DNA of 33,864 bases from a virus: positions 1-33,864 of IMG/VR virus record IMGVR_UViG_3300021356_000076, one strand, 5' to 3'. The translations under genes were made by a program, and so were the position numbers. The notes under the pieces were generated by a model. The model ran no database searches. It saw only the letters and a list, made by a program, of their open reading frames with translations, and was not told the origin of the DNA. This document shows, piece after piece, positions 1 to 33,864 of the stretch (positions within the stretch are counted from its first letter, which is position 1; the number at the start of each line of letters is the position of its first letter).

Positions 1-442
1 TAATTAACCATTCAGAAACCTTTGTTCCTTTTGGATAATAAATTTGAAATAAATCTGATCTTGCGTGTCGATGTCTTTCAAATCTAGACCTTAGTCCATC
101 TTCACCACCATCATATAAAGCTTTAAATGTTCCCCAATGTTCATTAGAAAAAGAATACGTAATAGTATATAGTATCTTTTCAAAATTAGAAACATCTTTT
201 CCCTTAAAAAAATCTACATAAGGATGTTCGTGCCAATGCAACCTATGAGAAAATATTTGAAAATCATCTTTTAGTAAATCATCTAATCTTAAATCAAACT
301 TATCACAGAACTCAAAAAACTTTTCTTTACGTTGATCTAAAGTATAATCTTTCATCCACGTATCAACTGGTTTTTTCTTTTTCATTTCAACTATCGTAGT
401 ATTTGGATATACGATGTTGTGTTCGTTTGGAAATAAGCTCAT
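1..442 (-). CDS. Unrecognised early protein, 3' end cut off by the window edge
   Basis: An open frame starts with ATG at 442 and stays open to the window edge, giving 147 codons without a stop. Its ATG overlaps the TGA of the upstream gene (ATGA), a sign of translational coupling. The protein begins MSLFPNEHNIVYPN and is rich in His and aromatic residues (a RLHWHEHPYVDFF stretch, later RFERHRHARSDLF). I recognise no family. A separate early-type promoter lies at 453-481 inside the end of the previous gene, so this gene can probably be expressed on its own. It follows a possible DNA-modification gene, which makes a related role conceivable but unproven. It is real by frame, overlap and promoter; its function is unknown. 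Confidence 0.75.
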   Translation of the reverse strand, partial: MSLFPNEHNIVYPNTTIVEMKKKKPVDTWMKDYTLDQRKEKFFEFCDKFDLRLDDLLKDDFQIFSHRLHWHEHPYVDFFKGKDVSNFEKILYTITYSFSNEHWGTFKALYDGGEDGLRSRFERHRHARSDLFQIYYPKGTKVSEWLI

Positions 443-1590
443 AAGTTGTAATATTGTACCATATCTTGATATTGTTGTACACTTAAATTATTGTCGTTAA
501 GTACTTTTAAATCAGATGGATGTGCAGTAATACCATTAAATGTTTCTACTAATCCAAGATCAAGCATTGCTTTTTGCCTTCCTCGAGGATGATCTTTAAT
601 ATCGCTACTTGACCATACTTTATCAAAATCTAAATGTGAATAATCATTCCCTGGACGAATGTAGTTTTCAACCCATCTAATATAATCGCAACATACATCT
701 TCAGCATTATATGGTACACTTCCTGTATCTTCATAAATGCTTCTCATTACTTCATCAAGAAAATCTTCTTTCTTCAGTTTTTTATCGTTTTCTGCGAGAT
801 ACGAAATACATTCTACTGCGTTTGTTCCATAATAAAACATACTTTCTTTGTTCACATAATGCGGAAACCAATCTGCGATATCAGCCACAACTGCAGCATA
901 TTGAAATTTGTATTGTCTTAATCCATTTTCTACATTCCAATTTAACATAAATTCTCCGATCTCTCTTAGATCTTTTTTACCTGGAGATGCTAAGAAAACT
1001 GCGAGAGCTTGTGCCAATCTTGGCGCATATTCACAAAGATAGTAATCACCACCTTTTTTGTATTCGCTTGTAGGTTTTGGAAATGCTGGAAATTGATATC
1101 CAATAGAAGTATAAAAAGGTTTTCCAATCTTGCTTTCAGCCTTAATAATCTTTTTCATATCTTCAATATTTTCGGCCAAATGAAGTTTAAATAAAAGTGT
1201 GTTATGATAGCCAGAAGGTTTTGTGCCGTAATTAATTGCTGAACCCGTTACTCTATGCAATATAAAAAGATACAACCATGTGTCTAAGGAATGAATTTTA
1301 CCCGTCCAGTTTTTCGCTACTAATTCTCTTTGTGCAGTAGCTTTACCAGCTTTCATTCGTTCCCAATATGGATGCTTATCTGTCCAACCATAAAATATAT
1401 CGTTTACGATTTGAGAGAAGCCTGCATATTTTCTTTCAACTACATCGTATAGTTCTACATTCTCCATCAAATCATCGTTCATACCACTTTCGGTATGAGG
1501 CATAAAATTTGGTACGTTACATTTTTCTTGTTGATCTTTTGCCAATTCAAAGTACTTCAAAAAATCATAGTAATATTTTGTTTTTATCAT
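439..1590 (-). CDS. Possible amino acid:DNA transferase-like (aGPT-PPlase/ADDT-like) protein
   Basis: 383 residues, start ATG at 1590 overlapping the TGA of the gene before it (ATGA). The most conserved-looking part is HRVTGSAINYG at residues 112-122, followed by GYHNT at 127-131; several Trp and Asp/Glu-rich helices follow and the protein looks mostly alpha-helical. This pattern reminds me of the phage alpha-glutamyl/putrescinyl-thymine pyrophosphorylase (amino acid:DNA transferase) superfamily, which attaches groups to a hydroxymethylated pyrimidine in DNA. That is recall of a pattern, not a search result. The operon also encodes a ThyA-family enzyme with hydroxymethylase-type residues, a dCMP deaminase and MazG-type pyrophosphatases, which suits such a role. 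Alternative: an unrelated conserved phage protein of unknown function. Confidence 0.4.
   Translation of the reverse strand: MIKTKYYYDFLKYFELAKDQQEKCNVPNFMPHTESGMNDDLMENVELYDVVERKYAGFSQIVNDIFYGWTDKHPYWERMKAGKATAQRELVAKNWTGKIHSLDTWLYLFILHRVTGSAINYGTKPSGYHNTLLFKLHLAENIEDMKKIIKAESKIGKPFYTSIGYQFPAFPKPTSEYKKGGDYYLCEYAPRLAQALAVFLASPGKKDLREIGEFMLNWNVENGLRQYKFQYAAVVADIADWFPHYVNKESMFYYGTNAVECISYLAENDKKLKKEDFLDEVMRSIYEDTGSVPYNAEDVCCDYIRWVENYIRPGNDYSHLDFDKVWSSSDIKDHPRGRQKAMLDLGLVETFNGITAHPSDLKVLNDNNLSVQQYQDMVQYYNL
453..481 (-). promoter_or_regulatory. Early-type promoter (TGTACA, 17 bp, TACAAT)
   Basis: On the minus strand, TGTACA (476-481) is followed after exactly 17 bp by TGG-TACAAT (453-458). This differs by one base in the -10 from the other early promoters here. 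It lies inside the last codons of the 439-1590 gene and would serve the partial gene starting at 442. Confidence 0.55.
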
Positions 1591-1880
1591 ACTGTTAACG
1601 AAGCTACTAAATTATTAATTAAAAACATTAGACCTACACCATTTAGTAGAATCAATGCTCTATCTTTCCATATCACAGAAACAATCAACCATAAGAAAAT
1701 ACCTACAATTGATAAATATAAATCATAAATTTCCATTCCATCAACTCCACGAATAGACATTGCAAATAAAACAAATGCTGATGCAATCCACTTACAATAC
1801 CAATCTAACGTGTATTTTGGAGTTGCTGATTTATAAATTCGTTTACTGTTTTCCAATTCTTCCTTTGTAAATTTACTCAT
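1587..1880 (-). CDS. Small integral membrane protein
   Basis: 97 residues. After a short polar N-terminus there are hydrophobic segments at about residues 30-43, 55-70 and 76-95, with a conserved-looking VIWKDRALILLN linker between the last two. This fits a small inner-membrane protein with two or three helices. Similar small proteins occur in marine T4-like phages, as I recall, but with no known function. Its start overlaps the preceding gene by 8 bases and its stop overlaps the next start, so it belongs to a tightly packed operon. It could affect the host membrane or permeability; nothing in the sequence proves that. Confidence 0.75.
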   Translation of the reverse strand: MSKFTKEELENSKRIYKSATPKYTLDWYCKWIASAFVLFAMSIRGVDGMEIYDLYLSIVGIFLWLIVSVIWKDRALILLNGVGLMFLINNLVASLTV

Positions 1881-2055
1881 CTTCTATTTTAATCCTTTTA
1901 CGATTATATTTAGTTTTATCTGAGTGCACTTTTGTTGCTCCATGTTTTGGAGTTTTTTTACGTGCAAAAATTCGATCCCAATTTTCCTCGAATTGTTCCT
2001 TATTTTTTATATCACGGTATTTGCTTCCTTTACCACCGTGCCATTTACCAGTCAT
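1873..2055 (-). CDS. Small basic conserved phage protein
   Basis: 60 residues, very Lys-rich, with N-terminal MTGKWHGGKGSKYR and then a NWDRIF segment. I have seen this N-terminal pattern (GKWHGGKG, then N-x-D-x-IF) in short hypothetical proteins of many tailed phages, but no function is known to me. The strong positive charge would allow nucleic-acid binding. The start overlaps the end of the gene before it (TGACTGG region), and the stop lies inside the start region of the membrane protein gene, supporting a real translated unit. Confidence 0.7.
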   Translation of the reverse strand: MTGKWHGGKGSKYRDIKNKEQFEENWDRIFARKKTPKHGATKVHSDKTKYNRKRIKIEDE

Positions 2056-2233
2056 GAGTTTCAGTGACCTCTTGTTTCACAAACATAATATTACCTTCCT
2101 TACCAACACGTAAGACAAAATGATCGCCTTCGTTGAGTGGAATTTTGTTAATATCAATCATTTCATCTGGCTCTGTATCTAACATCACCAAACCATTTTC
2201 ATTTATTGCAAACTTGTAATCTACGTACATCAT
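2045..2233 (-). CDS. Small hypothetical protein behind the tRNAs
   Basis: 62 residues, mixed alpha/beta in appearance, acidic in the middle (LDTEPDEMIDINKIP). I do not recognise it. I chose the first of two adjacent ATG codons (2233) because GAGGAA lies a normal distance upstream. It begins 18 bases downstream of the encoded CCA end of tRNA-Leu, so it probably comes from the same primary transcript after tRNA processing. It overlaps the next gene by 11 bases. Confidence 0.65.
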   Translation of the reverse strand: MMYVDYKFAINENGLVMLDTEPDEMIDINKIPLNEGDHFVLRVGKEGNIMFVKQEVTETHDW

Positions 2234-2250
2234 ATCATTTCCTCTTTTTT

Positions 2251-2336
2251 TGGTGCCCGCGGCCAGAATCGAACTGGCACGCTTTAAAAGCGAGAGATTT
2301 TAAGTCTCTTGTGTCTACCTATTCCACCACGCGGGC
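2251..2336 (-). tRNA. tRNA-Leu (anticodon UAA)
   Basis: 86 nt including an encoded CCA. The acceptor stem GCCCGCG pairs perfectly with CGCGGGC. The anticodon loop reads CTTAAAA, giving anticodon TAA, and there is the long variable arm expected for tRNA-Leu. It reads UUA, a codon favoured in AT-rich phage genes. Confidence 0.95.
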
Positions 2337-2342
2337 CATAAT

Positions 2343-2419
2343 TGGCGCGCCCTCCAGGATTCGAACCTGGGACCCACAGCTTAGAAGGCTGTTGCTCTAT
2401 CCAGCTGAGCTAAGGGCGC
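2343..2419 (-). tRNA. tRNA-Arg (anticodon UCU)
   Basis: 77 nt including an encoded CCA. The acceptor stem GCGCCCT pairs with AGGGCGC, the T-arm has GGTTCGAATCC, and the anticodon loop CTTCTAA gives TCT, reading AGA. It lies 6 bases from tRNA-Leu and 6 bases from the dCMP deaminase stop, so both tRNAs are embedded in the operon transcript. Confidence 0.95.
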
Positions 2420-2425
2420 AATAAA

Positions 2426-2875
2426 CTAAATAGTGTTTATAAAGTCGTACTGAACCCCTGCTTCATTGAATATTGCTTTAGTCAATTTAGTGGATTCTAT
2501 CCACTTATCAGGTGTTGCGTCTGTAATAGGTGTTGATACAACTCTTTTTACTCCTACTTGTATCAATCCTTTAGCACATTCACTACAAACAGGTAAACCA
2601 TAAATGTACATCGTACTGCCATTTAATGATACACCGTTATATGTAGCATTATATATGCAATTCATTTCTGCATGAACAACATATTTATATTTTTCTTCTC
2701 GATTATTTAATCGATGTTCTGAATCTTCAATACCACGTGGAAATCCATTATATCCTTGAGCGAGTAGTTGTCCTTTTTCTCCAACTGCTACTGCGCCAAT
2801 ACACGTACTTGGATCTTTTGACCAAGTAGAAATTTCACGTGCCAATCGTATGTATTTTTTGTCCCAATTATTCAC
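2426..2875 (-). CDS. cd: dCMP deaminase (deoxycytidylate deaminase)
   Basis: 149 residues of the zinc-dependent cytidine/deoxycytidylate deaminase family, converting dCMP to dUMP for thymidylate synthesis. The zinc and catalytic signature is complete: HAE at 68-70 and PVCSEC at 95-100 (two Cys ligands). The N-terminal CIGAVAV and GYNGFPRG segments are typical of phage dCMP deaminases. The start codon is GTG at 2875, inside the end of the preceding MazG gene, with GGAG about 11 bases upstream. It sits beside a ThyA-family enzyme acting on the same pyrimidine nucleotides. Confidence 0.93.
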   Translation of the reverse strand: MNNWDKKYIRLAREISTWSKDPSTCIGAVAVGEKGQLLAQGYNGFPRGIEDSEHRLNNREEKYKYVVHAEMNCIYNATYNGVSLNGSTMYIYGLPVCSECAKGLIQVGVKRVVSTPITDATPDKWIESTKLTKAIFNEAGVQYDFINTI

Positions 2876-3119
2876 TAAAAAGTAAACTCCATTTCATTAG
2901 TTTCTTTTTCTTTTCTTTCATTCGATCTTCAATTTGCTTATCAGTAACATAATTATTCATTTTTAAAATTTCAATCATGGTTAAAACATCACCGACTTCA
3001 TCTTGAAGATTACGTATATATTTAGTATCGCCCTTTGTACGTATTACTTTACTACAAGCTTGAATCAGCTCGCCGCATTCTTCCATTGTAATTACTAATG
3101 CTTCTTCTTTCTTTTTCAT
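2868..3119 (-). CDS. MazG-like nucleotide pyrophosphohydrolase
   Basis: 83 residues, a single all-helical MazG-type domain. The metal-binding pattern is visible: EECGEL at about residues 13-18, followed by DEVGDV at about 40-45. Members hydrolyse NTPs or dNTPs to monophosphates; in phages they are thought to shape nucleotide or alarmone pools. It is one of two MazG-like genes in the window. The start ATG overlaps the TGA of the ThyA-family gene (ATGA), and the end overlaps the dCMP deaminase GTG, so the three are tightly coupled. Confidence 0.85.
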   Translation of the reverse strand: MKKKEEALVITMEECGELIQACSKVIRTKGDTKYIRNLQDEVGDVLTMIEILKMNNYVTDKQIEDRMKEKKKKLMKWSLLFSE

Positions 3120-3796
3120 TTTACTAAATCAAAGTGCCTTTCGTATACGTGCAAGTTTTGTACTTGCCAATGAATATTACCTTCTTCTAAATGTATACCG
3201 TTAAAATACAGATCATCTCTTAGTAGATCAAATACGTGTTTTTGCCATGCATAATCATTACGATAACCGAATATTACATCGTTTGATCGCATTTGAACAA
3301 CAGCATGTAATGCTTCATCACGAATATAATATGTAACTGCATTTGTACAAATAAAGTCGTTTTTACCGTTTTCTTTGTATTCGTGCCAAATGCTTGGACG
3401 ATTATAAACCATACATGCTCTACGTGAATCTGGATTTTTCATCAATTCATTTAGTACTTTATCATACTGTTTAAAGTACTTTTTGGACCAAATAAGATGA
3501 CCATAATTTGAATTGATTTCACCATGATCATTTGCCGAATATAACCACGCTTGAGGTGGATCACGATCTTCGCCATAGATGTCATAAATGTTAGTAGATT
3601 TAGAATCATACCATTGTAATTCAGCTTCGATATAATCTTGATTCGGAGTACCAAAGATTGCTGGTTCATCAGCATAAAAATTAGCACCAATCATTTCGAT
3701 TGTTTTTGCACCAGTTTTATCAATGGTAAAATTTTGATTATGAAGTTCATTTACAAAATAACTTCTTACTTGATCAATTTCTAAAGCTGTATTCAT
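3116..3796 (-). CDS. ThyA-family enzyme with dCMP hydroxymethylase-type residues
   Basis: 226 residues of the thymidylate synthase/dCMP hydroxymethylase family. The nucleophile is C150 (DFICTNA), and the phosphate-binding RSND motif is at 170-173. Lined up with E. coli ThyA (C146, R166, N177), the base-recognising Asn falls on D181 (GYRND). T4 dCMP hydroxymethylase likewise has Cys148 and Asp179, and its Asp favours cytosine over uracil. The match of spacing is exact, so I infer action on dCMP, giving 5-hydroxymethyl- or methyl-dCMP, rather than ordinary TMP synthesis. It is shorter than E. coli ThyA (264 aa). The gene lies between a dATP/dGTP-diphosphohydrolase-like gene and MazG with ATGA overlaps. 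A dUMP-specific variant cannot be excluded. Confidence 0.85.
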   Translation of the reverse strand: MNTALEIDQVRSYFVNELHNQNFTIDKTGAKTIEMIGANFYADEPAIFGTPNQDYIEAELQWYDSKSTNIYDIYGEDRDPPQAWLYSANDHGEINSNYGHLIWSKKYFKQYDKVLNELMKNPDSRRACMVYNRPSIWHEYKENGKNDFICTNAVTYYIRDEALHAVVQMRSNDVIFGYRNDYAWQKHVFDLLRDDLYFNGIHLEEGNIHWQVQNLHVYERHFDLVK

Positions 3797-4098
3797 GGTT
3801 TGTACCTGTCATCGGATTCTGGATGTTCGCTTTCGTGAATCATAAGAATCATAATTTGTGTTGCTGCATGAGCGAGATGATTTAAACCAGATTCTGGATC
3901 AATATCTTCACCTGCATGCCATGCGTTTAAGTGTCTTTGAATAGATGAGTATGTACGAATCCAACTTGTCGTATTACCATCGTCACGCCAATTGTTGATA
4001 CCATATTTTGCTGCACCGAAACCAAAAACTTTTGATATTTCAATAAGTGTTTCTGGTGGAATCAAACCTAGAGGTGGTTTATCGTCATCATATTTCAT
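3793..4098 (-). CDS. dATP/dGTP diphosphohydrolase N-terminal domain-like (DUF5664) protein
   Basis: 101 residues, all-helical. It has the pattern I know from the DUF5664/dATP-dGTP diphosphohydrolase N-terminal family: KYDDDKPPL at the start, FGAAKYG..NWR around residues 27-38, RHLNAWHAGEDID at about 56-68 and LNHLAHAATQIMIL at about 72-85. The family is related to MazG, and some members (MazZ of Z-genome cyanophage) remove pyrophosphate from dGTP. It is the first gene after the early promoter at 4131-4159 and heads the nucleotide operon. A start with weak AAGG about 11 bases upstream is used. Confidence 0.8.
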   Translation of the reverse strand: MKYDDDKPPLGLIPPETLIEISKVFGFGAAKYGINNWRDDGNTTSWIRTYSSIQRHLNAWHAGEDIDPESGLNHLAHAATQIMILMIHESEHPESDDRYKP

Positions 4099-4130
4099 AT
4101 ATTAAATACCTTTTTCAATTTTATAGTAGT

Positions 4131-4159
4131 ATTATACCACAGTTGGGGGGATTTGTACA
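4131..4159 (-). promoter_or_regulatory. Early promoter of the nucleotide-metabolism operon
   Basis: TGTACA (4154-4159), 17 bp, then TGG-TATAAT (4131-4136) on the minus strand. A 7-base A-tract lies 3 bp upstream of the -35 (4163-4169), like a proximal UP element. It drives genes from 4098 downwards. Confidence 0.8.
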
Positions 4160-4172
4160 TAGTTTTTTTCAA

Positions 4173-4670
4173 TTAATTTAAAGGAAAATTAAATCGATAA
4201 TCTGGATCTTGACCTGGAAAACTCTTACCTACTTTTAGTGCGTTTAACGCTTTATGAGCATCAACAAGACCAAGAACTTCATACGAATATTCTTCTCCTT
4301 CAACTAAAGGATTTTCCCAAGGTTTTACCCATTTCCATATTAAAAAATAATTAATAACCCCAAGAAGTACTTGCTCTTGAGGATAATAATTAACTTTTAC
4401 ACCATACTTTGCATACATTTTCCAATCAATGTTTCCGTATGTTTTATGAATATTATCATAAGGGATTCCTTCGTAGATTTCAAGATCATCCCTATGATTT
4501 ACGATATCGTTTTCTGGGAACTCAGAATCCCATCTTCGATATTTATTTAGTTCGCTTTTATCTCGAGTAGTAGCTACATGCTTATCTCTTTTACTAATGA
4601 ATTTTGCAGTTGGTCTACCTGTGTAGATACCGTTAAATTCTGTAATAATATCAGATCTATGTAGCTTCAT
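4173..4670 (-). CDS. Unrecognised early protein
   Basis: 165 residues, moderately basic N-terminal third (KFISKRDKHVATTRDK) and an aromatic, Trp-rich middle (FLIWKWVKPW near residue 108-117). I recognise no family or catalytic motif. The ATG lies inside the last codons of the thermonuclease-like gene (14-base overlap), so it is translationally coupled to it. It is the last gene of the operon running from 7444; the next promoter begins just beyond its stop. A partner or inhibitor of the neighbouring nuclease would be a guess only. Confidence 0.75.
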   Translation of the reverse strand: MKLHRSDIITEFNGIYTGRPTAKFISKRDKHVATTRDKSELNKYRRWDSEFPENDIVNHRDDLEIYEGIPYDNIHKTYGNIDWKMYAKYGVKVNYYPQEQVLLGVINYFLIWKWVKPWENPLVEGEEYSYEVLGLVDAHKALNALKVGKSFPGQDPDYRFNFPLN

Positions 4671-5076
4671 AAATTATACCTTGTTCGTTAAGTGCTGCTC
4701 TATTCCAAAGATGTCCTTTTTCTACATCAGCTTTATTTTGACCTAAGTAAGGTACTGCGTGATTCTCATCGATCATTTGCTGATTAACACTATACGAACT
4801 ATCACCTACAAAAAGTTCTCCAAGAATTCTGCCGAACTTACCTTTACCGTGCGATTGTAATTGTATATCGCCTTCGGCTAAAATAGATTCTAAATGAGCT
4901 TTACTTGCCTTGCCGTAAAATTTTTCTTCTAAATCACGAGTTCTAGATTCGGGAGTATCAATACCCATCATTCTAACTCTTTGCTTTTTTAACATAGTAC
5001 TGAAGCCTAAATCGACATCTACATCGACTGTATCTCCATCTACTACTCTCGTTACATATACTTTATACCTATACAT
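4657..5076 (-). CDS. Staphylococcal nuclease (thermonuclease)-like protein
   Basis: 139 residues, one SNase (OB-fold) domain. The opening YKVYVTRVVDGDTVDV is the family hallmark. RVRMMGIDTPES supplies the catalytic Arg of the RxxGIDTPE motif, and GKFGRILGEL carries the second Arg. Family members cut DNA or RNA with Ca2+. No signal peptide or membrane anchor is visible, so it would act in the cytoplasm, possibly on host nucleic acid. It starts with a TAATG overlap with groES and has GGAGGAAT upstream. T4 uses other nucleases for host DNA breakdown, so this is a lineage-specific addition. Confidence 0.88.
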   Translation of the reverse strand: MYRYKVYVTRVVDGDTVDVDVDLGFSTMLKKQRVRMMGIDTPESRTRDLEEKFYGKASKAHLESILAEGDIQLQSHGKGKFGRILGELFVGDSSYSVNQQMIDENHAVPYLGQNKADVEKGHLWNRAALNEQGIIYEAT

Positions 5077-5339
5077 TATTCCTCCGATATAATTGCTTTA
5101 ATATGTTCAGCATCAATAATTACAGCACCTTGACCCTCAATTGTGACAGGCATTGATTTTGACCAATCAAGAAATACTCTATTTCCTGTCATAACTTTAC
5201 TTAGTGCTGCATTTGATACTGCCAATACCAAACCTGGTTTACTACCTTTATCGATAGCTTCTGTTAATATAATTCCACTGGCTGTTTTTTCTTCCTTTTC
5301 TACTTCTGCAATTAATACATTATTTCCTAACATTTTCAT
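5076..5339 (-). CDS. groES: GroES-like co-chaperonin
   Basis: 87 residues with the Cpn10 beta-barrel pattern: LGNNVLIAEVEKEEKTASG at the start, a mobile-loop tripeptide equivalent in SGIILTEA (about residues 21-28), and GNRVFLDW later. The mobile loop IIL is what docks on GroEL, so it should work with the host chaperonin, much as T4 gp31 replaces GroES for folding of the capsid protein. It is close to the length of bacterial GroES (about 97 aa). AGGAAAAA precedes the ATG. It sits between a cell-wall hydrolase and a nuclease gene in the early operon. Confidence 0.88.
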   Translation of the reverse strand: MKMLGNNVLIAEVEKEEKTASGIILTEAIDKGSKPGLVLAVSNAALSKVMTGNRVFLDWSKSMPVTIEGQGAVIIDAEHIKAIISEE

Positions 5340-5348
5340 ATTTTTTTC

Positions 5349-5870
5349 CTATTTGTAAAAAATGTGATCATCAATTTGAGTCACGAATTCTAGTTGATCT
5401 GCCCAATATGGCAGAATATAATCTGCATGGTACCATAATGCACCTTCAGTAATATCTTTATAAGATTCAGTTAAAACTAAATCTGCTATAAAAAGAGATT
5501 TGATCCATGTTTTTGAATCAACTGGTTCATCAGATTTGCCGTCACAATACCAACTAAATTGACATTGATTTCTAATTGGCACTTCATTGCCTTTCCAGTT
5601 TGTGTAAGTTTTTGCTTGATAAATTACATCGCACACTTCATTTGGAAATTGTAAGTCATCAACCCTATTCATAACTACGTGTGCTACTGCTAATTTTCCA
5701 GCGAATGATTGGTTGGCAGCTTCAAAATAAATATTTTGCGCCATACAATATCTGTCATAAGTGTCATCTTGCGGAGATCCGTAGACTTTACCTGTCATCA
5801 AAAATAATATCATAAATACTATAAACCAACCGAAATATAAAATTCCTTTATCTATTTTATCTTGTTTCAT
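5349..5870 (-). CDS. SleB-type cell wall hydrolase with N-terminal membrane anchor
   Basis: 173 residues. A hydrophobic helix at about 11-31 (ILYFGWFIVFMILFLMTG) could be a signal peptide or anchor. It is followed by a Hydrolase_2/SleB domain with NIYFEAANQS (about 46-55), the catalytic Glu being in YFEA. A QCQFSWYCDG segment near residue 103-112 and WYHAD near 147-151 are typical of this family. It would cleave glycan strands of peptidoglycan in the periplasm. The ATG overlaps the stop of the primase-like gene. It may be a lysin, but its position in an early operon is unusual for a lysis gene. Confidence 0.85.
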   Translation of the reverse strand: MKQDKIDKGILYFGWFIVFMILFLMTGKVYGSPQDDTYDRYCMAQNIYFEAANQSFAGKLAVAHVVMNRVDDLQFPNEVCDVIYQAKTYTNWKGNEVPIRNQCQFSWYCDGKSDEPVDSKTWIKSLFIADLVLTESYKDITEGALWYHADYILPYWADQLEFVTQIDDHIFYK

Positions 5871-6784
5871 ATGTTCTTCCTAAATACAAATTCAATTGCT
5901 CTTTCTGCTTCTTTAATAAAATCACGTTTACTATACCAATTACCTGTATCATTATCGAGATCTTGACATATCCATGCGATTTCTTTTGCAGTGATTGGAT
6001 ATCCACGAGACATAGCATTGCCTGCAGTAGATACCATTATTTGATACATTTTAGAATACCAACCGCTTCCTGAGATTAGTTTATATTCGTCAATGTGATG
6101 TTTGTTTACAAAAGGGCAGTCTTGATATCCTGTCCATGTAAAGTTAGTGTTATTAAGTGATCCTTTTCTATGTTGTATAAGCCCTTTTTGTATGGCTTCT
6201 GGTAACTTATCGAAAAACGATTCATTTGGTACCACGTATTTGTGTTTTGCCATGATAGTGTTGGGATCCATAACTTTTCCATCATGTGAGAATATGAAGT
6301 TGTAAGATCCTTTGTATTTACTTGGTACGTAATACATTCTTGAGAGGTCTTTTGTTTGAGCATCTGCGATGTCTCCTATTTCTTTGTTAAGTGCAAACCA
6401 AAAATGCTTGATATTATCAACTTGTACATATTCGGTTAATGGAAATACTAATCTAAATTTTGGGTGTTCTTTTGTTGATGACGCAGTAGAATAACATACA
6501 TATCGATATTCTGAGTATTTAGTATGAATCTCTTCAATATCACCTTCATAATCATCAACATCAACAATGCCGAATCCACCCCAACCAGTCACATTGACAT
6601 TAGCTCGAGTAGTTTCGGTTTTATAAATTGCTGGTGAAATCAATGGCGCATCAGTTTTTTTCTGATACTTATCGCTGTCAGCTAGTTTATATAATACTTG
6701 TTCAAACTGCTCGAATGATTCATAGTCCATTCGTTTCTCAGTTTTATTATCGTATATCGAATCAAATATCGTTAAACTTACCAT
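5867..6784 (-). CDS. Archaeo-eukaryotic primase (AEP)-like protein
   Basis: 305 residues. The centre has the AEP pattern seen in phage and plasmid prim-pols: FGIVDVDD (D75 and D77, metal-binding DxD), then STASSTKEHPKFRLVF (99-114) and a third acidic site in KDLSRMYYVPS (145-155). The last about 80 residues (SGWYSKMYQIMVSTAGNAM, then ITAKEIAWICQDLD) resemble the helical PriCT-type domain often following the AEP core. It would make primers or fill gaps. T4 uses an unrelated DnaG-type primase (gp61), so this is notable. It starts inside the MazG-like gene (23-base overlap) with AAGGAAAT upstream. It could be a degenerate AEP or replication initiator. Confidence 0.7.
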   Translation of the reverse strand: MVSLTIFDSIYDNKTEKRMDYESFEQFEQVLYKLADSDKYQKKTDAPLISPAIYKTETTRANVNVTGWGGFGIVDVDDYEGDIEEIHTKYSEYRYVCYSTASSTKEHPKFRLVFPLTEYVQVDNIKHFWFALNKEIGDIADAQTKDLSRMYYVPSKYKGSYNFIFSHDGKVMDPNTIMAKHKYVVPNESFFDKLPEAIQKGLIQHRKGSLNNTNFTWTGYQDCPFVNKHHIDEYKLISGSGWYSKMYQIMVSTAGNAMSRGYPITAKEIAWICQDLDNDTGNWYSKRDFIKEAERAIEFVFRKNI

Positions 6785-7172
6785 GATTTCCTTCGTGAGA
6801 GGGTGCTTCCCAATTATCAGGTTTTACTAGATCTGGAACTCCAAGTGGATTTGGCCTTGAAGGTTTTACACCAACTTCTTTTTGCATATTAGCTTTTAGT
6901 ACTTCATCCCATGCTTTATATGGATCAACTCCAAAAGCATCAAGGGTACCAATAGCAACAACACACAAATCAATTAATCCATCAACAATTTCTTCAGCAT
7001 CTTTTATCATATATGCATTTCTAGTTTCATCAAGTTCTTCTTGTAAGAAACCAATACGAAACTTTAGAAATGCTCGTAGTTTTTCTGGATCATTTCTATT
7101 TTCCCAAACCCAATCACGAGTTTGATATTTTGTTTGCATATCATGAATATCTTTAACCCAATCCTTACTCAT
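6762..7172 (-). CDS. MazG/HisE-like pyrophosphohydrolase
   Basis: 136 residues, all-alpha NTP pyrophosphohydrolase-like. It has LQEELDE (about 43-49) and AEEIVDGLIDLCVVA (about 59-73), the paired ExxE and ExxD metal-binding helices. These are followed by AWDEVLKANMQK (about 87-98) and RPNPLGVPDLVKPDNW (about 105-120), a C-terminal tail typical of phage phosphoribosyl-ATP pyrophosphohydrolase-like proteins. It likely hydrolyses a (d)NTP or alarmone; the true substrate is not readable. It follows the Sm-like gene with a TAATG overlap and is translated into the primase-like gene. Confidence 0.82.
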   Translation of the reverse strand: MSKDWVKDIHDMQTKYQTRDWVWENRNDPEKLRAFLKFRIGFLQEELDETRNAYMIKDAEEIVDGLIDLCVVAIGTLDAFGVDPYKAWDEVLKANMQKEVGVKPSRPNPLGVPDLVKPDNWEAPSHEGNHGKFNDI

Positions 7173-7444
7173 TATGTAATCACCTTTTGATCAGGCACAA
7201 CAATACCACTTGTCATACTTCTGATTTGATCTACTAATTCATCAACTGGTTCACATATCATCATTACATGGCTTCTATCAATTACAAATTCTTCGTCTTT
7301 TGCATAAGCCATAAATGGAATAAATCCAATTTTACCTGGTTCGGTTGCTACCATATTAAAGCCCTCTTTAATTTTGACGACATTACTTAGTTCTTCAACT
7401 TTACCAATTATTTCCTCTCCCGAGGTCAATCTTACTAGTTTCAT
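7172..7444 (-). CDS. Sm-like (beta-barrel) phage protein, paralogue of 22162-22551
   Basis: 90 residues from ATG 7444. A longer frame starts at 7468, but that ATG lies in the -10 box of the promoter (TATAATG), so it cannot be in the transcript; GGAG precedes the 7444 ATG. The start MKLVRLTSGEEIIGKV matches the small Sm/Lsm-like proteins of T4-type phages (LxSGEExIG), and a second copy with the same motif is encoded at 22162-22551. The predicted fold is a five-strand barrel, possibly RNA-binding; function unknown. It heads the operon running down to 4173. Confidence 0.75.
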   Translation of the reverse strand: MKLVRLTSGEEIIGKVEELSNVVKIKEGFNMVATEPGKIGFIPFMAYAKDEEFVIDRSHVMMICEPVDELVDQIRSMTSGIVVPDQKVIT

Positions 7445-7466
7445 TTTTTTCTCCATATTGCTACCC

Positions 7467-7495
7467 ATTATACCACACTTTATTGTGTTTGTACA
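7467..7495 (-). promoter_or_regulatory. Early promoter before the Sm-like gene
   Basis: TGTACA (7490-7495), 17 bp, GTGG-TATAAT (7467-7472) on the minus strand. It begins 8 bases after the polymerase stop and decides the start of the next gene at 7444. Confidence 0.82.
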
Positions 7496-7503
7496 TAGTT
7501 AAT

Positions 7504-10008
7504 TTAAAAGAATTCATCGAGCGTAGCGATCTCCTTTGAATTCCAATTGATAGCCGTAAGAATTGGTTCGATAACATCGAGAAACGTTTTATTGAATTGT
7601 GTTTCGTAATCGATATAACGATGTAGACCAAACTCTTCTGGCAAATAATCAGAAAATGATATTACATCTTCTTTGATACTATTTGGCGTACGTAGATAAA
7701 TGAACTTTATCTTTTCACCATTTTGAATTTTGTTGTATTGCTTTGTTAACGACTTGTCCATCAATAATTTATTGTAAAGCAAACTACCTCTTGCATGAAT
7801 TGGTGTGCCTTTCTTATATATAGTCGTTTTATCTCGGAACTTTGTAAGGTTAGTAATTCCACGAGGAAATGCAATTTGATCTGGCGGTAAAGTTTTGAAG
7901 TATGTTCTGAACGATTCAATATTGCGTTGAACATCTGCTTCTGAACCGCTGATAATTACTTTAAACATTTCTTTAAGTGCTTCACGACACGGTGCAGGTG
8001 TTGAAGATTTAATAGCTTCTATACCCATAATTTTAAGTTTGGGTGTAGTGTATCGAACACCTTCGTTGTCATGTACATTAAGAATATAACGTTTCTTTGC
8101 AGTCCAAATACCACGATCTGCGATAGCTTCTCGTTTCATGACCATACGATTATCAATACCACCCATCATTTCGAAAAGTTTATCATAGCTTTTTTCGAGA
8201 ACTGGTTCGAGCTTTTCGTTACATACAGTGTTCACAAATTCGAGTGGATTTTGAGGATTTACTGCTTTAACAAGATCATCTAAGCATACATACACTGAAT
8301 CGGTGTCGATGGCAAGTACGTAATCTTTAGTTGTTTTAAGCACTTTGTTGAGGTATTGATTGATCGCCTTTTCTGCCCATCGAATAGTAAGCTGTCCTGT
8401 AAGAGTAATACCTTCTGCGATTCGTTGATCGAAGAATCTGAAGTACTTGTTGCCGAGAGCACCATAAAGACTGTTAAGAAGAATTTTAATAGACATTTGT
8501 TGATTTTCTGCAATTGCGATGTCTCGCTGAATGCGATATAATTCTTGTTTATCATTTTTGTTTACCCTTTCTAGTTCACGTTGAGATGCCAACATTTGCT
8601 TTTTGATTACAACACGTTCGCTATACATTTGATCGATGATTTGAGGTAAGATGCCTTTTTTATCTGTTTTGAAATATTGACCTGATGCAGCAACACATTG
8701 ACCATTTGTATCTGCTTGAATACCTCGAATACATTTATCGACGTCGAGAGCTACAACTTTACCATCGATAATTGTTTCTGGTGACATGTTGTATTGCATA
8801 ATGATTGATGGATATAGCGAGTTTAAATCGAAAGAAACAACCCAATCATGCATACCAACATGCGGATCTTTTACATAGCCACCAGGATATGGTGATTTGA
8901 ATTTTTCTTCTGCGAATGGAACAATTACTTTGTTTTGATATAGATTTCTGAATATGATAGCATCCCATATAGCAGTTGTACCCATCACATCTCCATAGTT
9001 AACACCACCACGATATGCCATAGTAAGTGCCAATGTAATCAAACCCATTTTATCTTCGATACGATCAACCAATTCAACGTCTTTGATATTATAGTCGATA
9101 AATTTTTGATAGTCGTGTAAGTATAATGTGTGTAGATTACCAAATTCTTCGTATGATAGCTTGCGTTCACCTAGAACAACATGCGCAATATGATCAAGCT
9201 TATACGATTCTTGTGGACCATATGAATAACCAAATTTTTTGAATAAATCAAGATAATCCATTTGAGCAATACCTTGAATTTCGTATGCGATATGTTTACG
9301 TTGCATCGTAGTAACATCACGTCTATCGATTAATCCCCAAGGTGATAAACGCTTGACAACTTCTTCGCCATGTATACGAAATATACGATTGACAATATAA
9401 GGTATATCAAAGAATCTTGAGTTCCAACCAGTCACAACATCTGGACAATTTGAAGGTAATGACCAATGCGCAACAAATTCAAGAAGAAGTTCTGCTTCGG
9501 TTTTACACTTTTTGTAGATTACACGATTATCTTGCATGTAACCATTTTCTACGTCATAGTCACCTAAACCCCAAACGTAGTATGTATTATCGATATTGTT
9601 TTTGATTGTAATAGCTGTAATTTCGTGTGCAGCTTGTTCTGGTTCTGGGAAACCAGCGTCTGATTGTACCTCGATATCGATTGTTGTTACGTTGATCTGA
9701 TTACGATCAAACTCGATATCACCAGGAAAATCATCGTTAATGAAAGCTGGAATATGTTTGTCATTACCATAGATATGTCGACCAACAACTTGCTTATTTA
9801 CTTGAAGCCATTCTTTTGCATCGCGCATAGAATCGAACTGAATAGGAGCAACGTTTACTCCATCAAGTGATTTCCAACCTGTAGATTTATTTGTAGAAAC
9901 AAAATACGTAGGTTTGTATTTTATTCGTTTTTGTATTTTTTTGCCATTGTCGTAACCACGATAAAGTAGATTATTACCGTAACGACTAACAGATGTGTAA
10001 AATTTCAT
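7504..10008 (-). CDS. 43: Family B DNA polymerase gp43
   Basis: 834 residues (T4 gp43 has 898), the replicative polymerase. The 3'-5' exonuclease motifs are present: Exo I DIE at 111-113, Exo II GWNSRFFDIP at 194-203 (N196, D201), Exo III Y306-x3-D310. The polymerase motifs follow: A, DLNSLYPS at 394-401; B, KILLNSLYG at 508-516; C, DTDS at 568-571. The protein ends LDEFF, a short clamp-binding tail as in T4 gp43. All catalytic residues are present, so it should be active for synthesis and proofreading. It has its own early promoter and a palindrome just before the ATG that may serve translational control. Confidence 0.98.
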   Translation of the reverse strand: MKFYTSVSRYGNNLLYRGYDNGKKIQKRIKYKPTYFVSTNKSTGWKSLDGVNVAPIQFDSMRDAKEWLQVNKQVVGRHIYGNDKHIPAFINDDFPGDIEFDRNQINVTTIDIEVQSDAGFPEPEQAAHEITAITIKNNIDNTYYVWGLGDYDVENGYMQDNRVIYKKCKTEAELLLEFVAHWSLPSNCPDVVTGWNSRFFDIPYIVNRIFRIHGEEVVKRLSPWGLIDRRDVTTMQRKHIAYEIQGIAQMDYLDLFKKFGYSYGPQESYKLDHIAHVVLGERKLSYEEFGNLHTLYLHDYQKFIDYNIKDVELVDRIEDKMGLITLALTMAYRGGVNYGDVMGTTAIWDAIIFRNLYQNKVIVPFAEEKFKSPYPGGYVKDPHVGMHDWVVSFDLNSLYPSIIMQYNMSPETIIDGKVVALDVDKCIRGIQADTNGQCVAASGQYFKTDKKGILPQIIDQMYSERVVIKKQMLASQRELERVNKNDKQELYRIQRDIAIAENQQMSIKILLNSLYGALGNKYFRFFDQRIAEGITLTGQLTIRWAEKAINQYLNKVLKTTKDYVLAIDTDSVYVCLDDLVKAVNPQNPLEFVNTVCNEKLEPVLEKSYDKLFEMMGGIDNRMVMKREAIADRGIWTAKKRYILNVHDNEGVRYTTPKLKIMGIEAIKSSTPAPCREALKEMFKVIISGSEADVQRNIESFRTYFKTLPPDQIAFPRGITNLTKFRDKTTIYKKGTPIHARGSLLYNKLLMDKSLTKQYNKIQNGEKIKFIYLRTPNSIKEDVISFSDYLPEEFGLHRYIDYETQFNKTFLDVIEPILTAINWNSKEIATLDEFF

Positions 10009-10011
10009 AAT

Positions 10012-10019
10012 GTGATCAC
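10012..10019 (-). promoter_or_regulatory. Palindrome at the gp43 ribosome-binding region
   Basis: A perfect 8-bp palindrome GTGATCAC sits 3 bases upstream of the gp43 ATG, and no good ribosome-binding site is visible there. T4 gp43 represses its own translation by binding a hairpin in this position; by analogy this may be an operator, but the stem is short. Confidence 0.35.
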
Positions 10020-10037
10020 TCTCAATTTATAGTACCT

Positions 10038-10066
10038 ATTATACCATACTTTTCCCATAATGTAAA
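10038..10066 (-). promoter_or_regulatory. Early promoter of DNA polymerase
   Basis: TTTACA (10061-10066), 17 bp, ATGG-TATAAT (10038-10043) on the minus strand, with a 7-base A-tract 3 bp upstream of the -35 (10070-10076). Confidence 0.8.
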
Positions 10067-10090
10067 CCATTTTTTTCATATAAAAGTGAA

Positions 10091-10106
10091 GGGGAGTTTC
10101 CTCCCC
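10091..10106 (-). terminator. Hairpin terminator before the polymerase promoter
   Basis: On the minus strand GGGGAG, loop GAAA, CTCCCC forms a 6-bp GC stem with a stable tetraloop, followed by TTCACTTTTAT. The T-run is imperfect. It would end transcripts from the hsp20 region and isolate gp43. Confidence 0.7.
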
Positions 10107-10125
10107 CTCGTGAGTCTTACAGAAC

Positions 10126-10266
10126 CTAAAACGAGTAAACCTGTAAATACATTACTAATGGTGCAACTCCTAAGATTACACCTCCAGTAGCTAGCATAAC
10201 AATTACACCGCTTAGGGTCTCTGCAATGTCCTCGTGTTTGTGCATAAAATGCATAAAAGTTTTCAT
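10126..10266 (-). CDS. Tiny single-helix membrane protein
   Basis: 46 codons from ATG 10266 to TAG 10126, preceded by TGGAGAAC at a good distance. The N-terminus is His/Met-rich (MKTFMHFMHKHED). It is followed by one membrane helix of about 22 residues, from GVIVMLATGGV to PLVMYL. It lies between hsp20 and a hairpin terminator, so it is the last gene of the late hsp20 transcript. Function unknown; possibly an envelope-acting late protein. The SD, clear helix and placement before a terminator support it despite its size. Confidence 0.6.
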   Translation of the reverse strand: MKTFMHFMHKHEDIAETLSGVIVMLATGGVILGVAPLVMYLQVYSF

Positions 10267-10319
10267 TGCTGTTCTCCAGTAAATTGAGTATTACAATCCA
10301 CTGGGTGTTCGCTGATTGA

Positions 10320-10775
10320 CTATTCCTTAAGGAATTGTTTCTTCTTTGATGCCCCAGCAGACCCTATTTCGATCTTCCTAGGACGCCTCTCTTCGGGAAG
10401 TTCCACTCTGGCATACACCACTAGTATTCCATTCTCCAAGTCGGCACCGTCGATTACAACAAATTCTGAGAGTCGGAAGCTCTTCTCGAATTTGCGGGAC
10501 GAGATACCTTTCCATGCATATTCGCGTTCATCACCTTCGATTTTTCCTCGCACTTTAAGAATACCGTCCTTGACTTCAAGTTCGATATCTTCTTGCGTGA
10601 AACCTGCAACAGCTAGCTCGATGAGAAATTTTTCATCATCGATCTTTACAATGTTGTGTGGTGGGTAGTTATCGTTTCCAGATCTAGCAGAAGTATGAAT
10701 TCTTTCTAGCTCATCAAACAGGCCTTCAAAGCCTACAAAAAGTGAACGCGGTACGTTCAAAGTATTTCTAACCAT
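10320..10775 (-). CDS. hsp20: Small heat-shock protein Hsp20
   Basis: 151 residues of the alpha-crystallin/IbpA class, an ATP-independent holdase. The alpha-crystallin domain spans about residues 37-137: it opens with PPHNIVKIDDEKFLIELAVA, has EVKDGILKVRG in the middle, YAWKGISSRKFEKSFRL, and closes with the LENGILVVYA strand. A short basic tail follows. hsp20 is a common gene in marine T4-like phages. The gene is clearly richer in G+C than its neighbours (about 47% over 240 hand-counted bases versus 27% in a nearby 60-base stretch). An AGGAGG site precedes the ATG and a TATAAATA late promoter lies 66 bases upstream, so strong late expression is likely, perhaps to help capsid or tail folding. 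Confidence 0.95.
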   Translation of the reverse strand: MVRNTLNVPRSLFVGFEGLFDELERIHTSARSGNDNYPPHNIVKIDDEKFLIELAVAGFTQEDIELEVKDGILKVRGKIEGDEREYAWKGISSRKFEKSFRLSEFVVIDGADLENGILVVYARVELPEERRPRKIEIGSAGASKKKQFLKE

Positions 10776-10812
10776 GTTTTCCTCCTATTATTAAGCAAGG
10801 TTAATTGTAAAT

Positions 10813-10835
10813 GAGACCCGAACCTTCGGCATCTC
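10813..10835 (-). promoter_or_regulatory. Predicted 5'-terminal stem-loop of the hsp20 mRNA
   Basis: The minus strand reads GAGA-TG-CCGA-AGGT-TCGG-G-TCTC: two stacked stems (CCGA/TCGG and GAGA/TCTC). Using T4 late-promoter spacing, transcription would start at about 10835, so the RNA would begin in this structure, which could protect the message or control translation. Confidence 0.5.
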
Positions 10836-10840
10836 GATAT

Positions 10841-10848
10841 TATTTATA
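10841..10848 (-). promoter_or_regulatory. T4-type late promoter of hsp20
   Basis: TATAAATA on the minus strand (TATTTATA on plus), the T4 late consensus recognised by gp55-RNA polymerase. It is in the gap between the small ORF at 10866 and hsp20. Confidence 0.7.
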
Positions 10849-10865
10849 CAAACTAGTTTGTCAGT

Positions 10866-10997
10866 TTACATAAATAGTTCAGCAAATAATACGCCCAATA
10901 TAAATGCGTACATATATTTTGCTAAAGTCATTTGGTTTTCATACGCTTTATTTTTTGGTATTAAACCTAAGTGTTTTAATTCTTTATTTATTTTCAT
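10866..10997 (-). CDS. Tiny membrane protein overlapping regA
   Basis: 43 residues from ATG 10997, which lies inside the last codons of regA (14-base overlap), to TAA at 10866. The N-terminal half is Lys-rich and polar; the C-terminal half is a hydrophobic helix (YMYAFILGVLFAELFM). The AAGG is almost adjacent to the ATG, so initiation would rely on coupling to regA. A real but small single-helix protein is likely, as the stop is followed by a late promoter; function unknown. Confidence 0.5.
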   Translation of the reverse strand: MKINKELKHLGLIPKNKAYENQMTLAKYMYAFILGVLFAELFM

Positions 10998-11421
10998 CCT
11001 TATTACTATTTCCTATGTTGTATTTTGGACATAGTTGCCATTCAGATTTTTCTTTGAATGGAATCACTTTAATTTGTCTAAGTGGTGCAATGTCCTTTGC
11101 TTCTTCAGGATTTACTAGTGTAATGAGTCCCCAATCGGCCAACAAGGTAGCAATAGTATTTCTACGTTGAATGTCATTTAAGAGTAAGTTAGATGGCTTA
11201 CCATCTAATAAGAATAATTCTTTAAAATGTACAATAAAATATCTGCCTTGTTTGTGTAAAATGTGACAAGACTGATAGAGTTTTTGATCTTTTCTTGAAG
11301 CTACACCAATTCTAGTTAGTGTTTCTCTAATCTTCAGAAAATCGTCAGGTTCGTTAAGTGTGATCTCTAGCATTCCAGCTGGTGACCATGAGACTTCTAT
11401 GTTATTATTTTCGTTTTCCAC
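10984..11421 (-). CDS. regA: RegA translational repressor
   Basis: Closely follows T4 RegA: LEITLNEPDDFLKIRETLTRIG, YQSCHILHKQGRYFIVHFKE and the end EWQLCPKYNIGN all have clear counterparts. RegA binds the initiation regions of early phage mRNAs and blocks their translation. The frame opens with a GTG at 11421, giving 145 residues; T4 RegA has 122. An ATG at 11373 would give a start (MLEITL) aligned with T4 MIEITL, but neither start has a clear ribosome-binding site, so I keep the longer one with doubt. It overlaps gp62 by 17 bases, as in the 44-62-regA order of T4. Confidence 0.93.
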   Translation of the reverse strand: MENENNNIEVSWSPAGMLEITLNEPDDFLKIRETLTRIGVASRKDQKLYQSCHILHKQGRYFIVHFKELFLLDGKPSNLLLNDIQRRNTIATLLADWGLITLVNPEEAKDIAPLRQIKVIPFKEKSEWQLCPKYNIGNSNKDENK

Positions 11422-11785
11422 CTTTATAAATCCTATTTTTCAATTCGTTAATATCTTCATCATTAAATAATGATAATACAGATTTAGCTTTTTCCTCGCT
11501 ATATCCATAATATTCTTTAATAACCTCAAGATTCTCGATATCTGCGGCTTTTAACCACTTTGAGAATCTTTTTTTCTTCTTAATTATATTTATAAAAAAA
11601 TCAAATTGAAGACGACTATCTAAATGGTGATTTAGGTTCATTTCATTGGCAAGCAAAACTGTATCTGCAAAGTATGATAGACCACGATTTACCATAAAGG
11701 CGTTATAATCTTTTTCGGCAATATCATCTACCATAATATTCTTTTTAGATGTATTAATTGCGTTTAAATATTCAAATGGATTCAT
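11405..11785 (-). CDS. 62: Clamp loader small subunit gp62
   Basis: 126 residues, shorter than T4 gp62 (187) but like the short marine versions as I recall them. The segment FMVNRGLSYFADTVLLANEMN (near residues 30-50) is the family signature. With gp44 it forms the ATP-driven loader that places the gp45 clamp on primer junctions. It is located directly between gp44 and regA as in T4. AAGGAAC precedes the ATG, which lies within the end of the small gene upstream. Confidence 0.9.
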   Translation of the reverse strand: MNPFEYLNAINTSKKNIMVDDIAEKDYNAFMVNRGLSYFADTVLLANEMNLNHHLDSRLQFDFFINIIKKKKRFSKWLKAADIENLEVIKEYYGYSEEKAKSVLSLFNDEDINELKNRIYKGGKRK

Positions 11786-11927
11786 TTTGTTCCTTTATAT
11801 AATCTTCAGCGGCTAGAAAAAAGTGAAATGTTTTTTCATGTATAACAACGTTTTTTTCGTTATAACATACTGCACGCCATTTCTGCGTATCACCTTCGAA
11901 GTGAACTTTTACTATTTCCCATCTCAT
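11772..11927 (-). CDS. Small hypothetical protein between gp44 and gp62
   Basis: 51 residues from ATG 11927, chosen over a longer frame because GGAG lies 10 bases before it and it forms an ATGA overlap with the gp44 stop. The sequence has a beta-rich start (WEIVKVHFEGD) and WRAVCYNEKNVVIHEKTFHFF, then a helix; it looks like a small compact domain. I do not recognise it. Its exact fit between gp44 and gp62 suggests real translation. Confidence 0.65.
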   Translation of the reverse strand: MRWEIVKVHFEGDTQKWRAVCYNEKNVVIHEKTFHFFLAAEDYIKEQNESI

Positions 11928-12859
11928 TTGAATTGAACTCCTGCCATTATTTCTGTTAAGCATGCAACTGTATTTAGTTCGTGATCAGCAACAAAAGAAT
12001 TTTTGTATTGATAATCAGCAAGAATCAAAACTGCTTGTGGTACTGATGATGGTTCAATATAATCAGTCATATTATCATAAATCTTACGATAAATTGCAGC
12101 TGGTTCTGAGTCAATGTTATTTGCAACCCATTGTCGCATTGCTTTAAAGTTTTTGTCTTTTAAGTGGATCATTAAATCATTTAACGATATTTCCGATAAT
12201 GAAACTAAGATACCTGAATCAATAACGCCTGAAGTTGAATATCTTTGAAGTTCATTAATAACTTTACGCCAATCGGGCATATGTTTCATAATTAATTCAG
12301 CTAACACTTGATCCTCGTATTTAATTCCTTCTTGTGTTAAGATATAACCACACCTTTCTAGGAATTGCATACACAATTTAGCTGATTGCGCTTTTGAAAT
12401 ATTAAACTCTATCGTAGTACAACGTGAATGTAAAGGATCGATAATTCGATTTTTAAAGTTACATGTTAATATAAATCTACAATTTGCAGAGAATTCTTCG
12501 ATAAATCCACGTAATGCTGGTTGTGTAGATTGAGCATTAAGATAATCCGCTTCGTCTAGGATGACTACTTTATAGCCACCTTGGAGTGATATCGACGAAG
12601 CGAATTGTTTGATCTTATTTCTAAGAGTATCAATACCCGATTCTTCTGAACCATTGATCAATAGATAATCCAAATTTAATTCGTTGCACAAAGCTTTTGC
12701 GACTGTTGTTTTACCAAGACCAGCAGTGCCAGTCAGAAGCATATTGTGTAGTTCACCTCCCTTGACAATATCTTCAAATGTAGTTTTGATATTTTGTGGT
12801 AAAATACAATCTTTAATTGTTTGTGGACGATACTTTTCTACCCATAGAAATTCGTTCAT
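11924..12859 (-). CDS. 44: Clamp loader large subunit gp44 (AAA+ ATPase)
   Basis: 311 residues from ATG 12859 (the frame is open further upstream, but MNEFLWVEKYRPQT is the standard clamp-loader start, and its ATG overlaps the preceding stop as TAATG). Walker A is GTAGLGKTT at 44-52; Walker B is VVILDEADYL; the SRC motif with the arginine finger appears in LHSRCTTIEF. It pairs with gp62 to load gp45. Length matches T4 gp44 (319). Confidence 0.96.
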   Translation of the reverse strand: MNEFLWVEKYRPQTIKDCILPQNIKTTFEDIVKGGELHNMLLTGTAGLGKTTVAKALCNELNLDYLLINGSEESGIDTLRNKIKQFASSISLQGGYKVVILDEADYLNAQSTQPALRGFIEEFSANCRFILTCNFKNRIIDPLHSRCTTIEFNISKAQSAKLCMQFLERCGYILTQEGIKYEDQVLAELIMKHMPDWRKVINELQRYSTSGVIDSGILVSLSEISLNDLMIHLKDKNFKAMRQWVANNIDSEPAAIYRKIYDNMTDYIEPSSVPQAVLILADYQYKNSFVADHELNTVACLTEIMAGVQFK

Positions 12860-13116
12860 TATAGTACCTCCCAACCAAGTACAGTGTCTACTCTGAATGA
12901 CCTCCATGCATCTTTATCAAGTGCCCAACATGCAACATGATCTGTATCAGGATTGATACTTTCAATAACAGTTTGAACTCCATTAGCTTTTAAGATAAGT
13001 GGATTTAGTGTACAAGGCATAACTCGAACTTCGTCAGAGTTAATTTTTTGGAAGGTAACAGTAACTGTTCCTTTTTGTAGTGCTTCGATTAAGCGTGATA
13101 ATTCATTGCGATCCAT
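12859..13116 (-). CDS. WYL_2-like (Sm/SH3 barrel) small protein
   Basis: 85 residues from ATG 13116, with GAGGAA upstream; an in-frame TTG further up is less likely. The pattern GTVTVTFQKINSDEVRVMPCTLNP, followed by WALDKDAWRSFRVDTVLGW, is what I know from the WYL_2 (Sm-like, SH3-type barrel) family of short phage proteins. The function is unknown, perhaps nucleic-acid or ligand binding. It is the first gene after the terminator at 13148-13168 and is coupled to gp44 by TAATG. Confidence 0.75.
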   Translation of the reverse strand: MDRNELSRLIEALQKGTVTVTFQKINSDEVRVMPCTLNPLILKANGVQTVIESINPDTDHVACWALDKDAWRSFRVDTVLGWEVL

Positions 13117-13147
13117 AATATAATTCCTCAATATAATAAAAAAATAT

Positions 13148-13168
13148 GCGAGGGAATTTCACCCTCGC
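13148..13168 (-). terminator. Intrinsic terminator after the acidic late gene
   Basis: The minus strand reads GCGAGGG, loop TGAAATT, CCCTCGC: a perfect 7-bp stem, followed directly by ATATTTTTTTATTATA. This is the standard form of a Rho-independent terminator, 12 bases after the stop at 13180. Confidence 0.9.
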
Positions 13169-13179
13169 GAGTAAGAAGT

Positions 13180-13461
13180 TTAATTAACTTCTTCAGCTTC
13201 TACCTCTTCAGGTAGATCATCGCCTGCTGGTACTTCAGGAACTGCGCCTTCAGGTGTTTCACCTTTAGGAGCTGCAGCATTTAGAAATGCTACTGTTCTA
13301 TTCCTTAATCCACCAACTGACTCTAGCTCTGGGCCTTCAAAGCCACCACGTCTTGATACGATGTCAATAATCTGTACCATAGTTGCGATGTCTTGCAGAC
13401 TCAGTTGCGGAGCAGCTTGCTCCTCTTCTACACCCTCAGGTGCCATTACTTCTTCAGTCAT
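13180..13461 (-). CDS. Acidic late protein with a short conserved-looking helical core
   Basis: 93 residues from ATG 13461 (AAGGAGAAGA upstream), rather than the longer open frame from 13515. The two ends are acidic and low in complexity (TPEGAVPEVPAGDDLPEEVEAEEVN at the C-terminus lies beyond the core). The core LSLQDIATMVQIIDIVSRRGG is a helix followed by GLRNRTVAFLNAA. I recall similar unnamed proteins in cyanomyoviruses. It has its own late promoter and terminator, and a G+C near 50% like the capsid gene, so it is probably an abundant late protein; a virion or assembly role is inferred. Confidence 0.75.
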   Translation of the reverse strand: MTEEVMAPEGVEEEQAAPQLSLQDIATMVQIIDIVSRRGGFEGPELESVGGLRNRTVAFLNAAAPKGETPEGAVPEVPAGDDLPEEVEAEEVN

Positions 13462-13519
13462 TTTCTTCTCCTTTGCAAAGTAGACTAATTGAGAGATGCC
13501 TGCCCCATGCAGCACACCT

Positions 13520-13539
13520 CATATTATCCTCATAATATG
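13520..13539 (-). promoter_or_regulatory. Inverted repeat in the leader of the acidic late gene
   Basis: CATATTAT-(4 bases)-ATAATATG, an 8-bp AT-rich inverted repeat in the roughly 100-base leader between the late promoter and the start at 13461. It may fold in RNA or bind a protein; no T-run follows. Confidence 0.4.
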
Positions 13540-13565
13540 TATGAGAATTTTTACTGTGCATAATA

Positions 13566-13573
13566 TATTTATA
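13566..13573 (-). promoter_or_regulatory. T4-type late promoter of the acidic gene
   Basis: TATAAATA on the minus strand, overlapping the stop codon region of gp45 and placed to transcribe the 13461 gene alone, up to the terminator at 13148. Confidence 0.68.
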
Positions 13574-14237
13574 CACCGTATTTTGATGATTTCTCTAAAG
13601 CAATAAAATATTCTACTGGAACATTTGAATTTTTCCAATTAGAAATTAGCTTAGAAGAAATCGAAACATTATAATCGCCATGAAGCATTTTAAGATTTGA
13701 AATGCTAAAGACATATTTAAAAACTTCAGTTGATGTGATATCTAAATCAATATCAAAAGTATTTGCTGTCGAATCTTTTTCGTCAAATACTTTCGCCGTA
13801 ATATTACCACCTTCACAACTAAACATTAATTCTGCATGACCAAGAACTGCAGCAGCTTTTTTAATTTTGTCTAAGTTATCTGCTGACAAATTAAAATTCA
13901 CTTCGCATTCTGGCATTGTGATATCTTTAGTTGGTTGAGTAAGTATCTCCAATTCAGAATAGTAATATCTGACCTTTTGTCCTCCAGGACCATGAATAAA
14001 GACAGATTTGTCTTCAAACATTAGTGTTGGAGAATCAACTAGACTCATTACTGATAAGAATTCACTAAGATCGTAGACTCCAAACTCGACTGGAAAATCT
14101 TCTGTAACAGTAGCTTTTGCCATAATGGTTTTTGCTTCTGAAATAGTTGATAGACCTTGGCCTGGTTTAAAGACTAAATTTGCGTTAATACCTGAAAAGT
14201 TTTTTAAGATATTAATAGTTTCACTTGATATATTCAT
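13569..14237 (-). CDS. 45: Sliding clamp gp45
   Basis: 222 residues, similar to T4 gp45 (228). The start resembles the family: MNISSETINILKNFSGINANLVFKPG, then SLVDSPTLMFEDKSVFI and YYYSELEIL. As a trimeric ring it gives processivity to gp43 and, in T4, activates late promoters with gp55 and gp33. It lies 3 bases after the preceding gene with GAGGAAAA upstream. It is in the same early transcript as the AAA+ gene, separate from its loader, which lies beyond the terminator. Confidence 0.93.
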   Translation of the reverse strand: MNISSETINILKNFSGINANLVFKPGQGLSTISEAKTIMAKATVTEDFPVEFGVYDLSEFLSVMSLVDSPTLMFEDKSVFIHGPGGQKVRYYYSELEILTQPTKDITMPECEVNFNLSADNLDKIKKAAAVLGHAELMFSCEGGNITAKVFDEKDSTANTFDIDLDITSTEVFKYVFSISNLKMLHGDYNVSISSKLISNWKNSNVPVEYFIALEKSSKYGV

Positions 14238-14239
14238 AA

Positions 14240-14533
14240 TTATTTTCCTCGATTAATTCTATCATGTTCATATAACGCTAACAAAGCATAGTGTAATACT
14301 TTCATTAGATCCTTTCGATGATCATTAGGACCACCTTTTTTCCCATACCTAGCATTATATTTGTCGACATTTCCAAGGAAAAATCCTAGACCATGTCCGC
14401 GGTCAACTATAACTTCACTTGATTGAAGTCCACCTTGACCATAGTGGGCTCCGTATGTAGAATCGATATACGATTGAAGCTCTTTGATCAGAGCTTCCTC
14501 GTTAAACTTGTAATTTGGTTTAGATTTCGCCAT
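14240..14533 (-). CDS. DUF3310-like small protein
   Basis: 97 residues from ATG 14533 (MAKSKPNYKF), which overlaps the stop region of the AAA+ gene; the longer frame would run deep into that gene. The C-terminal half has GFFLGNVDKYNARYGKKGG and then DLMKVLHYALLALYEHDR, the pattern of DUF3310-type phage proteins (G-x2-GN-x-x-KY-x-x-R, then DL-K-x2-Y). Those are sometimes called nucleotide-kinase-like, without proof. Function remains unknown. It is followed 3 bases later by gp45. Confidence 0.7.
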   Translation of the reverse strand: MAKSKPNYKFNEEALIKELQSYIDSTYGAHYGQGGLQSSEVIVDRGHGLGFFLGNVDKYNARYGKKGGPNDHRKDLMKVLHYALLALYEHDRINRGK

Positions 14534-15641
14534 TGCTGTCCTCTTCAAAAGTGACACCTGAATCCACCTTAGAATAAAGATCTAAGAAAGCTTCTTTAGT
14601 ATCATCATCGAACCTTGCGATACAAAGATCGATTGATTTCATTTTGTTTCCAAAGATGGAGAAAGATTGAACAATGTGGCACAACCTTCTTGTTGAAATC
14701 ACTTCATCAACACCATCATCATAAAATGTTTTTCTGATAATATCTGCCCAAGAAACTAATTTCTCAGCAAAATCATCATCTTTAGTATCAAACTTTTCCA
14801 TGTGATTTTTAACAATCTTAGTTTCGATTGAAGGTGATGGAAACTTTTGATCAACTGCAATAGTAAACCTTTCAAGGAAAGCTTCGTCAATAATTGAAGC
14901 TGCAGTAAATCTGCCATCTTCTGAACCTTTACCTTTTGTGTTTGCTGTGGCTATAACATTGAAGCCATCTTTAGGAGATATTGTTTCACCCGTTTTCTTA
15001 ACAACAACAGGTTTGCCTTCCAATATACCTTGAAGACACATAATTTTATTTGTAGCTCTATCGACTTCGTCAAGAAGTAAGATTGCACCGTTCTCCATTG
15101 CTTTGAGAACTGGACCTTTAGAGAAGACTGTTTCTCCATCAATAAGTCTGAAACCACCGAGCAAATCATCTTCGTCTGTTTCTGGATTAATTTGAACACG
15201 TATAAACTCCTTATTAAGTTTTGCACATGCTTGTTCTACCATAAATGTTTTACCATTTCCTGATAAACCAGAAATGTAAACTGGATAGAACATATTTGAT
15301 TTAATAACTTTAACGATATCGTGATAAGCTCCCCAAGGTACAAACGTTGGATCAACTTTCGCGAATGTTTTTTCTTCGTTTACAATCGATTGCATTTTAG
15401 CAACAGATCCTTTTGGTAAATTAACCACATTCGATTCGTATGGTTGAATAAGTGCGCTAAGATCGTATGTACCAATCTTAACTCTATTTTCTTTAGTAAG
15501 AATGGGGTAGAAATCTTTTCCTGTATAACCCATACTTTTTGCAGTACTTTCAATCACATTTTTCCTAAAATGCTTTTGATCTGGATAATTCTTAGATAAT
15601 TCTTCCAAGATCTTCTGCGTTGATATTTTCAATTCTTTCAT
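14520..15641 (-). CDS. cobS-like: MoxR/CobS-like AAA+ ATPase
   Basis: 373 residues. A ~100-residue N-terminal helical part is followed by an AAA+ core: Walker A GLSGNGKT at 125-132, Walker B ILLLDEVDRA at 187-196, sensor region IATANT at 230-235 and ERF (arginine finger region) at 257-259. It matches the CobS/MoxR group seen in T4-like cyanophages. MoxR ATPases work with VWA-domain partners to insert metals or remodel proteins; such a partner is encoded just upstream at 15737-17884. The two genes have separate but nearly identical promoter-leader sequences. A cobalt chelatase role is not supported by any other gene here. Confidence 0.92.
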   Translation of the reverse strand: MKELKISTQKILEELSKNYPDQKHFRKNVIESTAKSMGYTGKDFYPILTKENRVKIGTYDLSALIQPYESNVVNLPKGSVAKMQSIVNEEKTFAKVDPTFVPWGAYHDIVKVIKSNMFYPVYISGLSGNGKTFMVEQACAKLNKEFIRVQINPETDEDDLLGGFRLIDGETVFSKGPVLKAMENGAILLLDEVDRATNKIMCLQGILEGKPVVVKKTGETISPKDGFNVIATANTKGKGSEDGRFTAASIIDEAFLERFTIAVDQKFPSPSIETKIVKNHMEKFDTKDDDFAEKLVSWADIIRKTFYDDGVDEVISTRRLCHIVQSFSIFGNKMKSIDLCIARFDDDTKEAFLDLYSKVDSGVTFEEDSNGEI

Positions 15642-15647
15642 AATATA

Positions 15648-15669
15648 ATCACTCCTTTATCAATTTATG
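15648..15669 (-). repeat. Shared leader element, copy 1
   Basis: 22 bases identical to 17887-17908 on the minus strand, covering the core CATAAATTGATAAAGGAGTG with the ribosome-binding site. A shortened version occurs in the gp43 leader near 10015-10032. Confidence 0.85.
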
Positions 15670-15674
15670 TACCC

Positions 15675-15703
15675 ATTATACCAAATAATGGGGCTGTTGT
15701 ACA
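15675..15703 (-). promoter_or_regulatory. Early promoter of the AAA+ gene, with phased A-tracts
   Basis: TGTACA (15698-15703), 17 bp, TTGG-TATAAT (15675-15680). Upstream, three A-tracts of 7-8 bases (15707-15713, 15717-15723, 15726-15733) repeat every 9-10 bp, typical of an UP element or curved DNA. The leader carries the 22-base element shared with the VWA gene. Confidence 0.85.
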
Positions 15704-15736
15704 TGCTTTTTTTCACTTTTTTTCATTTTTTTTCGT

Positions 15737-17884
15737 TTAGGCAACAGCTGCTCCAAACTTTGTCATCAATACTTTGTTCAATTTTTTACTCTTTGAGTAT
15801 TTCTTAAACGCTGTACCAATTTGACCTTTTGTTGCATCTTCATTCACATCGAAATCATCTGCAGCAGTATCAAGATTTTGATTACCTTTAACAAGATAAT
15901 ATGTATCATAACCAGAATAACCTTTAACTTCTACACACTTATTTTTTGTGTATTCTTTTCTAGCTTCTGCTCTCCAATCTTCCCAAATTTTGTTACTTGA
16001 CCAACAAATATCTCCTAATTTAGAATTCCACATGTGATTATTATCTGCCATGAAGAAACCAATTGTTTTAATTCCGTATCTTTTTCCAAGATTTTCGAGA
16101 AGCTTTGCAGTAACCTGTCTTTTAGATTCAGCTTTTACAATTTTACCATCGATCAAAATCTTATAACCATCTCTATCACCAAAATGATAGTTTTCACTGC
16201 TAAGTTTGATATCTTCTAATTTTCTATCAGAAACTACTCTAACAGAATTTGCATCACCGTCAGTAAATGTTATAAGATTCATTTTTTCAATATTGTTTTT
16301 AGCTTTAAACTTCTTACAAATATCGTGTATTATAACCAAAGCTTGATTGAGCGGTGTTGAACCATAATCTTCGCATTTTGCAAGAAAGTTACTTACTGTC
16401 CAATGATCTACAACTGTTCTCATATACAAGAATCTTATTGACTCTTCAAAATCATTTTTATTTAAAGTAGATGAAGTTAGTTGTGGCATTGTGCAATCAT
16501 CTAAATCCATATCTCCGTCTTTATAAAGTTTCCAATCAATATTATTTGTTGATGAGAAAGCATAAACCTCGAATGGTATGTTTACTGCTTTGCAAAACAT
16601 AACAGTATGAATAACTTGATCAAGAACATACTTCATTGAACTTGACATCGAACCAGAGAAATCGACAACCATCATCATACCATGATTTTTAGAATCTGCC
16701 AATCTTGTAGTTCTTAGAAAAATATCATCGTTTGTTTTGTACGACCATAGCTTATTGACATCTAAGTTACCAGTTTTTGAAACTGAAGCTTTTTGCCATT
16801 GAGTAGCTGCTTTTCTTTGCTCAAATTCTTTTACAGCAAACTGAATATTTTTCTTAACACCTTTTAAAAACTGGGGAAAATCTTTCTTCGTATTCTCGAA
16901 TTGCTGAATAGCTTCTGCGTAGTATGATTCTTCGCAGTTTGTGACATATTCGTATTTTTTCTGTCTTAACTCTTTTAGTTTACTATATGGTGTAACAACT
17001 TGTTCTTGAAGATGCTTAGGAACTTCTCTAATTACAAGAGGTTGTCTACCATTTTCGTTAGTATCTAATAAATCTTTTTCTTTACTTCTAAATATTTCGT
17101 CAGTTACAGAAACATCGTCTTGAGAATGCATTGGTGTTGATGCAGAAACTGATTCTTGATGATCATTTTCTTGTTCCTCAGTTTCTGCATCGTCACCGTT
17201 ACTGCCGTTCGTATTGTTCTCATCTGTAGTTTCTTGGTTATCTGATTCTAAATCATCATGACCATCCGATGTTGGATCGTCATTTTGATCTCCCTCAGAT
17301 TCTTCTTGTTCCAACATGCCTTCAGGTTGGATCAATTCCTCTTGGTTTTCTTTTGTCCAAGCTAATATATCTTTTACTAATTGTAGAACTTCGCTAAACT
17401 CTTGAGTTGACATAGCTCTATCATAAAATACTTTTTCTTCTTCTGTAAAAGGTACATCGATAAGATTACCGATTTTTGCCTTTAGATTGATTTTGTCAAT
17501 AAGCTTGACTTCTTCCCAATCTGTATCTAATATATTATCACCAAAGAAACCACCTTCTACTAATTTTTTGTAACCTCTAGAAAAAGGACCAACAAGTCCT
17601 GGATATCTAGCTTTTACTTTTCTTTCAATTCTAGCATCTTCGATAACGTTAATGTAAGAACGAGGACAGCCTTCTAGTTTTTCAGGACTATCGTGCCAAC
17701 CTTCGTATGGAGTTTCTAGTGCGTGGCCAACTTCATGACCAACCAAAAGATCTTGAACGTCTTTACCCATATCTTTCCACATAGGTAAACCCAGTGTACG
17801 ATTTTTAATATCAAACCATGCGGTTTTGTAATTACCGTATTGCACTGTAACGTTTTCTTTGGCTAGTAATTTAGCTAGTTGCAT
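15737..17884 (-). CDS. cobT-like: CobT-like protein: zinc metallopeptidase motif plus VWA domain
   Basis: 715 residues. The N-terminal domain has HEVGH at 50-54 and a later VIEDARIE (80-87) that could give the third zinc ligand, as in gluzincin-type peptidases. An acidic, disordered linker follows (about 190-247). The C-terminal part is a von Willebrand factor A domain with an intact MIDAS DFSGS at 408-412 and later TFTDGD. This is the layout of CobT-type partners of MoxR/CobS ATPases, whose gene follows at 14520-15641. I infer a two-part ATP-driven machine, perhaps with proteolysis. Substrate and timing are unknown apart from the early promoter. The cobaltochelatase name should be treated as similarity only. 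Confidence 0.85.
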   Translation of the reverse strand: MQLAKLLAKENVTVQYGNYKTAWFDIKNRTLGLPMWKDMGKDVQDLLVGHEVGHALETPYEGWHDSPEKLEGCPRSYINVIEDARIERKVKARYPGLVGPFSRGYKKLVEGGFFGDNILDTDWEEVKLIDKINLKAKIGNLIDVPFTEEEKVFYDRAMSTQEFSEVLQLVKDILAWTKENQEELIQPEGMLEQEESEGDQNDDPTSDGHDDLESDNQETTDENNTNGSNGDDAETEEQENDHQESVSASTPMHSQDDVSVTDEIFRSKEKDLLDTNENGRQPLVIREVPKHLQEQVVTPYSKLKELRQKKYEYVTNCEESYYAEAIQQFENTKKDFPQFLKGVKKNIQFAVKEFEQRKAATQWQKASVSKTGNLDVNKLWSYKTNDDIFLRTTRLADSKNHGMMMVVDFSGSMSSSMKYVLDQVIHTVMFCKAVNIPFEVYAFSSTNNIDWKLYKDGDMDLDDCTMPQLTSSTLNKNDFEESIRFLYMRTVVDHWTVSNFLAKCEDYGSTPLNQALVIIHDICKKFKAKNNIEKMNLITFTDGDANSVRVVSDRKLEDIKLSSENYHFGDRDGYKILIDGKIVKAESKRQVTAKLLENLGKRYGIKTIGFFMADNNHMWNSKLGDICWSSNKIWEDWRAEARKEYTKNKCVEVKGYSGYDTYYLVKGNQNLDTAADDFDVNEDATKGQIGTAFKKYSKSKKLNKVLMTKFGAAVA

Positions 17885-17886
17885 TT

Positions 17887-17908
17887 ATCACTCCTTTATC
17901 AATTTATG
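17887..17908 (-). repeat. Shared leader element, copy 2
   Basis: Identical over 22 bases to 15648-15669. Together with the promoter it makes two nearly equal 5' units in front of the VWA and AAA+ genes, so their expression is probably matched. Confidence 0.85.
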
Positions 17909-17913
17909 GTACC

Positions 17914-17942
17914 ATTATACCAAATCTAAGGGCCCTTGTACA
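17914..17942 (-). promoter_or_regulatory. Early promoter of the VWA gene
   Basis: TGTACA (17937-17942), 17 bp, TTGG-TATAAT (17914-17919) on the minus strand. Immediately upstream lies GGGGCCCC and a long AT-rich stretch (17954-17992) below tRNA-Ala. Confidence 0.82.
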
Positions 17943-17992
17943 TAGGGGCCCCCTAAAAAAAGTATATATTTTTTATATATTTTTATTATATG

Positions 17993-18013
17993 CTTATAAC
18001 TTTTTCGTATAAG
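17993..18013 (-). other. Small inverted repeat behind tRNA-Ala
   Basis: CTTATA-(9 bases)-TATAAG, a 6-bp AT stem starting 5 bases after the tRNA 3' end, followed by an AT-rich run. It could be a weak terminator or a processing signal; support is slight. Confidence 0.25.
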
Positions 18014-18018
18014 ACGCG

Positions 18019-18094
18019 TGGTGGAGCTGATAGGAATCGAACCTACGACCTACTGGATGCAAACCAGTCGCTCTCCCTACTGAGCTACAGCCCC
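18019..18094 (-). tRNA. tRNA-Ala (anticodon UGC)
   Basis: 76 nt with encoded CCA. The acceptor stem GGGGCTG pairs with CAGCTCC (one G-U), the anticodon loop TTTGCAT between CTGG and CCAG gives TGC, and the T-arm has GGTTCGATTCC. The first 10 bases overlap the end of the 18085-18669 gene. A late-promoter octamer lies 8 bases upstream. Confidence 0.95.
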
Positions 18095-18669
18095 TCAATA
18101 ATATTTATATCTGGAAACCTATTTTTGATACTATTTCTTTCTTCAACCCATTCAGGTCGAGGAGTGGATCTTTCATAGCCTTTATCTTCTTGATAGATGT
18201 TTGTGGCGCCCATTCCATCGAAACCTAATAATATAATTTCATTAAATCCCATTTGACATGCTATTTCGATTGCTCTTGACCCTGAAGATACCATTTTTTC
18301 TGGTATAGATTCAACCATATCTTTAGGATGAGTATGAGTGACATACACATAATGTTCGCTTCCTGCAACTTGAGCAAACTCACTATCAACAACGGTATGT
18401 CTAATAATTGGTTTATTAAATGAAGCCGCTATTGCATCAACTGCATAATTTGGAATTGGATCCCATTCTGTAAATAAACAAAAATGATCTTTACAATATC
18501 CAGTTTCATATATAATATGTTGCATATAAGCGTCAGTACAAACTAAAGCATCTGGTGATTCTTTGTATGCTCCATTACAACCAATAACAAAAGTACCAGG
18601 ATATTCAGATCTAAAATCTATACCCTTTCTCGATTCACCGTTACCTAATACTAATGCTGTTGTCTTCAT
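18085..18669 (-). CDS. DUF115/MptE-like Rossmann-fold protein
   Basis: 194 residues. The start MKTTALVLGNGESRKGID is a Rossmann-type nucleotide-binding segment, and the later SSGSRAIEIACQMGFNEIIL then LGFDGMG (about 128-154) is typical of the DUF115/MptE-like family (6-hydroxymethylpterin pyrophosphokinase-like, also found in flagellin-glycosylation Maf proteins and some sialyltransferase-like proteins). It may transfer or handle a sugar- or pterin-diphosphate; the substrate is not readable. It is coupled to gp46 by an ATGA overlap, and its stop lies inside tRNA-Ala. Confidence 0.75.
   Translation of the reverse strand: MKTTALVLGNGESRKGIDFRSEYPGTFVIGCNGAYKESPDALVCTDAYMQHIIYETGYCKDHFCLFTEWDPIPNYAVDAIAASFNKPIIRHTVVDSEFAQVAGSEHYVYVTHTHPKDMVESIPEKMVSSGSRAIEIACQMGFNEIILLGFDGMGATNIYQEDKGYERSTPRPEWVEERNSIKNRFPDINIIEGL
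18102..18109 (-). promoter_or_regulatory. Late-type promoter octamer directly before tRNA-Ala
   Basis: TATAAATA on the minus strand within the last codons of the 18085-18669 gene. With T4 late spacing, RNA would start at about 18096, two bases before the mature tRNA. Position is striking, though the octamer could be chance in AT-rich coding sequence. Confidence 0.45.
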
Positions 18670-20381
18670 TTAATTTTTGAAAAATTCCTATCTTTTATAA
18701 ACTCGATCTTAGATCTAAACTTGTTTTCTAATATATCACCCTTATGAGAAATGATGAATACGTTTGTTCCATCTTCAAGTGTATTTAGAATTTTTGTCAA
18801 ATTATCAATACCATCATGATCTAAACTGGAATCAAACGTTTCATCGAGAACCAAAAGATTTGTAGCTGCAGAGTTTTTCATCTTAGCTATTTGCCTCCAT
18901 GTGAATAGAAGCGATAAGTCAATCCTTTGTTTTTCACCTTCACTGAAAGATGCATAGTTAAATGTATCTCTGTGTCGTGATCTAATTGTTTCATTGAAGT
19001 TTTCATCTAAGTGAAATGCTACAAAGAAATCTAGCACTTGTAGATACTGGTTGATTAGACGATTCATAACAGGTAAATATTGTTTAATCACTTTCGTCTT
19101 GATACCAGTATCTTTAAGCATCTCCCCTATAACTTCGTTATAAGTTCTTTCTTCAACGTATTCTAATTTCTTTTCAGTAATAGTTTCTTTTGATTTTCTA
19201 AGCGATTCCATTTCTTTTTTGGCAGTTTTAATATCACCGCTTGATTGTAATAAACCACTTATTTCTTTTTGAATACTATCGATGTCTTTTTGGATCAAAG
19301 AGATTTTATCATTATTTGAAATAATTTTTCTTTGTCTTTCTAATAAATGCGTCATCTTGCTTCGAGAATCTTCAACATCTGCATAATTTTGATCGACTTC
19401 TTGTTTTAGTTTTTCCATACCCTGTTGAACTTCAGCTGCTGACTTTTTAATTGCATTAATTTTTGCATCTTTAATATCTTCGTTAATTTCTTGATCACAT
19501 GTTGGACATTGATCATTTTCTTCGAAGAACTTAGATTGCTGTACTAGCTCTTTAATTTTAGCACTAAATTGTAGATCATACGACTTTAGTTGAGTTGCTG
19601 TTGTTTTAAGATCGTCAGATCTTTTTGTTTCAATATCGATATGACTTTGTAGATTTTCATTAAGATCAGATGTTTCTTGAATTAGGTTTTTAATATCTTC
19701 TTCATGTGTTTTAATGCTTTCTTTCTTATTTTCAACTAAATCTTTATTGATTGATTGAAGATCTTTAATGTATTTTGTTTGACCTTCTATCTTAGTTTTA
19801 TATAAATCGATTTGATGATTAATATCTGTAAGCTCATCTTTAATCTTAGCATTTCTTTCTCTTAATAATGTATTCATTTTAGAGAATATATTGATATCTA
19901 ATAAATCTTCAATAACACCTCTTCTCGACCAAACAGGAAGTTGCATAAATGGAATGAATGAACTACTACCTAATACAACTACTTGATGAAATGATTTGTG
20001 ATTTAGTTTTAAGATATTTTGTTCTAAGAATTTCTGATAATCTCTTGCGTTAGAAGCTTGATTGATCATATTACCATTTTGATGGATCTCAAACTTATTT
20101 GGTTTAATACCTCTCATAATTTTAAAATCAGAATCGCCAATTTTAAATTCAACTTCTACAACCGTACCTTTCTTATTAATACTATTGATCATTTGATCTT
20201 TCTTGATATCTCTGTGCGGCTTTCCAAATAGACCAAAAGATAAAGCATCCAACATAGTTGATTTGCCTGCTCCATTTTGACCTACGATTAGTGTTGACGG
20301 TGATCTATTTAATTCAATTTTAATAGTGTCGTTTCCTGTAGAAAGAAAATTCTTCCAAGAAACCGATTTAAAATGTATCAT
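18666..20381 (-). CDS. 46: Recombination endonuclease subunit gp46 (Rad50/SbcC-like)
   Basis: 571 residues (T4 gp46 has 560). Walker A is GQNGAGKS at 34-41. Two long coiled-coil arms flank a zinc hook CPTC at 292-295. The ABC signature SFSEGEKQR is at 478-486 and Walker B LLVLDETFD at 509-517. With gp47 it forms the Mre11-Rad50-type complex that resects DNA ends for recombination-dependent replication. Its start overlaps the gp47 stop (ATGA). Confidence 0.96.
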   Translation of the reverse strand: MIHFKSVSWKNFLSTGNDTIKIELNRSPSTLIVGQNGAGKSTMLDALSFGLFGKPHRDIKKDQMINSINKKGTVVEVEFKIGDSDFKIMRGIKPNKFEIHQNGNMINQASNARDYQKFLEQNILKLNHKSFHQVVVLGSSSFIPFMQLPVWSRRGVIEDLLDINIFSKMNTLLRERNAKIKDELTDINHQIDLYKTKIEGQTKYIKDLQSINKDLVENKKESIKTHEEDIKNLIQETSDLNENLQSHIDIETKRSDDLKTTATQLKSYDLQFSAKIKELVQQSKFFEENDQCPTCDQEINEDIKDAKINAIKKSAAEVQQGMEKLKQEVDQNYADVEDSRSKMTHLLERQRKIISNNDKISLIQKDIDSIQKEISGLLQSSGDIKTAKKEMESLRKSKETITEKKLEYVEERTYNEVIGEMLKDTGIKTKVIKQYLPVMNRLINQYLQVLDFFVAFHLDENFNETIRSRHRDTFNYASFSEGEKQRIDLSLLFTWRQIAKMKNSAATNLLVLDETFDSSLDHDGIDNLTKILNTLEDGTNVFIISHKGDILENKFRSKIEFIKDRNFSKIK

Positions 20382-21439
20382 ACTACCTCTAAATTTTGTG
20401 CTTCTGTATAAAGCTTTCTCAATTCAATTTTCAAATGATCCTTATCAAGATCTGTTTCTACAGCTTCTACATAAGAATCTAATAAGACTGTTGTATCTTC
20501 AAGAGAAATCTTTTCATCTTCTACGCTTTCTCCTAAATATTCTTCAAACGATTCAGCAATCTTCAATTCATAAGTATCAATACTTTGTAATTTATCGATA
20601 AACTTGTCAAACATATAAAGATCATTTTTATTTAACACGATCAATTTTATAAATTTTTTCTCGTATTCACTAAAATCAAACTTGTTATAATCTACTTTTG
20701 TATCATCATATATGATCTTTTTAAACATAGTAATAGGATTTCTTACTGCCTCAAGTTCTCTTGTTTCTGTATCTAAAATGTGGAAATATTTTGGATCATC
20801 AACATCTGCCCAAGTAAATTCCATTTGTGAACCAAGATAGTGAACATTATCTCTGTGCGATTTAGTATGGAAATGACCTGATAACACCATCTCAAATCGT
20901 GAGAAAATATCAGCATTCATGCCATGAGGATTGCTTATTCCTGCCATCATATCAAATCCCTTTAACTCTAAATGCGCACCAAGAATAGGAGCTTTACAAT
21001 TTAAAGCCCAATCAGTATATTCTTTATAGTTTGCATTATTGATCCAAGGGATAACTGCTACACCTAATCCATCATAATCCAACACAGTTGGCTTCATAAT
21101 AATATTTACATTGCTGGTAAAATAACCCAACAACTCTTTGAGGCTGCACAACTCATTTGTATTTTTGAAGTATACATCATGATTTCCGGGAATAATATCC
21201 ATGGTAATACCAGCATCGCGCATAGGCTCAAGAAAATGCTTACGATTAGCATTGAGCGCTTTAAAGTTGACGAATTTTCTGTGTTCATAATAATCACCTA
21301 AATGTAGTATTTGTGTTATGTTATGTTCTTTTAGATAAGGAAAAAATACTTCCTCGTAAAATCTTTCCTGATACTTTAGAAATATATCAGAAGAATTCCT
21401 AACACCACAATGTGTGTCATTTAAAATAGCTATTTTCAT
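20378..21439 (-). CDS. 47: Recombination endonuclease subunit gp47 (Mre11/SbcD-like)
   Basis: 353 residues (T4 gp47 has 339). The calcineurin-like phosphoesterase motifs are complete: NDTH (D8, H10), HLGDYYEHRK (D49), PGNHD (N86, H87, D88), GAHLE and SGHFHTKSH. These bind two metal ions for nuclease activity. It is followed immediately by gp46. A lone extended -10 (TGG-TATAAT) occurs at its start, but without a matching -35. Confidence 0.96.
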   Translation of the reverse strand: MKIAILNDTHCGVRNSSDIFLKYQERFYEEVFFPYLKEHNITQILHLGDYYEHRKFVNFKALNANRKHFLEPMRDAGITMDIIPGNHDVYFKNTNELCSLKELLGYFTSNVNIIMKPTVLDYDGLGVAVIPWINNANYKEYTDWALNCKAPILGAHLELKGFDMMAGISNPHGMNADIFSRFEMVLSGHFHTKSHRDNVHYLGSQMEFTWADVDDPKYFHILDTETRELEAVRNPITMFKKIIYDDTKVDYNKFDFSEYEKKFIKLIVLNKNDLYMFDKFIDKLQSIDTYELKIAESFEEYLGESVEDEKISLEDTTVLLDSYVEAVETDLDKDHLKIELRKLYTEAQNLEVV

Positions 21440-21440
21440 A

Positions 21441-22010
21441 TTATACCATGAAGAGTTCTAGTTTTTCTTTCTCTTTCTCAATCTTTTTAAATTCTTTTAG
21501 TGCAGCATCGTTACTTTTAACTTGCGAAATTCTTTGTCTTAATGTATCAACATAAGCCATTGTTTCTTGTGCACCTGATTCATCCATACCCATTTGAGTA
21601 AAGTCTTCGATACCCATCTTTTCGATAAATCTGAATTTGATATCTTGTTGTCTTTTCTCTTTTGTGATTCTTCTAATAAATGCGAAGTAACAAATTTGAG
21701 TAAAATAAGAGAATGCATTTGGTTTACCTGTTCTTGTAGCTGTTTCGATATTATAATTACCGATAGCTCTTAAACAATTTTCTACTGCATCCATTACCAT
21801 TTCTTCTCTATAAGTGTATCTTACAAAGTTTGGTCTGTGAGATAATCCTTCAGCAATCTTAATAAAACATCTTGCAATATAATCGGTTACTTTAGGAACT
21901 TGTGTATTTTTTTCCTTTGCTTCCCTTACTAAAACTGCATAGTCAAAGACTGCTTCTGAAAATTCTCTATTATTAACGTAATGAGGTTTTTCTTTAGGTT
22001 TGAGTTTCAT
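21441..22010 (-). CDS. 55: Late-transcription sigma factor gp55
   Basis: 189 residues (T4 gp55 has 185). It has the reduced sigma region 2 layout: YIARCFIKIAEGLSHRPNF, then EEMVMDAVENCLRAI and NAFSYFTQICYFAFIRRITKEKR, the part that binds core polymerase and the -10 region. It directs RNA polymerase to TATAAATA late promoters, of which several occur in the window. It heads an early operon with gp47 and gp46. Confidence 0.93.
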   Translation of the reverse strand: MKLKPKEKPHYVNNREFSEAVFDYAVLVREAKEKNTQVPKVTDYIARCFIKIAEGLSHRPNFVRYTYREEMVMDAVENCLRAIGNYNIETATRTGKPNAFSYFTQICYFAFIRRITKEKRQQDIKFRFIEKMGIEDFTQMGMDESGAQETMAYVDTLRQRISQVKSNDAALKEFKKIEKEKEKLELFMV

Positions 22011-22035
22011 TCAATTTCTCCATATAATTAGATCT

Positions 22036-22064
22036 ATTATACCATAGTTTAGTCATAATGTACA
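22036..22064 (-). promoter_or_regulatory. Early promoter of gp55-gp47-gp46
   Basis: TGTACA (22059-22064), 17 bp, ATGG-TATAAT (22036-22041) on the minus strand, with an A-tract 2 bp upstream (22067-22074) and a second at 22081-22088. Confidence 0.82.
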
Positions 22065-22099
22065 TCTTTTTTTTATTTAATTTTTTTTACTCCCAAGGG

Positions 22100-22128
22100 T
22101 TTACAAAACTGAAAAAGTGTGGTATAAT
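22100..22128 (+). promoter_or_regulatory. Plus-strand early-type promoter facing the Sm-like gene
   Basis: TTTACA (22100-22105), 17 bp, GTGG-TATAAT (22123-22128) on the plus strand, same form as the eight minus-strand promoters. It diverges from the gp55 promoter and shares the A/T-tracts between them. Its transcript would run antisense into 22162-22551 and uvsW. Confidence 0.72.
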
Positions 22129-22161
22129 AATATAGCTGCTGAGGCAGAGGAGGATACCATA

Positions 22162-22551
22162 TCAGTGTATTGTTTCTTTGGGTGTTGGGTCGATATCTTC
22201 GGCTGGTTCATAGTCTTCATATTCCATAGAAGCCTGATATTCATCAGCTATCTTCTCGACCAATTCGTTAAAGCTAGTAAGATCTTTCTTCTCACCAACA
22301 TTATAATTAATGTATTGCTTTTTCGAATCTTCTTCAATTTCAACATGATTAATAACATGTCTTTTAAATAATTTAAATATTTTTTTATCAGAAAATGGGA
22401 ACCACGGCGAATACATGTACATTCCCAAATTATTCATTTTAATCTGAACGGGACGTTCTAACACGAAGGCGTTCTCGTCTGAGTGTTGAACTAGTCCAAT
22501 CACCTCTTCTCCGCTAGTAAGTTTAAAATGTCTGATATTTAATTCTTTCAT
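22162..22551 (-). CDS. Sm-like (beta-barrel) phage protein, longer paralogue
   Basis: 129 residues. The start FKLTSGEEVIGLV matches the Sm-like protein at 7172-7444 (VRLTSGEEIIGKV) and is the family motif. After the barrel there is a longer acidic C-terminal tail (EYEDYEPAEDIDP). The function of this group in T4-like phages is unknown; an RNA- or protein-binding ring is a guess from the fold. The ATG comes one base after the uvsW stop and has no ribosome-binding site, so it depends on coupling to uvsW. A plus-strand promoter would make antisense RNA over this gene. Confidence 0.75.
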   Translation of the reverse strand: MKELNIRHFKLTSGEEVIGLVQHSDENAFVLERPVQIKMNNLGMYMYSPWFPFSDKKIFKLFKRHVINHVEIEEDSKKQYINYNVGEKKDLTSFNELVEKIADEYQASMEYEDYEPAEDIDPTPKETIH

Positions 22552-22552
22552 A

Positions 22553-24058
22553 CTATATATTTATATCATGTAATTTATAGTCGAACTTCTCTTTACTATA
22601 TATTTTTATACGTTCTGCTGCATGTTGTAATGTATAATTTTTCTTCGCTTTCCAATGAAGATCATCGGCGATATCATACACTTTAGTATTTATACCATCA
22701 TCAGATTTTCTTAATCCTCTTCCGATACTTTGAAGAACCCTAATTTGAGACTTACTTGGTGAAGCAAAAATAATATTGTGTAAACGCCTAATATTAATCC
22801 CTGTAGAAAAAGTGCCCATACTAGCAACAATGATTGCATCACTTTCTTGTTCCGTAATTTCGCGAATTTGCTCTCGAGTTTCAACATCTGTTTCTCCTGA
22901 TACGTAAAATAATTTTCTACTTTTTCTTGGTAAAGCATCAAACCTTTCTTGTAACATGCTGTGGAGTGGTTTACCGTGTTTTTCTACATACTGAAATAAT
23001 ATAAGTGTATTACCTTCTTGATCCATTGCTAAGTTAGATATAAAATTATTGCGAGGTTCGTACTTAACAATAAAATCTAACTCATCCTGATATTTCATCT
23101 TTGATACCATCTTACAATAATCTTCTTTATACTTTAGTAACAATACAAGAATATCCAAATCAGCCAGTGATTTTTCTTCTATCAATTTTTTAGTTGTGGT
23201 AACTTTATAAACTGGACCAAATAAACCTTCTAATACTAACTGATGAGTTTGTGTTCCATCTAAAGTTCCCGTAGTACCTATACGATACTGTGCATTAACG
23301 CATTTTTCCATAATAGCAGTTAAAGATTTAGCTTTAAAATTATGTGCTTCGTCACCAATAACCATACCATATTCTTTGAACCATGGTGCTTGCATTTTAT
23401 AAATCGATTGCCACGTAGTAATAATAACTCTTTCATTGATTTGATATCTTTCTTTTCCCGAATATATTCTATGACAATTTTCTTCTGTACTCCATTCATC
23501 AAACTCTGAATAGTCTGCAAAATCAGAATACATTTGTTCTACAAGAGATGTAGTAGGTACTATAATTAAAACTTTACCATCATATTCCTCTAAGTAATAT
23601 CTTACAGCTAAATATATGATCAAACTCTTACCTGACGCGGTAGGAGATAATAATAAAGCTTTTTTGTCTGATATCGTGCGCGAGAGCGCATCAAGTTGGT
23701 AATCGCGAGCAGTTATACTATCTCCGTGCACAGAGAGTGACACCCGCTTCAGTAGGCTTTCAATATCAGCAATATGTGTACTTTCGGGTGTTCCAAAGGC
23801 ATTTTGATCTACTTCAAGCGCATAATCTCTTACTTTTGCGAACTCTTGAACGTATTTGAACAGTCCAGAGTATAATGTTTTAGCCCTCAAGTCAAATAAA
23901 CGTATCTTTCCATCCCACATCCTATTACGGTATGCAGGCATAAACTTGTAACCAGGAACGTAGAAACAAAAGTGTTCTGATAACTCTTGTTCTATACTTG
24001 GTTCAGTTTCGATGTGAAGAAAGACTTCGTTTTTCTTTTTGACTTTAATTAGATCCAT
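22553..24058 (-). CDS. uvsW: ATP-dependent helicase UvsW
   Basis: 501 residues (T4 UvsW 503). A small N-terminal DNA-binding domain (about 1-100) is followed by a superfamily 2 helicase: ARDYQLDAL, Walker A SPTASGKS at 138-145, motif II GDEAHNF, motif III GTTGT, and motif VI QSIGRGLRKS. UvsW unwinds branched DNA and R-loops and, in T4, turns off origin replication late. It starts with a TAATG overlap after uvsY. Confidence 0.96.
   Translation of the reverse strand: MDLIKVKKKNEVFLHIETEPSIEQELSEHFCFYVPGYKFMPAYRNRMWDGKIRLFDLRAKTLYSGLFKYVQEFAKVRDYALEVDQNAFGTPESTHIADIESLLKRVSLSVHGDSITARDYQLDALSRTISDKKALLLSPTASGKSLIIYLAVRYYLEEYDGKVLIIVPTTSLVEQMYSDFADYSEFDEWSTEENCHRIYSGKERYQINERVIITTWQSIYKMQAPWFKEYGMVIGDEAHNFKAKSLTAIMEKCVNAQYRIGTTGTLDGTQTHQLVLEGLFGPVYKVTTTKKLIEEKSLADLDILVLLLKYKEDYCKMVSKMKYQDELDFIVKYEPRNNFISNLAMDQEGNTLILFQYVEKHGKPLHSMLQERFDALPRKSRKLFYVSGETDVETREQIREITEQESDAIIVASMGTFSTGINIRRLHNIIFASPSKSQIRVLQSIGRGLRKSDDGINTKVYDIADDLHWKAKKNYTLQHAAERIKIYSKEKFDYKLHDINI
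22558..22565 (-). promoter_or_regulatory. Possible late promoter octamer at the end of uvsW
   Basis: TATAAATA on the minus strand inside the last codons of uvsW (Asp-Ile-Asn-Ile), 6 bases before the Sm-like ATG at 22551. Being coding sequence in an AT-rich gene, it may be chance; the layout repeats that at 25030. Confidence 0.35.
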
Positions 24059-24504
24059 TACATACCGCTAGTAAATTTATTCCACTCAATAATATTCTTA
24101 ATGTTCTGATGTCGCCACTTAATGTTTTCTAAAATTTCCTTTAAAGTATCTATAAGCTCTTGTGTGTATTGCATTTTAGCTTGGTGTTCTTGTATTAATG
24201 GATCTGCATCGTAAAATTTATCCATATCACCCTTCAAAATAGTAAGACCATCGAGAGGATCATAATTCCATCCCAATTCGTCCATTTCTTCTTTGCTCAA
24301 TTTGCCGTTATAATGCAACCATTTGTTCTTAAGAAGCACTTTAAAGTCGTTATCTAGTTTTTTAAGTTTTAATTTATTAATTGAGTATAGCTCTAGATAC
24401 TTCGAATGAAGCTTTGCTGATTCTCTGGAAGATGCATCGAGTTCAAGTTCATCGATTTGACAATCTTTTTTCCACATCTCAATTATTTGTTCTAATGTAT
24501 TCAT
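24058..24504 (-). CDS. uvsY: Recombination mediator UvsY
   Basis: 148 residues (T4 UvsY 137), highly helical and charged. The start LEQIIEMWKKDCQID, the LHSKYLELYS segment and the end HQNIKNIIEWNKFTSG match the UvsY pattern. UvsY loads the RecA-like UvsX on single-stranded DNA covered by gp32. The gene stands directly before uvsW as part of the same early transcript, starting from its own promoter. UvsX itself is not in the window. Confidence 0.88.
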   Translation of the reverse strand: MNTLEQIIEMWKKDCQIDELELDASSRESAKLHSKYLELYSINKLKLKKLDNDFKVLLKNKWLHYNGKLSKEEMDELGWNYDPLDGLTILKGDMDKFYDADPLIQEHQAKMQYTQELIDTLKEILENIKWRHQNIKNIIEWNKFTSGM

Positions 24505-24533
24505 AATGTATTCCTATTTTTAAACCATATTAT

Positions 24534-24562
24534 ATTATACCACAAGACTGTACAAAAGTACA
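24534..24562 (-). promoter_or_regulatory. Early promoter of uvsY-uvsW
   Basis: TGTACT (24557-24562), 17 bp, GTGG-TATAAT (24534-24539) on the minus strand. The -35 has one change from TGTACA, and it overlaps the stop of the tail-tube paralogue (24563). Confidence 0.72.
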
Positions 24563-25024
24563 CTATTTAAATTCAAAATATGTATATTTAAATGTAACGT
24601 CTGCTTGTAGGTATTCCACTTCAGTTTGTTGCGTAGAAAATTCAACTGCTGATAAATTTGTAGGAAATAAATCTCTAAAAAGTATTTCTTTTGTTACGTT
24701 GTTGTGACTTGATAAAATTAGTAATGTACCATCAGATTTAAATGATTCTCCTTCATTAATACAGTTATGCAACCAATCGAATGTTTCAATATAGTTTTCC
24801 ATATTCTCTGTAATATTAAATCTAATACTTAAATTACCAAAATTAAGTCTGTCACCAGTAAAAGCCATATTTGTACCTTTATAAGGTGCAGGAACTTCTG
24901 ATAGTGACACGTCTGGAACTGTAACTGCTGTACAGAAATAGTTTATGTTTTGATATTTTTCTGCCTCAAGTTTGAACTGAAATCCAACAGGTGACAAAAA
25001 GTTTTTATTAGTTGTGATAGCCAT
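24563..25024 (-). CDS. Tail tube gp19-like paralogue
   Basis: 153 residues, related to the gp19 gene at 30343: both share the start MAI, a common length and a late strand (FPTNLSAVEFS here, FPTNLSTIELS there). So it is a second tail-tube-fold protein; T4 gp48 and gp54 are tube-like baseplate proteins, and a tube initiator or a variant tube is possible. There is no ribosome-binding site before the ATG; a late-promoter octamer ends just 5 bases before it. It lies between the capsid terminator and the uvsY promoter, alone, where T4 has gene 24. Confidence 0.8.
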   Translation of the reverse strand: MAITTNKNFLSPVGFQFKLEAEKYQNINYFCTAVTVPDVSLSEVPAPYKGTNMAFTGDRLNFGNLSIRFNITENMENYIETFDWLHNCINEGESFKSDGTLLILSSHNNVTKEILFRDLFPTNLSAVEFSTQQTEVEYLQADVTFKYTYFEFK

Positions 25025-25029
25025 ACTAT

Positions 25030-25037
25030 TATTTATA
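25030..25037 (-). promoter_or_regulatory. Late promoter that would give a leaderless mRNA
   Basis: TATAAATA on the minus strand, 5 bases before the ATG at 25024. With T4 late spacing the first RNA base would be the A of the ATG. Confidence 0.6.
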
Positions 25038-25063
25038 CTAGTTTAAAAGTTAAATGTATAAAA

Positions 25064-25087
25064 AAAGGGAGACCGAAGTCTCCCTTT
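25064..25087 (-). terminator. Strong intrinsic terminator after the capsid gene
   Basis: The minus strand reads AAAGGGAGAC, loop TTCG, GTCTCCCTTT: a perfect 10-bp stem with a UUCG tetraloop, followed by TTTT. This is the best terminator in the window and ends the main virion transcript. Confidence 0.95.
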
Positions 25088-25107
25088 AAGAATATAACTA
25101 ATCGCTA

Positions 25108-26475
25108 TTATGCGCTAGCCATAATTCCGTCAACTCTGAAGATTCTGAAGTAAGGGTTACTTCTATCAGCACCTACTGAGCCGTCTGTTGCTACGAATGG
25201 GTTAGCTACCATGCCATATCTAGTTTTGAAACCGATTCTTGGCTGGAAGTCTTCCTCACCGACTGCTTTAACCATTGTTAAAGGAACATATGGGCAATAG
25301 AATACACCTGCGTCATATGGATTAGATCCTCTAAATCCTACTGTTACGTAGTCTTGGCTAACGTTACCTGAAGCAGCAGGTCCAGCATATGGATCAACAT
25401 ATACTTTGAACTTACCATTCAGAACACCAGCAAAAGTATTACCAGTGTCATCAACGTTTAAGTTTGTTGCGAGAGCAGGTGAGTAGTCTAACATACCTGA
25501 AGCAGCTAAGATTGAAGCTACATCTGAAGAACAAATAACATAGTTACCTTTTCCTCTTCTTGTCTCTTTAGCAATCGCGTTTGCTTCTCTTTCGATTTGT
25601 ACGATAAGACCTTTAGCTTTTTCAGCTAACCATCTGCCATCTGAGTCGCTATCTACGTTAAAGATACCTTTAACAGCAACGTTAGTTGTCTGTGCACCAA
25701 GCTTAGCAGTTCTGTTAACTGTTCTTACAATTTCTCTGTTGATTTCAGCTAAGATTTCAGCAGAAAGAATGTTTGCAAGTTCAGCTTCAGCGTCAAGACC
25801 GTGAATTGCTTTAAGGTCTTGTGCTAATTCCATAGTGTACATAGCTTTTAGCGCTCTTGACTTAGCAGTAACAGTAACCTTATCGATTGAGAATGCCATC
25901 TCACCGAAAGATCCACCTGAACCGCCAGTACCTAGTGCTTCAGCTTGAGCTGTAGTCATACCACCAACGTAGTCAGAAACGATTTCACCAGCAGTTTCAC
26001 CAGCACCTAAGTCGTTATCTGAACCACTATCAACAGCAGCTTCTAGACCAGATGGTCCAGCTTCTTGTGTACCTGTTCCGCCAGAGAAACCAGTATCGGC
26101 TTCATTAAATAGCGCTTCTGCACCAGCTTGAGTACCAAATCTTGACTTCATTGCGAAGATAAGACCAGTTGGTCCGCTCATTGGCTGAACGCCAGCGATA
26201 TCATATGCAATTAAGTTAGGCATAGCTCTTCTTACCAATGAGATAAGAACAGGATTAAAGTTATCAATTCCACCACCAGTTACACTATTAGCAGCAGCAT
26301 CTTCGTTTAGGAAGTTACCTTGTTGTGCTCTAGCTTCTTCGCGGGCAGCGACTTCTTGGTTCTCTAATAGTCTTGCTGTAACAGCTTTTTTATGACTATC
26401 TGTAATATTTTCTAGATCAGTGTGCTCGAGAACTGGAGTCCACTTTTCCATTAGTTTTGCGTCTGCGTTAAACAT
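25108..26475 (-). CDS. 23: Major capsid protein gp23
   Basis: 455 residues (T4 gp23 521), HK97 fold of the T4 type. The N-terminal part is helical and charged, and LNE at 56-58 (FLNEDAAANS) fits the gp21 cleavage rule (L/I-x-E), so the mature protein probably begins at D59. Later segments SLVRRAMPNLIAYDIAGVQP and PLTMVKAVGEEDFQPRIGFKTRYG are family marks. G+C and codon use look like a highly expressed gene. It follows scaffold gp22 by 26 bases, with AGGGGAA before the ATG. Confidence 0.97.
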   Translation of the reverse strand: MFNADAKLMEKWTPVLEHTDLENITDSHKKAVTARLLENQEVAAREEARAQQGNFLNEDAAANSVTGGGIDNFNPVLISLVRRAMPNLIAYDIAGVQPMSGPTGLIFAMKSRFGTQAGAEALFNEADTGFSGGTGTQEAGPSGLEAAVDSGSDNDLGAGETAGEIVSDYVGGMTTAQAEALGTGGSGGSFGEMAFSIDKVTVTAKSRALKAMYTMELAQDLKAIHGLDAEAELANILSAEILAEINREIVRTVNRTAKLGAQTTNVAVKGIFNVDSDSDGRWLAEKAKGLIVQIEREANAIAKETRRGKGNYVICSSDVASILAASGMLDYSPALATNLNVDDTGNTFAGVLNGKFKVYVDPYAGPAASGNVSQDYVTVGFRGSNPYDAGVFYCPYVPLTMVKAVGEEDFQPRIGFKTRYGMVANPFVATDGSVGADRSNPYFRIFRVDGIMASA

Positions 26476-26501
26476 TTTTGTTTTTCCCCTATAGACTTAA
26501 T

Positions 26502-27653
26502 TTATTTACTAAATTTTGTGATAGCTTGAGTATATCTAGCCATTACATCACTGATATCAGCCGGAGCCTCATCAGTACCAACTATTTCTTGTACATCACT
26601 AACAGCTTCTGCAGTTTCAGATTTAAAGTATGATTCTTTGATTACATTCACTTTCATTTCGAAAGATTCTGCATCGTCAAAATCAATATCTTCTACTAAA
26701 GAAGAAAGCTTTTCAGCTTCTGTTAATGCAAGATCAGAAGATGCTTGTCTTACAATCTCTGCTCTCTGTAAACCAGATACAGATTCTGTAAGTTTAATAT
26801 TATCTTCTGTTGATTTGTTTAAGCTCTCTTCAAGTTCAGAAACCTGAGTTGATAGTTCATCAACTAGATCCACTTTACCTTCAGGAACTTCTACATAATG
26901 TTCTTTGAACACCTGTTGAAGTGAAGTCATAAAGTCTTCAGCAATTTCAGTTCTAAGACCGTTATTGATTGCAACTTCGTTTTCTTCCATCCAATTAGAA
27001 ACTACGTAGTTAAGATAAGAATCTACCTTTTCTACAAGCTCTGATTTAATTGAAGTAACTTCTTCTTCTAAATTAGTAACATACTCAGCTTCAAGTCTGT
27101 CTTTTTCTGCAGCAACTTTAGATTTTAAAGCAGCTTCGAAAACTACAGATGCTTTCTGCTTGAATCCATCACTTAATGTAGCTTCTTCTGCAACTAATGA
27201 ATCAAGATCTTCTTGATAATCAATATGACTTACGTCAACTGATTCATTTGGATCTTTAACCTGTTTTTCAGGTTCAACATCAGGTGCTACCATTTTAGCT
27301 ACTTGAGCATAGATTTTTTGAGCATCTACTTTTTTAGCCTTTTTGACCATATCATTTACGCCCGCCATAATAGCAGCTTTAGTTTTAGGCATTTCAACTA
27401 CAGGCTCTTCGTCTTCGTCATCTTCGTCAGAATCTTCTTTGACTTCATCGTCATCGTCATCTTCATCGGAATCTTCCTTAACTTCGTCCTCTTCGTCTTC
27501 ATCGCCGTCATGTCCAGCTTCTTTTTTGGCTTTTGCTTCGAGAATGTCCTCGTCTTGAACTTGTTCGTCTTCAACGAGCTCATCTTGAAGCTCTTCAGCA
27601 TCTGATACGTCTTCGACTAGTTCATTATTTAATTTAACTTCGTCTACTGACAT
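26502..27653 (-). CDS. 22: Prohead scaffold protein gp22
   Basis: 383 residues (T4 gp22 269), very acidic, with long helices and coiled-coil character after residue 150. The N-terminal region holds a nearly perfect tandem repeat DEVKEDSDEDD at 56-66 and 69-79, which T4 lacks. gp22 forms the core around which gp23 assembles, and is then degraded by gp21. Position between gp21 and gp23 is as in T4. TAGGAGAA precedes the ATG. Confidence 0.9.
   Translation of the reverse strand: MSVDEVKLNNELVEDVSDAEELQDELVEDEQVQDEDILEAKAKKEAGHDGDEDEEDEVKEDSDEDDDDDEVKEDSDEDDEDEEPVVEMPKTKAAIMAGVNDMVKKAKKVDAQKIYAQVAKMVAPDVEPEKQVKDPNESVDVSHIDYQEDLDSLVAEEATLSDGFKQKASVVFEAALKSKVAAEKDRLEAEYVTNLEEEVTSIKSELVEKVDSYLNYVVSNWMEENEVAINNGLRTEIAEDFMTSLQQVFKEHYVEVPEGKVDLVDELSTQVSELEESLNKSTEDNIKLTESVSGLQRAEIVRQASSDLALTEAEKLSSLVEDIDFDDAESFEMKVNVIKESYFKSETAEAVSDVQEIVGTDEAPADISDVMARYTQAITKFSK
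27411..27488 (-). repeat. 22: Tandem acidic repeat within gp22
   Basis: Two tandem 13-codon units coding DEVKEDSDEDD plus Asp/Glu, made of GAT/GAC/GAA-rich sequence (TCATCGTC-type on plus). It looks like slippage-prone low-complexity sequence within the scaffold's N-terminus. Confidence 0.75.
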
Positions 27654-27666
27654 AATTATTCTCCTA

Positions 27667-28320
27667 TTAAGAATTTACAAGTTTAGAGAGGAAATTTTTG
27701 AAAGCTTTGATTTCGACATCGGCCGATCTCATATTTTTAGCTTCTTTGATTTCAGTCTCAATTTCTTCAATCTGCTGTGCACAAAGTACGCCATTATTCC
27801 ATACCCAATCAACACCCTCCATAATTCCATTGACAAATGCCTCTGGAGCAGAAGGATCTTGAACGATATCTACAGTTGATAACATAAAGTCATCTTTCAC
27901 CTGCATGACGCCATTTTTTTGTACAAGACTTCCCATACCACGACTTGATACACCAAGCTTAACGCCACCTTCGAGCAAACCTTCAACGATTTGTCCCATA
28001 GGGGTTTTAAGAATTGATGCTTTTCCTACAACATTACTTCCTTCGAAATGAAGATCAGTAATTTTGTGTGAAACTTTATCTAAATTAATGGTAGGACCTT
28101 CAGGGTGATTAAGTTCCCCAACTGCTCTACCAGTATTTACTTGTTCTGTTACGTATTTGTTAACGGCTTTTTCTAGAATCTCTTTAGGGTAAATTCTACC
28201 ATTTCTGTTTTTAGCATCTGCCTGCATAAAAACACCCTCGATAACGAGACTCTTTTTACCGTTAACTTTTTCTGTTATGACTTTTAAGTCACTTTCTATA
28301 TATTCTGCTATTAGCTTCAT
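27667..28320 (-). CDS. 21: Prohead core protease gp21
   Basis: 217 residues (T4 gp21 212), a serine protease of the herpesvirus-assemblin-like fold. The start KLIAEYIESDLKV, GELNHPEG (His72) and LGVSSRGMGSL (Ser125/126) give the catalytic His/Ser pair, and VDIVQDPSAPEA follows. It cleaves scaffold and capsid proteins after L/I-x-E. It is placed as in T4, between the core protein genes and gp22. Confidence 0.95.
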   Translation of the reverse strand: MKLIAEYIESDLKVITEKVNGKKSLVIEGVFMQADAKNRNGRIYPKEILEKAVNKYVTEQVNTGRAVGELNHPEGPTINLDKVSHKITDLHFEGSNVVGKASILKTPMGQIVEGLLEGGVKLGVSSRGMGSLVQKNGVMQVKDDFMLSTVDIVQDPSAPEAFVNGIMEGVDWVWNNGVLCAQQIEEIETEIKEAKNMRSADVEIKAFKNFLSKLVNS

Positions 28321-28331
28321 ATTTTTATCCG

Positions 28332-28595
28332 TTATAACATTGCAGCTAAATCGTTTAAAATATCTTTAACGTCTTTAGCATTTTTAGGAATTTTATATCC
28401 TAAGTCTTTTAAATCTCTTATTCTAATTGTTCGCATACCTTTATGTGATTTTGATCCTAATACCTCATAGGATAAACCTTTATTATCAAAGGTAGCTTTC
28501 ATTTCTTTACCATCCGCAGAACTTGGCAGCTTAACTGAAACTTCGCCAAACTTAGATTCAGCTATTTTTTGTCGCATTTCGACAAAGGTTAACAT
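28332..28595 (-). CDS. Small prohead core protein, gp68 position
   Basis: 87 residues, basic, with a helix at each end around a beta-rich middle (EMKATFDNKGLSYEVLGS, then MRTIRIRDL). By place (between gp67-like and gp21) it corresponds to T4 gene 68, a minor prohead core protein, but T4 gp68 has 141 residues and I see no direct sequence match. TAATG overlap with the preceding gene. The role is inferred from position only. Confidence 0.6.
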   Translation of the reverse strand: MLTFVEMRQKIAESKFGEVSVKLPSSADGKEMKATFDNKGLSYEVLGSKSHKGMRTIRIRDLKDLGYKIPKNAKDVKDILNDLAAML

Positions 28596-28762
28596 TACTT
28601 TTCCTCTTTATTAGCTACTCTATCCTGCAGTGTAGATGCTAATTCAATCTTTTTAGCATCTAAAGCATCGGTTACTTTTTGCGCCATAAGATTATCAAAA
28701 TCCTTTTGCGCTTTTACATTTTCACCGTTTTTAACATTATTAATTAGATTATCAATACTCAT
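28595..28762 (-). CDS. 67: Prohead core protein gp67-like
   Basis: 55 residues from ATG 28762 (GAGGAAAA upstream). The pattern IDNLINNVKNGENVKAQKDF followed by DNLMAQKVTDALDAKKIELA resembles T4 gp67 (LIEAIKSNDLVAARKLF, then AMAARTIDLIKEEKIAIA), without the long acidic tail of T4 (80 aa). T4 gp67 is an internal core protein affecting head shape. The gene has a late promoter 18 bases upstream of its start and follows the portal gene, exactly as in T4. Confidence 0.8.
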   Translation of the reverse strand: MSIDNLINNVKNGENVKAQKDFDNLMAQKVTDALDAKKIELASTLQDRVANKEEK

Positions 28763-28779
28763 TTATTTTTCCTCGTATA

Positions 28780-28787
28780 TATTTATA
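28780..28787 (-). promoter_or_regulatory. Late promoter before the gp67-like gene
   Basis: TATAAATA on the minus strand, between the portal stop (28793) and gp67; the predicted leader of about 12 bases contains GAGGAAAA. Confidence 0.7.
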
Positions 28788-28792
28788 AAAAA

Positions 28793-30277
28793 TTAAAAGT
28801 CAACATCGTCCTCAGACTCAATTTCTCCTGACTTTTTTTCATCCTCGATCTGTTTTTTGATCTCGGCAATATCATCGTCACTCTGTCTTAGAATATTCTT
28901 TCTAACCCATTCATTCGAGATATACTTACCAACATATTCATCCATCGTTGATAACATTTCAAAACGCTCTCTTGTAATTTCACCTTCTTTTAATTCAGAG
29001 AAATAATTATCTTCTAGATAGTCAAAAGAAATATTTTCTTTCCAATCTTTCCAATCATCTTTAGTAATTACGCCTTTTAGCATTAACTGAGTTTTCAGCA
29101 ATTGCATAAATAAATCACTAAATCTACCTCTTAATCTATCAATAAACTTTTTAAATTTAACTTCGTCTCTTGATATCTCAGTGGCTCTTCCTAAATTAAA
29201 TCCAGATTCTTGTTCTAATCTGTTTACAGGAACGTTTAAACTTCTATATAATTTCTTTTGGAAGTATAAAATATCTTCAATTTGTCCTAAGTTTTCACCT
29301 CCAGGTAGTGTTGATATTTCAGTACCTCTTCCTCCCTCTCTTCTTGGTAGGAAAAAGTCTTCCAACATCGACATATGTTTCTTATCGTCTTTAATATCTC
29401 CAGTTTTAGCATCATAAACCAATTTATTTCTATATTGATTCATAATATTTTTTAGATATTCTTCAGCTTTACCTTTAGGTAAGTTACCTACATCAATGTA
29501 AAATATTCTTCTTTCTGGTGCTCTTGATATTCTGTAAATGACAAGAGCATCTTCCATCATTCTTAATTGATTAGTTGGCTTGATAGCCTTATGCATATAT
29601 GAAAGAATTCTCTTTCTCGCAGGATCTAAAACACCTGATGTACAATATGCAATTGCATCAGGATGTATCTTTAACCCTTCACCTGCACCATCTTTGCCTT
29701 TACTAAAAATAAAAAACTCGTCAACCTTTTTAATTATAGTCGCACCAGTTTTTGGATCTCTATCTTCTTCGACCTCTTTTACTTTTCTAAGTTTGGTTGG
29801 ATCGATATACCGTAATTCTTGAATCCCTTTCTGCGGATTCGATGTATCAATTATGATGTGATATGGTAATCTGCCATCGATATACCATTTTCTAAAAATG
29901 TCATGAGCATAAGCTTTAAATCCTAATAAACTTACAATATTTTCGAACTCTGTCTTCATTGCAGTTTTAATCTTAGGAGATGCCTCAACATTATCTAAAA
30001 TTATTTCTACGGGTGCTGATTTATTATCACCTACAATCGCTTCATTAATAATGTCTTCTACAGCTGCATCACATTCTGGTTGAGTAGCAATATCACGGTA
30101 TTTAAGAATAAGATCAATCTCATTCTTAGCTCCATCTCCATCAATATCAATATATTGACCGAAATGTCCACCTGCCGATATTACACCAACGCCATCTTCA
30201 TCTGTATTCGGAACAAAGGAAGGTAACTGTTTTTCTTGTCCAGCCCTCTTTATTTCGAAACCAAAAAATTCTGCCAT
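28793..30277 (-). CDS. 20: Portal vertex protein gp20
   Basis: 494 residues (T4 gp20 524), the dodecameric portal through which DNA is packaged. Family segments include KYRDIATQPECDAAVEDIINEAI near residue 58-80, RKWYIDGRLPYHIIID, FIDVGNLPKGKAEEYL-type in YIDVGNLPKGKAEEYLKNI, and GGENLGQIEDILYFQKKLYRSLNVPVNR. Next to sheath, tube and prohead genes as in T4. GAGGTAAAA precedes the ATG. It has its own late promoter and a leader stem-loop. Confidence 0.97.
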   Translation of the reverse strand: MAEFFGFEIKRAGQEKQLPSFVPNTDEDGVGVISAGGHFGQYIDIDGDGAKNEIDLILKYRDIATQPECDAAVEDIINEAIVGDNKSAPVEIILDNVEASPKIKTAMKTEFENIVSLLGFKAYAHDIFRKWYIDGRLPYHIIIDTSNPQKGIQELRYIDPTKLRKVKEVEEDRDPKTGATIIKKVDEFFIFSKGKDGAGEGLKIHPDAIAYCTSGVLDPARKRILSYMHKAIKPTNQLRMMEDALVIYRISRAPERRIFYIDVGNLPKGKAEEYLKNIMNQYRNKLVYDAKTGDIKDDKKHMSMLEDFFLPRREGGRGTEISTLPGGENLGQIEDILYFQKKLYRSLNVPVNRLEQESGFNLGRATEISRDEVKFKKFIDRLRGRFSDLFMQLLKTQLMLKGVITKDDWKDWKENISFDYLEDNYFSELKEGEITRERFEMLSTMDEYVGKYISNEWVRKNILRQSDDDIAEIKKQIEDEKKSGEIESEDDVDF

Positions 30278-30298
30278 AGTTTTTTACCTCATATTATC

Positions 30299-30320
30299 GG
30301 AGGGAGATTATCCTCCCTCC
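30299..30320 (-). promoter_or_regulatory. 5' stem-loop in the portal mRNA leader
   Basis: GGAGGGAG-ATTATC-CTCCCTCC on plus, equally folded on minus: an 8-bp GC-rich stem with a 6-base loop and no T-run behind it. The late promoter at 30329-30336 would start RNA near 30323, so the stem-loop begins 3-4 bases from the 5' end. Confidence 0.65.
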
Positions 30321-30328
30321 TCTAATAC

Positions 30329-30336
30329 TATTTATA
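30329..30336 (-). promoter_or_regulatory. Late promoter of the portal gene
   Basis: TATAAATA on the minus strand, 52 bases upstream of the gp20 start and just after the gp19 stop. Confidence 0.72.
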
Positions 30337-30342
30337 TACCTT

Positions 30343-30870
30343 TTAAGAAGTGGTATTTGATTCCCAATATTGTACTTGCATTTCAACTGTGAATTCTTCA
30401 ATCTGATTTTCGTTATCATATGAAAGTTCAATAGTTGATAAGTTAGTTGGGAAAACGCCTCTAAGATCATAAGTCTTAGTAACTTCACCTTGCTTATTAA
30501 GCTGCTCAACAAGCATATCAGCCATGTAATCAGTAGGATTACTTATACCGCTATTATTGTTGTGCTCGTTAATACCATTCATCCATCTTTCAAAAGCGTT
30601 TCTTACTTCGAATCCAGTATCATTAATAACTGTTAATGAAACTGGTTCAAATGTTCTGTCTCCAGCAATTTGTAACTGTCTACCTCTGAATAATACAGGG
30701 ATAGGAGCTACAACTGATGAAGGAAACTGAGCACCTTTGATCATGAATGAAGATAGTTCAACGTCACCTTGAGCATATGAAGGGAAATTACATGTTACTT
30801 TGAACATGTTGGAACGTGCGCCACCTCCTACGAGTTTTGATTTAAAATCATCTACGCCTAAAATTGCCAT
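30343..30870 (-). CDS. 19: Tail tube protein gp19
   Basis: 175 residues (T4 gp19 163), forming the inner tube under the sheath. The start SKLVGGGARSNMFKVTCNFP, the middle PIPVLFRGRQLQIAGDRTFEP and RNAFERWMNGINEH are family marks. It follows the sheath gene by 12 bases with AGGAGATT upstream, the standard sheath-tube pair. A paralogue lies at 24563. Confidence 0.96.
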   Translation of the reverse strand: MAILGVDDFKSKLVGGGARSNMFKVTCNFPSYAQGDVELSSFMIKGAQFPSSVVAPIPVLFRGRQLQIAGDRTFEPVSLTVINDTGFEVRNAFERWMNGINEHNNNSGISNPTDYMADMLVEQLNKQGEVTKTYDLRGVFPTNLSTIELSYDNENQIEEFTVEMQVQYWESNTTS

Positions 30871-30882
30871 TTTAATCTCCTA

Positions 30883-32622
30883 TTATACGCCAGCGATTTC
30901 AGTGAAATCGACTCCGGTTCTTGTTGCTATAAAGTTTAATGAAATGAAGTTAATAGATCTTGATGGCTTGATAAAGATATCAGCTACAAATCTATTAGCG
31001 TCAATTACCTGACCAGTGTTATTTGTTTCATCACAAACAACTTTAAAGTCAGTTACACCTCTTCTACCTTTTACGTCTCTTAAGAATGGTTCTAAAAGAT
31101 TTCTGAATTGAGCTCTTGTAAATTCATCGTTGAATTCAAAGAGTTGACCTTTAGCAGCTGTGCTAATTGCCTTCTCAATAACAATAAATAATCTTCTAAC
31201 ATTGATTCTATCGAACGCACTTGGTTTGGATAATAAAGTTTTATCTCCAAATAACATTGTACCTTGTCCTGGGAAAGATACTAATGGATTAACTCTTGCT
31301 TTATAAAGAGTATCTCTATCCGCTTTCTTTGGATTAAGTGCTAACTTTATTACACCTAGAAGTTGTCCTCTTGTTACACCTGCTGGACTAAACCATGCAT
31401 CTGCAACATTATCTGTATTTGCACAAAGACCTGCTAAAAGACCACATGCACCAATATAGATGTTAACATCGTTGTATTTATCATACACATATACGGCTGA
31501 TGAATCAGTTGAAGCATAAGACGTTGATGGTAATGTATTAGCCCATGTTACAACGTTAGCTACTGAACCGCCGTTAGCTGATGAAGCAATTGGTGGTGAT
31601 ACAAAAGCCATACAATCTTTTCTTGCTTCACAAATTGTAATTAATTTATTAGCAATGTTATGAGCTGATGCATCCGGATATGCAAAAAGTAAATTTACAT
31701 CTACTGTTTCGGAATCTGCGAAACATACATCAAACGTTGTTGTAATGTCTCCGTGAGCTCCGTCATTTGCACTTACTCCGCCTGCTAGTGATACACCCTG
31801 AATACTTGATGAATTAGCAAATGCTTCTCCACTTGTAAAGCCTTCACCTGCTCCAGATGTAGCAGGTACTGCGCTTTCTCCGCTTCCTGATGCATCAGTT
31901 GAATCGAATGCTGAGTTATGTCCACTCCACCATACATATTCGGATTGTCTATTAATTACGTCTTTGTAATAATTAGTTGTACCATCTGATTTTTTACCTT
32001 GAGATGATAAAGATAAGAATGCGAATGTTTCTAGGATTGTTCCTTTTGTTCCACTCCATAATCCGTCTTCATCAATAATTGCTACGTGTATTTCATCTTC
32101 GCTTGCTCCTGCAGCTGACGCGCTATCAGAAGTTCCTGGTGCAGCATCAAATGCATTTTTTGGATCAGGTTCGCCTGTGCCACCTGTCCAGTTGGTAAAT
32201 GCAGCCACACTTGAACAAATCTCCACCTTTAAGCTATTGCCTAAAGCACCTGGATATTTTGCAACGAAAGTTCCTGTTAAAGAACCCGCAGCCTCAAGTT
32301 GATCATAATGGTCTTCGTTTTTAATTTTAAGTGCTGTACCGTCTGTTGCGTTCTTCATATCAGATGCATCAGCACGTGCTACTTTAAGCGCGTTTCCGTA
32401 CTTTAAGAATGAAGCAGCAGTTAAAAAGTGTTTGCTTGTAGTAGAATCTGGTGTTCCGAAGATTCCAGCTAATTCGTTTTCTGAACTAACCGTAATAACC
32501 TCGTTGACCGGACCCCATACAAAGCTACCCACAAATCCACCAATACTAGTAGAAACTGCAGGTACCACGTTCGTTGCGTCAATTTCCTTGACTTGAACGC
32601 CTGGTGATACTTGAAATGCCAT
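30883..32622 (-). CDS. 18: Tail sheath protein gp18
   Basis: 579 residues (T4 gp18 659). The N-terminal QVSPGVQVKEIDATNVVPAV and GGFVGSFVWGPVNEV are typical, and the C-terminal domain (NVRRLFIVIEKAISTAAKGQ, then EPFLRDVKGRRGVTDFKVVCDETNN) is well conserved. The Ser/Ala/Gly-rich part around residues 160-290 is the variable outer domain. It forms the contractile sheath. GAGAGGAC before the ATG; late promoter upstream. Confidence 0.97.
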   Translation of the reverse strand: MAFQVSPGVQVKEIDATNVVPAVSTSIGGFVGSFVWGPVNEVITVSSENELAGIFGTPDSTTSKHFLTAASFLKYGNALKVARADASDMKNATDGTALKIKNEDHYDQLEAAGSLTGTFVAKYPGALGNSLKVEICSSVAAFTNWTGGTGEPDPKNAFDAAPGTSDSASAAGASEDEIHVAIIDEDGLWSGTKGTILETFAFLSLSSQGKKSDGTTNYYKDVINRQSEYVWWSGHNSAFDSTDASGSGESAVPATSGAGEGFTSGEAFANSSSIQGVSLAGGVSANDGAHGDITTTFDVCFADSETVDVNLLFAYPDASAHNIANKLITICEARKDCMAFVSPPIASSANGGSVANVVTWANTLPSTSYASTDSSAVYVYDKYNDVNIYIGACGLLAGLCANTDNVADAWFSPAGVTRGQLLGVIKLALNPKKADRDTLYKARVNPLVSFPGQGTMLFGDKTLLSKPSAFDRINVRRLFIVIEKAISTAAKGQLFEFNDEFTRAQFRNLLEPFLRDVKGRRGVTDFKVVCDETNNTGQVIDANRFVADIFIKPSRSINFISLNFIATRTGVDFTEIAGV

Positions 32623-32688
32623 TTTTTTGTCCTCTCAATTTGAGTTAGTTTAATAAGTTTTTCATAATACGGTTATATTCAACAGTTT

Positions 32689-32696
32689 TATTTATA
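32689..32696 (-). promoter_or_regulatory. Late promoter of gp18-gp19
   Basis: TATAAATA on the minus strand, between the terminase stop (32709) and the sheath start, giving a leader of about 60 bases. Confidence 0.72.
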
Positions 32697-32708
32697 TAAA
32701 TAATAATT

Positions 32709-33864
32709 CTAGAGATGATCTACCTCGAACCATACATTACCCTCACCGTCACCAACTCCTTCTTTTCTATCTCTTCCGTCTTCAATTAAGCCAAAAGGCA
32801 ACATATCGTCTTGAATTGCCTTTAATTGTTCTTTATACATTAATTGTTTCATATCAATATTAGTTAATCCTGCAAATATATCTGTTGTAGTAAACCAACC
32901 AAACATTACTAAATTCATAACTAAATCATCATGATTAGGCGCAACTGCCTCAAATGAAGCGCCTCTAGCAACAAATGTACACATTTCTGTAATAGTTTCA
33001 GCATCAACAATATGTAATTTCTTTGAAGCAATTAAATCTTTAAATGTAGAACAACCAATTCTTTTAACACGTTTAGTCATAGTAGCACCAATCGCATTAG
33101 CCTTAATTTGTGATTCTACAAACATATTTTCATATTCTAAATCGTAATATAATCCATTACAGACAATTGCTCCTTGGTCATTACTTTCGACAATTACGTA
33201 TGCGTCATTGTACATCCTAGCATATTTGTATATAATATCAGGAAATAATAATGGTGATATATTATTGTCTCTAAATACACATACTTGTTTAAATGGATTT
33301 ACTGATGTATCAATAATATTAAATGTACTATAATCTTGTCCTCGACCCTTAGATACATCAACTGTCATTACATAATGATGACCATCTAAAGGATCTTCGT
33401 ATTGAAATAAATTTTCTGACCATCGTATTGGATCAATGGCCTTTTGTGCTAATAAATCATTTGCCTCAATTAATGTATTACCTCTACCGTGGAAATTATT
33501 ACCAAATTCTTGATCAAACTGTAACTCTGATGTATTAGCAATTGTTTCTTCTTTCCATTTATCATCACGACCTGGGACGTCCCACCAATCTACTCTAAAT
33601 GGTTTAAATTCATTAGTATTTGTTGTAGCGCCTTCCCATAGTTTATGATATATATTACCAACACCATTTGCCGTAGAAGCTATAATAATTTTTGTATCTT
33701 TACCTGATGAGACAACTGGATATGTCGATGTATAAAACTGTGCGTCATTATCAATAAATGCAAACTCATCGAGGAATAATAAGTTAATTGATAAACCTCT
33801 AATAGAACTACCTGAAGTTGCCGCGGCAATAATCTTTGAATTATTACTAAATTCAATAGAACCT
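32709..33864 (-). CDS. 17: Large terminase subunit gp17, 5' end outside the window
   Basis: The frame is open from the window edge to TAG at 32709, giving 385 codons. An internal Met at 33368 is not the start: the sequence before it is clearly terminase. Walker B with the catalytic Glu is visible (LLFLDEFAFI), followed by the coupling motif region IIIASTANG. The C-terminal nuclease has the acidic residues in TVDVSKGRGQDYS, VIVESNDQGA and NHDDLVMN. T4 gp17 has 610 residues, so about 200 N-terminal residues with Walker A are missing here. It packages DNA through the portal. Confidence 0.97.
   Translation of the reverse strand, partial: GSIEFSNNSKIIAAATSGSSIRGLSINLLFLDEFAFIDNDAQFYTSTYPVVSSGKDTKIIIASTANGVGNIYHKLWEGATTNTNEFKPFRVDWWDVPGRDDKWKEETIANTSELQFDQEFGNNFHGRGNTLIEANDLLAQKAIDPIRWSENLFQYEDPLDGHHYVMTVDVSKGRGQDYSTFNIIDTSVNPFKQVCVFRDNNISPLLFPDIIYKYARMYNDAYVIVESNDQGAIVCNGLYYDLEYENMFVESQIKANAIGATMTKRVKRIGCSTFKDLIASKKLHIVDAETITEMCTFVARGASFEAVAPNHDDLVMNLVMFGWFTTTDIFAGLTNIDMKQLMYKEQLKAIQDDMLPFGLIEDGRDRKEGVGDGEGNVWFEVDHL

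Follow-up and report, generated by a model that had tools for sequence, protein, structure and literature searches.

Hypermodification of phage DNA is well known, and the type that relies on amino acid:DNA transferases (ADDT) and PLP enzymes is established for hydroxymethyluracil (hmU). In the cluster of Pseudomonas phage M6, gp51 is the ADDT, gp52 a PLP enzyme, gp53 a radical SAM enzyme, gp54 a P-loop 5-hmdU DNA kinase, gp55 the HMUDK_hel protein, and gp58 the hydroxymethylase. In T4, the genes run in the order 42, beta-gt, uvsX, 40, 41. In MetaGPA experiments on environmental DNA, enrichment for modified cytosine was seen in contigs that carry thymidylate-synthase-fold, dCMP deaminase, and PF01503 domains; in the 5-carbamoyloxymethyl-cytosine system described there, a dCMP hydroxymethylase is paired with a modifier of hydroxymethylcytosine (hmC), a carbamoyltransferase (PMC8670742). 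Synechococcus phage S-B43 carries an amino-acid-derived group on the cytosine of its DNA, 5-carboxymethylcytosine-glycine, using a carboxymethyltransferase and an amide ligase (CmoA/CmoX/CmoY; PMC12783734). Finally, a question has stood since 2010: what, if anything, protects the hmC of Aeromonas phages 44RR, 31, and 25, which have gene 42 but no known glucosyltransferases (PMC2993671)?

How does the present locus compare? It lies at the start of the window, meaning the whole 33,864-nucleotide stretch of T4-like phage DNA analysed, and what is new here is the starting base, inferred to be hmC instead of hmU. We consider it probable that the operon makes hmC and that a cassette of genes termed c0, c3, c2, and c1 decorates its hydroxymethyl group, in DNA, with an amino-acid-derived substituent. 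The cassette holds at least four genes: c0 and c3 in the window, and c2 and c1 beyond position 1. The features in the window are as follows.

4131-4139, minus strand: extended -10 promoter motif TGGTATAAT, about 32 bp ahead of the first start codon
3793-4098, minus strand: dATP/dGTP diphosphohydrolase N-domain protein, nucleotide pool (PF18909, 1e-29; phrog_801, 5.8e-38)
3116-3796, minus strand: dCMP hydroxymethylase, T4 gp42 orthologue (PF00303, 8e-15; 1b49, E 2.1e-72)
2868-3119, minus strand: short MazG-type NTP pyrophosphohydrolase (PF03819, 8e-5; phrog_4856, 5e-19)
2426-2875, minus strand: dCMP deaminase, GTG start (PF00383, 1e-18; phrog_174, 8.5e-39)
2343-2419, minus strand: tRNA-Arg (tct)
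2251-2336, minus strand: tRNA-Leu (taa)
2045-2233, minus strand: small protein, function unknown (cluster c25, in 13 loci)
1873-2055, minus strand: small basic protein, function unknown
1587-1880, minus strand: DUF6552 small hydrophobic protein (PF20189, 2.9e-18)
439-1590, minus strand: c0, 383 aa, assigned to the ADDT/HMUDK_hel/alpha-GPT-PPlase fold superfamily from a predicted model and Foldseek
2-442, minus strand: c3, first 147 aa of a protein of about 320 aa, cut by the contig end, predicted to be of the same superfamily as c0

All of the operon genes were found where the earlier note had placed them, overlapping or abutting. Pfam and PHROG matches and tRNA calls bore out its gene set of a diphosphohydrolase, MazG (23.2 bits for PF03819 against a cut-off of 22), dCMP deaminase, two tRNAs, and three small ORFs. 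A single promoter driving the operon is plausible. A TGTACA hexamer lies 17 bp upstream of TGGTATAAT, and the operon promoter motif also precedes several other units in the window. The window has 10 copies of the motif TGNTATAAT where 4.0 would be expected; 1 of 100 shuffles reaches a total of 10, and most of the minus-strand copies immediately precede a start codon. All three MetaGPA domains are represented in the window, and the locus resembles the carbamoyloxymethyl system in pairing a dCMP hydroxymethylase with a putative hmC modifier, with a dCMP deaminase and PF01503 nearby, though no carbamoyltransferase was recognised.

Which pyrimidine is hydroxymethylated? The gene at 3116-3796 had been read as a ThyA-family enzyme, and it does belong to the thymidylate synthase superfamily, but the assignment can be narrowed to dCMP hydroxymethylase, the enzyme that makes hmdCMP. 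It matches T4 gp42 (1b49) at E 2.1e-72, compared with 2.6e-7 for the best thymidylate synthase. In alignment, it keeps the catalytic Cys148 (FICTN) and the cytosine-specifying Asp179 (RNDYAW; Asn in thymidylate synthases), and this Asp is conserved in every relative that covers the site. A gp42-type enzyme with both residues points to hmC, not hmU, as the starting base. In place of the dUMP hydroxymethylase expected of thymidine hypermodification, which starts from hmU, stands an enzyme with the cytosine-type Asp. The activity itself, and the presence of hmC in virion DNA, are inferred from sequence comparison.

The products of c0 and c3 are harder to place. Each is a real gene, with a dN/dS of 0.03-0.11 indicating strong purifying selection, and c3 is present in full (319 aa) on a near-identical contig (L002:1840-2799). 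Direct searches of Pfam, PHROG, and PDB with either sequence gave no match, nor did tblastn against 50,697 phage records, so in this analysis both families come solely from uncultured viruses. The ADDT HMM (PF18724) matched neither c0 (30 members) nor anything in the window and six related records, while its controls (M6, Vi01, and phiW-14) were positive. The HMUDK_hel HMM (PF18723) likewise found nothing in the window or six related records, and the P-loop base kinase HMM (PF18748; M6 control positive) found nothing in the window or in five large viral records, possibly fragments. Because profile-profile comparison of c0 and c3 with ADDT and HMUDK was not significant either, a structural route was taken. 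AlphaFold models of c0 and of the full-length c3 orthologue reached pTM values of 0.78 and 0.87. For the c0 model, the best Foldseek BFVD matches include a protein annotated "Amino acid:DNA transferase domain", with 62% identity, as well as the SP10 phage 5-hmdU DNA kinase (prob 1.00), the phiRSL1 HMUDK_hel protein (0.99), and an alpha-GPT pyrophosphorylase (0.84). Proteins of the ADDT, HMUDK_hel, and alpha-GPT-PPlase types are matched by the c3 model too, and each of the two models recovers an orthologue of the other with a prob of 1.00. Against PDB, Foldseek returned nothing significant for c0, only weak 8-oxoguanine glycosylase matches.

As judged from these predicted models, c0 and c3 share the fold of the amino acid:DNA transferase/5-hmdU-DNA-kinase-helical/alpha-glutamyl-putrescinyl-thymine pyrophosphorylase superfamily. 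The likeness to amino acid:DNA transferases that the earlier note had drawn from the HRVTGSAINYG...GYHNT pattern of c0 thus stands at the level of predicted fold and fails for PF18724 by sequence. The absence of any structural match of c0 to a DNA-modifying family was one half of the refuting condition that the note had set for its modification reading, and this did not occur. Its suspicion that the truncated, His/aromatic-rich c3 is also a modification gene gains from the model of the orthologue. It is proposed that c0 is an hmC-activating or -transferring enzyme; amino acid transfer to DNA is inferred.

Relatives reveal what lies beyond position 1: a PLP enzyme (c2), a new family (c1), and then uvsX and gene 41. 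The earlier note had looked to this region for a P-loop base kinase or further transferases; the PLP enzyme and c1 were found, but no P-loop base kinase, and neither it nor gp1, gp56, or TET/JBP turned up in the T4-like phages when sought in larger relatives. c2 has a PALP match (PF00291; E 4.8e-7) whose 29.8 bits stay below the curated cut-off of 35, and it matches phrog_7093 at 1.7e-35. It is homologous to M6 gp52 (hhalign 96.6%, E 6e-10), the neighbor of the Pfam-positive ADDT in M6, and the two have in common the C terminus PFP..YD.KAW..FWN.G. K44 of c2 is invariant in 21 relatives and occupies the position of the lysine in the SKIRG motif of M6 gp52. Like the thymidine hypermodification cluster of M6, then, this locus combines a hydroxymethylase, helical-superfamily enzymes, and a homologous PLP fold-II enzyme. 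Unlike M6, its hydroxymethylase is of the cytosine type, c0 and c3 are below HMM detection, c1 is additional, and no P-loop kinase or radical SAM enzyme was found. The S-B43 system puts an amino-acid-derived group on cytosine, as is proposed here, but without hmC and ADDT/PLP-type enzymes.

A separate line of evidence is genomic position. In 43 of 44 T4-like loci, c2 and c1 are found downstream of c0 at a distance of no more than 4.5 kb, and in 29 of 30 the hydroxymethylase lies upstream within the same distance; c3 was detected in only 27 of 44. In a second phage lineage, c0, c1, and c2 are also kept together, although the genes that flank them differ. The order here is 42, cassette, uvsX, a small gene, and 41, so the cassette occupies the slot of the T4 beta-glucosyltransferase, downstream of an orthologous hydroxymethylase. 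Unlike in T4, no recognised glucosyltransferase is present in the slot. All 45 relatives with a complete slot carry a recognisable cassette with modification-type genes there, and 37 of the 45 have a relative of the DUF6552 protein, whatever cassette comes next. The alternatives are (i) the c0 type (type A), (ii) DNA glycosyltransferases with sugar genes, (iii) a galactofuranose set, and (iv) an inositol-phosphate-synthase set (type B); TAGT, DNA alpha-glucosyltransferase (AGT), and UDP-galactopyranose mutase are among the genes represented. Type B joins myo-inositol-1-phosphate synthase and c1 to a true HMUDK_hel protein, k23 (PF18723, 5.3e-12). The slot and its swapped-in contents support hmC decoration independently of the fold evidence.

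How might the components work together? The operon would reprogram the nucleotide pool and make 5-hydroxymethyl-dCMP, which would end as hmC in phage DNA. The route and the extent of replacement are unsettled: no T4 gene 1 (gp1) kinase was found in the large relatives searched, and no gp56 dCTPase in the T4-like set, another difference from T4. After replication, c0, c3, c2, and c1 may decorate the hydroxymethyl group. c0, in the role of a 5-hmdU DNA kinase helical subunit or an amino acid:DNA transferase, may activate or substitute this group together with c1; c2 would supply or reshape the amino acid that becomes the substituent; and c3 may be an optional second superfamily enzyme, adding another group or exchanging one. 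DNA decorated in this way would be shielded from the nucleases of the host, much as T4 DNA is by glucosyl-hmC. The substrate, the step order, and the role of c1 in this scheme are inferences. That the cassette attaches a further group to hmC is probable, and that the group is amino-acid-derived is likely, though also inferred.

Could the group be a sugar, polyol, or phosphate? Here c1 would be a transferase distantly like beta-GT, c0 and c3 its DNA-binding partners, and c2 the enzyme that makes or edits the donor. The alternative slot contents are mostly sugar systems, and c1 accompanies myo-inositol-1-phosphate synthase in type B and lies near UDP-galactopyranose mutase in Aeromonas phage 25. 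c1 has no PDB profile match; T4 beta-GT ranks first of 901 background proteins for its profile, but weakly (E 0.064), over only about 70 residues, and not significantly. Type A has no sugar-nucleotide gene, and c2 resembles the PLP enzyme of an amino-acid-based pathway. This reading is rather unlikely but not negligible. It is much less credible that the nucleotide genes merely balance dNTP pools, with an additional "thymidylate synthase" serving auxiliary metabolism and unrelated phage functions downstream. The failure to find gp1 and gp56 would suit this, but the enzyme carries the Asp that specifies cytosine and is nearest gp42, not thymidylate synthase; relatives encode ThyX separately; and sister phages hold known hmC-decorator types in the slot. 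That the cassette modifies tRNA or protein, or makes a small molecule, is the least credible of all: the operon has two tRNA genes and PLP fold-II enzymes are commonly metabolic, but the named viral members of the c0/c3 superfamily are DNA-base modifiers, and the same slot can hold DNA glycosyltransferases in place of the cassette.

With fold, downstream genes, and slot in agreement, the earlier inference that a pyrimidine hydroxymethylated as a nucleotide is further decorated in DNA is well supported, though its chemistry remains inferred. It is also sharpened: the pyrimidine is cytosine, and, going by the models, the His/aromatic-rich protein belongs to the superfamily of c0. The aquatic T4-like phages considered here link the ADDT/PLP enzyme classes with a hydroxymethylase for cytosine. 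Gene order predicts a decoration slot with exchangeable contents, so that for many uncultured phages a single locus could reveal how the DNA is modified. New cytosine modifications are also of practical use, as DNA chemistries that resist restriction and deaminases. A more speculative possibility is that c0 or k23 forms with c1 a new two-part machine that both activates the cytosine hydroxymethyl group in DNA and substitutes it, with no need of a P-loop base kinase. The resulting cytosines would be amino-acid-derived in type A and inositol-derived in type B, with phages reloading the slot with different chemistries.

The cassette families also supply candidates for hmC protection in Aeromonas phages 44RR, 31, and 25. 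Like the present phage, these have gene 42 and c1; unlike it, the isolated Aeromonas phages have no detected close homologue of c0, c3, or c2. In 44RR, c1 is fused to an HMUDK_hel-like region homologous to the type B protein. A symporter beside it was considered as a myo-inositol carrier, but the solved proteins closest to it are sodium/glucose cotransporters, so it is not specific evidence for inositol. As for c1 itself, GDSH and xVHLS motifs seen by eye suggest an SGNH hydrolase, which, like the kinship to beta-GT, is left as a lead.

The gene list that the earlier note gave for this operon proved correct on re-check, and the operon itself is confirmed. Its genes, from 4098 down to 1, lie on a single strand with overlaps between most of them, so co-transcription is likely. 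What might drive it? TGGTATAAT precedes the first operon gene and several other units of the window, where TGNTATAAT has 10 matches versus 4.0 expected.

Occurrences of the putative promoter motif
4131, 7467, 10038, 15675, 17914, 21440, 22036 and 24534, minus strand: TGGTATAAT motif, mostly immediately upstream of start codons

This recurrent motif is probably a phage promoter class. A simple promoter scan of the window did no better than shuffles (28 versus 29.7), and the call therefore rests on recurrence and position.

The proposal that the operon makes a hydroxymethylated pyrimidine as a nucleotide is supported, and the base is predicted to be cytosine. Judged by its sequence, the product of 3116-3796 is a dCMP hydroxymethylase: it matches T4 gp42 at E 2e-72, the best thymidylate synthase reaching only 2.6e-7, and retains both Cys148 (FICTN) and Asp179 (RNDYAW). 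The Asp is conserved in all relatives covering the site, and PDB entries of the T4 enzyme with Asn there align as RNNYAW. Relatives carry a ThyX gene further along, so dTMP synthesis does not depend on the ThyA-fold gene. The predicted nucleotide product is thus hmdCMP.

What lies beyond position 1? The gene at 1-442 (c3) is truncated by the contig end, and its remainder can be read on contig L002 (92.5% identity to the window where the two overlap) and on L003 (about 90%). Relatives show the order hydroxymethylase, dCMP deaminase, small genes, c0 (the protein of 439-1590), (c3), c2, c1, (S21), UvsX, a small gene, and gp41 helicase. The PLP fold-II protein c2 matches phrog_7093 at 1.7e-35 and PALP at E 4.8e-7, the latter under the bit cut-off. 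It is a homologue of M6 gp52, the neighbour of the M6 amino acid:DNA transferase (ADDT), gp51. c1 belongs to phrog_13881, of unknown function, with GDSH, ID.RHH, and related motifs invariant. In T4-like loci, c2 and c1 follow c0 in 43/44, the hydroxymethylase is upstream in 29/30, and c3 is optional (27/44). A second phage lineage (L043, L045, L059, L064, L065, and L071) keeps c1-c0-(c3)-c2 among different genes, with a DprA-like/LOG-like gene and, downstream, a gp56-like dCTPase/dUTPase; the stretches searched yielded neither a hydroxymethylase nor TET/JBP. Among isolated phages, the nearest relatives of c2 are in Erythrobacter phage R6L (gp1, L169) and Microcystis phage Mae-JY30 (L170:6384-8702); they are fused to or beside ParB-like and DNA-methyltransferase-like domains, their sole annotation being "DNA modification methylase."

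T4 has the order 42 - beta-gt - segA - uvsX - 40 - 41, and the cassette occupies the place of beta-gt. A scan started from the hydroxymethylase covered 80 loci, 45 having both ends of this slot (Pfam assignments were made on representatives). The slot has alternative contents, and none of the 45 is empty.

Contents of the 45 complete slots
Myo-inositol-1-phosphate synthase (PF01658) + k21 + k23 + c1 (cassette B; k numbers label slot proteins): 14/45
TAGT glycosyltransferase (PF20691) + epimerase + UDP-glucose dehydrogenase: 11/45
Glycosyltransferase-type genes including DNA alpha-glucosyltransferase AGT (PF11440): 8/45
Epimerase + k41 + UDP-galactopyranose mutase: 5/45
TAGT without sugar genes: 2/45
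Present cassette: 5/45

A C5-cytosine-methylase-like gene accompanies 40/40 loci of the other types and 0/5 of the present one. Cassette B, as at L221:9050-13000 and 13 further loci, lies between the dCMP hydroxymethylase and uvsX, includes a small HAD-like protein (by eye), and suggests an inositol-derived modification of hydroxymethylcytosine (hmC); nothing of the sort turned up in the papers searched. A small hydrophobic DUF6552 protein (window 1587-1880) occurs in 37/45 slots, irrespective of the cassette that follows. Further slot types (L209, L240, L212, and others) carry TAGT, AGT, epimerase, UDP-glucose dehydrogenase, cytidylyltransferase, and UDP-galactopyranose mutase genes.

Is c0 a DNA-modifying protein, as had been inferred? 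It has 71 relatives in IMG/VR and 4 in MAG contigs, none being found in the isolated-phage collection, and is under strong selection (dN/dS 0.03-0.11). It has no family match at the sequence level. Its AlphaFold model (pTM 0.78, mean pLDDT 77; weaker around residues 47-51, 122-129, 162-165, and 312-331) gave the following.

BFVD matches of the c0 model
A0A6J5L8T5, "Amino acid:DNA transferase domain-containing": 62% identity
A0A6J5LCY1, same name: 14% identity, E 2e-4
SP10 5-hmdU DNA kinase: E 0.014, prob 1.00
phiRSL1 HMUDK_hel (helical part of 5-hmdU DNA kinase): prob 0.99
Alpha-GPT-PPlase clade 1 protein: prob 0.84
Endonuclease III, after alpha-GPT-PPlase: prob 0.41

The inference thus finds support at the level of the modeled fold but not from the curated models: those for ADDT, HMUDK_hel, and the P-loop kinase do not match c0, and the positive controls M6, Vi01, and phiW-14 match the first two. 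c0 is therefore related to these families by fold, without meeting the curated criterion for membership. The c3 model, full length from L002, is better (pTM 0.87, mean pLDDT 88). Its top BFVD match is its own orthologue, A0A6J5LCY1; the next nine, followed by a clear drop, are the orthologue of c0, alpha-GPT-PPlase clade 1 (prob 1.00), the HMUDK_hel proteins of phiRSL1 (TM 0.56/0.52), Lucky3, and phiW-14, two proteins without a name, and two uncharacterised ones that the c0 model matches as well. These mutual and common matches make c0 and c3 paralogue-like proteins of one superfamily.

c1 keeps similar company elsewhere. k23 is Pfam-positive for HMUDK_hel (46 bits, cut-off 25) and has a homologue in Aeromonas phage 44RR, where ORF233c (L171:6992-9379) joins c1 at its N-terminal end (E 6e-65) to a k23-like C-terminal region (E 3e-37). 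Cassette B and 44RR therefore both link c1 to an HMUDK_hel-type protein, and the present cassette links it to c0, structurally similar to such a protein. 44RR has gene 42 (49% identity) and, according to Petrov et al. (PMC2993671), no known glucosyltransferase; how hmC is protected in phages like it was left open by those authors. In Aeromonas phage 25 (L204:2764-6035), c1 lies beside a k41 relative, near UDP-galactopyranose mutase. Both loci are candidates for decorating hmC where no glucosyltransferase is known. A sodium/sugar symporter adjoins the 44RR fusion.

As a substrate for the cassette, hmC in DNA is the most parsimonious choice. In the M6 pathway of Lee et al., an activated hydroxymethyl group is reportedly replaced by an amino acid, which a PLP enzyme then reshapes. 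By analogy, an amino acid would displace the activated hydroxymethyl group of hmC, and the PLP enzyme would reshape the substituent. What would activate it? A P-loop base kinase, which the earlier note suggested looking for beyond position 1, was not found with the curated model in the window and five large viral records, which may be fragments. Because it is paired with HMUDK_hel-type proteins, c1 is inferred to be the first candidate for this role. The DNA-modification reading is thus supported, the base being cytosine and the cassette larger than first described, though the chemical nature of the added group remains inference. Environmental contigs with PF00303, PF00383, and PF01503 domains showed enrichment for modified cytosine in a study that also proved a 5-hmC carbamoyltransferase (PMC8670742); 5-carboxymethylcytosine-glycine is another cytosine bearing an amino acid (PMC12783734). 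Phage DNA hypermodification is already known; the present cassette would be a variant that starts from hmC instead of hmU, no description of it having been found in the literature searched, of which coverage was incomplete.

The linear 33,864-base virus record, 34% GC, is probably a fragment. PHROG scans indicate a T4-like myovirus, matching gp43-type DNA polymerase, clamp, clamp loader, SbcCD-like nuclease subunits, UvsW-like helicase, UvsY, RegA, late sigma factor, gp23-type capsid, portal, sheath, and terminase. The capsid protein is ~60% identical to its counterparts in Pelagibacter phage HTVC008M and Methylophilales and Synechococcus myophages. The tail-tube family phrog_45 is matched twice (24563-25024 and 30343-30870), with one gene adjoining UvsY and the other in the usual position beside the sheath.
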